Shown: positions 1 through 45,474 of the stretch, in pieces
Layout: each line of letters opens with the position of its first letter
Position numbering within the stretch: position 1 is the stretch's first letter
Translations under genes and position numbers: made by a program
IMG/VR virus record: IMGVR_UViG_3300008050_000087
Span: 1 to 45,474 of that record
Length of the DNA stretch: 45,474 nt
DNA from: a virus
Direction: 5' to 3' (one strand)
The notes under the pieces: model-generated
The model's database searches: none
The model's input: the letters and a program-made list of their open reading frames with translations, nothing else
Told to the model about the DNA's origin: nothing

Positions 1-65
1 ACCATACCTTTATCTAGTACTGGTTGTGGGCTACCCCACTTTTCAATTAGTTGTTGTTTATTCAT
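1..65 (-). CDS. Hypothetical protein, partial (runs off left edge)
   Basis: Only the first 21 codons are in the window (begins MNKQQLIEKWGSPQ). The ATG overlaps the stop of the preceding minus-strand gene in a TAATG arrangement, which suggests translational coupling. Too little is present to assign a family. Confidence 0.55.
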   Translation of the reverse strand, partial: MNKQQLIEKWGSPQPVLDKGM

Positions 66-288
66 TATTCATCCGTAACTGTGATTTGCATCTGGACGCA
101 GTTCGATATCCATTCTGCTTCCCATGAAAAGTATTTGACTGTATGAAGTGGGTATTTAGCCCGGAGTACTTTGATTATATCTGTTTTAGATATTCTTGCG
201 TCTGCTTCTCCAATCAAAGTTTTGTGCACGCCACCCATATCCAAGATAAGGCACGTGTATTGTCTTGTTCTTAGCTTTCTTTTTTCAT
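65..288 (-). CDS. Hypothetical protein, frame-disrupted near its start
   Basis: An open frame of about 70 codons ends at 65 and contains TCLILDMGGVHKTLIGEADA and KVLRAKYPLHTVKYFSWEAEW-like text, so it reads as a real soluble protein. It has no ATG, GTG or TTG near its expected N-terminus. The ATG at 288, which overlaps the upstream stop as ATGA, reads MKKES and then stops. That ATG is followed by six A then G. A -1 shift there, or one missing A, gives MKKRKLRTRQYTCLILDMGG and restores the frame. This is either a programmed -1 frameshift or a homopolymer sequence error. Function unknown. Confidence 0.5.
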
Positions 289-380
289 TTTGCGATCCAA
301 TAGTATTTTGTATTGTGTTGGTCGCTGGCCTGTTTTAGCCTGCTGTTTAGGACCGTGTATGTCCAACCAAAATTAGGCAT
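285..380 (-). CDS. Hypothetical 31-aa protein
   Basis: A short reading frame (MPNFGWTYTVLNSRLKQ..) starts inside the end of the 97-aa gene and stops with TGA overlapping the ATG at 288. The ATGA junction matches the packing used throughout this strand. No strong ribosome binding site is seen. Coding status rests mainly on the overlap geometry. Confidence 0.35.
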   Translation of the reverse strand: MPNFGWTYTVLNSRLKQASDQHNTKYYWIAK

Positions 381-666
381 TCGACTTTTCGCTTTTTTCA
401 ACTTCAGCGTATTGATATTCAGTACATTGAAAATCAAGATCAGAATACGCACAAAAATGTTTTTGAAGATATTCTTGAGCCTCGCAGTCAACAGTTTCGA
501 ATATGAATGTATGCTCCCCAGAATAGCGAACATCATCATTCATATATTGGTCTATAAAATCATTAATGTACTCTAGATCTTCATCCTCGATATTCACTGT
601 TGTTTTATAAACGCATTCCTGTGGCACCATGCGTCTAATTACCGCTTTTATTTCAATTGTTTTCAT
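373..666 (-). CDS. Hypothetical protein (97 aa)
   Basis: The start was set at the ATG preceded by AAAGGAACAAA, giving an N-terminus MKTIEIKAVIRRMVPQE. It overlaps the preceding gene by 14 nt. The protein is acidic, with an N-terminal strand-like stretch, a DEDLEYINDFIDQY helix and a Lys/Glu-rich C-terminus. No family recognised. Confidence 0.65.
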   Translation of the reverse strand: MKTIEIKAVIRRMVPQECVYKTTVNIEDEDLEYINDFIDQYMNDDVRYSGEHTFIFETVDCEAQEYLQKHFCAYSDLDFQCTEYQYAEVEKSEKSNA

Positions 667-1000
667 TTTGTTCCTTTGGTTCGCCCACCCATGTATAGGT
701 TCCGTTAACAGCATCATGTTGAACAATGTGTCCCGTAATAAACCATTTGCCGGTATTGATTTTTAAAATGAAGTCAGAGAAATGGCTTGGAAGGTTACCA
801 TATAGAGTACCAGTCGCTGCCTTTTTGCCGGTGCATAATACTGTCCGTTCGTTGGGAGGCAAGTGGCGCTCCATGACGTAGATGGGCTGTTTTTCTACCT
901 GTACCGAGAGGTTTGTTGGAAGAACTCGTATGAGTTTATCTTTATCGAAGACCTCACACTCATAATATGTAAGCCTCCATAAGTGTTTGGAATTAGGCAT
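653..1000 (-). CDS. Hypothetical protein (115 aa)
   Basis: The ATG is preceded by AAGGAT at suitable spacing and overlaps the preceding gene by 8 nt. It is predicted soluble and mixed alpha/beta, with a Trp-rich C-terminal part (GKWFITGHIV, TYTWVGEPK). No catalytic motif or family recognised. Confidence 0.7.
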   Translation of the reverse strand: MPNSKHLWRLTYYECEVFDKDKLIRVLPTNLSVQVEKQPIYVMERHLPPNERTVLCTGKKAATGTLYGNLPSHFSDFILKINTGKWFITGHIVQHDAVNGTYTWVGEPKEQNENN

Positions 1001-1448
1001 TGGTTTCTATCCTTTCAATAACTCTATCTAAAAGTTCGCTATCAAGATTCCGACAAGCATCGATTCGGGCTTGAAATGCCTTTACTTCCGGAAGCGTATA
1101 AAGGGCATCGTATAGAGTCTCTTCAATACGTCTGTCGGATATTGTACTTAGCCAGAATGAGGTGGAGGGACTGCAGGGGGCAAAAGATATTAAATCCATA
1201 GTGACGGACCAATCTTCTCCCCAAGTGAGTTCGATTTGGTACTCGACACCATTGTGCCGCCCTGTAAAGACTTCACCTGTTATTAGGCTATGAACTTCTT
1301 GTTCAGTTTCTTCAATAGTATATGTTTGCCAGCTTTCAATGGTTGCCCCCACGGGGATATAAGATTGGAGAGTTTCATCATCCCACTCTAAATCATAGTC
1401 GGGCACCTCTACAACAACAGAGTGTATATAATCAATACGTACTTTCAT
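993..1448 (-). CDS. Hypothetical protein (151 aa)
   Basis: The start overlaps the upstream stop as ATGA (1445-1448). The acidic N-terminal half looks beta-rich (MKVRIDYIHSVVVEVPDYD), and the C-terminal third looks helical (LDSELLDRVIERIETNA). No family recognised. Confidence 0.75.
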   Translation of the reverse strand: MKVRIDYIHSVVVEVPDYDLEWDDETLQSYIPVGATIESWQTYTIEETEQEVHSLITGEVFTGRHNGVEYQIELTWGEDWSVTMDLISFAPCSPSTSFWLSTISDRRIEETLYDALYTLPEVKAFQARIDACRNLDSELLDRVIERIETNA

Positions 1449-1861
1449 TTTAGTTCTGCTTTATCAATCTTTTTCTGAATGGTTTTTAACGTTTTCTTTG
1501 CTTTCTGCACTTCAGCATACTTAGTAGGCGCCGCTTTTCTAAAAGCTTGAGTTGCGGATTTGTAATCTGCTTTTGCTTTAGCTAGCTTTTCAATTAAAAG
1601 GATTTCTTTTTCAGTCATTAGCACAACGTTATGCCAGCGATATATTCCTGTAGAATACAGCTTCAATCTCGTCCCCGGTTTTAATTTAGGGATTCTCTTT
1701 TTAACAGTGTTGCTGAGAGGTAGGTCTAAAAGTTCTTGTTCTGTCCAGTATGGTTTTTTACCGTGTATTCGCCATTCGGGAGCGGTCCAATATGGACCAG
1801 AACAAATATTCCTCCTGCTGTCTAATATTTTAAACATTCTTTTAGTGTTAAGATCAATCAT
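1445..1861 (-). CDS. Hypothetical protein with basic coiled-coil tail
   Basis: 138 aa. The N-terminal half carries two PYW motifs (GPYWTAP, KPYWTEQEL). The last ~60 residues are a Lys/Ala-rich helical repeat likely to form a coiled coil. Both ends overlap their neighbours by 4 nt (ATGA). Function unknown. Confidence 0.75.
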   Translation of the reverse strand: MIDLNTKRMFKILDSRRNICSGPYWTAPEWRIHGKKPYWTEQELLDLPLSNTVKKRIPKLKPGTRLKLYSTGIYRWHNVVLMTEKEILLIEKLAKAKADYKSATQAFRKAAPTKYAEVQKAKKTLKTIQKKIDKAELK

Positions 1862-2184
1862 CGTGTATGCCTACAATGGGCTCGTGCCTGTATTCGGTTT
1901 TCTGGATCACCTGGACCCCAGTAGCTAATATCAAGTAATCCGTATTCTGGATGTGGGAATCGATCTCGTCGTTCTACTGCTGTTATCTGACCGTTTTTCA
2001 TACGGTACTGATTGGACCATACTCGCCTTACCGTCAGGCCGAGGAAGTTGGGCTCTAGGTTATTAATATAGATGTTAAGAGCAACTATGATCTCTTCAGG
2101 ATCAAGCTGGGCGTCTACCCATTCTTCACGTTTATGATAGTGGGCTGAGCTATTGTGTCGCGGCGGTGCTTTTCGCCAACTCAT
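1858..2184 (-). CDS. Hypothetical protein (108 aa)
   Basis: The start overlaps the stop of the Tat-signal gene as TAATG. The N-terminus is basic (MSWRKAPPRHNSSAHYHKRE) and the C-terminus His/Arg-rich. No recognised domain. Confidence 0.7.
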   Translation of the reverse strand: MSWRKAPPRHNSSAHYHKREEWVDAQLDPEEIIVALNIYINNLEPNFLGLTVRRVWSNQYRMKNGQITAVERRDRFPHPEYGLLDISYWGPGDPENRIQARAHCRHTR

Positions 2185-2678
2185 TATTTACTCCCTGTTA
2201 GGCATGGTGTGTACCAGCCTATTTCTTTCAGTATTTGTGGGTGGCCGAAATAGGCCATGCCAGCCAGTACCTGTAGTGACTGTGCAGCGAGCCTACGAGG
2301 CTGCATCTGGGGCTTCAACCAGGTATTGAGTACCTGAGTTCGTTCTCTGGGCGGCAGGGCGGTAAAGGCCCTGCCACGGCTTACCAAGGTACCGTCTTCT
2401 AATGCAGATAACATGGTACGCAGCGCCAGTTGCTGTAGCGGACCTAGCTCCGAAGCCAGGTTGTCTACGTTTTCGGCCACCTGGGCGGTTATTCCGTCTA
2501 GTGAGAATACCCCGGGTGGGAAGAGCGTAATGGCCACAGCCTGCAGTACCACTATCTCGGGTGGAGCGAACACCTGCCAGTTTGACTGTATTTTGATTGT
2601 TGCCAGGGTTGTGGTTGCTGCCACTACCGTGGTGGCAGCACCTAGCTTAAGTGCCTGGCGCCTTGTTGTGCTAATCAT
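2184..2678 (-). CDS. Tat-signal protein, gluconate 2-dehydrogenase subunit 3-like
   Basis: 164 aa starting at the ATG overlapping the upstream stop by 8 nt. The N-terminus TTRRQALKLGA is a twin-arginine signal followed by an Ala/Thr-rich hydrophobic stretch, so export in folded form is predicted. The rest resembles the small accessory subunit of membrane GMC-type dehydrogenases (gluconate 2-dehydrogenase subunit 3 family). It has an APPEIVVLQAVAITLFPPG opening, helical body, LPPRERTQVL, and a terminal AYFGHPQILKEIGW. In bacteria this subunit normally sits beside a flavoprotein and a cytochrome gene, and neither is present here. It is slightly more GC-rich than its neighbours. I infer capture from a host and cannot say what it does for a phage. 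Confidence 0.65.
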   Translation of the reverse strand: MISTTRRQALKLGAATTVVAATTTLATIKIQSNWQVFAPPEIVVLQAVAITLFPPGVFSLDGITAQVAENVDNLASELGPLQQLALRTMLSALEDGTLVSRGRAFTALPPRERTQVLNTWLKPQMQPRRLAAQSLQVLAGMAYFGHPQILKEIGWYTPCLTGSK

Positions 2679-2892
2679 GTAGCTCAAGCACGGCGACACC
2701 GAGTGCCACCAGCTTAATCAGGGCTTCTATTTGATCTTGGCCATTGCTTTGGATATACCTTGATAGGTATTTAAACATGTAGCTGGCCCATTCTTCTGTA
2801 GTGTGCTGGATGTCGTGTTCTCGCCCACCCCACTTGTTATCCTGGTAACGTCTTTCAGCTTGAATGATGTCTAGAATTTCTTGCTGATTCAT
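2671..2892 (-). CDS. MazG-like / NTP-pyrophosphohydrolase-like small protein
   Basis: 73 aa with AERRYQDNKWGG near the N-terminus and LIKLVALGVAVLE near the C-terminus. This pattern is common in small phage proteins related to all-alpha MazG-type nucleotide pyrophosphohydrolases. The EExxE metal-binding pattern of MazG is not obvious, so catalytic activity is uncertain. The ATG follows AAGGAAGC. Confidence 0.6.
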   Translation of the reverse strand: MNQQEILDIIQAERRYQDNKWGGREHDIQHTTEEWASYMFKYLSRYIQSNGQDQIEALIKLVALGVAVLELHD

Positions 2893-2901
2893 TGCTTCCT
2901 T

Positions 2902-3210
2902 CTATATTTCGTATGGTGTGATTCCGGCAGCACAAACTAGTGCTTTCCTTACGGTGTTGAACACTTCGGTTGTGTATGCGTCATTAATTTCGTCTGGCTC
3001 AAGTATGTACGTACATTCTATTTCTGGTAGCGTTTCTGTCGGCTTGGCTAAGGAGGTGCGCAGGCGAACAGCATGTCTCCAGGCTCTGATATCAACTACC
3101 AACTGGTAGTCATTAACCCTGATGTTAGATAGCTCGTGACAAAGGGCCAGCACGGTATCTAGTTGTTCTTGAGAAAGGACATCTTTAATATCGGATTCAA
3201 TGTTAATCAA
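2902..3210 (-). CDS. Hypothetical protein (102 aa)
   Basis: Starts with TTG overlapping the upstream stop (TTGATTAA), with AGGGTGG just upstream as a ribosome binding site. It is helical and acidic and has no recognised motif. Confidence 0.65.
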   Translation of the reverse strand: MINIESDIKDVLSQEQLDTVLALCHELSNIRVNDYQLVVDIRAWRHAVRLRTSLAKPTETLPEIECTYILEPDEINDAYTTEVFNTVRKALVCAAGITPYEI

Positions 3211-3496
3211 CAGTCCACCCTTCGGGGCCTTCTCGCTGAAACTTTTTGTCTAGGCGTAGGACTAGACGTTGTATGCTATTTGCATTATCGCTGTCAAGGC
3301 TCATGGCTGCTAATGCTTCTTGGGAAAGCCTAACGGTTGCAGTCTGATATGTGTCTGTATCTGGGTTTATACAGGTGACTTTGAAAGTATGTCGACTATC
3401 TGATGTGGCGCCTATCCAGTCCTGGGCTTCCCCTGGAAAAAACTGTACGTAGTAGTCGTGACGACTAAGTCGTTCAATAAGTTGTATCGGTGTCAT
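3203..3496 (-). CDS. Hypothetical protein (97 aa)
   Basis: Begins MTPIQLIERLSRHDYYVQFF and overlaps the downstream gene by 8 nt. The first gene-free gap on this strand (3497-3546, 50 nt) lies upstream, and I see no clear promoter or terminator in it. Function unknown. Confidence 0.7.
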   Translation of the reverse strand: MTPIQLIERLSRHDYYVQFFPGEAQDWIGATSDSRHTFKVTCINPDTDTYQTATVRLSQEALAAMSLDSDNANSIQRLVLRLDKKFQREGPEGWTVD

Positions 3497-3546
3497 ATTC
3501 GTTCCGCTCGGTCTTCTGATTAATGATAGTCAAAACGTAGAGTGCT

Positions 3547-3762
3547 TTAGTGCTCATCGGCTTCTACAATGGTGGCGCAGGTACAATCATAAAAAGCTGC
3601 GGTACCTTCGGTTACCCCGTAGTCGTCAATCCATGTTTGTAACTCACCTTGACCTTGATAGTCTGCAAAGTCTTTAACTGCTTGCTCAGGTGTTGGTTCT
3701 GTATCCCCGTATGTGGCTGCGTATAGGTCGCCACTTTCTGTTTTGATAATCGCTACGTACAT
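3547..3762 (-). CDS. Hypothetical protein (71 aa)
   Basis: The ATG is preceded by GGAGAACAATA, and the upstream gene's stop overlaps it (TAATG). Acidic small protein beginning MYVAIIKTESGDLYAATYGD. It contains a CTC pair near the C-terminus. No family recognised. Confidence 0.7.
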   Translation of the reverse strand: MYVAIIKTESGDLYAATYGDTEPTPEQAVKDFADYQGQGELQTWIDDYGVTEGTAAFYDCTCATIVEADEH

Positions 3763-4091
3763 TATTGTTCTCCAAAAGCGTAGGGTTTACCCTGTGCCAG
3801 GGCTAGTATTTTTCGCGATGGCAGCCTCTTGTGAGCAAAGCTGACATCAAATCTTGATTCGTCGCAACCCAGGACTGGTGGCGCAACTCCTTCGGGAGCA
3901 TTAAGTTTGTCTGTGATTTTGCCTGTAATTACGTGCAGGCCATAGCCCGTTGCGCTAGCGAAATGATCTATATCTGTTTCGTTTGATACTGGGTAATGAC
4001 TTTCCAAAATGATAAGAGCGCGTTGGCTTGCTTGAGCCTGCAGTACGTATTTATTGTGTTCACTAACGTATATGAGTAATTCAAATTCCAT
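3762..4091 (-). CDS. Hypothetical protein (109 aa)
   Basis: The start was placed at the ATG giving MEFELLIYVSEHNKYVLQ, which overlaps the upstream gene by 11 nt. An ATG at 4112 is possible, and neither has a convincing ribosome binding site. Alpha/beta, no recognised motif. Confidence 0.6.
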   Translation of the reverse strand: MEFELLIYVSEHNKYVLQAQASQRALIILESHYPVSNETDIDHFASATGYGLHVITGKITDKLNAPEGVAPPVLGCDESRFDVSFAHKRLPSRKILALAQGKPYAFGEQ

Positions 4092-4473
4092 AGTTTCGTA
4101 CTGTGTCTGCATCAAGTAATTCGTTGTTTTCTAAGTATTCAATCATTTCGATTCCAAGGCATATGCGGCATCGAATCTGCTTTTGTGTTCTGTACCAATT
4201 GGTGTATTGGGGGTCGCAAAATAATATGGCTTTGCCTCGATCGCCTTCTAAGACTATTGCTTTTATCTCCGTAATGTTTCGCCGGTGTAATTCCTGAAGG
4301 TTTTCAGCATTACAGTTTATAACTCTCATGACACCCAGGCTTTCTTTACTGTCTGAGACGGTGCAACAATTACCTTTGGCTGTCATAGGGTAATTTGCAA
4401 TACTGTATCCAACCGAAGTCATAGACAGCACGCGAGTTGAGATTAATGCTTCTTTTAGTTTTTTGATGGCCAT
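4081..4473 (-). CDS. Hypothetical protein (130 aa)
   Basis: Good ribosome binding site (GAGGAG) before the ATG, which touches the stop of the GP88-like gene. Contains a RCRICLGIEMIEYLE stretch with two close cysteines, but no complete zinc motif. Function unknown. Confidence 0.7.
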   Translation of the reverse strand: MAIKKLKEALISTRVLSMTSVGYSIANYPMTAKGNCCTVSDSKESLGVMRVINCNAENLQELHRRNITEIKAIVLEGDRGKAILFCDPQYTNWYRTQKQIRCRICLGIEMIEYLENNELLDADTVRNYGI

Positions 4474-5108
4474 TAGTGCTCCTCGAATACCACATGTTGT
4501 TTGCGCCCACCAGCTGGCTTAAAGCAGTAGCTGCATTTAGCACACGTGATACTTTTGTTTTTAAGATTGGGGCATTTGACGAATGAAGGTGCGGCGGCAC
4601 TCCAGTCTTTCATTACATCTGCTTTCCGCATCCACGCTGGTGGTTGCTCCTTGGCTGTGACAATCTCTTGATCTATGCTGGCCCACAGTTCCACATTAGG
4701 TAGCTCGGCAAGCTCTTTTAGTGCGGATACAAACTCTGGTAGGCGCCAACTGCGTGTATAAGCCCAGAAGGGTAACTGGGGATTAGCTTTAGCTATTGCT
4801 ATCCATTTGTTAACGTAATCTACGCTATAGAAGTCACCACTTGGATGAATGCGAACTGCCGTTATTGACCTGCTGCGTTTTATCTGACCGTTAACATCGT
4901 CTACGAAACTTGTTGATAAGCTTGCTTGGTGATTTAGTGCGTGACTATTTGCTACGGCAGGCATTCTGAAAAATCCACTGGTTGCATAACAAATGCCTTC
5001 GCATAGCTTGGTACGTCCTGGGCAAGTGGTAATGGCGGGCAGGCTAAAACCTGCCACGCCACGACCTAACTTTGTGTTTGTACCTGTTTGAAGTAACTTA
5101 ACAGGCAT
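4473..5108 (-). CDS. GP88-like phage protein
   Basis: 211 aa. The order of motifs NTKLGRGVAGFSLPA, TCPGRTKLCEGICYA and a C-terminal CPNLKNKSITCAKCSYC cysteine cluster matches the phage gene product 88 family, first known from mycobacteriophages. The conserved cysteines suggest metal or iron-sulfur binding. The biochemical role of the family is not established. It overlaps the exonuclease gene by 11 nt and so is probably co-translated with it. Confidence 0.75.
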   Translation of the reverse strand: MPVKLLQTGTNTKLGRGVAGFSLPAITTCPGRTKLCEGICYATSGFFRMPAVANSHALNHQASLSTSFVDDVNGQIKRSRSITAVRIHPSGDFYSVDYVNKWIAIAKANPQLPFWAYTRSWRLPEFVSALKELAELPNVELWASIDQEIVTAKEQPPAWMRKADVMKDWSAAAPSFVKCPNLKNKSITCAKCSYCFKPAGGRKQHVVFEEH

Positions 5109-5619
5109 CCGGAACGTCTAGCCTTTCTAGACATGCTAGTACAAGTTCGCCACACCATATTGCGTCGTCTAGTGACCTATGTGCTACACCTTTGTCAATT
5201 TTGATATCTGGACATAGTGCTGATAACGTTCTGGCATTACGCCAGTTTTTGTAGTGGACTAGGTGGATGTCGTCTCGGGCTTGGATTGCGGATCGGTGGA
5301 GGCTTGTTAGCACTACTTCGTCCATGCTGCCGTATGTCCAGACTATAGCGTCTTTGCCCAAGAACGTTTTTAGCCCCATGATGGCTTCAATAGTATCTGC
5401 GTCTCCCTGCAGCTCTGTCTGCGCTTCTTTGCTTTGCTGCAGCCACCAGCTTATTGTATGAGGGCATAAGGTTCTGTTCCAGAGCAGGGGCTGCTCTTGC
5501 CATTTCAGTCTTGCGTGATAGGTCCGTGAGGGATTGTCAATGTCTACGGCGCCAATTGCAGTTACAACTGCTGTCGGCGCGGTATCAAGTGTTTCTATAT
5601 CCAGTGTGTATCTTGTCAT
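5098..5619 (-). CDS. DEDD-type 3'-5' exonuclease (Rv2179c/RNase T-like)
   Basis: 173 aa. An Exo I motif LDIETLD at residues 6-12, an Exo II-type aspartate in GSMDEVVLTSL and an Exo III motif AHRSLDDA near residue 147 give the four acidic residues plus histidine of the DEDDh fold. The family removes nucleotides from 3' ends of RNA or DNA. The window has no separate DnaQ, so it might supply proofreading to the DnaE-type polymerase (inference). AGGAG lies before the ATG. Confidence 0.85.
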   Translation of the reverse strand: MTRYTLDIETLDTAPTAVVTAIGAVDIDNPSRTYHARLKWQEQPLLWNRTLCPHTISWWLQQSKEAQTELQGDADTIEAIMGLKTFLGKDAIVWTYGSMDEVVLTSLHRSAIQARDDIHLVHYKNWRNARTLSALCPDIKIDKGVAHRSLDDAIWCGELVLACLERLDVPDAC

Positions 5620-6044
5620 TGCAAATCTCCTTCAAGATAAACTTTATAGGTAGAAACTAGATCATCAACAGTCATGGCGCCTACAATTGAGAATACAGTA
5701 AGTTCACCAAATGGAATCTCTAGATTTTGTCCATATTCATTTGCTAGTTTTAAGACGTATTCTGCTTTTGGGGTTTTGATCCAGTCACCTGGAGTTAAGG
5801 CGTCAGTCATTAAGTGTAGGTCTAATTCTACGAGCCATTTGCCAGACCAATTATATTTAATAGATTTGACCCCTCCAACTTCTATATCGTTCATAAACAC
5901 ACGTGTATCGAGATCACTAAACCAAGCGTATGTTGCAGTGGCGGTAGCATGAATAGCTTTTGGATGGTTTTCTGGGGTAGCAGCTAATGCTGCTTTAATT
6001 AGCTTGTTGTCAGTTTTTTCTTGTAATTCTATTGGTTTTGTCAT
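5616..6044 (-). CDS. Hypothetical protein (142 aa)
   Basis: Overlaps the exonuclease gene by 4 nt (ATGA). A Lys/Glu-rich start is followed by a probable beta domain (IKYNWSGKWLVELDLHLM) and helical end. No family recognised. Confidence 0.7.
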   Translation of the reverse strand: MTKPIELQEKTDNKLIKAALAATPENHPKAIHATATATYAWFSDLDTRVFMNDIEVGGVKSIKYNWSGKWLVELDLHLMTDALTPGDWIKTPKAEYVLKLANEYGQNLEIPFGELTVFSIVGAMTVDDLVSTYKVYLEGDLQ

Positions 6045-6238
6045 CTTTTTTCTCGTTGTTTGTCAATAGTTTTTATTCTTTTTCGAATCAGGTCTGCATG
6101 CTGCCTGCATACGTCTGCTCGTACGTGAAATAACGTACCGTAGCCAAGTTTTGTGTCGTCGAGCTTGTCGCCATTCTTTTTATGTGATTTTGCTTGTCGA
6201 TCAAATTCTTCAGCTAACGCTATTAGCTCATCGTGCAT
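6041..6238 (-). CDS. Hypothetical small basic protein (65 aa)
   Basis: The start ATG overlaps the stop of the primase-helicase (TAATG). Entirely helical and charged, ending in KTIDKQREKR. It directly follows the primase-helicase and may be a small replication-linked protein (inference from position only). Confidence 0.65.
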   Translation of the reverse strand: MHDELIALAEEFDRQAKSHKKNGDKLDDTKLGYGTLFHVRADVCRQHADLIRKRIKTIDKQREKR

Positions 6239-8721
6239 TAGTCTTCCCAATCTGCTTCGATAACCATTTCACCGCTAGCAGTTTTACTGTATCTGACACT
6301 GCCGTTAGCAAGTCCATCTCTCATCTTAATGCTTTCATCTCGGGCTATAGCTGTATCGTATTGAGACAGCGATACCGTGTCTGGATCAAGGTCAAGCATA
6401 AGCTTTTCTTTAAACTTGCTAATCTTGTTTTTGCTAACGACTAGCATTAGTCGAGGCATTGCGGGTCCACCAGCTTGCTTGTGATAAACAATTTCTGCAG
6501 CGTCTTTCCTGTCATGCAGGTCATTGTATACATGGATAATCATATTGGGACGATAAGTAAGCGCCCTGGCATCAGCCAGGTCATCATCAATAGGCAGGCG
6601 TAGTTTAGTGGTGTCTTGGGGACTGTTCTTTCTGTATTCTGCTGTTGCGAACATACAGCATCTGTATTTCCCAACTAGTGTTTTCTGATAATTACTGATT
6701 CTGGTCATCCTTGTATTCTGGTCTAGCTGGAGGAAGTCCATGTAATTATGAGTGTTATCACATATGACCAGCAGTTTCTTTTTAGGATAACGCTGTCTGA
6801 TATAGCGCATCTGTTTTTCGAGCACTGACAGGGTATTACCATCTTCACTATCGACCAGAATGAGTCGCTCTGTTTGAATTAGTTCTCTAAACTTAGCGTC
6901 TGCGCGCGCGTACAGCTCCCACTCAGTGGGATCAGCACTGTTAGCCCAGGGGTTGGCCATCTTACCAATACCCACAGGCTGGTCAGCTGTAGTACGGATA
7001 TGCTCAGCGATGTTGGATTTTAGCCTGGGTTCAACCTGGCTATAGCTATCATCAGTGAAATGCATGATAATTACAGCGTTCTCATCAGTAATTGCTATGT
7101 CTAACCCAAGTGCGATTGCTGTAGCTGTCTTACCGCTGTTAGCTCTGCCGCCAAAGTAGATTAGGACGCCATCTACCCAGGTCATACCCCCAGACATAGC
7201 TTGGCTAAACATTGTAAACCTACTCATGAGGAACCCCATGCCCAGGCCATGCTCTGCGTCATATTGCTTTTGCTCTTGGAGCGCATCATATCGGCTCAAC
7301 TGATAGTTTACACCAATGGTATCGCGTTTATATTCGCTTTCGATATGAGAGACCTTGTGTTCCATTTCGGCAATTAGTGCCTGAATGTTATCTGGATCGT
7401 CAAGGACTTCGCGGCCAAACTTTTCTGCTGCGGCACCGAGTCGCCCACGACGTTCTTCAAACTTACCATCTCGTAGGTTATTTACATCGGTAGAGATGCT
7501 GATGAAACTGAAGCCGGTAAGCTCGGTTAGTGTGTTGATCAGTAGCTCTCGCCTGACTGCTGATGGTTCGGCTGCTACAACTGGAATTAATTCGGCGCAC
7601 AAGTCAGTCGCATTTAAGTCTTCGCCTAGCTTGCTGACAAGCCATTCGAAGCCACCTTGTTTCCGTAGCGCCCTAAAGGCTTCTCCATCATGATTTTCTA
7701 AGAACTCTCCTGGATCTTTTTCATCGGTTTCGGGAGGTAATACAACCCAGCAACTGACACCAGGCGTGGTTTTGATTTCATCTCGCAGGGTACGCATAAT
7801 ACCTTGCTCGCCAGCCTTGTCCCAGTCCATACAGAAGAACACCTGCCTGATGCCAAGCATCTTGAGTAGGCTTAGGTGATCGGCCGTGAAGGCAGTCCCG
7901 CATGTAGCCACAGCATTAGTAATTCCATGTGTGTGCAGGGCGGCAACATCGCCCTGCCCTTCTACAACATATAGGCCATCTTTTTTAGCAGAAGCTAATG
8001 CAATATCTATTCCCAGCAGTGTCTTCCGCTTTTGATAAATAGCTGTCTCAGGAGTACCAATGTACTTGGGTACGCGTTGTCCTTCTGGTCGGTTTAGGTT
8101 TTTGCTGCTGAACCCTATTGGTCGGCCTCGGTAGTCGTTGATAACGAATGTAACTTTGTCTTCGTCAAAATACCTAGCATCATGAGCAAAATAAGGGCTT
8201 GTCTGCAACTGCTCTTGACCCCAACCTTTAGCTAGCAATTCACTTTTCAGTATTTCAATAGCTACTGATCCGATTGTAAGGTATTGGGACGACCAACCCC
8301 TGCTTTCACAGTAGGTGCTTGCATCCTTGTAATTGGTTTCAATTACTGCCGCGATGTCGGCAGCCATCTTATATTGACGGGCTCGCTCGCGATCTGCATG
8401 GGTTGGTTCGCCCAGCCTAACCTCTACTTCTAGTTTTTCTGCTAGGAATGGCAGGGTTTGGGTGATCCATTCTGGGCCAGATCCTGGCAGGCCATCCAGT
8501 TGGGCGCAGGCACTAAAAATATCATGCGAGGCTCCGCAGCTAAAACAATGTACTGTCTGATTTCCATTTTTTGGATTGTAGTACATGCTAGGATCGTGAT
8601 CATCATGCACAAAGCAGTGGAATCGCTTATTCGTTGCCTCGTCACCTATTTTTTGCACTAGGTAGTCTTGCAGCCTGGGTTTTAGCGCCTGAACGAGTTC
8701 TTCTACATTGGTGATAAACAT
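6238..8721 (-). CDS. Primase-helicase (DnaG/Twinkle-like fusion)
   Basis: 827 aa. An N-terminal zinc finger has C36/H39 and C59/C62 (HCFVH, HCFSCG). A TOPRIM domain follows with VVEGQGDVAALH and CMDWDKAGEQG. The C-terminal RecA-type helicase has Walker A GGRANSGKTAT and Walker B KLLVICDN. The architecture matches phage T7 gp4 and mitochondrial Twinkle, which unwind DNA and lay down primers at the fork. It would work with the DnaE polymerase, OB-fold SSB and ligase encoded in this window. No domain appears missing. Confidence 0.92.
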   Translation of the reverse strand: MFITNVEELVQALKPRLQDYLVQKIGDEATNKRFHCFVHDDHDPSMYYNPKNGNQTVHCFSCGASHDIFSACAQLDGLPGSGPEWITQTLPFLAEKLEVEVRLGEPTHADRERARQYKMAADIAAVIETNYKDASTYCESRGWSSQYLTIGSVAIEILKSELLAKGWGQEQLQTSPYFAHDARYFDEDKVTFVINDYRGRPIGFSSKNLNRPEGQRVPKYIGTPETAIYQKRKTLLGIDIALASAKKDGLYVVEGQGDVAALHTHGITNAVATCGTAFTADHLSLLKMLGIRQVFFCMDWDKAGEQGIMRTLRDEIKTTPGVSCWVVLPPETDEKDPGEFLENHDGEAFRALRKQGGFEWLVSKLGEDLNATDLCAELIPVVAAEPSAVRRELLINTLTELTGFSFISISTDVNNLRDGKFEERRGRLGAAAEKFGREVLDDPDNIQALIAEMEHKVSHIESEYKRDTIGVNYQLSRYDALQEQKQYDAEHGLGMGFLMSRFTMFSQAMSGGMTWVDGVLIYFGGRANSGKTATAIALGLDIAITDENAVIIMHFTDDSYSQVEPRLKSNIAEHIRTTADQPVGIGKMANPWANSADPTEWELYARADAKFRELIQTERLILVDSEDGNTLSVLEKQMRYIRQRYPKKKLLVICDNTHNYMDFLQLDQNTRMTRISNYQKTLVGKYRCCMFATAEYRKNSPQDTTKLRLPIDDDLADARALTYRPNMIIHVYNDLHDRKDAAEIVYHKQAGGPAMPRLMLVVSKNKISKFKEKLMLDLDPDTVSLSQYDTAIARDESIKMRDGLANGSVRYSKTASGEMVIEADWED

Positions 8722-8722
8722 G

Positions 8723-9226
8723 CTATCGAAGCTCCAATGTAATTACTTGATTCGCGAGCGACCAGTAGAATTCCCCTGTGAAAAACATACGAGCCTGAAC
8801 CAACGCTACCTGACCACCTGCTAAGCCGGTTCTGACGGCTTGAGTTATGTCTAGCGGCACTCGGGCGTCTTGTAGTTCTGGCCACGGGCTGCTTTCGATC
8901 TGTGCTACACCGTGTTCATCTAGATAAACGGTTCCCGACCATTGCTCTACGTTAATGACTAAACCATGGTATGTCTGCGTTGGGTCACCGCGATTAGTTT
9001 TTGGGTGATGGTTGAATACACATGCACCACTCTCGTGATGACGAGTCGAACCCATGGCTGGAATACGGTAATTGTTTTTAATCATTTGTTCAGCATATAG
9101 TTTTGACTTAGGTATTCTATAACTCGCAGCATGTTCATCCCACCTTGTTTTTGTGTAGTAAAGCAGGCGGTATTGACTTGTTTTTGGGTTTTCTGCAAAG
9201 AATAGCTGGTATGGACGCTTACCCAT
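8723..9226 (-). CDS. Hypothetical protein (167 aa)
   Basis: Lies between the IMPDH-like and primase-helicase genes and overlaps the former by 8 nt. It contains an ACVFNHHPKTNRGDP stretch and a C-terminal beta-rich part. Family not recognised. Confidence 0.75.
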   Translation of the reverse strand: MGKRPYQLFFAENPKTSQYRLLYYTKTRWDEHAASYRIPKSKLYAEQMIKNNYRIPAMGSTRHHESGACVFNHHPKTNRGDPTQTYHGLVINVEQWSGTVYLDEHGVAQIESSPWPELQDARVPLDITQAVRTGLAGGQVALVQARMFFTGEFYWSLANQVITLELR

Positions 9227-10367
9227 TTATTACTCCGTGTGGTGTTGCTTCTTCTAAACCTGCTTGAGTTACCCTGCAGGCGACTACTGTGTTTGGACCG
9301 AAGTCTTTTAGAGATGAAACTCCCGAATAAGAAATCGCCGAGCGTAAGGCGGCGCGGTGACGCGCCAATGTTGTTTCAACTGTATCTCCTTCCCAAATTA
9401 GTGTAGTGGAGACGCCTTCGGGGGCGTCTACACGTTTACCATTATCTGTTTGGAAATCTGCTGATGCATGCCCCCGGTAGCGCTTAATCATTTGATACTG
9501 GTTGCGACCAGGTCGAAATGATCCACCACTTAGGTCAAGTTGTTTTTGTACGTGTTGCCATCCAGGAGACTCCTTACACTTGCTAAATACGCTGCCCATC
9601 ATGACTGCATCTGCGCCAGCTGCAAGCAACTTGGCGACATCATCGGTATCTCTTATGCCGCCGTCTGCGATAATGATAGTGTTCTTGCGCTTAGAGTAAG
9701 TACTGTCAGGATGTATTCTGTTTAAAGCAGCATGGATGTCTCTAACGGTGCTCCACTGAGGTATACCGAAACCGGTAACCTTTCGGGTAATACACATACT
9801 GCCTGGCCCAACGCCAACTCGTAAGTGAGTACAGCCTTTGTTAACACAATGTATGGCTGCCTGCGAAGTAGCTATGCTGCCTGACATTAAGCCGCCGAGT
9901 GGGTTCACCATTTTGAGATATTCATATGCCTCGTCGGCAACCAGCCCATGGCCTACAGCAATATCAACTGCAAAATTCCAGCCGTTGGGATTTAGATTCT
10001 CTTTATCAAGTTTTAGGTCAACCAGCTTCCCCATCATGTCTTTTAGCTGATCTATCTGGCCAGGCACAGCAATCCAGAAATTAGGGTGCGATGCGAAATC
10101 TCTCACTGCGCATTCCCATTCGCTGTCGGGCTGTTCTTGACCAGCCGTAGGTACGACAGGCAATCCTCTTGAGAGGACGGCCATTTCTCCAGCTGCCAGC
10201 AGCGCTTCGCACATCTCGTATCCACTAACTCTGTCCATAGGTGCACTGTAAATGTAAGGATGCAGTTTAACATCCTCGCTTCTACTTCTTACAATGCTGT
10301 ATCCAGGTACCAGCTGTATGTCGTCACATGTCAGTGCTAATGGCAACTCTTCTGTATGGGTGAACAT
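9219..10367 (-). CDS. IMP dehydrogenase / GMP reductase family protein, no CBS domain
   Basis: 382 aa TIM-barrel enzyme. GVGPGSMCITRKVTGFGIPQ carries the catalytic cysteine (C192). IADGGIRDTDDVAKLLAAGA and the phosphate-binding region follow, and the last part (YRGHAS, EGVSTTL) corresponds to the mobile flap. IMPDH makes XMP from IMP, while GMP reductase converts GMP to IMP. GGIR and ESPG favour IMPDH, while SYSGVSSLKD resembles GMP reductase. The regulatory CBS pair of cellular IMPDH is absent. Near a DUF5664 hydrolase and an HD hydrolase, it suggests control of the purine pool during infection. GGAGAAAG precedes the ATG. Confidence 0.87.
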   Translation of the reverse strand: MFTHTEELPLALTCDDIQLVPGYSIVRSRSEDVKLHPYIYSAPMDRVSGYEMCEALLAAGEMAVLSRGLPVVPTAGQEQPDSEWECAVRDFASHPNFWIAVPGQIDQLKDMMGKLVDLKLDKENLNPNGWNFAVDIAVGHGLVADEAYEYLKMVNPLGGLMSGSIATSQAAIHCVNKGCTHLRVGVGPGSMCITRKVTGFGIPQWSTVRDIHAALNRIHPDSTYSKRKNTIIIADGGIRDTDDVAKLLAAGADAVMMGSVFSKCKESPGWQHVQKQLDLSGGSFRPGRNQYQMIKRYRGHASADFQTDNGKRVDAPEGVSTTLIWEGDTVETTLARHRAALRSAISYSGVSSLKDFGPNTVVACRVTQAGLEEATPHGVING

Positions 10368-10576
10368 CTTTCTTTCTCCGTTATTATTGTCCAGGTGCTT
10401 CCTGAGAATGTCTCTTCTGAGACATATTTTTCTTTGATGCTTATTATTCCTAATGATGGAGCTATCGCAGTCAGATGCTCCGTCATTATTTCTAGTGCTG
10501 ACTCAAGCTGGATGTATGGCCCAAGCTTATGTTGACTTGTCAAGGTCATTACGTTAACCCAGAAAAACGTGTCCAT
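10337..10576 (-). CDS. Hypothetical protein (79 aa)
   Basis: The ATG overlaps the stop of the Cas4-like gene (TGATG), and its 3' end overlaps the IMPDH-like start by 31 nt. Begins MDTFFWVNVMTLTSQ. No recognised domain. Confidence 0.6.
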   Translation of the reverse strand: MDTFFWVNVMTLTSQHKLGPYIQLESALEIMTEHLTAIAPSLGIISIKEKYVSEETFSGSTWTIITEKERCSPIQKSCH

Positions 10577-11784
10577 CACATGCTCACTTTTCTTGGATCT
10601 CTGTCAGGCGTGTAGCAGGTGTTAGACCACTTACAGTATTTGCACTGCCAGTCTCCCTTGTCAGGCGGGAGCAACTCTTTCTTTTTGGCAACTTTACGCA
10701 GGTGACGCATGGTTGTAGCTCTTTTGCTTTCGGAATCCGAATCCCAGTTATCCATTCTGGTAAGTAGTGCTTTAGACAAGTCGATGTTATGGTTGCGCGC
10801 CTGACTCATTAGTTCTTCGTCAGACAGTTCGGGAATGGTTTCTACCCAGTTGTTAAAGTCCATGCGCTGTAGGTACTTTTCCATTTTAGTTGTATCAGTC
10901 TTATTAAGCTGATCGCGCATAAAGGCATCAACCAGTTCCTCATCGGAGTACTTGGCGTTAAAATCTCTTTCTGGAATAACGCCGGTATCAATACATTGCT
11001 GTATGTACTTATAGCACTCCAGGATGCTATTAATGGTAATCTTGGTACGTTGCCATTCACCTTCGTATGGTGCGAGCCATTTCCATTCGCCCCAATAGGT
11101 TGTATAGTTGTTTTCATCAGTCTCTTTGACTGTTCGAACTAGGAACTCTCCATATCGCCCAGTGTCTCTGCTTCCGTACACCAGTCGACTGTCTTCGTAT
11201 GCTGAGTCCTCACTGGCTTTCCACCAATGATATAGCAGAATCTGCATGATGTTACTGTCTTTTGGAGTACCCATACGACCTTGGTTGCGATCGTACTGGC
11301 TACCGAGAACAAAGTCTGAACCAAAACCGTAAACACTTTTACTTTCTACAATAGAATACAAGTGGGTGCGGGGATTGATTACCTCTATGTCTATACTTCC
11401 ACTTACATTATGACTTTTAATATAGATACGAACTTGATCGTCTACATACACGTTACTTTTCTGAGCTTCTTGAATTAGATACTCTTCGTAAAGATTGCCT
11501 TGTGCCCAAATCCAGCGCATGTAGCGATCTACTTCTGTTTGTTCTCGCTGTAGCTGCTCAACCAGGTGCTTCCAATGGTTATACTTATCATAGAATTTAT
11601 AGCTGGCGACGAGCAGCCTGAAAAAGGCTGCTCGTCTACATTTGCCAACAACTTTCGTATGTCCATCATCGGTGATGATAATAGCAGTGGCCTCGCTAGG
11701 CCACTGTGTTGGATGCTTTTCCTCTCCCCGTCTGGGGCGGGCCATGTGATCGGTTACGTGGTCGATGAATGCCCATTCTGCCAT
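10576..11784 (-). CDS. Cas4/AddB-like PD-(D/E)XK nuclease with predicted iron-sulfur cluster
   Basis: 402 aa. The nuclease core is marked by SGSIDIEVINP and VESKSVYG (D and ExK). One cysteine near the N-terminus (C49, GKCRRAAFF) and three near the C-terminus (C381, C384, C390; CKYC..C) reproduce the four-cysteine cluster of Cas4 and AddB. Such enzymes resect DNA ends for recombination. No Cas1/Cas2 or repeat array is nearby, so a replication or recombination role is likelier than CRISPR adaptation. AGGAGG precedes the ATG. Confidence 0.77.
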   Translation of the reverse strand: MAEWAFIDHVTDHMARPRRGEEKHPTQWPSEATAIIITDDGHTKVVGKCRRAAFFRLLVASYKFYDKYNHWKHLVEQLQREQTEVDRYMRWIWAQGNLYEEYLIQEAQKSNVYVDDQVRIYIKSHNVSGSIDIEVINPRTHLYSIVESKSVYGFGSDFVLGSQYDRNQGRMGTPKDSNIMQILLYHWWKASEDSAYEDSRLVYGSRDTGRYGEFLVRTVKETDENNYTTYWGEWKWLAPYEGEWQRTKITINSILECYKYIQQCIDTGVIPERDFNAKYSDEELVDAFMRDQLNKTDTTKMEKYLQRMDFNNWVETIPELSDEELMSQARNHNIDLSKALLTRMDNWDSDSESKRATTMRHLRKVAKKKELLPPDKGDWQCKYCKWSNTCYTPDRDPRKVSM

Positions 11785-12008
11785 ATGGCCTCCTGGCCTT
11801 GCTCATATTGTTTAGCTTTTTCTATAGCTCTGTTTATATCCCAGACAATTACGTCTGCACGTTCTGGAAAGACGCGATCAACTTCCTTGGTTTCTAAATT
11901 CATAGAAACTACCAATCGCCATCCAATTAAAGACAGTATGCGATTGGCAGCCCAGAGCATACCTGCTTGTTGAAAAGCAGCCCAGGCTTCTTGATCTTCA
12001 TTAAGCAT
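11754..12008 (-). CDS. Hypothetical protein (84 aa)
   Basis: Overlaps the preceding gene by 8 nt and the nuclease gene by 31 nt. It is Trp-rich and helical (EDQEAWAAFQQAGMLWAAN). Function unknown. Confidence 0.6.
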   Translation of the reverse strand: MLNEDQEAWAAFQQAGMLWAANRILSLIGWRLVVSMNLETKEVDRVFPERADVIVWDINRAIEKAKQYEQGQEAIWQNGHSSTT

Positions 12009-12333
12009 TGTCAGTCAAGGATGTTGTGTCTGACAGATCAATGGGTTCATCCCCAACACCTTCGCTTACAATCCGTTCACCCTGTGCGTGGGCTGCAAAT
12101 CGGGCGTCAAGATCTTCGTACTTTTGTTTGGCAAAAGCCGGGAAGGCTTCCATATTCATGTTGATGCCTTGCTCTTCGCACTGCTTGGCAATCCATTCAG
12201 TGAAGATGCCAAGGTGAATAATCTGGTTAAACTGTGCATTTACTCGCTCAGCGAGCACTCGGATAGCCGCCTCAACTTGTGCGGCTGGTGGGGCTTGGAC
12301 TGGACGTCCTGTAGCATCTAGTAGTTGACTCAT
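12001..12333 (-). CDS. Hypothetical protein, possible paralogue of 31824-32138
   Basis: 110 aa. The segment NQIIHLGIFTEWIAKQCEE resembles SDILHLGILTGYFYKQFLEN in the protein at 31824-32138, and both are followed by an acidic tail. A phage family is likely, but no function can be given. Confidence 0.7.
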   Translation of the reverse strand: MSQLLDATGRPVQAPPAAQVEAAIRVLAERVNAQFNQIIHLGIFTEWIAKQCEEQGINMNMEAFPAFAKQKYEDLDARFAAHAQGERIVSEGVGDEPIDLSDTTSLTDNA

Positions 12334-12346
12334 TCTTTACTCTCTC

Positions 12347-13450
12347 TTATGCTGCTGCATCCTTTTTTGGAGGCAAGCATTCGCCCAGGTATATCGGGCC
12401 GCTCTTGTTGAAATCAGTATTGCCATCTGTGTCCTGATACAGGATACAGAAGCCATTCTGATAATGTTTTGTACTTGCATTGGTAGGCTTGAAGAAGTAA
12501 CGAAGCAAGCCTGCAAGGCAGCCTTGTTCAATATACATCTTGCCATTCTCAATGCCTTTATAAATTTTGTGAGTGTGTCCGCAGACGAATGTGTCTACTT
12601 CGTGATCTTCATAACGTCTGCCGATTTTCGGACCTATTCTTGTCACTGTGTGACCAGGCTTTTCACTGCCCATTGTGCTTGGATGAAAGATGATGGCTTT
12701 GCCAATCTTGACATACCAGCTTTCGACGGGGTCAAAGTACACGTTACTAAAGTCAAGCTTCTTGACTACCATGCCGGTTCGATCTAGGACTTCGCCATTG
12801 GCGAGCCTGCTTAGCAGGTTAGGTCGTAGTATTTCAGAGGCTGCTCGATCTATGCCTTGCCTTGCAAGATATCTTGCTGGCCTAGCGTCATGATTACCTT
12901 CAACGAGATGAACCTGGCTGAACTTTTTAGACAGTATTTCGACAAAGTGTAGTGCGGCATTGTATTCATCAATTGCTGCGATAGAACGATCTTTGCCAAA
13001 GGTACTGAAGATGTATCCTTCGATGATATCTCCATTTAGTACACAGATATCTGCATCTGCATGGGCCTTCACAATTTCCATTAGGAAATCAGTTCGAGCC
13101 AGAGGGAAATGTATGTCGGACATGATTAATATTTTTCGTAGCGATGTTCCCTCGGGGATTACGCCACGTCGACGAACCTGTTGATTGTCTTGATGCTTAT
13201 CAACTAGACTGGCTAGCTTTTGCCAATTGACATCGATTGCAGGAGGCGGCAGGTTTACCACGTTCTCCTTTGTCCAGTTTTCTCTTTCACACTTACGACG
13301 TACTGCGTCGTCACTACGCTCACAGGGAAATCCCGGCAAGCCCATCTTGTAACGACGGTTAATTTGTTCAGAAATTTCTACAAATGTGTTAGTTGGAAGT
13401 AGCGTCCGTAGAAGAAGTTCTTCTTCGGCTCGCCAGCGATGTACACTCAT
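12347..13450 (-). CDS. Calcineurin-like metallophosphoesterase with N-terminal HTH-like domain
   Basis: 367 aa. Metal-binding motifs appear in order: MSDIHFP, NGDIIEG, EGNHDAR, a histidine in IIFHPST, and CGHTHK, so the two-metal site looks complete. Residues ~1-60 (HRWRAEEELLLRTLLP..) look like a SANT/Myb-type helix-turn-helix, suggesting DNA binding. The substrate is unknown. It starts one base after the dnaE stop and is probably co-transcribed with the polymerase. Similar phage proteins are usually annotated only as phosphoesterases. Confidence 0.88.
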   Translation of the reverse strand: MSVHRWRAEEELLLRTLLPTNTFVEISEQINRRYKMGLPGFPCERSDDAVRRKCERENWTKENVVNLPPPAIDVNWQKLASLVDKHQDNQQVRRRGVIPEGTSLRKILIMSDIHFPLARTDFLMEIVKAHADADICVLNGDIIEGYIFSTFGKDRSIAAIDEYNAALHFVEILSKKFSQVHLVEGNHDARPARYLARQGIDRAASEILRPNLLSRLANGEVLDRTGMVVKKLDFSNVYFDPVESWYVKIGKAIIFHPSTMGSEKPGHTVTRIGPKIGRRYEDHEVDTFVCGHTHKIYKGIENGKMYIEQGCLAGLLRYFFKPTNASTKHYQNGFCILYQDTDGNTDFNKSGPIYLGECLPPKKDAAA

Positions 13451-14688
13451 TTATTCTCCTTGATGAATAGATATTTCATCTACCAGAATCTTGGTTAGCG
13501 GGTTGGTCTGTTCGACGCGCCCTCTGATACACACAAGATTGTTTTCGGCAGGGAACACTCCATTCAATTTTAGTCTTAGATACACTTGCGGGAAGATTAC
13601 CCCTTCGCAAAGGGATGTTCCATCACCAAATTGGATGAAAGCCATCTGGTCTCCCCGTCGAGTCATAATCTCTTTAACTGTTAGCACGACGCCTGCGACT
13701 TCAGAATAATCACCCTCAAGTACACTGGCAATTGGTTGGGTATTAGAGAATACCACTCTTGCTGGGTGCTGTCCAAGGTAGCATCCGATCATATCGGCTT
13801 GCTGCATTAATTCTGATACGCTGATAACGACTTGCTTGTAACGACGCAACGACGGTTCTTCTGGCTTTGATTTTAATTTGAGTTCTGGTTTCTTACGCAA
13901 CCATACGCTTTCTTTATACTCTGTTATATCTTCGGGTGAAAGGAGATCTTCGATGGTGAGGTTTTCTCCTGTAGCTAAATTACATTCATCTATTGTACCA
14001 TAAACATGGCGTGCATGACGCAATCTAGCGTCGCGCTCTTTCCAGCGCGTCGCCCATTCGGGAGCAGGTAAACCATTCTTTTTAGCTTCCTTAAGGATCG
14101 CCTTGGCTTCCTTTACCCGTGTTTCTATTTCTTGCTTTCTAGCTTCTTTTTGCTTGTTTTCTTCTGTTCTTACCCCAGAATCTATTAGACGCTGAGCATA
14201 TTCTGATAGCAAGGTACCGTAGTCATAGAGTGCTTGTGCGTTGTCAAGCAGATCTTGTCGTCGATATCCCATGCGGTCAAAGGCACCGGACTTAACTAGC
14301 GACTTAAATGTGCCTGCATTTACTTTACGTTTATCTACCCTGACCAGGAAGTCCATGATGTTTTGAAAGCGACCGTGTTTACGGGCGCGCAATATACTTA
14401 CTGCAGCCTTAGCACCTATGCCCTTGATAGCATTAAGGCCAAAGAAGACCTCATTGTTTTCGGTAGTGAAACCAACACCACTGCCCTGTACGTCGGGGCT
14501 GTGAATTCGTACACCCATTTCCTTTGCTTCCATAATATATTCTGGTGCCTTTTGGGCCCAAAGTTTAGGCTGCATAGTCTTACTTCTGATTGTCATCAGT
14601 GCACAAAAGAATTCTTGTGGGTAGTTGGCTTTGAAATAAGCACAGAGGTAGGTGATAACACTGTATGCAACCGAGTGGCTTTTGTTAA
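13451..14688 (-). CDS. dnaE: DNA polymerase III alpha (DnaE), exon 3
   Basis: C-terminal third of the DnaE-type polymerase. Continuous reading from 14688 gives NKSHSVAYSVITYLCAYFKA, the conserved block that in bacterial DnaE directly follows FAGYGF. A helix-hairpin-helix region follows (FFGLNAIKGIGAKAAVS), then an OB-fold (VAGVVLTVKEIMTRRGDQMA). No start codon belongs here: the ATG at 14596 is internal and the conserved text extends 30 codons upstream of it. The exon border is inferred from the restored GGA T/TT AAC (Gly-Phe-Asn) codons and the intron-terminal G. Confidence 0.9.
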
Positions 14689-15619
14689 CGTTTATACCCC
14701 GACTTTCGTCGTATTTGTAGGGACTAGACTATACCATTATCCACACGGGATACCTGTTGGTAGTCGTTGGGGGCTTGCCTATACGGCCTATCCCTGCTGA
14801 TTGCCCAATCCTTAACAGTTTCAGCACAGCGACGACCTTTCGATCGCCGCCTCCTCGTTAAGGCTCTAAGGGGGTTCCAGCATATTCCAGGTTATTCGAC
14901 GGCAGTTGCCTGCCGAAGGGACCTGAGCTGTTTGAATTTTTTGTATTTTCTTTCTAGATAGGGTCCTGGCTCAGAGTAAAGCCAAGTTCCAAATTTCAAT
15001 ATAGATGTTATAGATGCAAATCGAACATACTTCATGTTGTCAGTCTTAGAGTCTTGAATTTGATACTTGATTCCCATACTGGTCAGGAGCCTAGTAAACT
15101 TATCAATGTCTGATTTTTGAAGAACGATATAGCAACTGGCCTTAAGGTAGGGGCCATATTGTTTGCCATTTAGAGTTTGCATTCTTTGACTGATGTGAAT
15201 ACATCCATCACCGTCAAAAATGCCACGCCAATAACTTGGCTCGTATGTAGTTTCTACAATTCGCTTTGAATGAGTAGCAACTCCATGCGCAGCTAAATCT
15301 TGACACATTGCTTTTCTTGAAATAGTAAGTCTACCCATTTGGCTACTATTTATGTAGCCGCCAGACTGCCTCGGAAGTGCAATTTGACCGGTGAAGCCTA
15401 CATCATCTTTCAATGTGCGCAAATGTTCTTTATCTTTGATTTGGCAGACTGTAATCCATGGCGCTTTTGTAGCGACATATCCATCTGCATACAGAAAGCC
15501 CAACCAGTAGGCTTTCGTAGGTGAATCTATATTTTGAAAATACCTATCATCTAATTTGTGTCTCATGTTATCTCCTTTTTTGCGCACAAGGAGTTTAACA
15601 ATCGACTACAGCTGTGTCA
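14689..15619 (-). mobile_element. Group I intron 2 in dnaE (931 nt)
   Basis: Interrupts the conserved FANYG/FNKSHS codons. Exon 2 ends in T and the intron ends in G, as group I splicing requires. The catalytic core occupies the last ~200 nt (14689-14891). It contains AACGACTA (R/P7 5' strand) and GGTATAGTCTAGTCC (S/P7 3' strand), whose GACTA and TAGTC pair. The endonuclease gene sits in the 5' part, before the core. Splicing out the intron keeps the frame. Confidence 0.85.
14892..15566 (-). CDS. LAGLIDADG homing endonuclease (in intron 2)
   Basis: 224 aa from the ATG preceded by AAAGGAGATAAC. An in-frame start 21 nt upstream lacks this site. Two LAGLIDADG-type motifs, AYWLGFLYADGYV near residue 20 and YWRGIFDGDGCI near residue 110, make a monomeric two-motif enzyme. 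Such enzymes cut intron-less alleles so that the intron is copied in. The end of the gene (GTCGAATAAC) runs into the ribozyme core, and the same TCGAATAAC ends the other intron's endonuclease gene. Confidence 0.9.
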   Translation of the reverse strand: MRHKLDDRYFQNIDSPTKAYWLGFLYADGYVATKAPWITVCQIKDKEHLRTLKDDVGFTGQIALPRQSGGYINSSQMGRLTISRKAMCQDLAAHGVATHSKRIVETTYEPSYWRGIFDGDGCIHISQRMQTLNGKQYGPYLKASCYIVLQKSDIDKFTRLLTSMGIKYQIQDSKTDNMKYVRFASITSILKFGTWLYSEPGPYLERKYKKFKQLRSLRQATAVE

Positions 15620-16764
15620 ATCCGTAGTTTGCGAATCCTAATAAGTTTTTCCACCAGGTTTCGGCAATGTGTTTATCCATGCCTCGCTCGATGCAGCCAC
15701 TAAGGAAGTGGGCTTCTGCTTTTTCGAGGACTTCCATCTTCTTCTTGCCCATTGCCCGCCTAATGTCATCTGCTTCTCGTAAGGTAAATCCTGCTAGCTC
15801 AGATACAAATTTCATTACCTGCTCTTGATAAACAAGAGTCCAGTAAGTGTCTTTTAGTATCTCTGCGATGGGAGCTGGCATGCCTTCTGGGGCGGTGCCA
15901 GCAATTTTGTTGGCGATATAGCTTTCATGGAAGTTAGCTTCTAGGGGACCGGGACGGTTTAGGGCGCTGATATCGCTTAGCTCTTCAATTGATACTGGCT
16001 TGATGCGTAAAATTAGGTCCTTGGCAGACCCACTGGTTTCCATTTGGAAAATACCTGCTAGCAAACCGCTGTGTAGTAGCGCATACGCGGCCTTGTCTCC
16101 GTCTGGTATCTCCCAGGGCTTGTAATCTTTATCATAATTTTGCTTAACAAGTCGACAGCATTCTTTCAGGATATCGAGGTTATTAATAGCCAGGAAGTCA
16201 AACTTAATGAGGCCGAGCGACTCGACCTCTTTCATATCAAACTGAGTAATACGTTCGCTTTTACTGTTCTTCCACATCGGCACCTGTTCATAGATGGGGA
16301 AGTGACTTATGACCACTCCCGCTGCATGAATACCAAAGTTTGCAATCATGCCTTCCAGGTGACTTGTGAATTCAAGCCACTCGCTGTGCTTGGTGTCAGT
16401 TTTTAAACTGGGGTGCGGCGCCCAGATTTGTCGTTGTTTTCCATCTTCATCTTCTTCAAACTTGCCTTCGATGATTTGCTGTAGAGTGGCTTCTTTGTTG
16501 TATATGGGTGGCGGGACTTGATCTAAGATCTCTCCCATATGAAGGTAATGAGATTTCTTTTGTGCAGCAGCATTAGCTTTCTCAGCTGCAGTTGCAGTTT
16601 TCCCGGCAGGTGCAGGTTCAGTTATCTTAAAGAATCTGCGTGTGAGACTTTTCGGTTTGAAAGTTCCGTGCGTAATTATGTTTGCGACATGGTCACGCCC
16701 CCACGCCTCCGTTACCATTTGTACAGCTTGTTCTCGACCAAGTGACTCAAAGTCAATGTCAATC
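15620..16764 (-). CDS. dnaE: DNA polymerase III alpha (DnaE), exon 2
   Basis: Carries the polymerase active site. It opens with IDIDFESLGREQ, matching the P-D-x-D-x-D-F motif that holds the first two catalytic aspartates of C-family polymerases. It runs through ALNRPGPLE and VYQEQVMKF to LLGFANYG. A TTG at 16775 could in theory start a separate protein, but an in-frame TAA lies just upstream and a td-like group I core abuts the exon. Splicing to exon 1 is therefore the better reading. 1145 nt. Confidence 0.9.
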
Positions 16765-16985
16765 CTTGCATTCAATTTGATTCGTTAATTCAAATTCGTT
16801 CTCTTACGAACTGCTGCATGTTGCCATGCAGAGTAGACTATATCATCACCCCTGTAGGGTGCTCTGCGCTTCGGATCACTTGACCCTACTCCCTGCCAAG
16901 GGATAGTCGTTGCACGTTCCTTCCGACAGAAGGCTTCGCTCAGGGTTACCTCAGTAAGGCTTCCCCTGAATTCACAGAGTTATTC
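16765..16985 (-). ncRNA. Group I intron 1 catalytic core (td-like, probably IA2)
   Basis: Minus-strand core reads, in order, CAGGG...CCCTG (P4), a GCCTTC/GGAAGG hairpin (P6 region), GTGCAACGACTATCCC (R), AGTAGGGTCAAGTGA, GATGATATAGTCTACTC (S) and CTGCATGGCAACATGCAG (P9-type hairpin). Several blocks match the phage T4 td intron as I remember it, including CAACGACTAT, GAGTAGGGTCAAGTGA and ATATAGTCTGCTCTGCATG. Confidence 0.9.
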
Positions 16986-17759
16986 GATTGCTATTGTTAG
17001 CAAAAGGGACTGTGCGACAGCCCATCTTTCTTTTTTACGCTCTAGAGAAATTGTGGATTCACGATATAGGTGATCCATTAGCCTTAATACATCTTTGCCA
17101 CTTTTTTCTAAAACAAAAATTGTTTTATGCTGATGTATAAAGCTGTGATTCAATTGTAATTCTGTTGCTACCGTTTGCAAAAAGCCATAGTTTCCGCATA
17201 TCTTCATTGTGAAGCCGGATGCAGACTTTTTAGATTTTGCCCAACATCCATCTCCGTCAAAATATCCACGAATAAAATGACGCCTTAAGGCTGCTGATAG
17301 CTTTGGGAATTTTAGAGTGAAAGTTTTTCTTTCGACTATTTCTAATTTTGTTAAAGCTTGGCACAGCAAGGGAGATGTAATTATTAAGCGACAGTAAGGC
17401 TTTTTGCCATACCCTGTTGGAGGATACGTTTTAATTGGATGTGTAGCAGATAATGCATTTCTCAACTTTTCTAGATGAGATCTGTCTTTTTCTGCCAAGG
17501 CACAGCCTAGTACTTTGCCTGTTTGATATCCGTCTGCAGCTAGAAAGCCTAACCAGTAGGCTTTCTCTTCGCAATTGATGTTGTCAAAGTATTGTTCATT
17601 ACAATTATATTTTAGTGATTTTTCTCTATGTGATCTAATGGGTACATTGTTGTTTCGAAGTGCTTTGTATACAAAATAATTTGTAATACCAAGTTGTTTC
17701 GATATATATGTAGCTCCATGGCCTCGTAAGTAAAGATTGATGATCTGGTCTGAATTTAT
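16980..17759 (-). CDS. LAGLIDADG homing endonuclease with N-terminal HTH (in intron 1), non-standard start
   Basis: The frame is open from 17774 to 16980. Residues read from 17759 give an N-terminal helix-turn-helix (LYLRGHGATYISKQLGITN). The first LAGLIDADG motif AYWLGFLAADGY and the second FIRGYFDGDGC follow. No ATG, GTG or TTG exists before the first motif. The only well-placed candidate is ATA at 17759, with GGGAGGA just upstream. It may be an AUA start, a mutated ATG or a base error. The first TTG, at 17498, would delete the first catalytic motif and is unlikely. About 259 aa. Confidence 0.82.
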   Translation of the reverse strand: MNSDQIINLYLRGHGATYISKQLGITNYFVYKALRNNNVPIRSHREKSLKYNCNEQYFDNINCEEKAYWLGFLAADGYQTGKVLGCALAEKDRSHLEKLRNALSATHPIKTYPPTGYGKKPYCRLIITSPLLCQALTKLEIVERKTFTLKFPKLSAALRRHFIRGYFDGDGCWAKSKKSASGFTMKICGNYGFLQTVATELQLNHSFIHQHKTIFVLEKSGKDVLRLMDHLYRESTISLERKKERWAVAQSLLLTIAIE

Positions 17760-17795
17760 ATTTCCTCCCTGTGGTTACAGGGATTTTAATACAGA

Positions 17796-18065
17796 TTAAT
17801 TCAGAATGCAATCCGGCGGTGAGCCATCTATTGTATCTGCTCTTGCTTTTATAAAGTCAAAATCATTTGATAGTCCTGTAGCAAATAAGATACAGCTGTT
17901 GTGCGGATTGGGAAGGGACATTCCTGCAGCTAGCCCGTCAAGAACCAGTTGCAGATCGGCTTGCGCGGCCATGTCTTCTTCAAATGATAGAAAATCAGGA
18001 TCTAGTTGTTCGATGCGCGCATCTATGTATTCTGATCTGATTTTTGAGACTAGATCAACTGTCAT
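17796..18065 (-). CDS. Hypothetical protein inside intron 1 (89 aa)
   Basis: The ATG is preceded by CGGAGCACAT (site GGAG). Acidic and helical in the first half (DPDFLSFEEDMAAQADLQ). It lies on the endonuclease strand within the intron. Upstream in-frame starts (18107, 18134) lack a ribosome binding site. Function unknown. Confidence 0.6.
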   Translation of the reverse strand: MTVDLVSKIRSEYIDARIEQLDPDFLSFEEDMAAQADLQLVLDGLAAGMSLPNPHNSCILFATGLSNDFDFIKARADTIDGSPPDCILN

Positions 18066-18085
18066 ATGTGCTCCGTCTGGTTGTG

Positions 18086-18114
18086 TTGTGATAGAAGAGT
18101 TAATCATGTAGACT
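18086..18114 (+). promoter_or_regulatory. Candidate sigma70-type promoter for the intron-borne plus-strand operon
   Basis: TTGTGA and TAGACT are separated by 17 nt, with four of six matches to each consensus box. They end about 30 nt before the ATG at 18144, which has AAGGAGGA as a near-perfect ribosome binding site. Modest sequence support, good position. Confidence 0.4.
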
Positions 18115-18143
18115 AGGGTAGGAAACCACGTCAAGGAGGAGAG

Positions 18144-18554
18144 ATGGCGACGTATACACCTGTAGATCCGTCTACACCATCAGCTGAGAGAACCACTGTG
18201 ATTACAGCGGTAGCAGCTGGTGATCAGATTAATATTGTTGAAATCCTCGGGCGTCGGGCCCGAGGACTTATAGTTGTTGCTGATGCTAACACCGATGTAG
18301 TCGATTACCGACTAAACAATCGCCGCATGCTTCGCAAGCGCATTCTCAAGAACTACGAACCGAATCTGGCAGTGCAAGCTTGGGGTGGTCATGGTGATGA
18401 ATACACCCAGGTTGAATACTGGGATCACAGTGATAAATTTCCAGTGTTCAGCAGCACCGGCAGTAGCTTTCAACTTCAATCAGAATTGCAAATCAGTAGT
18501 ATTGAAATCGATGATCTCACTGGCCCAGCAACTGTTGAAATTGTAGTTTGGTAA
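18144..18554 (+). CDS. Hypothetical beta-rich protein, possible virion component
   Basis: 136 aa, plus strand, first gene of a two-gene unit lying inside dnaE intron 1. AAGGAGGA before the ATG predicts strong translation. The sequence is beta-rich (GLIVVADANTDVVDYRLNN) with a Trp/Gly-rich middle and no signal peptide. High predicted expression and composition would suit a small decoration or tail-associated protein, but no family is recognised. Confidence 0.75.
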   Translation: MATYTPVDPSTPSAERTTVITAVAAGDQINIVEILGRRARGLIVVADANTDVVDYRLNNRRMLRKRILKNYEPNLAVQAWGGHGDEYTQVEYWDHSDKFPVFSSTGSSFQLQSELQISSIEIDDLTGPATVEIVVW

Positions 18555-18557
18555 CCT

Positions 18558-19016
18558 ATGACTGGCCCAATTGTACTTCATCCAGTATATCAAAGTACCC
18601 CTAGCACAGAATGGTTTAACATCCCTGTCACCAAGGACAATACTTTGGCACCTGTGCCTGGAACACTTGATGCTGACGCTTCAAGTCGTCATGGACGCAT
18701 AGGTATTCCAATTGACTGTAGTATCGTTGCTATACATTTCCATTACGATCATCCTGCTGGCACTGGCCAATATGATTTAGAAATATATCGTATTCGCAGT
18801 GGGGTCCCATTGCTTATCGCGACAGTTTCTGATGACGGTAGTAGCGGAGACTTTGGTGTTACGAATTTTGTTTTTGAGGATGAAGGTTACCGCGACGTAG
18901 AAGCCTGGGACTACTTAATGCTTCAGTCTACTTCCGTTATGACTGGCGGGGGAGCCAAAAATGCTGTTGGATTTGTTGACATTCATTTCGGTGTGGTCAA
19001 CTTATACCCCATCTAA
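18558..19016 (+). CDS. Hypothetical beta-sandwich-like protein, possible virion component
   Basis: 152 aa, starting four bases after the previous stop. Beta-rich and Gly/Ser/Thr-rich, with IVAIHFHYDHPAGTGQYDLE and a C-terminal VGFVDIHFGVVNLYPI. It resembles jelly-roll-type fibre or decoration domains in texture only. Its stop overlaps, tail to tail, the point where exon 1 read-through would terminate (19013). It lies wholly inside the polymerase intron on the opposite strand. Confidence 0.75.
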   Translation: MTGPIVLHPVYQSTPSTEWFNIPVTKDNTLAPVPGTLDADASSRHGRIGIPIDCSIVAIHFHYDHPAGTGQYDLEIYRIRSGVPLLIATVSDDGSSGDFGVTNFVFEDEGYRDVEAWDYLMLQSTSVMTGGGAKNAVGFVDIHFGVVNLYPI

Positions 19017-19106
19017 TGCTTATCGCACTGACAGTGGCTAGCGCATTCACCATTGGGTAGTGGCTTCAGTGTCTCAATCTGCCTTATCATATTCCGATCT
19101 AGTAGT

Positions 19107-20362
19107 ACTGGTGTCGCGGCTCGGCCTTCGTTAAGGAATCGTTCGAACACAAGACCGTATTTGATTGGATCTACCTGGGTGATTCCAAGCGCATAGGCTA
19201 GCAAGCTGCCCGCAGCGCTGCCTCGTCCCGGACCAGTCCATATCCCTTGATCTTGAGCGTCCTTCATGAACTCGGAGACAATAAGAAGGTAATGGTAGAA
19301 GCCCATTCGCTTAACGATCTTTAATTCGTGGTTAATTCGTTCGCGATATGCTTGTGGCGGCACTCCACCCATCTTTTCCATAAGCATTTGCTTGCTAATG
19401 TTATCTAGGGCTTCCCACGGAGGAAGCCCTTCTGGGAGATGCTGATAGGTTGGATATCTATTTAGTCGATCGGCAAAGTAACTGTCGCTATCTACCATCT
19501 GTGATACGTGCCAGGTGTTCTTGATAGCTTCGTATGGAATGCCTTGACGCTGCGCCCGCTCCCACATCCATTGTTGACTAGCAACATGAACATCAATTGG
19601 TCCAAAACTAAAACGCGTTTTGCCAGTATGGCCTTCGGTTTTCCTTTCTGGATCCCAAGGCGGGTCTGACATTTTTGCATTGGTACTCATGCACAATGTC
19701 TGCTCATGAAGTTGCTTGTGATGTTCATGAGTGTAATGACAGTCATTAGTTAGTATCAAGGGTAAGTTGTGCTCACTAGCAATTTTAATCAATGCTTGAT
19801 TAACAGTTTGCTGGTTAGCATCTTCGTGTAGCTGAACTTCAATAAGGAAGTCTTCGAAGATGCTATTGTGATGTAATATCAGTGCTTCAGCCTCTTTCGT
19901 TCGACCATCGAGGATAAGTCTGCTTGCACGACTGCCAAGGCAAGCGCTTGTTGCGATTATTCCTTCGGCGCATTCAGCTAGCAGTGCGTCGTCGGCTCGG
20001 GGTTTGTAGTACATACCTTCTGTGTAGGCTTTTGTGCTGATTTTGAACAGGTTTTTGAGGCCCCGATTGTTCTTCGCAAGAAGTACAAGATGATAGTAGT
20101 TATTACCATCTTCGTCTTTCCCCCTAACTGATTTATCATTGACTGTGTAGTAGGCTTCCATGCCCAAGATAGGCTGGATGCCTTGCTTACGACAGCTTTT
20201 TGTGAAGGCGTAGGTGCCTGCTACATTTCCGTGATCGGTGATAGCACAGGCACGCTGACCAAGGCTTTCTATGTGGGCCGGGAGGGTGTCAACTCGGTTG
20301 ATTCCGTCAAGTGTGGAGTATTCTGTGTGCGTGTGGAGGTGAACGAGATCATGTGCGTTCAT
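19107..20362 (-). CDS. dnaE: DNA polymerase III alpha (DnaE), exon 1 with PHP domain
   Basis: The start ATG (MNAHDLVHLHTHTEYSTLDG) is preceded by GAGGAAAATA. The PHP domain looks complete, with HLHTHTEYS, AITDHGN, ATSACLG and NDCHYT, so its metal-binding residues may be functional. The polymerase part begins with GPGRGSAAGSLLAYALGI and VFERFLNEGR. Read-through past the splice site would add 31 unrelated residues and stop at 19013, giving a truncated protein without the catalytic aspartates. Exons of 1256, 1145 and 1238 nt total 3639 nt, a 1212-aa protein of normal DnaE length. Confidence 0.92.
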
Positions 20363-20522
20363 TATTTTCCTCATCGGCAACAGACTGCATAAACATTGCT
20401 CGCCCTTCCTTGTGCCACCAGTCGTCAAAAGCTAGGGCGTCATCGTCGGTATTAAATGATAGTAGTATCTGATGTTCTGGAACGCTTGTTGTCGCAGTTC
20501 GTTCAATTATTGGTGTTTCCAT
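20349..20522 (-). CDS. Hypothetical acidic protein (57 aa)
   Basis: Short frame directly upstream of dnaE, overlapping its start by 14 nt. The ATG is preceded by AGGAAAATAA. It reads METPIIERTATTSVPEHQ with an acidic middle (FNTDDDALAFDDWW). Overlap with dnaE suggests translational coupling. Function unknown. Confidence 0.6.
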   Translation of the reverse strand: METPIIERTATTSVPEHQILLSFNTDDDALAFDDWWHKEGRAMFMQSVADEENNERT

Positions 20523-20530
20523 TTATTTTC

Positions 20531-20761
20531 CTATATTTTGGCAATGCAGTCGCATCCGCCGCTGCTGTCTAGCGGATGAGCCGACCTGCTTATCCTTGCC
20601 CGGCGAGGACTGAAGGATTGGCTTTCAGTATAACGAAAGAACCAACTATTGTTTGTTTCTGAATCAAAGACTGCGATACGCAATTGTCTTTTTTCGCCAC
20701 AGACGACAACATGGTCCCCGATGTTTACTTCCCGGCCCAGTATGTCTAGTAATTCACTCAT
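20531..20761 (-). CDS. Hypothetical small protein, SH3-like N-terminus (76 aa)
   Basis: Starts at the ATG after GGTGGGCATT. The N-terminal LGREVNIGDHVVVCGEKRQ is a VxxGDxVVV-type opening of a small SH3/KOW-like barrel. The C-terminus has CDC. Two other genes nearby (21833-22051, 21346-21459) share this opening pattern. Function unknown. Confidence 0.65.
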   Translation of the reverse strand: MSELLDILGREVNIGDHVVVCGEKRQLRIAVFDSETNNSWFFRYTESQSFSPRRARISRSAHPLDSSGGCDCIAKI

Positions 20762-20796
20762 AATGCCCACCAGTAGGAATTGTTTTATTTTCTATC

Positions 20797-20994
20797 TTAG
20801 TTATTCTCATCTCTTGCCTTTGGTCCTGGTTCTAGAGTTTTGCCTGTGCCATCGCAGGCACCACAGGGCGGACTGCCATTGTGATCGTAGTAGCCACTGC
20901 CACTACAGGCAGTGCATGTTTGCAGTGTCCATCCGTATACGTATTTGTAATAGTACTCAGTACGTTCGGCTTTACGGGTTTTCCATGATGTCAA
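20797..20994 (-). CDS. Small DnaJ-type zinc-finger protein (65 aa)
   Basis: Contains two CxxCxGxG-like repeats, CTACSGSGYYDHNG and CGACDGTGK, as in the DnaJ cysteine-rich domain, enough for one zinc site. Starts at TTG (20994) with GTGGAGG well placed upstream. It overlaps the preceding gene by 23 nt. There is no J domain, so it is not a full co-chaperone. Confidence 0.72.
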   Translation of the reverse strand: MTSWKTRKAERTEYYYKYVYGWTLQTCTACSGSGYYDHNGSPPCGACDGTGKTLEPGPKARDENN

Positions 20995-21187
20995 ATGCGA
21001 CCTCCACTCCGCCCCAATTATCTACGCCGGCTTGCTCAAGAGCAGATAGCCACTCATCACGAGCTAGCAGTCTATCGTATTCTTTTCTTGATATTTGAAC
21101 TGCTTCTTCAGTGCTATCAGCTGGCTTTCCACAAGTACCTTGCCCGCAACAGCTATACAATGCATCTGGATCGCAGTTACAACTCAT
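20972..21187 (-). CDS. Hypothetical cysteine-rich protein (71 aa)
   Basis: The start was placed at the ATG with TTGGAGATAGT upstream, one base after the previous stop. The N-terminus MSCNCDPDALYSCCGQGTCG has six cysteines in 18 residues, probably a metal site. The rest is helical and acidic. Longer in-frame starts exist but overlap the upstream gene heavily. Confidence 0.65.
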   Translation of the reverse strand: MSCNCDPDALYSCCGQGTCGKPADSTEEAVQISRKEYDRLLARDEWLSALEQAGVDNWGGVEVAFDIMENP

Positions 21188-21188
21188 A

Positions 21189-21377
21189 CTATCTCCAATA
21201 TCCATTGTTGCTCCAGAGGGTAGTCGGAGTATCGATAACAAATATTCGGTTGCACCAGCCGCTGTCATTTCTGTGTTTGCGGGTTTTGAGTTTAACTCCG
21301 TCAACGGTTACGACGCCCCACTTTACTTCTGTTATCCGGCCATGTTTAATTGTTCCTTCGCCGGCGGAATAATACAT
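21189..21377 (-). CDS. Hypothetical protein (62 aa), possible second half of a frameshifted gene
   Basis: Reads MYYSAGEGTIKHGRITEVKW and then GVVTVDGVKLKTRKHRNDSG. A GxITEVKWGVVTVDG block suits a small beta barrel. No clear ribosome binding site precedes the ATG. The overlapping 37-aa frame (21346-21459) supplies a matching N-terminal half (IELEPGQHVLF). A +1 shift near 21365-21375 would join them into one protein of about 90 aa. Confidence 0.55.
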   Translation of the reverse strand: MYYSAGEGTIKHGRITEVKWGVVTVDGVKLKTRKHRNDSGWCNRIFVIDTPTTLWSNNGYWR

Positions 21378-21459
21378 GTTGGCCAGGCTCAAGTTCGATA
21401 CCACGCAGGTCTTTTAGCACCTTACCTGTTTGGGTTTCCCATTGGCGCTTGCTTAACAT
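21346..21459 (-). CDS. Hypothetical protein (37 aa), possible first half of a frameshifted gene
   Basis: Starts at the ATG overlapping the upstream stop by 7 nt and reads MLSKRQWETQTGKVLKD, then LRGIELEPGQHVLFRRRRNN before a stop. The ELEPGQHVLF stretch looks like the first strands of an SH3-like barrel and breaks off where the next frame continues with GEGTIKHGRI. Confidence 0.5.
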   Translation of the reverse strand: MLSKRQWETQTGKVLKDLRGIELEPGQHVLFRRRRNN

Positions 21460-21836
21460 CGTTTGTATTCCTCTAGCGCGGCTTGTGCCTTGACATAGAT
21501 TTTACCTTCGCTTGTTACCGATTGCTTGTTGTCTGAAATATATACGCCGACTGTATCTTTATAGAATATTGAGCCGGGCCAGGCTCCTGACATATGCGGG
21601 ACCAGTAGCCTGTTGTTTTCCAGCTCAACTCCATGTTTGTCAGCATGGGTTTGCCAACTTGCTTTTCGTACTTGCTGTACCGCAAGTGCTAAAGTATGCA
21701 TTGCCAATTCGTTGTTTTCAAAAACGAGGCAGTTGATTTCAACTGTTGCGTAGCCGTCGGTTACTACGATAGCTTCTTGCTGCTGGGTGATTTGCATACC
21801 TGACAGCTTGGCTGCTAGTTCCAGTGCTGATTTCAT
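21453..21836 (-). CDS. Hypothetical protein (127 aa)
   Basis: The start ATG overlaps the previous stop (ATGA). It begins MKSALELAAKLSGMQITQQQ, has a central beta region and ends in a charged helix. No family recognised. Confidence 0.75.
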   Translation of the reverse strand: MKSALELAAKLSGMQITQQQEAIVVTDGYATVEINCLVFENNELAMHTLALAVQQVRKASWQTHADKHGVELENNRLLVPHMSGAWPGSIFYKDTVGVYISDNKQSVTSEGKIYVKAQAALEEYKRC

Positions 21837-22051
21837 ATTCGTATCACCGGCCAAACCACTTCTGTTGGTGTGTGCTTGATCGCGTGTCGAAAAGCTAGCA
21901 TGCGATCAGATTTTAAGACGAGGCTTTTGTCGCTTAGTTCTTCGATAGCGCATTCAGCAAGGTTAAACCTGCCATAGTATTTGCCACCGTATCCGTAGAT
22001 TACACGGTTTCCAACCTGTAGTTCGTTTTCGTATTTGTCTAGATGTGTCAT
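21833..22051 (-). CDS. Hypothetical SH3-like small protein (72 aa)
   Basis: The start ATG overlaps the ligase stop (ATGA), with TAGGAGG just upstream. ELQVGNRVIYGYGGKYYGRF is typical of small SH3/KOW-like barrels. Function unknown. It sits directly behind the ligase and may be co-translated with it. Confidence 0.7.
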   Translation of the reverse strand: MTHLDKYENELQVGNRVIYGYGGKYYGRFNLAECAIEELSDKSLVLKSDRMLAFRHAIKHTPTEVVWPVIRI

Positions 22052-22944
22052 TCGCCTCCTAGGTCGTCGGGGTCTCTCCACCCCAAGAATATCGGTAGTC
22101 GTGGGCGATCCTTAGCGCCCACTGCCATGTACTTGTACTTTGCTAGCTGTCCTGCGTATCGGTCTTGGTTTGCCCATATTTCCTGGCGTTGAGCATGGCT
22201 AAACCCACTCCCGCACCCAAACTCCACGCCGTCACTACGACGGAGAACAAGCTTGCCAAGCATATTTGCAGGGCGAAGTCCTTCTTTACTTGTGCTTCTT
22301 TCAGTACGGCCAAGCGCATTCTTTTTAGCTTCGTTTTCATTATGCATCATCTCCACGAATCCAATTACAGTTGCTTCGTCGTCTTCAAAGGGCTTGTACT
22401 TAAGCATGTATGCTTGATTTAGTGTTGCGCGTCCGTGCTTATACGGTCCGTCGCCACTACGGATAATAGCTCCTTCGTACCCCTGCTGTAGATAGCTCTC
22501 GTACAGGGCCTGTAGCTGCTCTGGTGAGTCCACGGCCTCGGGGACAAGGAATCGTACCCTTGGGTTGTCTAAGTCCAGTACGATAGCCTCAGCGTCCACA
22601 CAGCGCGCCAGGTAACGGTCTTGAGGATGCATGAAGTAATCGAATACCAGAAATTCAAAGTCTGGCTCACCGCTTTCGCGCCTGATATCTCCACTCAGCT
22701 CGTTGAACGTTCTGTTTTTTACAACTAGTTCGCCATCGAGTCCATCTGGCAACCTAATTTGTTCCATTAGCGTTTCGACCACAAACTTGTTTTTATGTGG
22801 CTTGAGACTACGAGCTAGCAGTTTGCCATCCCTAACCAGGGCACGGACACCATCTATTTTTGGTGTTACGTACACTGGGTAGGCTAGTGAGCTAATGTCT
22901 GGCGGCTTTGTTGCCGCCAGCATGGGCTTAAATCGCTTAGGCAT
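22048..22944 (-). CDS. ATP-dependent DNA ligase
   Basis: 298 aa, similar in size to compact phage ligases. The nucleotidyltransferase motifs are all visible: motif I TPKIDGVRA with the adenylated lysine near residue 29, motif III DGELVV, motif IIIa FLVFDY, motif IV EGAIIRS and motif V MLKYKPF. A short OB-type C-terminal domain follows. The enzyme seals nicks between Okazaki fragments. TAATG overlap with rIIB indicates one operon. Confidence 0.95.
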   Translation of the reverse strand: MPKRFKPMLAATKPPDISSLAYPVYVTPKIDGVRALVRDGKLLARSLKPHKNKFVVETLMEQIRLPDGLDGELVVKNRTFNELSGDIRRESGEPDFEFLVFDYFMHPQDRYLARCVDAEAIVLDLDNPRVRFLVPEAVDSPEQLQALYESYLQQGYEGAIIRSGDGPYKHGRATLNQAYMLKYKPFEDDEATVIGFVEMMHNENEAKKNALGRTERSTSKEGLRPANMLGKLVLRRSDGVEFGCGSGFSHAQRQEIWANQDRYAGQLAKYKYMAVGAKDRPRLPIFLGWRDPDDLGGE

Positions 22945-23836
22945 TACGTGCTGTTAGTGCCTGGACTGCCTTTTGGCGCCGTGCTATAGCATCAGCCATT
23001 TCCATGTCTGCGTCCTCAAACTCTTCTTCGATTTCTCTTATTGACCAGCCATCGAAATCATCATTCCAAGTGTCATCGAATTCGTATGAATCTAAATCAC
23101 AAGGCGCAGATGCTGTTTGGTCGCTATCCCACTTGTTCTCAGGTAGTGGGCTGACGTAGTCCGCTACCACCGTGTATTCGCTACAGCGTAGTTTCTGATG
23201 ATTGCAATCATGTGGCACAGATACTACATTCGCTGGGTCTACTCGAACTATAACTGTTCTTGACCCAAAGCCAGTAGCGTAGTTAAGGCTACCAACGTGG
23301 AATCCGTAGCTGCAGCCTCTGGCAGGATCGTCATCAACCTGATTGCGTGGGACAGAATGTGCTTGTCCTGGCTTGTTGTCGAAATGACCTGTATGGCAAT
23401 CTGTGTAGTTGTCACGCAGACCCTTATACCCGTAGAAATAACCTTCGTCGTCGATAGGCATGTTGCCATGCTCAAGGAACTTGTATAGCTGCTTAACGCT
23501 GTTGCCGCTAGGATTGTTATTTAGGCGTTCGAAGAAGTTTAGTAACGGCTGGAAGGGCCGACCTTCCTGCCAGAACCCTATAATTCTAGCCTCTAGAACC
23601 GGTGGTAGTTTCTGACCGTTGTGTAGAACGTGCTCTTCTGTGATTGTGAAGCCGTCTTTAGCCCACTTCTTCATGCTGGTTTTTACATCCATGAGGGCAA
23701 TAGCTGTATCCCAATCACGGCTTGTAATTGCTTCCAGTACCAGTTGGTACTGAGGTGTAGTTGATGTTACCTGTAGCGGTCTATTTTCGTAGATCACCGT
23801 AATAACTTGGCTTGTAATGATGTGTGGATAGCTCAT
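22937..23836 (-). CDS. rIIB: RIIB-like protein
   Basis: 299 aa. FYGYKGLRDNYTDCHTGHFD, followed by a PRNQVDDDPARGCSYGFHVG block, is the diagnostic core of the phage T4 rIIB family. The C-terminal quarter is very acidic. In T4, rIIA and rIIB are membrane-associated proteins affecting lysis timing and exclusion by prophages. Here the gene directly follows rIIA with an ATGA overlap, as in T4. Confidence 0.88.
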   Translation of the reverse strand: MSYPHIITSQVITVIYENRPLQVTSTTPQYQLVLEAITSRDWDTAIALMDVKTSMKKWAKDGFTITEEHVLHNGQKLPPVLEARIIGFWQEGRPFQPLLNFFERLNNNPSGNSVKQLYKFLEHGNMPIDDEGYFYGYKGLRDNYTDCHTGHFDNKPGQAHSVPRNQVDDDPARGCSYGFHVGSLNYATGFGSRTVIVRVDPANVVSVPHDCNHQKLRCSEYTVVADYVSPLPENKWDSDQTASAPCDLDSYEFDDTWNDDFDGWSIREIEEEFEDADMEMADAIARRQKAVQALTARNA

Positions 23837-26010
23837 GATTCTTCCTTTTGTGATTTATTGTATGCGTCTACTATCTTAACGTACTGAGCGCATTCTTCAA
23901 TGAGACTTTCGTTAGCGCTATATGCTTGCCAGAAACCTGTCTGGCTCAGCATAGGATATTTGTTTTGTATCAAATTCATTTCCTTTCCTGGGTCGACAGT
24001 TGGCCTTACGGTGCTGTCAATATCTTGAGTAAGTTCTTGGAGTAATGCTTTATTACTTTCAAGTTTGGCAAGCAGCTTGACGGCATCTGCTATTCGGTTT
24101 ACGAAGCTGACTACGTCGCTATTCGGATCAAGTTTGGCAACCAGTTGAGCAACTGCTGGCTTCTCGCACATTTCGTAGAGTCTTTTAGCCTTTCTGCTAC
24201 TTAGTGCAGCGTAGTCTCTAGCTTCTTGGGTTAGGTTTAGTTTTGTAAGGGCTTTAGCTCTTTCAACCTTGTACCATTCATCCCACAGCTGCCAGCCGGG
24301 ACCGACTTTGTCGTGGTGCTTTCGCTTGACCCCTATGATTGCCGGAGGTACCCAACCCGATCCGTTTAGTATCTTCAGTGCCTGTATTTGATTTCGAATA
24401 GTCCTTAAGTTTATCTGCTCGTACTGTTTGTTTTCGGGCACATAGGAATATAAGCCAACGTAGACACCTTTTCCGTCTTTAAGATCTGCTGTGGAGGGGT
24501 TCCAGTTTGAGCTTTTCGGATGAGCTGTGGGTGAAAAACCGTTCTTAAGCTCAAAAACCTTTTCTTTTGCTTTACTTGCGACTACTACGGACCTGCCTAC
24601 GGTGTTCAGCTTTGCATCATAAGGTAGTGTGCTCAGAAAGTAGGTAGGTATGCCTGTTAGCCCATGGGCCTTTAGCCACGTGTTGAGATCTGATATCTGT
24701 ACATTATTTTTATCATTGGGCACGTACACAAGACAATGACCCTTTCTGTTTTGCAAGATGCGCTGAAGGTAAGCTGACTTGGTGTCGGCTATATAAAGTA
24801 CTGTTGTTGGCGAGACTTCAATTCGACCTTGATCATATGAGCCAGTTGGAAATCTCTCATAACGAGATGGTAGTTGTTTTACCTCGCCGTGGGTGCAGGC
24901 GCCTGATTGTCTCCAGGTGGTGGTGGTCAGGGGAAAACCGTGCCAAGCAGAGTACTTATTTACAAGTGATTGAATGAAATTATGCGACTTACGACGAGCC
25001 CAATTATCGGGGGCGGATTGCTGTGCTATCTCTACGAACTGCCAGTAAAGTTTTCTGGCTTCCCAATATGAGGTGGCCGTGGCAAATCTTGCTTGTATTT
25101 CTTCCTTCAGCATTTTGTTAATGGCCTGAAGGCGCTGCCGTATGCTGCCAACAGTGTGATCTGTATATTCTAGATCCTCTCGGCTTGCGCCAATACTTAG
25201 TTCGCCAATTGGAAATCTAATTTCTAGAGGTGTATTTAACAACGCTGTTTCTTCAGCGGAAAGATTTGGAATTCTATCTGATCGTATTGGATAGCCGATA
25301 CTTCCCATTACAGCAACAGGTGTGTTCTGGTCGCTATCAAAATGAGTCTTAATTCGCCACCAGCCACGCTGCATAGTGTATTCTGGATTGCGTAGCTCGA
25401 TATTTATCTCTGGCTGTGGTTCGAAATAGTAATAGCACTTATGAGCCTTTTGTTCGAACTGCTGGACGTCGTCGGCATTAGCTGGGATGGCGACTTCAAC
25501 TCCTGTCTCGTCGGCTGAACAATCTGCTTCAAACAGCTTTGTCATCCTTCCTTCGTTGGAAGGATCGATAAAGGCGTTAAAGATCATCTTCTTGCCGCCG
25601 TGCCAGCTGGTTACCGTAAACTGCTGGCTGTAGGCGAATGCACTTTTACAACCTAGCCCGAGTTGCCCGATAGCATTATTGCTTTGCCGTTTAGTACTAC
25701 GTCCGTACTGGGTATAGATACTGTAAACATCTTTCTCGCTTAGCCCAGCACCATAATCCCTCACTGCGAATTGCAGATTGAATCTGGTTGGTAACCTGAT
25801 CAGGACTGGTCTGTCGCCCTGGCCGCTCTCCATATGAGCGTCCAGGGCATTAGTTCCGTATTCGCGGAGAATAGCCATGATTTTATCAGAGTACAGCTTG
25901 TCTCGCAGGATGGCCATGATATGAGACTGGTCGCCGACGCTGATACCGAACTGGTTGCCGGATTGTTCGCCCTGCACTTCTGCTGTGATTTGCTTTTCTT
26001 GAAGTCGCAT
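23833..26010 (-). CDS. rIIA: RIIA-like protein with GHKL ATPase domain
   Basis: 725 aa from the ATG preceded by TAGGAGAAAGA. The N-terminal GHKL/HSP90-type ATP site is complete: REYGTNALDAH (N box, N54), VRDYGAGL (D85xGxG) and GQLGLG (115-120). This matches T4 rIIA, whose C-terminal part is poorly conserved. Followed by rIIB with a 4-nt overlap. Confidence 0.88.
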   Translation of the reverse strand: MRLQEKQITAEVQGEQSGNQFGISVGDQSHIMAILRDKLYSDKIMAILREYGTNALDAHMESGQGDRPVLIRLPTRFNLQFAVRDYGAGLSEKDVYSIYTQYGRSTKRQSNNAIGQLGLGCKSAFAYSQQFTVTSWHGGKKMIFNAFIDPSNEGRMTKLFEADCSADETGVEVAIPANADDVQQFEQKAHKCYYYFEPQPEINIELRNPEYTMQRGWWRIKTHFDSDQNTPVAVMGSIGYPIRSDRIPNLSAEETALLNTPLEIRFPIGELSIGASREDLEYTDHTVGSIRQRLQAINKMLKEEIQARFATATSYWEARKLYWQFVEIAQQSAPDNWARRKSHNFIQSLVNKYSAWHGFPLTTTTWRQSGACTHGEVKQLPSRYERFPTGSYDQGRIEVSPTTVLYIADTKSAYLQRILQNRKGHCLVYVPNDKNNVQISDLNTWLKAHGLTGIPTYFLSTLPYDAKLNTVGRSVVVASKAKEKVFELKNGFSPTAHPKSSNWNPSTADLKDGKGVYVGLYSYVPENKQYEQINLRTIRNQIQALKILNGSGWVPPAIIGVKRKHHDKVGPGWQLWDEWYKVERAKALTKLNLTQEARDYAALSSRKAKRLYEMCEKPAVAQLVAKLDPNSDVVSFVNRIADAVKLLAKLESNKALLQELTQDIDSTVRPTVDPGKEMNLIQNKYPMLSQTGFWQAYSANESLIEECAQYVKIVDAYNKSQKEES

Positions 26011-26018
26011 TCTTTCTC

Positions 26019-26213
26019 CTATATTGGTAGTAGGTCTTTCATTTGTTTTTTTATTGTACGACGTATGATTTCTAAAATTGTGGGGCCGGTAGCCTGGGGA
26101 ACCCAATCGAGTTCATGGGCAACTGCTTGTTGAACAGCTAGGGCTACCTGGTCGACCCACTTATTTTCTAGTTCTTGGAGGTCAGCTAGCTGTTGCTGCT
26201 TCCACAGAGCCAT
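26019..26213 (-). CDS. Hypothetical helical protein (64 aa)
   Basis: Starts inside the recA 3' end (32-nt overlap) with GAGGAAGAAACAG before the ATG. Helical and amphipathic (LADLQELENKWVDQVALAVQ). Lies between recA and rIIA. Function unknown. Confidence 0.6.
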   Translation of the reverse strand: MALWKQQQLADLQELENKWVDQVALAVQQAVAHELDWVPQATGPTILEIIRRTIKKQMKDLLPI

Positions 26214-27357
26214 CTGTTTCTTCCTCGATTATATCACTTTCGGGTGCTAGACTGCCAGGCGTAAATGCGTCTGGATACAAGGCTAGAACTTCTTGATCTG
26301 ATAGTGCTCCGTCTATTTTTCCAGCTCGTAGAATGGCGTTTTTAAGCCGTACTCGTACCGGCTCATAGGTATCGATCAATTCAATACCAGCTGCCTTGCC
26401 TTTGCCTACATCTGGATGAATTGGTTCGGGTTCTGAATCTGGACCACCCCACCAGGCTTTAGTTTGCCCGCCGCTGTGACGGATAATGCTCCATGATGTT
26501 CCTAAGCTATTGATTTCATAGGTTTCGCTATAGCCGACACCGGGTATTACCGCGACTTCACAGTCTGGCCAATCGATATCAGAACTCATCTTGGTTTTAA
26601 CGCCCCGTAAGCGCATTACGCTAGCACCTGTTATGTCTTTGGAGTCTTGACGAGACAGCATTTCGATACGAAAACTAGCATAGAACTTAAGTGCGTTGCC
26701 ACCTGGTGTTGTCTTAGGAGAGCCAAACATGACACCCGGGTTCATTCGCAATTGGTTAATGAACAAATAAGTAGTACCTGTTGTGGGAGCAATCCTAGTA
26801 AGCTTTCTTAACGCAAAGCTCATATCCTTGCTGATACCGCCAACATCACTTTCTCCGACAGTACGACGTAGTTGGCGTTCGTTTAGTCCTGCGTCTACGC
26901 TATCAAAGAGAACGTAATCGATAGTACCGGTTTTACCCAGGGCGATACACATTTCTAATGCTATCTCAACATTAGGTGGGCGCTTCCAAATGATTTGATC
27001 GAAATCGACACCAAGCGCTTCCATCCATTGTCGTTCTAAACTGTGCTCTAAGTCAATTAACAGGTCTCGCTTGTTAGTGATCCCTTGTTCTTTACGCCAG
27101 CGTTGTCTGGCTGCCAAGCATAGTAGGCAGAAGGTGGTCTTCATGCTTTTCTCGAAGCCAAAGACTTCTATGATGCGACCGGTCGGAATGCCGCCACGCC
27201 GAGTCCAGATGTCGACCTTAAGGCTTCCTGTGGTAAATGGGACGATGTTTCCGTAGTCGTCCCCACTCATATCAATGCCGAAGGCTTTAGTTAGCCCTGC
27301 AAGAGCAGCGTCAAGCTCGGGGATTGCCGTGGGATTTTCTAACTGTATTTTTGCCAT
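26182..27357 (-). CDS. recA: RecA-like recombinase
   Basis: 391 aa. The RecA core has a P-loop, a YVLFDSVDAG Walker B and NQLRMNPGVMFGSPKTTPGG covering the L2 DNA-binding loop. The P-loop reads GFEKSMKTT (67-75) instead of the bacterial GPESSGKTT: the glycine before the lysine is methionine, although the lysine and threonines remain. The C-terminal region is acidic. It would drive strand exchange with the Cas4-like and resolvase-like nucleases in this window. AAGGA before the ATG. Confidence 0.9.
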   Translation of the reverse strand: MAKIQLENPTAIPELDAALAGLTKAFGIDMSGDDYGNIVPFTTGSLKVDIWTRRGGIPTGRIIEVFGFEKSMKTTFCLLCLAARQRWRKEQGITNKRDLLIDLEHSLERQWMEALGVDFDQIIWKRPPNVEIALEMCIALGKTGTIDYVLFDSVDAGLNERQLRRTVGESDVGGISKDMSFALRKLTRIAPTTGTTYLFINQLRMNPGVMFGSPKTTPGGNALKFYASFRIEMLSRQDSKDITGASVMRLRGVKTKMSSDIDWPDCEVAVIPGVGYSETYEINSLGTSWSIIRHSGGQTKAWWGGPDSEPEPIHPDVGKGKAAGIELIDTYEPVRVRLKNAILRAGKIDGALSDQEVLALYPDAFTPGSLAPESDIIEEETDGSVEAATAS

Positions 27358-27949
27358 GTATTCCTTCTTGTAGCTTAGCTGCAGTTGTTACAGTTCTAAG
27401 CAATTTGTTCCATTGTACTTCAGGCGATGCCTTGTGATGCGCATGAAGTATTTCTATTTCTGCATCTGTTACTGCAGAATGATCGTTCCACTCTTTAACT
27501 TTATGTTCATATCGAGCGTGACCGTAGTACTTCATTTCCACTAAAAGAGCACGGCGGTCATAATAGCACACTAGTGTTTGTGGATACTGTGCTGGGTCAA
27601 GACCTATGAATTCCATGATGCGCTCTTCCCACGGAGGCTCTATCTGATATTTGTATTCAGGTAACTGTTCCTTGATTCCATGGATGAGATCTTGAACAAG
27701 TGCTTCTTGTGCATCATGCCAGGCGCCATATCCTGCAGCTATTGGATTATTAGATGCTTGCAGTATTAGTTCAGCAACCAAGTTGCTGTGTGTCACCAGG
27801 CGACAGTCGAGGCCGCCATTGTATCTACGTATACCGCACATGCTGCGCTCTATGTCTTTTAACGTAAAGCGGCTGCGCCATGGGAAGCGCAGCCATATAG
27901 GATTACCATCTATTGTATGATAATCAGGTTTGATTACTTTGCTTGTCAT
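27311..27949 (-). CDS. HD-domain phosphohydrolase (YfbR-like)
   Basis: 212 aa. RLVTHSNLVAELILQASNN and GYGAWHDAQEALVQDLIHG supply the first histidine and the HD pair of the HD superfamily. A later glutamate-rich helix follows. Close in layout to phage HD hydrolases related to the 5'-nucleotidase YfbR, which removes phosphate from deoxynucleotides. Its 3' end overlaps recA by 47 nt. Confidence 0.75.
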   Translation of the reverse strand: MTSKVIKPDYHTIDGNPIWLRFPWRSRFTLKDIERSMCGIRRYNGGLDCRLVTHSNLVAELILQASNNPIAAGYGAWHDAQEALVQDLIHGIKEQLPEYKYQIEPPWEERIMEFIGLDPAQYPQTLVCYYDRRALLVEMKYYGHARYEHKVKEWNDHSAVTDAEIEILHAHHKASPEVQWNKLLRTVTTAAKLQEGIHGKNTVRKSHGNPRA

Positions 27950-28226
27950 CTGTTTCTTCTTTTTTCTTTGTTCTGGTGCGTCGTCTTTTTACCGGAGCAG
28001 GTTTGGCCGCTGTCTCAGCGGCCTCAGCACGTGCCACAGCTTCCAAAAGCTTGTTTTGAATTTCTTCTTTCTCTGCAATTAAAGCGTTAACTGTATCTGT
28101 GTTATCAACAGTAGCCTCGGCAAGAGCCTTGACGATCGTTGCAGCGGCGGCATTTATATGTCGGCGCTTGCTGCTGTCAGTGTGTATCAAGATGAAATTT
28201 AAGGCCTCTGAGGCGTTCTTAAACAT
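27924..28226 (-). CDS. Hypothetical protein with basic Ala-rich tail
   Basis: 100 aa. The helical N-terminal part (MFKNASEALNFILIHTDSSK) is followed by an Ala/Glu coiled coil and a Lys/Arg tail (VKRRRTRTKKKEE), which may bind nucleic acid. AGGAG before the ATG. Confidence 0.7.
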   Translation of the reverse strand: MFKNASEALNFILIHTDSSKRRHINAAAATIVKALAEATVDNTDTVNALIAEKEEIQNKLLEAVARAEAAETAAKPAPVKRRRTRTKKKEETDDKQSNQT

Positions 28227-28234
28227 GGTAACTC

Positions 28235-28627
28235 CTATTTCTGTTGTGAAATATACGGATCGTATACAGTGTCTTTCATCCTATCATCATTCCAGTAGCC
28301 TTGTAGTTGTGCTTCCAGTATGAATAGTGCGTTACATGCTAGATGTGCAGCGTGCAGCATGTCCGAGTCGGGATCTATGTCCTTTCCTCGTTCTAGCGCA
28401 TTGAGGTGTCGTTTTAAACTACCTATGTATCGCTTTAGGCTGCTGCCCTCTGTTCTACGCCAGTTATCGTCACTGTATTTTTGTGCACCGTGAGTTAGGA
28501 TTTTAGCAACATCATATATTGCGCGGGCTGGAAGTAATTCCATTCGGATTTTATTTTGATCCCATTTGACGTTCCCAGCTTCAATATCTTGGTTGTATGC
28601 TGGCCTTTGATTTTCTTGTTTATCCAT
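28235..28627 (-). CDS. dATP/dGTP diphosphohydrolase-like (DUF5664, MazZ-like)
   Basis: 130 aa from the ATG after AGAGGAAAAACAAA. The pattern KIRMELLPARAIYDVAKILT, GAQKYSDDNW, SLKRHLNALERGKDIDPDSD and HAAHLACNALFILE is the DUF5664 family. That family includes MazZ of phages with 2-aminoadenine DNA. Members of this family also occur in ordinary phages. No PurZ, DatZ or DpoZ is in the window, so base substitution cannot be claimed. Confidence 0.8.
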   Translation of the reverse strand: MDKQENQRPAYNQDIEAGNVKWDQNKIRMELLPARAIYDVAKILTHGAQKYSDDNWRRTEGSSLKRYIGSLKRHLNALERGKDIDPDSDMLHAAHLACNALFILEAQLQGYWNDDRMKDTVYDPYISQQK

Positions 28628-29207
28628 TTTGTTTTTCCTCTGGCCAATACCTGATTCCCTTTCCGGGAGTAAAGACTGCAAAGTAAACTCGGCCAGCTAC
28701 AATTGCGTCTCTGATTCTACGTTGGCCTGTAGTAAGTTGCCCCTTACCTGTCTTTGTATCTATAAATATGATACGACCAACCTCATCTTTTTCTCGACGG
28801 CGTACTGCATCATAATGCTCATAGTAGATAAAGTCGACAGGGTCACCCATGTGCCTGTAGTCTTTTGGATTTAGTTCGGTAAGCAAGGGTGTAAAGTTCT
28901 CGCCTAGACTGCCGAGGTCGGCACTGGTTGCTCGTTTCTTAGCGTCAGTACGTATAGCCTTAGCTTCATTTTTCGTCCACGAAAGCATTTGCACTTTGAC
29001 TTCTGCGGCAACCCGAGCATCTGCTTGCTGATTTATGTTTTTTATCTGTTCTGCCAGTGTATTGTTACGAGTAACTTCTTCTTTGATTGTGTTTTTTAAT
29101 TTTGTATAGTTATCGTGTAGGTATTTGTAGTCTTTATGTGACTTTTGGAGAAGATAGATAAAAACTGCTAGTACTGCTACAATTAAGATGATAAGGAGAT
29201 TTTCCAT
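28620..29207 (-). CDS. Membrane-anchored Holliday-junction-resolvase-like nuclease
   Basis: 195 aa. One N-terminal membrane segment (LLIILIVAVLAVFIYLL) is followed by a coiled coil. A PD-(D/E)XK domain similar to proteins annotated as related to archaeal Holliday junction resolvases (PF10107) comes next, with LGSLGENFTPLL, GDPVDFIYYE, IFIDTKTGKG and TTGQRRIRDAI. The catalytic ExK of the family is DxK here (DTK). Its start codon overlaps, head to head, the start of the plus-strand gene at 29206. Confidence 0.75.
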   Translation of the reverse strand: MENLLIILIVAVLAVFIYLLQKSHKDYKYLHDNYTKLKNTIKEEVTRNNTLAEQIKNINQQADARVAAEVKVQMLSWTKNEAKAIRTDAKKRATSADLGSLGENFTPLLTELNPKDYRHMGDPVDFIYYEHYDAVRRREKDEVGRIIFIDTKTGKGQLTTGQRRIRDAIVAGRVYFAVFTPGKGIRYWPEEKQNG

Positions 29208-29592
29208 GCCTACCATTTTGGTAATTGGTTATTTTAATGTCTTGCATGCTGGACACGTACAACATCTCAAAGCACTTGCTGCGATGGGCGATGTGTTCGT
29301 TGCCATTTACAATGATGTTAAGAACGCTGAACGTTTTGGCGTCGAAGCTGTTACTTTAACGGATAGAGTAGAGTGTTTGCGGGCGTGCAAGTACGTTTCC
29401 GACATCACGATTATGGGAGACGGCGTATCGATAGCTAGCAGGGTGCAAGCAGATAGGTTTGGCGGGCATGAGACCCAGGATATACTTGCAGATGATTTGA
29501 ATTTGCCTGGGATGATTCTGCCTGTGGAACCCGTTAGTCGTATTCCTAAACATAAAGAAGCTATGCGGCCAGCAGCGTGGCTGGCCTTTTAG
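29206..29592 (+). CDS. Cytidylyltransferase-like nucleotidyltransferase (plus strand)
   Basis: 128 aa, starting at the ATG after AAGGAG. GYFNVLHAGHVQHLKALA contains the HxGH nucleotide-binding motif of the cytidylyltransferase/HldE-C/TagD family, which activates sugar phosphates or polyol phosphates. The usual C-terminal signature is not clear. It is one of only four plus-strand genes I support, has its own terminator, and its ribosome binding site lies inside the opposite gene. It could contribute to surface sugar or DNA modification (inference). Confidence 0.8.
   Translation: MPTILVIGYFNVLHAGHVQHLKALAAMGDVFVAIYNDVKNAERFGVEAVTLTDRVECLRACKYVSDITIMGDGVSIASRVQADRFGGHETQDILADDLNLPGMILPVEPVSRIPKHKEAMRPAAWLAF
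29567..29590 (+). terminator. Intrinsic terminator overlapping the end of the nucleotidyltransferase gene
   Basis: Seven-base perfect stem GGCCAGC/GCTGGCC with a 6-nt loop followed by TTTT, on the plus strand. The hairpin is inside the last codons, and the stop TAG follows at once. Confidence 0.75.
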
Positions 29593-30176
29593 TCTCCGTT
29601 AAAACAGTTGTTTACGCGTAGGGTTTCATACCATTCGTCTGTTAGTTGCATTCTGGCTTTCTTCGAGATACGTATCTCGGTATGGTAAGCAATAATTTCT
29701 GCTACTGCTTGACAAAATGCCTGCTCGATATCATCTACGCCTATCCCTAAAATCGTTATGTGCTGTAAGTCGTAATCAACACAGTATCCTGGATCATCAT
29801 GTTGGTAAAGGGTTTCTACGGAGTAGACGTAGCTGCAGACAGTAATGTTTTTCGGAATATCTATGGTTTTCAATTTGTATTCGCTCCAGTAGTCTTTCGC
29901 AGCACGTCTAGTTTCTGCCCTGAAGTGTTCTATGTCAACGTTTTCTCTATCAGTTGCAGCTTTAGCTAGGTCTTCTAAGGACATAGGTTTGTCCCACTCA
30001 TTAGATAGGGCGGCAGCTAAATAGTCGTTGTCGAATATACAAGATATAGCTGATACCCATGCTATAGCGAGGTGTCTTTTCCGTCGTCGCTTTGGATGCA
30101 TGAGTTTAATATAATCGTCTCTTGCTTGAGAGAGGATCATACGATGTAGCAGTCTATAATCTTGTATGTCTTCCAT
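29589..30176 (-). CDS. Hypothetical protein (195 aa)
   Basis: Start overlaps the previous stop (TAATG), with GAGGAAGAG upstream. Basic N-terminal helix (MHPKRRRKRHLAIAW), then acidic alpha/beta text. It ends tail to tail with the plus-strand nucleotidyltransferase (4-nt overlap). No family recognised. Confidence 0.72.
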   Translation of the reverse strand: MEDIQDYRLLHRMILSQARDDYIKLMHPKRRRKRHLAIAWVSAISCIFDNDYLAAALSNEWDKPMSLEDLAKAATDRENVDIEHFRAETRRAAKDYWSEYKLKTIDIPKNITVCSYVYSVETLYQHDDPGYCVDYDLQHITILGIGVDDIEQAFCQAVAEIIAYHTEIRISKKARMQLTDEWYETLRVNNCFNGD

Positions 30177-30433
30177 TACTCTTCTTCGTTCTCAGAGTTA
30201 AGACATCTTTCTAGAAATTCTTCTGCGAGTTCTTCTAGATCTGATACTCCCAGTAGGATTTCGAAAAAGTCTCTTCCTTCTGGGAGTTCCTGTAGGATCG
30301 CAAAGTTTTCTACCAGAGCATCAGCATCATCAGCCAACAGGTCAAAATTTGAATTGATGCGTTCACCTAATTCTTCTACGAATTGTTGGCTTAGCGCCTT
30401 ATTTTCTTTCAGCTCGCTTAATAGCTTTTCCAT
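30176..30433 (-). CDS. Hypothetical acidic helical protein (85 aa)
   Basis: Strongly acidic and all helical (LLADDADALVENFAILQELP), ending NSENEEE. Such acidic small phage proteins can mimic DNA or bind host factors, but nothing specific supports that here. AAAGGAAAAAC before the ATG. Confidence 0.7.
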   Translation of the reverse strand: MEKLLSELKENKALSQQFVEELGERINSNFDLLADDADALVENFAILQELPEGRDFFEILLGVSDLEELAEEFLERCLNSENEEE

Positions 30434-30692
30434 TATTAAGTTTTTCCTTTGTTAAGTTCTCTTTTGATAAGGCTAATACGACGCCGACTAACAAACCTGT
30501 AATTGCTGCTCCGAAAGCAGCTACGATAGATTTACTAACGCTGGATAGCCCTAGCCACGCTATGAAGCTTGCACTGAGATCAGTGAATAGTGGGTGACGT
30601 TTTAACCAATTCTGAGCCCATTCTGGAAGCTCAAAGAAAAGGATTAGCATTCCTGCAAAAGTAATACACGCTAAGGCCATGCCTGTCAACAT
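30399..30692 (-). CDS. Membrane protein with two predicted TM segments (97 aa)
   Basis: TM1 at residues ~3-20 (TGMALACITFAGMLILFF) and TM2 around 55-75 (KSIVAAFGAAITGLLVGVVL), then a Lys-rich tail. Size and layout would suit a holin, but no endolysin is recognised beside it. Overlaps the next gene by 35 nt. AAGGAAAAG upstream of the ATG. Confidence 0.68.
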   Translation of the reverse strand: MLTGMALACITFAGMLILFFELPEWAQNWLKRHPLFTDLSASFIAWLGLSSVSKSIVAAFGAAITGLLVGVVLALSKENLTKEKLNNGKAIKRAERK

Positions 30693-30709
30693 TAATCTTT
30701 TCCTTGGCG

Positions 30710-31276
30710 TTAGTCTATCTGTACGGCATCGAGGTATTTGAGTTCCATATTGGCACTCATACCAATGGTTTCCAACATTTTTCTTGCTTCGATGAGGGCA
30801 TCACGTCTGTCGCGCCAAAACTCTTTGAGGATTTTGGCGCTTAGTCTGTGAGTTAGAACATTGTTAAGTTGATTGTCGGCAATTCTACCGATTACTGTTG
30901 CGGCTGGCCTTTTCGCTTTTCTTGTTGCATAGTTCTCGACTATCTTGCTAACTATTTCATTTTTCTTGCTGTCTGAACCACTAGTTAGTGCTGCGTGTGT
31001 CGCATTAGCCATTGAGTAAAAGTAAATCGCCTTTTGTAGTTTGCGCGCTAGTAAGGCGCTCACTTCACGGTAGACTTCTGGTGTCATATGACCTGGAATT
31101 TCCACAGCACAATCTGCCATCCACTCAAGTAGCGTTTTATCTTGAAAGACAAACTCGTTCATGACACGGTCATGAACGAGTGAGTGGAATTGGCTATTTT
31201 CCAACAGGCTATTGATTAACTCATCTGCAGTCGGTTGGACTATAGTGTCTTCAGAAGCTTGTGCTTCGTCTGACAT
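30710..31276 (-). CDS. Hypothetical helical protein (188 aa)
   Basis: Starts at the ATG after CCGGAGATAAA. Helical throughout. The C-terminal half is basic (YATRKAKRPAATVIGRI, KEFWRDRRDALIEARK). No family recognised. Confidence 0.75.
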   Translation of the reverse strand: MSDEAQASEDTIVQPTADELINSLLENSQFHSLVHDRVMNEFVFQDKTLLEWMADCAVEIPGHMTPEVYREVSALLARKLQKAIYFYSMANATHAALTSGSDSKKNEIVSKIVENYATRKAKRPAATVIGRIADNQLNNVLTHRLSAKILKEFWRDRRDALIEARKMLETIGMSANMELKYLDAVQID

Positions 31277-31290
31277 TTTATCTCCGGTTG

Positions 31291-31695
31291 TTACCAGCCA
31301 GCTGGGCGGGTAGCATCAACAGTAGGTCGAGCGCCTGTGCTGTCGGGTGCCTGGGTTTGGGCCCCAGCAGCAGCACTTTGACCAGTACCAGCAAGAGCTT
31401 CTCCGTAAGCAGCTAAGATTACGTTGTTGATCTGATCTTGGACAGGACCGCTAAAGCTTCCTTCTGGACGATCTTCTAGGACACGAGTGGTCTTAGGGTA
31501 GATGGTCTTGCCATCCTTTTGGTAAGGCTTGCCTTGAGGCCAACCTACGAACAGACCCTTGTCGCCCTGTACGATAGTAAAACCTTCAATAGCCACCCGG
31601 GCTGGTCCTACGTTGATAAAAAGTGTTGCAAAGCCACGGGTTTTGCTAGTACCAGGGTTCTGCCATATATTTACGGATGCACTAAACTGACTCAT
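31291..31695 (-). CDS. SpoVG-like protein
   Basis: 134 aa from the ATG after GGAGAAACTG. AIEGFTIVQGDKGLFVGWPQ, with later VQDQINNVILAAY, resembles SpoVG. SpoVG is a small DNA- and RNA-binding regulator whose core is a GFxIxxGxxGLFVxMP block followed by a C-terminal helix. An Ala/Gln/Pro-rich low-complexity tail is added. It lies close to the Whirly-like gene, which suits a nucleic-acid-binding role. Confidence 0.62.
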   Translation of the reverse strand: MSQFSASVNIWQNPGTSKTRGFATLFINVGPARVAIEGFTIVQGDKGLFVGWPQGKPYQKDGKTIYPKTTRVLEDRPEGSFSGPVQDQINNVILAAYGEALAGTGQSAAAGAQTQAPDSTGARPTVDATRPAGW

Positions 31696-31882
31696 CAGTT
31701 TCTCCTTTGTTTTGTAATTCTTTTTCATGAATGCGGATTGCTACTTGCAGAGCCGCATTATCTAACGCTTTGTCGATGAGCCCGATTAGACCATGGGTAG
31801 CTATTTCACCAGCAACACGCTTACTAGCTTGATGTGCTAGTGGATGTGCTGCTGCTTTTGCTATCCAAAGTGGAATCTTCAT
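31682..31882 (-). CDS. Hypothetical protein (66 aa)
   Basis: The ATG has GGAG eight bases upstream. The sequence MKIPLWIAKAAAHPLAHQAS is helical. It overlaps the 3' end of the preceding gene by 59 nt in another frame, and the following gene by 14 nt. Confidence 0.6.
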   Translation of the reverse strand: MKIPLWIAKAAAHPLAHQASKRVAGEIATHGLIGLIDKALDNAALQVAIRIHEKELQNKGETDESV

Positions 31883-32138
31883 CGGGATACTCCAAAGTCA
31901 CTTTGTTGTTTTCTAGGAATTGCTTGTAGAAGTACCCTGTCAGGATACCTAGGTGGAGAATATCTGAAATTCTCATCCTGGGTAGGGCTTGATTTACTTC
32001 TAGGTATTCGGTAACTGAGGTTGTCAGTACGTCTATATCGCGCTTGCGAGCCCTAGCTATCTTTTCTGATAGCTGGCGCACCAATTGCGCACCGGTGATT
32101 TGTATATCACCGGCCTTTGTACTAACACGCCATTTCAA
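31824..32138 (-). CDS. Hypothetical protein, possible paralogue of 12001-12333
   Basis: Placed at the TTG overlapping the Whirly-like stop (TTGA), giving about 104 aa (KWRVSTKAGDIQITGAQLVR). A longer in-frame extension runs inside the upstream gene and is not believable. SDILHLGILTGYFYKQFLEN matches a segment of the 110-aa protein at 12001. Ends in a Ser/Thr repeat. Function unknown. Confidence 0.65.
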   Translation of the reverse strand: MKWRVSTKAGDIQITGAQLVRQLSEKIARARKRDIDVLTTSVTEYLEVNQALPRMRISDILHLGILTGYFYKQFLENNKVTLEYPDEDSTLDSKSSSTSTSTSS

Positions 32139-32656
32139 TCCAGGCCTACTAGAGTTCCTGCAAGTCCAGAAAGAACTCGCATGATGACTGTATGCTCGCC
32201 ATCTGATAGTGGGACCATAATCTGTCGGCGAGCTGCACCTTTGCCTTCGGCAATTACAAGCTTCCATGTATAGGCGTAATTGCCTACCCCTGGTTCTAGC
32301 TGTAAGGTCTTTGGTGTTCCATCATGATTGTGGAACACTCGTGCACTTGATTCTCCACCGCCTCTGAGCCTGTTAACCTTTCGGCCGTTTTCTAGTTCAG
32401 TTGTGGTTTCAATCAATTGACAGATGTCGGCGAAACTGATTGCGAAACTAATTTTAGAACCGGCGCCCCAGTCCCAACTTGGATTACGTTTATCACCATT
32501 ACCTGGTGCTACTTCAAGGAGTACTGCTCCTTCTTTGTCAAGGATTTGTCGCTGGTCGCCAGCTTTGGTGGTAATCGTCTTCCACCTGGGCGGCAGCAGT
32601 TTAAACTGCGCAGCGCCTTGACTTTTGTAGAACTTCATTAATCCTGATTTACTCAT
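32135..32656 (-). CDS. Whirly-like single-stranded DNA-binding protein
   Basis: 173 aa. The run LLPPRWKTI, LDKEGAVLLEVAPGNG, WDWGAGSKISFAISFADICQ, VFHNHDGTPKTLQLEPG and IMVPLSDGEHTVIM follows, block by block, the plant and mitochondrial Whirly fold (also related to PC4). Those proteins bind single-stranded DNA and limit illegitimate recombination. The assignment is from memory of family motifs, not a search. It sits two genes from phoH and would be a second ssDNA binder beside the OB-fold SSB at 42844. AAGAGAGAAA precedes the ATG. Confidence 0.62.
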   Translation of the reverse strand: MSKSGLMKFYKSQGAAQFKLLPPRWKTITTKAGDQRQILDKEGAVLLEVAPGNGDKRNPSWDWGAGSKISFAISFADICQLIETTTELENGRKVNRLRGGGESSARVFHNHDGTPKTLQLEPGVGNYAYTWKLVIAEGKGAARRQIMVPLSDGEHTVIMRVLSGLAGTLVGLD

Positions 32657-32668
32657 TTATTTTCTCTC

Positions 32669-32971
32669 TTACTCTTTGCTCAAGCTAGCTAGCACGTCAA
32701 TGCCAAGCATGGCACAACTGTTTGCCAACGTTGAGCCTTTATTCTTTATATCTTCACTTACTATGTTAAAGACAGTTAGTTTACTCACCTCTTGGTGAGA
32801 AGGGCTATCCATAAAGTCTAGCCCTTCTAAAATAAACACATTTGCCAGTACTTCAAGACTATCATACAGAGATAGCTTATTCAAGATTTCTCTGATTTCT
32901 CCTACCTTTTGGTTTAGGCAGGCGGTGGCGTCGCTATGAATTTCTTTGTTGATTTTTCTTGTGTTACCCAT
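32669..32971 (-). CDS. Hypothetical protein (100 aa)
   Basis: The ATG is preceded by AGAGGTAAATGA and overlaps the phoH 3' end by 58 nt. Helical (REILNKLSLYDSLEVLANVF). Function unknown. Confidence 0.65.
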   Translation of the reverse strand: MGNTRKINKEIHSDATACLNQKVGEIREILNKLSLYDSLEVLANVFILEGLDFMDSPSHQEVSKLTVFNIVSEDIKNKGSTLANSCAMLGIDVLASLSKE

Positions 32972-33813
32972 TCATTTACCTCTGCTACCAGTGCTGTAAT
33001 CGGGCTACGGTATTGATTCTTTAACTGGACGGCGCTCGCGATATCAGATTCTTGAAATGGAATTGAATAGACAAGCTTGTATAAGCCTGTCTCTTCAGCA
33101 GATAGCGGGATGTCGATTTGTTTTAGGTCGCCAAGGATGATCATCTTAGTATTCTCACCCATACGGCTAATGATTGTGTTTAGCTCATGCCATGTCATGT
33201 TTTGAGCTTCGTCAAGAATGAACGTCGCGTTTTCAAAAGTGCAACCACGAGCTAGTTCCACTGGTTGGAACTCTATATCTCCTTTTGATACCATTCTATC
33301 TATATAAGATTTGTCTGTACCAAATACCTTGTCTAATACTATTTTGTAGCTTGCAAGGTAGGGGTCATACTTTTCTTCGATTGTTCCTGGTACGGGTCCA
33401 AATGCTTGACCTGTACCTACGATGGCAGTGGGTTTTGAAAGAAGAATACGCCGACCGGAATTAATCCAGTCGTGCGCTGCGGTGGCCATTGCCAATGTAG
33501 TTTTGCCAGTACCGGCCGACCCGATAGCGACGTTAATAAGAATATTATCGTCAGTTAGGCAATCTACGAGTGCCGATTGAGCACTATCTCGTGGCTTAAA
33601 CCCGCTGATATTCATTTGCCTGTCTGGCTTAACACGTTGCCATTTAAAACAACCAAGATAGCGTGCAAGCACTGCGTGCTTGCTGTTAATAGCATCTTGA
33701 AATAAAACATAACTGTTGACTGGTGGATTGCATATTGTTAGGTTTACAACCTTCTGGCTGTAAATAAGATCTATGACATTACCGGCAACAGGAACTGTTT
33801 GAATTGCAAGCAT
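32914..33813 (-). CDS. phoH: PhoH-like ATPase
   Basis: 299 aa. Walker A GSAGTGKTTLA (98-108), Walker B FILDEAQNMT and later ILGDLKQIDIP are the PhoH hallmark. PhoH proteins are NTPases, some with RNA-helicase activity, and are frequent in phages. The N-terminal ~80 residues are an added domain of unknown fold. CAGGAGGAGT before the ATG is a strong ribosome binding site, and the 143-nt gap upstream suggests this starts a transcription unit. Confidence 0.9.
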   Translation of the reverse strand: MLAIQTVPVAGNVIDLIYSQKVVNLTICNPPVNSYVLFQDAINSKHAVLARYLGCFKWQRVKPDRQMNISGFKPRDSAQSALVDCLTDDNILINVAIGSAGTGKTTLAMATAAHDWINSGRRILLSKPTAIVGTGQAFGPVPGTIEEKYDPYLASYKIVLDKVFGTDKSYIDRMVSKGDIEFQPVELARGCTFENATFILDEAQNMTWHELNTIISRMGENTKMIILGDLKQIDIPLSAEETGLYKLVYSIPFQESDIASAVQLKNQYRSPITALVAEVNEWVTQEKSTKKFIATPPPA

Positions 33814-33956
33814 GGATTACTCCTCCTGTGAGCTAGCTTGTTTCTATCTTACATCAGAAGTAAAAACGCGTGGTGTTTTTGTAACTAGATAGCGCTTGCA
33901 ATAGTTATGCTTATTGAATTATAGACCGGACCCCTTGGAGGGTCCGGTCTTTTGTG
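33814..33956 (-). promoter_or_regulatory. Intergenic region between the ubiquitin-like gene and phoH
   Basis: The gap contains an 11-bp hairpin (see 33923-33953) and then, reading toward phoH, TATAAT beginning next to the hairpin. No matching -35 box is evident. A promoter for the phoH unit is plausible by position, but its exact site is not shown. Confidence 0.35.
33923..33953. terminator. Strong hairpin, probable terminator after the ubiquitin-like operon
   Basis: Stem AGACCGGACCC/GGGTCCGGTCT of 11 bp with a 6-nt loop. On the plus strand it is followed by TTT. On the minus strand, the direction of local transcription, it is followed by ATAATT, so classic U-tract termination is weaker there. 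It lies directly behind the ubiquitin-like gene. Confidence 0.55.
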
Positions 33957-34175
33957 CTACGCGTTGCCCTTGGAGGGTTCCAGCGCGGCCACGGTGTCTG
34001 TACAAGACACTTGGGTAGAAGTCAGCTCTCCGGCGGGAATGCGGCGGCCGTTAAGGCAGATGCCACGATTGCCTAGGGAGTACTGCTCCTGAATGTCTGC
34101 AAGGGTAGTACCCTCTGGGACAGTCTTAAGGTCTTCGAAGCCGCCGGGGAAGACGGTCAGTCGGAATGTAACCAT
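33957..34175 (-). CDS. Ubiquitin-like / ThiS-MoaD-type beta-grasp protein
   Basis: 72 aa. FRLTVFPGGFEDLKTVPEGT, then TLADIQEQ, GICLNGRRIPAG and CTDTVAALEPSKG follow the strand-helix-strand order of ThiS/MoaD and other prokaryotic ubiquitin-like proteins. The NGRxI and DTVAxLxPxKG blocks are diagnostic. The C-terminus is KGNA, not GG. It may be trimmed after the glycine by the JAMM protease encoded nearby (inference). Last gene of the cassette with E1-like and JAMM genes. GAGAGAAAAAC before the ATG. Confidence 0.82.
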   Translation of the reverse strand: MVTFRLTVFPGGFEDLKTVPEGTTLADIQEQYSLGNRGICLNGRRIPAGELTSTQVSCTDTVAALEPSKGNA

Positions 34176-34216
34176 GTTTTTCTCTCGTTTTTTCTTGTTG
34201 GGTTGAGCTCAACCGC

Positions 34217-34948
34217 TTAAGCGATTGTCATTGTAGTCAATTTAGGAGACATTTCCGTTATTTGATGACGGGGGCTGGTCCATTCATGACTGTTCACGCG
34301 AGACACATACATCTCGCATAGTTGGTGTATTACAAATGATGCACACTGCATTACATTTGTAGGGCAGATCTTTAAGTTGCAGGGCCCTTCTGGTACTTCA
34401 TCGTCAGATAGAAGTCCTGCCATAAAATTAGTTACACTGTCTGGGTCGAAGTTATCCACTATACATGCTTCCCAGCTACTAAAGGTAAGCCGAGTTTCAA
34501 ATACGTGGTCTACTGTCAAGTTGTTTGCAACAGCCTGCATGATAGCTTTTCGACTATGCATACTGTCTGTAGTCAAGATGACTGGTCCTACTTCTTCTAG
34601 CTTAGAATTCTCGGTAAAGAATTCATTATGAATTGTTACGTCAGCTGCGGGGTTAAATCGCAGGATTACGTCACGCAGCGCCTCTACCTTTGGCATTCCT
34701 ACATGGTATGCGTCGTATCGCTGATTTGCCAGGTTATGAGGCTCGACGATATCAGCGTCCCACAGGTCTAGCTTGTGTGCGCCCATACGAGCGATGCCAT
34801 CTGCAACATACGAACCGGTAGCGCCGCATCCTATAATGTGGATACGGCCATCAATTGACGTCGGGCCAATACGCCCTGCATGACGTCCAAAATTAGGTAG
34901 TGACGGAGTATTGTTCTGTTGAATACTGTTGGATTGTAATCCAGTCAT
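34217..34948 (-). CDS. E1-like ThiF/MoeB-family adenylyltransferase
   Basis: 243 aa from the ATG after CGAGGCATGGA. The Rossmann ATP site IIGCGATGS (39-47), the DADIVEPHNLANQRYDA loop (D64, D66, N72, N75, R77) and TTDSMHSR (126-133) are the E1/ThiF signature. Cysteines C190, C195 and C202 lie in the region where E1-type enzymes place the catalytic or zinc cysteines. Such enzymes adenylate the C-terminus of a ubiquitin-like protein. The N-terminus overlaps the JAMM gene by 56 nt, and the ubiquitin-like gene follows. Confidence 0.88.
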   Translation of the reverse strand: MTGLQSNSIQQNNTPSLPNFGRHAGRIGPTSIDGRIHIIGCGATGSYVADGIARMGAHKLDLWDADIVEPHNLANQRYDAYHVGMPKVEALRDVILRFNPAADVTIHNEFFTENSKLEEVGPVILTTDSMHSRKAIMQAVANNLTVDHVFETRLTFSSWEACIVDNFDPDSVTNFMAGLLSDDEVPEGPCNLKICPTNVMQCASFVIHQLCEMYVSRVNSHEWTSPRHQITEMSPKLTTMTIA

Positions 34949-36134
34949 TCCATGCCTCGTGTGCACTTAGTAGATTGTTGACGTGTTTAGCTTCTTTTGT
35001 ATCTAGAATTCTATTTGTAATAGCTACAGCCTGAGCAAGAAAGTGGGTGTGTGTCCACCAACCATTTTCTAGCTGTTGAAGAAGCTTTGTGATTTCTTCT
35101 TGGATATCTAGATTGTTTGGGATGCCGGCTTTGATTTCAGCGCTAGCGGTATCCCAGCCACTGTCGTCTACCTTAAGACAATTTCGAACTAACCAATAAG
35201 CTTCCGGCTTATCACCATACTGCTCAGCAAGTGCGGTAGCTGCTGATTCCAAGGCGTTCCAGTTTTGCTGTTGGCTGTTAATATCTTTTCCGATTTTAAC
35301 TAGTTCTTGTCGTTCTTTCCAAGGTAGAAACTTTGTTTCGTTATATAGATTTGAATATCGAGGGTATTCGACACCGCTAATTTTTAGCGCGCCTAGCTTA
35401 TATGCACTTAGTAACCAATCTGGCGTAGTGTAAGAATTGCTCTTAGTAACCACCTGGTAACTTGATGGTCTTGACGGCCAAGACCAAGATTGCTGTGTGA
35501 TTTTTGTTTTAAGACTTGCATCAATGTAGGTTTTGTCTATTGCCCTTACGTATGTTGTAAAGGGAACATTACTCCACATAATATCTAGCTCAGGATCATA
35601 GACTTTTGTGAAGAGTTCATCTCTTTGATTCCAGATAAGCATAACCACAGGCTGGTTGGGATTATGATTGGAATCAATTTGATTTTTTATCATCTTTTTG
35701 TAAGTACTGTCGTCTGTACCACTGGGAGTAACGCCCATCTTGACATGACTATGGCACCAACAAGTTAGCTTGCCATTAAATTCGTTGAATTTTTCAAGTT
35801 CAGCCTTGTAAGCCTCTACATCTTCTTGAAAGTCAACGGTGATAAATCGATCACGGACTTCCTCTAGAGTTTTTTGTTGGTCTTCAACCGTAGTATCACA
35901 TTCGCCACCATGTACTGTCTGCCATGGGATAATCAGATCTTCCAATTCATAGTATATGTGATTAGGTCTATCAGGGAGTGTTTTCTTGGTCACTGTGTGG
36001 TACCACTGAACCTCCTTGGTTTTAACTCCACGGACCAGGTATTTAACCTGGTCCATGAGGTCTGGATCCATTATCAGCACCGGCTGCTTATTAGCGACTG
36101 GTGATTCTATCCTAAGTGTTCCTTGCACTTTCAT
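34893..36134 (-). CDS. JAB/JAMM-domain metalloprotease (predicted deubiquitinase-like)
   Basis: 413 aa. The zinc motif is exact: H128-x-H130, S138 and D141 (CHSHVKMGVTPSGTDDS, HxHx7Sx2D), with E41 (TKEVQWYHT) as the catalytic glutamate. JAMM enzymes cleave isopeptide or C-terminal bonds of ubiquitin-like proteins. The C-terminal ~230 residues are unrelated and Trp-rich, and may be a substrate-binding domain. ATGA overlap with the 702-aa gene, and the E1-like gene downstream, fix it in one operon. Confidence 0.87.
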   Translation of the reverse strand: MKVQGTLRIESPVANKQPVLIMDPDLMDQVKYLVRGVKTKEVQWYHTVTKKTLPDRPNHIYYELEDLIIPWQTVHGGECDTTVEDQQKTLEEVRDRFITVDFQEDVEAYKAELEKFNEFNGKLTCWCHSHVKMGVTPSGTDDSTYKKMIKNQIDSNHNPNQPVVMLIWNQRDELFTKVYDPELDIMWSNVPFTTYVRAIDKTYIDASLKTKITQQSWSWPSRPSSYQVVTKSNSYTTPDWLLSAYKLGALKISGVEYPRYSNLYNETKFLPWKERQELVKIGKDINSQQQNWNALESAATALAEQYGDKPEAYWLVRNCLKVDDSGWDTASAEIKAGIPNNLDIQEEITKLLQQLENGWWTHTHFLAQAVAITNRILDTKEAKHVNNLLSAHEAWNDWITIQQYSTEQYSVTT

Positions 36135-38239
36135 ACGCTTGTTTCCTCTTGAGAGGGGTGGCTACTAGGTTCGGGCTGGATTGTAGACCAAGTACCTAAA
36201 TCAGTATCTAAGCTTGCTTCTAACAGAATACTTGTAATGACTTGTTCGTGCGTCCTACCATGCATTGGAATCCATCTGCTGAATACGTGTTTATCGAAAT
36301 TATGACCAGCTGCTACCTGTAGCAGTGCCCACTGAAGGTCGGAATTAGAAGCAAAACGCATGTTTCTTGCGTGTATAGCGCAATCCGACTTTATAATCGT
36401 GGCAGCATCTAGCTGATCAACAAATGCTTGATGGATATCGGCATTAAAATCATAGGAATAATTTTCTGCATAGGGAAACCAATTATAGGTTTGTCCCCAT
36501 TCGTCTTGAGCTGCTGCTGCATACAGGTAGGTCAAGCATCCAGTTGTAGCCAAGCGGATTTTTCCGTTTTTCATTGCTGAAAGTAAACTTGGGGCTAGCT
36601 CTCCAAGGCATGGATTTTCTATCCACCTTCCTATGATATTTGAAGCTTGGCAAACCTCTCTGACTCCATGATGGGGATGAATCTTTGCATATGGATACTC
36701 GTTATGACTCCACCACTTGTAGCCGATAACACCATTGGGGTCGTACATTCTATACTGAAATGTTAAAGGTATATCTAAGTCTGGATCAAAGGTGATGGAG
36801 CACTCGAATGGACCGCAAATTCGATCTTCGTCAACTTTGTTGCCCAGATTGTTTACCACTGACATTGGTTTTGGCTCTATGGTAATGAAACGAAGAGATG
36901 CTATGCTATGCTCTTCCTGAAGCAGGTCAGAAATAGAAATTTTCGAGGGTTCGATAACGTCACCACGTCCGTCATTGAAGACTAAGTGTGTAATTCTTAT
37001 ACCCCATGCTTCTAGATACTCAATTAGTTGTGTCCCATCAGCTTCAAGAGCTTCTGTCGAGGCAACAAGTTGTTCATGTAGCCCAATTGAGGCTTCCGTT
37101 AGACTTTGATAGACGGTCTTGGCTTTAATTTGATTTTCTAACGCTTGAGGTAGCATGGATTCTTGCTGTGCCAGCCTGGCTTTAGTAGCTTGAAGTCTCT
37201 TTTGATAGGCTTTCATATTGTTGAGCAAATTTTCTATTACTAAATTTTCAGCTTCGGCTGCTTGCTCAAGCTGGGCTAGTGCTAGTTCAGCTTTTTCTTT
37301 TTTTAATCGTGCTGCTATTTTACGTTTTTGTATCCGAAATATCTGAAGACCTTCAGCTGTGAAGCATGCATTATCTACCTTTTGTAGGTTGATAAAATTA
37401 TCTGCAGCTAGTGGATTAACTAGACCTGGTATAGTATCGGGCGGTGGGCGGTGATCTTCTGACACGTATATGGCATTCCAAGCTTGAGTTGCCGAAGCTA
37501 CAGATACAGATCTTCTGATACTAGCGTCGAGTGTATTTAAGTCCACGATATCTGCTAAACAGTCCGCGTGTATTTTCTCAAGCACAGATTTGACAAATGC
37601 ACGGGCCGATGCGGTCCAATCTGAATAATCACGCCCTGTAATTACATGGGGGATAACTAAGGTCGCCTCGGTGTTTTTGGTCCAACGCACCACCTGATGT
37701 TTTCCTAAAATAATGCTATTGCCACATAACAGTTGGCTTATTGTACGTTTTTCGTGTCGTAGTATCGGTATGCCTGTTTGCAGGCTTTGGATTGTAAGCA
37801 CATCGTATTGTGTCGCCCTATCCTGAAAAAGGTTTTTGGACAACCTTTGTCGCTTCCAAAACATTGCTGGTGCTGCTTGCTCAATGTTTGTACGCGTACG
37901 CATAGTCATCGAAGGAAGTTGAAATGGTATTGGAGATATCTGACTTAGTATCCTGGGATGAGGTCGCCATGGCCTGTTCGACCAGAAAAGGTTCTCGCCA
38001 CCATGGTTATACAATTTGAGCGGCTGGGACGTTTCGAATACCTCTGTTGTAGAAGACCAAAATCGATTGTAATTCTGGTTCTCTCGTACTTCTGCCAAAT
38101 CAGAAGTATTCGTTACAGTTCCATTCCATGGCGTTGATGAACCATATTGAACATTGTTAGGAAACCAATTTGCTATATGAGTGTCGTTTGTAAAAGCCGA
38201 GTAGAAGCCTGTTACTTCAGAAACAGGTATTGATGTCAT
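36131..38239 (-). CDS. Large protein with coiled coil and possible E2-like (UBC-fold) domain
   Basis: 702 aa. Residues 1-300 are of unknown fold, and ~303-400 form an Ala/Glu/Lys-rich coiled coil. At 475-550, CGPFECSITFDPDLDIPLTF is followed by YPYAKIHPHHG (515-525) and ENPCLGEL (541-548). This layout of strands, an HP-H stretch and a CLG cysteine (C544) recalls the E2/UBC fold, where the cysteine carries the ubiquitin-like protein. The match is motif-level only. Position beside JAMM, E1 and ubiquitin-like genes strengthens it. It overlaps the 171-aa gene by 23 nt. Confidence 0.6.
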   Translation of the reverse strand: MTSIPVSEVTGFYSAFTNDTHIANWFPNNVQYGSSTPWNGTVTNTSDLAEVRENQNYNRFWSSTTEVFETSQPLKLYNHGGENLFWSNRPWRPHPRILSQISPIPFQLPSMTMRTRTNIEQAAPAMFWKRQRLSKNLFQDRATQYDVLTIQSLQTGIPILRHEKRTISQLLCGNSIILGKHQVVRWTKNTEATLVIPHVITGRDYSDWTASARAFVKSVLEKIHADCLADIVDLNTLDASIRRSVSVASATQAWNAIYVSEDHRPPPDTIPGLVNPLAADNFINLQKVDNACFTAEGLQIFRIQKRKIAARLKKEKAELALAQLEQAAEAENLVIENLLNNMKAYQKRLQATKARLAQQESMLPQALENQIKAKTVYQSLTEASIGLHEQLVASTEALEADGTQLIEYLEAWGIRITHLVFNDGRGDVIEPSKISISDLLQEEHSIASLRFITIEPKPMSVVNNLGNKVDEDRICGPFECSITFDPDLDIPLTFQYRMYDPNGVIGYKWWSHNEYPYAKIHPHHGVREVCQASNIIGRWIENPCLGELAPSLLSAMKNGKIRLATTGCLTYLYAAAAQDEWGQTYNWFPYAENYSYDFNADIHQAFVDQLDAATIIKSDCAIHARNMRFASNSDLQWALLQVAAGHNFDKHVFSRWIPMHGRTHEQVITSILLEASLDTDLGTWSTIQPEPSSHPSQEETSV

Positions 38240-38732
38240 GTGAGATCCTTATTATCACGTATGTACCTACTGCTGGAGCGACTCTGTCTAACAGCAGCGT
38301 AGGGAATTCGACTACTTTAAGTAGTTCGTCTGGTAAGAAGAGCAAGCCAATCTGTGCTTGAATATCATTTGATTCAGCAACTAAAGATTGAATATCTTCG
38401 GATGTTGAAGCCATCTTATGTGCTGATGCTTCTAGGCTGGCAATAAGCCTGGTTGTTAGTGCGGCGTCACCGGATGATGGTGACGCCAACTTAGTTTTTA
38501 TATGATGATAGAGCTTATTGATGTCGGGCGTACGTGGTCCATGTCGATCACGGATTGTTAACGATACTAGTCCGTAAGCATAGGATGTGTCGGGATCTGC
38601 ATAGATATCTATTTCGGCCAACTGTCTTAGTTGATGAGGACTTAGTGTTAAGGAGGTGTTTGACACACGACCTCTAAACGCTCTTGCTTTCGTCTTTTGT
38701 AGTAGTCGACTTTTTTGATTTTTTGCGTCCAT
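38217..38732 (-). CDS. Unknown protein of the ubiquitin-like cassette (171 aa)
   Basis: Basic N-terminus (MDAKNQKSRLLQKTKARAFR), then helical central part and a hydrophobic C-terminal segment (LLLDRVAPAVGTYVIIRI). No recognised family. Overlaps on both sides place it in the same operon as the E2-like and JAMM genes, so it may be a partner or target. AGGA before the ATG. Confidence 0.7.
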   Translation of the reverse strand: MDAKNQKSRLLQKTKARAFRGRVSNTSLTLSPHQLRQLAEIDIYADPDTSYAYGLVSLTIRDRHGPRTPDINKLYHHIKTKLASPSSGDAALTTRLIASLEASAHKMASTSEDIQSLVAESNDIQAQIGLLFLPDELLKVVEFPTLLLDRVAPAVGTYVIIRISHDINTCF

Positions 38733-38835
38733 TATCTATCCTGGGTAGGGCTAATGACCAACACACAGGACATCTGAAATCATCACTGTCGCCAGCCCAG
38801 CCACAGATGTTTTTATTTGTACAAGCCAACTGCAT
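38674..38835 (-). CDS. Small four-cysteine zinc-ribbon-like protein (53 aa)
   Basis: Reads MQLACTNKNICGWAGDSDDF followed by RCPVCWSLALP and a Lys/Ser/Thr tail. C5, C11, C22 and C25 could bind one zinc. TTTTGGAGG sits at ideal spacing before the ATG. It is the first gene after the terminator at 38844 and overlaps the 171-aa gene by 59 nt. It opens the ubiquitin-like operon and could be an adaptor. A RING-type role is not supported, since only one metal site is visible. Confidence 0.7.
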   Translation of the reverse strand: MQLACTNKNICGWAGDSDDFRCPVCWSLALPRIDNGRKKSKKSTTTKDESKSV

Positions 38836-38843
38836 GCAGGCCT

Positions 38844-38875
38844 CCAAAAGAGAAAGGGCCCCCTATGGGGGCCCT
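38844..38875 (-). terminator. Intrinsic terminator upstream of the ubiquitin-like operon
   Basis: Nine-base perfect stem AGGGCCCCC/GGGGGCCCT with a 3-nt loop, followed on the minus strand by TTTCTCTTTT. It ends the Lon-like transcription unit and separates it from the operon beginning at 38835. Confidence 0.8.
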
Positions 38876-38879
38876 AAGT

Positions 38880-39068
38880 TTATCCGTGAGGATCTACTGT
38901 TGGCTTAGTAAAGTAGCCAATTTGTACGCTTTTTGCGCCACGATTTTTCATCATGGTGCGTTCATCGCGAGCCATACTGCGACTGTTGCGTAAAACTGTT
39001 TCTCCAGTGGTGGTATTCCGAGCATACCAAACTCGTTTTGGCATCTCGTTGAAAATTAGTGCGTTCAT
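38880..39068 (-). CDS. Hypothetical basic protein (62 aa)
   Basis: GAGGAAGA before the ATG, starting 6 nt after the Lon-like stop. Basic (VWYARNTTTGETVLRNSRSM, MMKNRG) and ending just before the terminator at 38844-38875. No family recognised. Confidence 0.7.
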   Translation of the reverse strand: MNALIFNEMPKRVWYARNTTTGETVLRNSRSMARDERTMMKNRGAKSVQIGYFTKPTVDPHG

Positions 39069-39074
39069 TCTTCC

Positions 39075-40778
39075 TCATCTAAACCCAACTATAGGCTGGG
39101 TGTTTCTGTTTGGTGCGGCAATGATGTCTTCGACATCAATTACTACGTGTTTTTCTTTATGGACATCTAGTCTAACTGCTGCTTTCCTGAGGATCTTGCC
39201 AGTACGGCGTTCTATCTGTCTAAGGTGTTCCTCTTGAGCAATGATATCCATTGCGTCTGGAGTAATTGTGACCTCCTGGGCGGTCATATTGTAGTTAGCT
39301 AATGTTTTGGGACAGATATAGTTTTCTAGAATATACCTGCGCTCTTCGTAGGTATATTTTCTAAACTCTAGAAACTCCATCCTGTCAAGTAGAGCATCAT
39401 GGATTAGGCTTTCGTCGTTAGCCGTGCAGATGAACATTGCTTTCGACAAGTCAATTGGCAATTCAACGAATCGATCAACGAATTCATTGTTTTGCTCTGG
39501 GTCTAGTAGTTCTAGTAAGGCGCTACCAGGATCGCCTTGGAACCTATTTATTTTATCTACCTCATCAAGAAGAATGAGGGGATCCATAGTCTTTTCTTTT
39601 CTGATTCCATCTATGATTCTGCCGGCTTTAGCTCCGACGTAGGTACGACGATGTCCTCGTAGCTCAGCTTCATCTTTCATACCACCCAAGGCGATACGAA
39701 TTAGCTTTCTGCCGGTTGCTCGTGCAATTGACTTTGCTATACTGGTTTTACCAGTACCTGGTGGGCCGGTGAAACATAGTACTGTTCCGGAACTTCCTCC
39801 ACATCTGGCCTCGATGACCATGTGCTCTAATACATGGTCTTTTATGCCGTCGAGTCCATGATGAGTTTCATCTAATTTTTGTCTTATGGTTGTAAGATTA
39901 GCTTGTTCGGCACTATGTTCTGCCCAAGGGATACTTAACACCGTATCAAGATAATGCGAGATTACGTGTTTATCACTACTTGTGTCAGGTAGTGCTTCCC
40001 ATCTTTTAATGTCATCTCTTATTTTTGCTTCATGTTCATCTGGCATAGCGCTTGTTGCTATTCGTGCACGCCAATTTTCTCTTGGAATAATTGGCTTCGA
40101 AGACCTTTTTTTACGTGTGGTTTTCTTTGTTTTAATTTCGCTTCGACGTTGTTCCAGGTATGCTGATATAGCGTTTTGGACCATGTCCCATTGCTTTGCG
40201 TAATCCATTTCTAACAGATAGACTAAGCGTTTTTCACTGTCTGGCTTCATAAAGTAATGAGCCAACAGATGCATTCTGGAACTGGTATTGCGTTTGCGCT
40301 TAAGCATTTCGATGACTTGCCTGTCAAAAGTTTTTGCTCTATTGATGATTAGCGCTACATGTGATTCAACATCGGCTTCTAGCTTTTCTTCATCTGTAGA
40401 AAACTCTTCTAGCACTGGCTGGACATCAGCTTCAACACCAATATCAGTGTCGTAAAAGCTTAGTATGTGAACACGTTCTTGACCCACCAGGGTGATGATC
40501 TGATCTGTGTCACTATCTTCTTTTCTTTCCACTACACAGATTATGCCCGTATGGGCTTTTAAGTCTGTGAGCGACTGGGCGCTTTCCATTAGCGCCCAGT
40601 TGTTTCCCTGATTATACCCAACGACTACAACCTTTTGTAGGCCAGGTCCTTGTGGACCAATGCCGGCTGCGGCGCTTCTAAAGCGATTCGCCATGCCGAG
40701 TGGGATGTCTATGTATACTTCTCCACCTGGCAGGGGAATCTGATCCGCATCCGATAAAACGTATACTGGAAACTGCAT
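39075..40778 (-). CDS. Lon-like protein lacking the protease domain
   Basis: 567 aa. A Lon N-terminal (LAN-type) domain covers ~1-200, then a helical linker and a Lon-type AAA+ module. The module shows GPPGTGKT (338-345), GGMKDEAELRGHRRTYVGA, LILLDEVDK (401-409) and LDRME with arginine finger R466. The chain ends at IIAAPNRNTQPIVGFR, where bacterial Lon would continue into the Ser-Lys peptidase. A TGA follows and no peptidase frame is found downstream. It could act as an unfoldase or form mixed rings with host Lon and poison it (inference). GGAGGGG before the ATG. Confidence 0.88.
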   Translation of the reverse strand: MQFPVYVLSDADQIPLPGGEVYIDIPLGMANRFRSAAAGIGPQGPGLQKVVVVGYNQGNNWALMESAQSLTDLKAHTGIICVVERKEDSDTDQIITLVGQERVHILSFYDTDIGVEADVQPVLEEFSTDEEKLEADVESHVALIINRAKTFDRQVIEMLKRKRNTSSRMHLLAHYFMKPDSEKRLVYLLEMDYAKQWDMVQNAISAYLEQRRSEIKTKKTTRKKRSSKPIIPRENWRARIATSAMPDEHEAKIRDDIKRWEALPDTSSDKHVISHYLDTVLSIPWAEHSAEQANLTTIRQKLDETHHGLDGIKDHVLEHMVIEARCGGSSGTVLCFTGPPGTGKTSIAKSIARATGRKLIRIALGGMKDEAELRGHRRTYVGAKAGRIIDGIRKEKTMDPLILLDEVDKINRFQGDPGSALLELLDPEQNNEFVDRFVELPIDLSKAMFICTANDESLIHDALLDRMEFLEFRKYTYEERRYILENYICPKTLANYNMTAQEVTITPDAMDIIAQEEHLRQIERRTGKILRKAAVRLDVHKEKHVVIDVEDIIAAPNRNTQPIVGFR

Positions 40779-40798
40779 CGATCCCCTCCAAATAGTGA

Positions 40799-40816
40799 AG
40801 GCAGCCTTAGCTGCCT
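40799..40816. terminator. Weak hairpin in the lon-like leader
   Basis: Stem AGGCAGC/GCTGCCT with a 4-nt loop between the 71-aa gene and the Lon-like ribosome binding site. A U-rich stretch follows only on the plus strand. It may reduce read-through or control access to the lon-like start. Confidence 0.35.
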
Positions 40817-40820
40817 ATTG

Positions 40821-41036
40821 TTATTTTAGTAGAAACTCCTCGGATATGTCTACCTCTGAAAAGTAAACGACAGGTGGTGTTTCTGTAAATTTGATTTCGT
40901 TTGTCTCTGCTTCTAGTTGAAGCTGTTGTTGCACGAGTTTTTGTGCTTCTAGCTCGCTGTCTGCGATTACCTTTATGGCTTTAACCGCATATAGCTTTTT
41001 GATAACTGTTGCCTTTAGGGTATATCTTTGAGACAA
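40821..41036 (-). CDS. Hypothetical protein (71 aa)
   Basis: Starts at TTG three bases after AAGGAGGGTAA, which also ends the upstream gene. Contains a Gln/Glu-rich helix (EAQKLVQQQLQLEAETNEIK). Function unknown. Confidence 0.65.
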   Translation of the reverse strand: MSQRYTLKATVIKKLYAVKAIKVIADSELEAQKLVQQQLQLEAETNEIKFTETPPVVYFSEVDISEEFLLK

Positions 41037-41300
41037 TTACCCTCCTTGTAGCTTCTTTGTTAATTGGCTAAAAAGCTCCTGCATTTGCGCATCTTGGTTT
41101 GCGAGCTTAATATCTTTGCTTTTAATTTCGTTTTCTTTTGCTTCCAGTAGTGCTTCCAGTAAGGCTGTTTTTTCTGCCAGTGGATGGGAAAGCCATTTGT
41201 TGTAGACGGCTTTACTATATGCTTGACTAATCAGATGGACTAGTGCCCAGCTAGATACGCAGACGCCAACTATAGCCATAGCTGATAAAATATCAATCAC
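41037..41300 (-). CDS. Membrane-anchored coiled-coil protein (87 aa)
   Basis: One N-terminal membrane segment (ILSAMAIVGVCVSSWALVHL), then a Glu/Lys/Gln coiled coil. Starts at GTG overlapping the previous stop. The layout is like phage Rz-type spanins or other membrane anchors, but no partner is recognised. Confidence 0.65.
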   Translation of the reverse strand: MIDILSAMAIVGVCVSSWALVHLISQAYSKAVYNKWLSHPLAEKTALLEALLEAKENEIKSKDIKLANQDAQMQELFSQLTKKLQGG

Positions 41301-41532
41301 TTTTAACCCCTTCTACTTCTGCTTTTGCTAGTTGACGTTTTAGTCGAGCTTGTTGTTTTTTTAGGGCGGTGTTTGCTACGAGTGCCTTTTCCAAGGCCGC
41401 CGCTTGTTTTTGTATAGTAATCTCTGCTGCGGCAAGAACGTCTTTAATTCGATTGAGCTTATTTTTCAATTCGTAATTTCGTTGACGAGCTTTCTTCAAC
41501 AGAATTTCTAGCTTATTAATAGGGCGAACCAT
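41293..41532 (-). CDS. Basic coiled-coil protein (79 aa)
   Basis: The ATG follows GGAGGAAGG. Lys/Ala/Gln-rich helical repeat throughout (AAEITIQKQAAALEKALVAN). It overlaps both neighbours and may pair with the next gene's coiled coil. Confidence 0.65.
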   Translation of the reverse strand: MVRPINKLEILLKKARQRNYELKNKLNRIKDVLAAAEITIQKQAAALEKALVANTALKKQQARLKRQLAKAEVEGVKSD

Positions 41533-41737
41533 CCTTCCTCCAAACAATTACTGTACCAGTATCGCTGCAAAGCAAGAGTGGTGTAAAGCCTTTTACGCTT
41601 CTAATTCTTCTGTCTATCTTGTTTTCCACATTTAGTTCTTTCAAATACTTTGTTGGTACCTGATGTGGTGTTTCGCCAGGATAATAGAAATCATAGTGCC
41701 CGATGGTATTTAGATACACGGTAGTAATTTCATTCAT
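41516..41737 (-). CDS. Hypothetical protein (73 aa)
   Basis: AGAGGTAATCC before the ATG. The ATG overlaps the UDG stop. Beta-rich short protein with TGTVIVWRKDGSPY at its end. No family recognised. Confidence 0.7.
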   Translation of the reverse strand: MNEITTVYLNTIGHYDFYYPGETPHQVPTKYLKELNVENKIDRRIRSVKGFTPLLLCSDTGTVIVWRKDGSPY

Positions 41738-42354
41738 GGATTACCTCTGGGTATGGCGCGGGCTTTGCACCGCGCAGCAGCTAAATCGTTTACCAAGTCT
41801 ATCCTCTTAGTCTTGTTTCTAAGGACGTATGCGGGATGCCAGGTGCAGGTTACTGGATATTGCTTATATCTGAAAGTGTAACCACGTAAGCTGCCTTTGG
41901 GAAGCTTTTGGTTTTGATGTAAATGAAGAGCTTCTGCAGGGACACGACTGACACATATGATGTGTTTGGGACGAACTAAGGCTAGTTCTTGCTGCAAGTG
42001 GTTTCCACAAGCAATGATTTCTGTGGACGTAGGATTTCTATTGGAAGGCGGGCGATGTTTCACCACGTTAGTTATATAGAGTTCGTCCATGGTGTATCCT
42101 GTTTCGCGTAGTAGTTGCTGAAGCAACTGTCCGCTTTTACCGACAAAGGGTTTGCCAGTTTCTTCCTCTTTAGCTCTAGGTGCTTCACCTAAGATCAGTA
42201 CCTCGGGTGCTAACGAACCAAGGCCCCGGACAACACAGCCGGGGCCTTTATGTAGCTCGCAGTCAGTACAGTTTTCAAGGTTCCTGTATAGGTTGTTCAT
42301 AACTGGGTGCGATTGGGTTGGGGGATGTGTAGGCATGGTCTTCTGGTTCTCCAT
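41734..42354 (-). CDS. Family-4-type uracil-DNA glycosylase
   Basis: 206 aa. LILGEAPRAKEEETGKPFVG, TNVVKHRPPSNRNPT and TWHPAYVLRNK are the UDG motifs for uracil recognition and catalysis. Family-4 enzymes hold a 4Fe-4S cluster with four cysteines. Here C29, C32 and C116 are in place, but the third position is H100 (KHRPP, usually KCRPP). The enzyme removes uracil from DNA, or may only bind it. Starts at 42336 and 42300 are possible, but only the upstream ATGs have purine-rich leaders. Confidence 0.85.
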   Translation of the reverse strand: MENQKTMPTHPPTQSHPVMNNLYRNLENCTDCELHKGPGCVVRGLGSLAPEVLILGEAPRAKEEETGKPFVGKSGQLLQQLLRETGYTMDELYITNVVKHRPPSNRNPTSTEIIACGNHLQQELALVRPKHIICVSRVPAEALHLHQNQKLPKGSLRGYTFRYKQYPVTCTWHPAYVLRNKTKRIDLVNDLAAARCKARAIPRGNP

Positions 42355-42565
42355 ATGTTCTTCGCGGGGCCCCCTTGTAATCCAAGGCTAGCTCACTACC
42401 AACTACTGACAATGCTACCGGCACCCATATTTCAGGCGGAATATAGGCTAGGACCAGTAGCGTGGTTGAGGTGATGAACACCATAAATTTTTTGCTTACT
42501 AGTGTTTCAACTACTTTAATCCATGCACGGTATAGTACACGTCCAGGTTTAGCCAGGTTTTTCAT
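42275..42565 (-). CDS. Membrane protein (96 aa)
   Basis: One or two hydrophobic segments (KFMVFITSTTLLVLAYIP and IWVPVALSVVGSELAL) between a basic N-terminus and a Pro-rich tail. CAGGAGGCGAT before the ATG. Its 3' end overlaps the UDG gene by 80 nt if the longest UDG start is used. Confidence 0.7.
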   Translation of the reverse strand: MKNLAKPGRVLYRAWIKVVETLVSKKFMVFITSTTLLVLAYIPPEIWVPVALSVVGSELALDYKGAPRRTYGEPEDHAYTSPNPIAPSYEQPIQEP

Positions 42566-42589
42566 ATCGCCTCCTGGCTATTAGAATAG

Positions 42590-42622
42590 TCTAAAAGTAA
42601 CGCCCGGTCAACTGACCGGGCG
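42590..42622 (-). terminator. Intrinsic terminator at the end of the 79-aa gene
   Basis: Nine-base stem CGCCCGGTC/GACCGGGCG with a 4-nt loop, overlapping the last codons of the upstream gene, followed on the minus strand by TTACTTTTAG. Confidence 0.65.
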
Positions 42623-42847
42623 AACAGGCTGTGCTTGCTTTAGACATATCGCTAACGGGTTGTCTTCGTCTGGATGAGAATGGAGACAATGCCAGGTTTT
42701 TATAGCTGCTGTCAGTTGCTGTGGGCTTTCGGCCGCTAGTTCTTCTAGCAATCCGATGGCTATAGATAGTCTTTCTTGCTGTGTCAACTCTTTAACGAGC
42801 GTCTCCAAATAAGAGATTGTTTGCTCGTTCATAAACAATGGCCTCAT
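42608..42847 (-). CDS. Hypothetical helical protein (79 aa)
   Basis: Start chosen at the ATG overlapping the SSB stop (ATGA). The ATG at 42832 with GAGG upstream is an alternative. Helical (ISYLETLVKELTQQERLSIA) and ends inside the terminator hairpin. Function unknown. Confidence 0.65.
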   Translation of the reverse strand: MRPLFMNEQTISYLETLVKELTQQERLSIAIGLLEELAAESPQQLTAAIKTWHCLHSHPDEDNPLAICLKQAQPVRPVS

Positions 42848-43227
42848 CGAACTTCTTGGCATACTTCGGCTACATAAGGCTGTTCTGATTGTTTAGGCTT
42901 AGTTAGCCATACAATTTTTTCAGGAATGCATTCCATAGATTGATGCGGATGGCCGTGATCGTCTGTCCAGCTGTAGTTTTTCCAGTAACCTTCTAGGTAG
43001 ATAACTGATCCTTCTTCTAGGTGGTCAGCTTGTAGTTCTGCTTCTCGACCCCAGATAGTGATTGGAAAATGGTCTGTAATAGTTTGTGTCCCAGCGGGCC
43101 CAGCAAATGTTCGATCGCAGGCCAGCTTGAAGTTACATACGCTTTTACCTCGACCGGTAGTACGTAGTTCCACTGGTGTAGCCACCCTACCCGTAACGAT
43201 CCATTTTTGTGTAGTTCTTGTACTCAT
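42844..43227 (-). CDS. ssb: Single-stranded DNA-binding protein (OB-fold SSB)
   Basis: 127 aa. WIVTGRVATPVELRTTGRGK, VCNFKLACDRTF, DHFPITIWGREAE and EEGSVIYLEGYWKNYSW follow the bacterial SSB OB-fold. The C-terminus (PYVAEVCQEVR) lacks the acidic DDIPF-type tip, so partner binding may differ from host SSB. AAGGAAACAC before the ATG. Confidence 0.87.
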   Translation of the reverse strand: MSTRTTQKWIVTGRVATPVELRTTGRGKSVCNFKLACDRTFAGPAGTQTITDHFPITIWGREAELQADHLEEGSVIYLEGYWKNYSWTDDHGHPHQSMECIPEKIVWLTKPKQSEQPYVAEVCQEVR

Positions 43228-43235
43228 GTGTTTCC

Positions 43236-44012
43236 TTAACCGTCAACAGCTTCAATTTCTACGAATTCCCAGCTGTTCCCTAGTTGTTCAAGAGTTATTA
43301 GCCATGCTTTATTGGCTACAATATAGTAGTCGTCTCTGATACTGGCGTTAACAAACATTGTCCTTACTAACGAATCATCTGCCTTTTTAACATCATGGTC
43401 TCCAGGTCCATAACAGCCATAGGCTTCATGTACGTGACCAAAGATATGTACTGCGGGATTGACTCGCTCAACATATTGTCTTAGGTCTTTGCATCCCACA
43501 AATGGCCATCGCCCGGCGCCAAACCTGGCGCCCAGCTTATCTCCTACTCTGTAGGGCGGACCATGGGTAACGAGTACATCAATTGGAGATAGCGTATGCA
43601 TATACGCCATCTGTTCCCAAATGGCTTCACGATTGTTAGGACTATAATAGTAATACCAGGGTTTGCCTACAGGTGGAGTGACTGGAGATCCAAAGAACCT
43701 ACAGTTTTCAATTGTAAGTTCTTCGTTAATAAGTACGTGAATATTATCGTGTGCGGAGGTAAGTATAGACCTAGCAGTTCGGTTTCCATCTGAACCATCG
43801 AATGCCCGATCGTGATTGCCCGGCATGTAGATAACATGTTTGTATCTGGCCGCAACCTTGTCTAGCCAGTGGCTAAATCTTATTAACTCGTCTGTTGTAC
43901 CAGCAGTGCATGAATCACCAGCATGTATGAATACATCAGCCTCTGGCAGCTTATCTAGAGGATAGAGATAGTTGTGAGTATCAGAGATAGCTATTATTTT
44001 TAGAGTTTTCAT
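43236..44012 (-). CDS. MPPED-like metallophosphoesterase
   Basis: 258 aa. All metal motifs are visible: ISDTHNYLYP, HAGDSCTAGT, MPGNHDRAF, THGPPYR and FGHVHEAYG, then MFVNASI. This order fits the MPPED/239-type cyclic-nucleotide phosphodiesterase family. Possible roles in a phage include cleaving host cyclic-nucleotide defence signals (inference, untested). The first gene of a block, with only a weak ribosome binding site. Confidence 0.88.
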   Translation of the reverse strand: MKTLKIIAISDTHNYLYPLDKLPEADVFIHAGDSCTAGTTDELIRFSHWLDKVAARYKHVIYMPGNHDRAFDGSDGNRTARSILTSAHDNIHVLINEELTIENCRFFGSPVTPPVGKPWYYYYSPNNREAIWEQMAYMHTLSPIDVLVTHGPPYRVGDKLGARFGAGRWPFVGCKDLRQYVERVNPAVHIFGHVHEAYGCYGPGDHDVKKADDSLVRTMFVNASIRDDYYIVANKAWLITLEQLGNSWEFVEIEAVDG

Positions 44013-44050
44013 TTGTTAAGTACTTGGTAGCTCATTTGTCGCTGGTGTTA

Positions 44051-44188
44051 ATGGTAACAGCTACCTGTTACCGTATTTTTGCCCTGTTGCTTGAAGGACA
44101 AACTATAGACTCTGCAGCAACTCAAGCTGCTAATGAGCTGTATCCGTTTGTTTCTGGTACAGGAGCACCACCTGAGTGGTTACCCTAG
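44051..44188 (+). CDS. Hypothetical small protein (45 aa), plus strand
   Basis: Reads MVTATCYRIFALLLEGQTID and ends GTGAPPEWLP. No strong ribosome binding site, but a clear plus-strand terminator follows seven bases after the stop, and the region is otherwise free of minus-strand genes. Helical with an Ala-rich middle. Confidence 0.45.
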   Translation: MVTATCYRIFALLLEGQTIDSAATQAANELYPFVSGTGAPPEWLP

Positions 44189-44194
44189 GTTATT

Positions 44195-44219
44195 GGCGCC
44201 CCTTCGGGGGCGCCGTTTT
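44195..44219 (+). terminator. Intrinsic terminator
   Basis: Eight-base stem GGCGCCCC/GGGGCGCC with a TTCG tetraloop followed by GTTTTA on the plus strand. Confidence 0.8.
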
Positions 44220-44220
44220 A

Positions 44221-44448
44221 CTAAAGTATTTGAAGATGTTGGTTGTTAGGCTCAATCATCGTGGTCGCACGTATGGCCCAATGCTTGCTGATAAAAAAGT
44301 TATCTATATGTTGTTGAGCTTCTGTAGCTGTATCGAATACTAGTACAGCGCCTGACATACCCCAGTCTTTGCCTGAATATGTGTTAATTATCATGTATTT
44401 GGTAACAACTTGAGGGCTTATCAGATTGGGCATACCATGTTTATCCAT
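44221..44448 (-). CDS. Hypothetical protein (75 aa)
   Basis: Starts at the ATG after AACGGA and overlaps the lipoprotein gene by 28 nt. An ATG at 44433 is an alternative. Mixed alpha/beta (YMIINTYSGKDWGMSGAVLV). No family recognised. Confidence 0.6.
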   Translation of the reverse strand: MDKHGMPNLISPQVVTKYMIINTYSGKDWGMSGAVLVFDTATEAQQHIDNFFISKHWAIRATTMIEPNNQHLQIL

Positions 44449-44660
44449 TCCGTTGCAGCGTAGTTTATGATCAGGTCGTTACGATCATAGTGGATCTCAA
44501 TAAATTTTCCTTGTATCTCTATGAGGAAATATTGACTATTTTCATCAGAACAATCGTAGAATGATGCACCGTAGTCACATTCAACAGCTTGGAGTTCACA
44601 TCCTTCTGGGATTATGGGCTTGCAAGCTACAAGTGTTAGTAGCAACATTAGTTTTTTCAT
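44421..44660 (-). CDS. Small predicted lipoprotein (79 aa)
   Basis: Start at the ATG after TGGAGGTACCC. MKKLMLLLTLVACKP has a short signal peptide with lipobox LVAC (C13), so lipidation at the cell envelope is predicted. Three more cysteines follow in the mature part. Phage lipoproteins can block superinfection or act in lysis (o-spanins), but nothing specific identifies this one. Confidence 0.75.
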   Translation of the reverse strand: MKKLMLLLTLVACKPIIPEGCELQAVECDYGASFYDCSDENSQYFLIEIQGKFIEIHYDRNDLIINYAATEWINMVCPI

Positions 44661-44696
44661 GGGTACCTCCATGTACTATTGTTGCATAGTAGTGGG

Positions 44697-44772
44697 TGGA
44701 GCGACCAGTGGGACTTAAACCCACGACCTTCTGCATGGCAAGCAGACGCTCTATCAACTGAGCTATGGCCGC
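44697..44772 (-). tRNA. tRNA-Gly (GCC anticodon)
   Basis: Acceptor stem GCGGCCA/TGGTCGC, anticodon stem TCTGC/GCAGA with loop TTGCCAT, and T stem GTGGG/CCCAC all pair. The discriminator is T, usual for tRNA-Gly. The 3' CCA is encoded (44697-44699). Confidence 0.93.
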
Positions 44773-44776
44773 GTTA

Positions 44777-44899
44777 TCAAGCGGGTTTTCGACCTTGCCA
44801 TTCTTGCAAATAGAATTTAAAAATACTTCCTGGTATCGAATCGGCCAGGCGACTTAACGCGCTGGCCCATAGTACACATACAATCAATATGTATTTCAT
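44777..44899 (-). CDS. Hypothetical small protein with signal-like N-terminus (40 aa)
   Basis: The ATG overlaps the previous stop as ATGA. Reads MKYILIVCVLWASALSRLAD, a hydrophobic N-terminus suggesting a secreted or membrane peptide, then a short basic end. Terminates 4 nt before the tRNA-Gly gene. Confidence 0.55.
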   Translation of the reverse strand: MKYILIVCVLWASALSRLADSIPGSIFKFYLQEWQGRKPA

Positions 44900-45084
44900 A
44901 CTACTAGCGTTCCGGGTGAGCATTTAGGACATGGGCAGCTAATTGCTAACGGTATGGGGGTATTGGGCGGAAGCCCGCGGCGCATTACCTCTTTGCGTCT
45001 AGTGACTTCGGCTATACAGGTTTGGTCAGCTGTTTTGTTTTCCCAGTTTTTTACGTACTGGTTCCACTCGTTGTCTTTATCCAT
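44896..45084 (-). CDS. Hypothetical protein with C-terminal cysteine cluster (62 aa)
   Basis: Start at the ATG after TGGAGAACCA. Reads MDKDNEWNQYVKNWENK and has CPCPKCSPGTLVV at the end, possibly a metal site together with C23. Lies between the two tRNA genes. Confidence 0.65.
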   Translation of the reverse strand: MDKDNEWNQYVKNWENKTADQTCIAEVTRRKEVMRRGLPPNTPIPLAISCPCPKCSPGTLVV

Positions 45085-45095
45085 TGGTTCTCCAG

Positions 45096-45171
45096 GGTGG
45101 GTAACTGGATTCGAACCAGCGATCACTGGACCACAACCAGTTGCTTTAGGCCTGACTAAGCTATACTCACC
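45096..45171 (-). tRNA. tRNA-His (GTG anticodon)
   Basis: Has the extra 5' G (G-1) opposite C73 that marks tRNA-His. The acceptor GTGAGTA/TACCCAC has one A-C mismatch. The anticodon stem ACTGG/CCAGT with loop TTGTGGT gives GTG. The T arm contains GGTTCGAATCC. CCA is not encoded. Confidence 0.92.
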
Positions 45172-45350
45172 GTATGTGTAGAGAGTAGCTCTCTACTTAT
45201 TCGCTTGCCTGGCTTTCTTCGACCATCGATCTCCGGTCTGCCTCGGAAAACGAGAGGTTGACTTCGGCACCACGCCCTCCACAGTGTCAGCGCCACCGTA
45301 CCGAAGACGAGTACCAGTCCGCCGACCCACATCCAGTGATGCGGGGTCAT
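45156..45350 (-). CDS. Small membrane protein fragment in GC-rich end
   Basis: Begins MTPHHWMWVGGLVLVFGTVA and continues with one membrane segment and a basic tail. The start overlaps the upstream stop (ATGA). The frame crosses from GC-rich into ordinary sequence near 45200 and stops inside tRNA-His, so the last ~15 residues are probably not native. Likely truncated at a junction. Confidence 0.4.
   Translation of the reverse strand: MTPHHWMWVGGLVLVFGTVALTLWRAWCRSQPLVFRGRPEIDGRRKPGKRISRELLSTHTVSIA
45178..45196. repeat. Perfect inverted repeat near the compositional boundary
   Basis: GTAGAGAG and CTCTCTAC flank a 3-nt loop. No clear U-tract follows on the minus strand, so it may be a structural or junction element and not a terminator. 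Confidence 0.45.
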
Positions 45351-45474
45351 GGCGTCACCGGCGCGGCTTCGAGTGCAGCCACGAGCGCGGCGATCTCGGC
45401 CGGGTAACGCTCGTAGAGGTTCGGGCTTGCCTCGTCTTGCGTCTCCCACGGCCCAACGCCGCTACTGACGAACC
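45347..45474 (-). CDS. Hypothetical protein, partial (C-terminal end, runs off right edge)
   Basis: Reads FVSSGVGPWETQDEASPN followed by LYERYPAEIAALVAALEAAP. Codon use is strongly GC-rich, unlike the rest of the window. Family not recognised. Confidence 0.5.
   Translation of the reverse strand, partial: FVSSGVGPWETQDEASPNLYERYPAEIAALVAALEAAPVTP

Follow-up and report, generated by a model that had tools for sequence, protein, structure and literature searches.

A probable ubiquitin-like conjugation and deconjugation cassette in the replication and repair region of a phage genome

The prokaryotic ubiquitin-like (Ubl) conjugation operons known to us come from bacteria, and those that have been tested act against phages (CBASS, Bil). 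Described bacterial operons with the set Ubl, JAB, E1 and E2 include type 6d of Iyer 2006 (PMC1779556) and BilABCD (PMC11354881). Here, we analyse a viral stretch of 45,474 nucleotides (IMG/VR record IMGVR_UViG_3300008050_000087, hereafter the window), for which a first-pass annotation had proposed a phage-borne Ubl conjugation cassette. We consider it probable that the cassette is a phage pathway for Ubl conjugation and deconjugation located in a replication and repair region.

An ORF check of the window places the six-gene block at 33,957-38,835 on the minus strand, as are all features described below. Five of the six genes overlap, by 59, 23, 4 and up to 74 nt; the annotation had called all six overlapping, but the Ubl gene starts 41 nt past the E1 stop. 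Both hairpins that had been read as flanking terminators exist. The one at 38855..38875, which separates the AAA+ gene from the cassette, has a T-rich tail (38875-38855), whereas the GC-rich hairpin 3' of the Ubl gene (33923..33950) has a poor U-tract on the coding strand. The first gene (ZnR, 38674..38835, 53 aa) starts with an ATG downstream of GGAGG, contains the C-x5-C...C-x2-C pattern of the zinc-ribbon-like protein that had been proposed, and has homologues ahead of the E2 candidate in relatives. For the second (u171, 38217..38732, 171 aa) family searches gave no match, and its position is taken by unrelated proteins of ~150 aa in two relatives (L002, L041). Matches of u171 to frataxin and CHS5 (E 0.1-0.2), and of a 57-aa ORF in the window to HIV Tat (E 0.011), were put down to chance.

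Another 16 viral contigs and a single MAG contig share the order ZnR-E2-JAB-E1-Ubl-PhoH-Whirly at ~20-40% identity; together with the window they make up the 18 contigs compared below. The sole MAG contig (L032) is a phage contig too. That related phages keep the genes linked, and that their setting is a phage genome, are both borne out. Recurrence of the gene order at 20-40% protein identity means that the cassette is not a chance arrangement. The conserved neighbourhood extends to genes for a Lon-type AAA+ ATPase, a PhoH-type helicase (32914..33813, Pfam PhoH 5.6e-42), a Whirly-type, probably ssDNA-binding protein (32135..32656, Pfam Whirly 2.3e-11) and a uracil-DNA glycosylase. Ubl, E2-like, JAB and E1 genes cluster also, beside different neighbours, in gut phages that include crAss-like ones; the set, which had seemed unusual for a phage, is thus not a one-off. 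The crAss-like cassettes likewise lie near UDG, primase and exonuclease genes, and their records label the pieces 'thiamine biosynthesis' and 'hypothetical'. The three groups of phages each have their Ubl family, and HHalign could not confidently join these; tblastn searches of the INPHARED phages with the JAB or the 702-aa protein gave no match. In the open-access literature searched, we found no description of a phage set with tandem Ubl precursors.

This setting of UDG, SSB, AAA+, PhoH, Whirly, recombinase and polymerase genes suggests that the targets are replication and repair proteins of the phage or the host. It also bears on a role in virion assembly, where the Ubl would be attached to structural proteins or processed along with them, in the way suggested for tail protein I of lambda and the JAB protein paired with it. 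Phage JAB/Ubl pairs of this tail-assembly type are known (PMC1779556). However, they come without E1 and E2, and no structural genes were recognised beside the cassette in the window, its relatives or the crAss-like phages, which makes such a role highly improbable.

The Ubl gene (33957..34175) encodes 72 residues, with the precursor end ...EPSKG|NA. According to its AlphaFold model (AF2, pLDDT 89.2) the strands and helix follow each other as in ubiquitin, and the best Foldseek matches in the PDB are ThiS (3.6e-4), MoaD, SUMO and ubiquitin, in support of the beta-grasp fold that had been proposed. K69 and G70 are invariant in the 16 units compared. In all 37 Ubl units examined, the conserved Lys-Gly is followed by at least one residue (N in 35, A in 2), and each unit therefore needs trimming of the JAMM-protease type. 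Tandem Ubl ORFs occur in 6 of the 18 contigs, and several relatives code for head-to-tail poly-Ubl of 2-4 units, among them L043 with 3 units and L036 with 4. This head-to-tail poly-Ubl in relatives is a new observation of this analysis; the window Ubl belongs to a family whose members frequently occur in several copies and in tandem. The extra residues and the tandem ORFs make most sense with a processing protease, and the conserved glycine would then be the C-terminus of a beta-grasp modifier, exposed by processing. The predicted mature end is a single glycine after lysine and not GG, which counts against conjugation. In one subclade a histone H1-like gene (Hc1) separates the E1 gene from the Ubl gene; it was weighed as a substrate and set aside, and it is absent from the window.

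That ThiS and MoaD are the best fold matches, that the E1 is ThiF-like and that JAB processing of sulfur carriers was proposed earlier (PMC1779556) would all fit a sulfur carrier, whose thiocarboxylate (as in ThiS/MoaD/Urm1/QbsE) would serve to modify tRNA, DNA or a small molecule and not proteins. We regard this as improbable: the neighbours examined include no sulfurtransferase, rhodanese or cysteine desulfurase, the E2-like partner has a conserved cysteine, and tandem Ubl precursors are typical of protein modifiers.

The protease that probably does the trimming is encoded at 34893..36134 (413 aa, with a C-terminal extension). Its motif, HSHVKMGVTPSGTD, is exactly HxHx7Sx2D, as had been noted, with H128, H130, S138 and D141 as the predicted catalytic residues and E41 as the JAMM glutamate. 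E41 and HSHx7SxxD are conserved in relatives, so that both elements expected of a JAMM/JAB enzyme are present in the predicted protein. The match to Prok-JAB (E 1.7e-5 in a search of its own genome) lies under the Pfam curated cut-off.

The E1-like adenylating enzyme (34217..34966, 249 aa) matches Pfam ThiF at 3.5e-21 (75.9 bits, cut-off 28.1). It contains GCGATGS, D70/D72, K93, D134 and R139; the classical NLNRQ arginine is missing and the sequence there is NLANQR. Sixteen residues are invariant across 13 phage E1s, including GxGxxGS, DxD, K93, D134, R139 and C196. The claim of a ThiF/E1 enzyme with an intact ATP site thus agrees with both the family match and the invariant ATP-site residues, and the GxGxxG, DxD, K and D of a ThiF adenylation domain are all in place in this putative enzyme. 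Cys196, present in all 13, is the candidate thioester cysteine. Against the PRTRC ThiF family TIGR03736 the protein scores 29.9 bits, far under the cut-off of 144.75.

The E1 also matches the PADLOC models of CBASS E1-E2 (Cap2), via the shared ThiF domain only, and it carries no E2 fusion, whereas the CBASS enzyme is an E1-E2 fusion that has a CD-NTase as partner. Together with the phage setting and the existence of anti-phage Ubl systems (PMC10097602), the matches could point to counter-defence, i.e. phage JAMM and Ubl disturbing host Ubl immunity (CBASS Cap2/Cap3, Bil, BUB), either through deconjugation or by competing with it. However, the phage has its own Ubl, E1 and E2-like proteins with catalytic residues kept over deep divergence, which exceeds what an inhibitor needs, and the cassette sits among replication genes. 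Counter-defence is in our view quite unlikely.

The largest protein (36131..38239, 702 aa) consists of an N-terminal region, a coiled coil at ~295-393 and a C-terminal domain with H521-P-H...C544-L-G...D579-x-W581. The HPH and the Cys-x-Gly are kept in all 18 contigs, giving the family the cysteine after an HPx motif that marks the active site of E2/UBC enzymes, at a spacing (16-38 residues from HPH to Cys) longer than in classical E2s. Searches against E2 families with Pfam, a PDB profile search and HHalign against Prok-E2_B found nothing significant, nor did HHalign, run with negative controls, against the E2 candidates of gut and crAss phages, although the phage-gut and phage-crAss alignments do land on the HPH/CxG stretch. 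The AlphaFold model has low confidence (pLDDT 39), and Foldseek matches obtained with it were, as expected, meaningless. In favour of the E2-like segment proposed earlier are the conserved HPH and Cys, the position and the coiled coil, while statistical homology to E2 and a usable model are lacking. Judging by motif, gene order and architecture, the protein is a candidate and probable transfer (E2-like) enzyme.

Next to the cassette lies the Lon-type AAA+ ATPase (39075..40778), an accessory neighbour ending in ...PIVGFR. Its match to NCBIfam lon (3.6e-112) is confined to the AAA part, and Lon_C, the Ser-Lys protease domain, is absent from the window and eight relatives (9 records). The tripeptide [LIVMP]-G-[FL] is what ClpX and ClpA use for docking to ClpP. 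An AAA+ ending in [IV]GF often adjoins the cassette, its C-terminal GF is invariant in 12 of 12 orthologues, after a variable linker and down to 23% identity, and ClpP is encoded in all eight larger relatives; those ClpP proteins that were aligned keep the triad's Ser and His. The Ubl could accordingly be a tag for degradation, with tagged proteins unfolded by the protease-less AAA+ and fed to ClpP docked via [IV]GF. We find this rather unlikely, as the Ubl cassette and ClpP occur without the AAA+ in four relatives (G002, G003, G004, G008), the AAA+ tail could be a remnant of a Lon linker, and the 45-kb window, perhaps a fragment, has no ClpP. The triad Asp is not conserved, and the relatives' ClpP also matches phage head-maturation proteases. 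Its neighbours are RusA and primase, with Gp23 absent; that it is a head protease is neither proved nor excluded. The wider proposal of a self-contained ubiquitin-proteasome analogue run by tailed phages, with poly-Ubl, JAMM, E1, coiled-coil E2 and an AAA+ docked on ClpP by its IGF tail, is distinctly unlikely.

For the conjugation pathway that we prefer, we infer the catalysis, the order of steps, the E2 function and the targets as follows. JAMM would trim the Ubl or poly-Ubl precursor after Lys-Gly and expose the C-terminal glycine. The E1 would adenylate the trimmed Ubl and take it onto Cys196, and the E2-like domain (Cys544, HPH521-523) would pass it on to target-protein lysines. Assembly or targeting may be the role of the coiled coil, the zinc ribbon and the 171-aa protein, and JAMM may also take the Ubl off targets. 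Retention of a complete set with tandem Ubl precursors in several lineages of phages would imply that protein tagging is in use by the phages as well, much as in eukaryotic cells, perhaps aimed at the replisome or host targets. This would be relevant to how ubiquitin signalling arose and to the conflict between phages and their hosts.

The cassette resembles type 6d and BilABCD in having Ubl, E1, E2-like and JAB in one operon, with a JAB expected to expose the C-terminal glycine, but differs in being phage-borne. BilA has two Ubl domains per protein; the phage proteins have a single unit or 1-4 units in tandem, and every unit has a KG site of its own. BilD combines two adenylation domains with a Cys domain and BilB has the CEHH arrangement (PMC11354881); neither is found here, where a single short ThiF-type domain (249 aa) is accompanied by a large coiled-coil E2 candidate with HPH...CLG. 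Type 6e poly-Ubl operons (PMC1779556) share E1, JAB, a zinc-finger partner and tandem Ubl repeats, 1-3 in number and 70-75 aa long. There, however, fusion of JAB to E1 is the usual arrangement and the E2-like domain has no Cys, whereas here the genes are separate and the Cys is present in 18/18. In the crAss-like phages phiCrAss001 and cr111_1, JAB adjoins E1 ('metalloprotease domain' and 'ThiF' genes), and we recognised Ubl-like and E2-like genes upstream of them, near primase and UDG; unlike in the window, the Ubl-like domain is long-tailed, the E2-like gene is different with no long coiled coil seen, and there is no ZnR, AAA+ or PhoH synteny. The lambda tail assembly pair (TAPI/TAPK) likewise combines, in a phage, a JAB with a Ubl whose C-terminal Gly is conserved, but belongs to the tail module, with a single Ubl and no E1 or E2. 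Eukaryotic polyubiquitin with its DUBs differs in ending in GG, not KG|N, while here the genome is that of a phage and JAMM is the sole candidate processing enzyme; what the two have in common are head-to-tail units of near-identical length, cut, or here predicted to be cut, after a conserved Gly.

The window, a 45,474-bp viral record in IMG/VR, carries phage replication genes: a primase-helicase, DnaE, a UvsX-like recombinase, rIIA/rIIB and a Cas4-like exonuclease. The DnaE-type polymerase gene is split: a group I intron lies within it, as do two ORFs resembling homing endonucleases (16814-17029 on the minus strand, 14892-15587 and 16980-17498). Two tRNA genes are located at 44700-44772 and 45096-45170 (minus strand). 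An IMP dehydrogenase/GMP reductase-like phage gene (9222-10367, minus strand) adjoins the primase-helicase; a similar gene is found upstream of the primase in the relative L045. The first-pass annotation described the ubiquitin-like conjugation cassette as six overlapping genes between two hairpins. The six genes are present, flanked on the minus strand by hairpins at 38,875-38,855 and 33,950-33,923, but only most of the adjacent genes overlap, by short stretches. These overlaps suggest that the six genes form one operon.

The ubiquitin-like protein (Ubl) has 72 residues and no family match in any of the libraries searched. Its AlphaFold model, based on an alignment with 15 related sequences, has a pLDDT of 89.2 and follows the element order of ubiquitin, strand-strand-helix-strand-strand-strand. 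The closest PDB structures are ThiS, MoaD, SUMO and ubiquitin, so the model supports the beta-grasp fold proposed at first reading; giant-virus ubiquitins are among the viral matches. The E1 contains a ThiF domain (3.5e-21). Over the 13 phage E1s compared, 16 residues are invariant, including Cys196 and the ATP site, which agrees with the intact ATP site claimed earlier. The expected JAMM protease motif is also found, with Glu41 and HSHx7SxxD as the catalytic-motif residues.

In all 37 Ubl units counted, Lys-Gly is followed by at least one further residue, Asn in 35 cases and Ala in two. As none of the 37 terminates at Gly, activation of the Gly would require prior trimming of the Ubl precursor, for which the JAMM protein is the obvious candidate enzyme. 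This is the strongest functional inference of the analysis. One subclade of relatives contains multi-copy Ubl, with the units arranged head-to-tail in a single ORF at a period of mostly 71 codons: two units in L003, L033 and L040, three in L004 and L043, and four in L036. The four-unit ORF (L036, 13000-14148) continues into a C-terminal domain, which in L003-L007 is a separate gene of about 100 aa between Ubl genes. In one subclade, a gene for a histone H1-like Hc1 protein separates E1 from Ubl (L003 11801-11983 and orthologues; Pfam 3.2e-14 for that of L005); this protein is a candidate Ubl target.

The E2 assignment is the weak point of the cassette reading. In the 702-aa protein, residues 295-393 are predicted to form a long helix. 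Its C-terminal domain is invariant, among 10 aligned members, at HPH, at D-x-W and at a Cys with Gly as the second residue after it, and all 18 family members keep HPH and Cys-x-Gly. Beyond the motif, no support for an E2 came from Pfam, a PDB profile search, HHalign with controls or the full-length model. The PH...CxG pattern occurs at the same gene position in three phage groups, in two of them with a coiled coil, and on this basis we consider the protein somewhat likely to be an E2.

Relatives were collected by viral scans and one genome scan. A search for the gene order in other phages had been suggested as a check, and the same block, zinc-ribbon-like protein (ZnR)-E2 candidate-JAB-E1-Ubl, is found in 17 further distinct contigs of 15-184 kb, one of them from a MAG. 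PhoH and Whirly mostly stand after the block, and a Lon-type AAA+ precedes it in about two thirds of the contigs. Since protein identities are about 20-40%, the gene order has been maintained over deep divergence. Whirly domains are best known in plants; the Whirly-domain protein adjoining PhoH (32135-32656, minus strand, Pfam 2.3e-11) is kept in relatives. Between AAA+ and ZnR, some relatives encode a conserved protein (L034 4821-5669 and orthologues) that looks nucleotidyltransferase-like by eye; the L005 orthologue has no Pfam match, and the window has no orthologue. The contig L032 (PBNR01000076.1) in a Gammaproteobacteria MAG comes from a related phage, of which it is a fragment; it probably entered the MAG through binning.

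The same parts occur in more distant settings. The gut phages L010-L015 encode JAB and E1 next to a Ubl-like protein and a coiled-coil protein that carries [NP]PH...CxG. In crAss-like phages (cr111_1) and in Dulem virus 41, Ubl-like, E2-like, JAB and E1 genes lie between primase and uracil-DNA glycosylase, and the E2-like motif is HSHV...GGCLG or HSHC...CCLG. That the same four parts stand among different neighbours argues for a functional unit and not for hitch-hiking.

As a hypothesis and not a finding, Ubl tagging could be coupled to degradation via the Lon-type AAA+ and ClpP. The AAA+ adjoining the cassette has Walker motifs but no Lon protease domain, and in 12 of 12 orthologues the last conserved residues, after a variable linker, are [IV]GF. 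This end matches the tripeptide by which Clp unfoldases dock on ClpP. ClpP is encoded by all eight larger relatives (G001-G008, i.e. L045-L047 and L064-L068); in the three inspected, its gene adjoins RusA and lies close to the primase. However, four of these eight lack the AAA+. The ClpP of the relatives also resembles head-maturation proteases, and it keeps the catalytic Ser and His, while the third residue, Asp, is not conserved. A 2021 jumbo-phage survey discusses patchy phage ClpP as host-directed and does not describe a Ubl system (PMC7824862).

The phage set would work like the Bil (type 6d) Ubl-JAB-E1-E2 operons (PMC11354881, PMC1779556) and the type 6e poly-Ubl operons (PMC1779556). 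It differs from both in its short separate E1, separate JAB, retained Cys, coiled-coil E2 candidate, KG|N end and location in a phage genome. Judged from these sequence features, it belongs to neither type; among the prokaryotic systems for Ubl conjugation it is best treated as a new variant that has three forms, all phage-borne.
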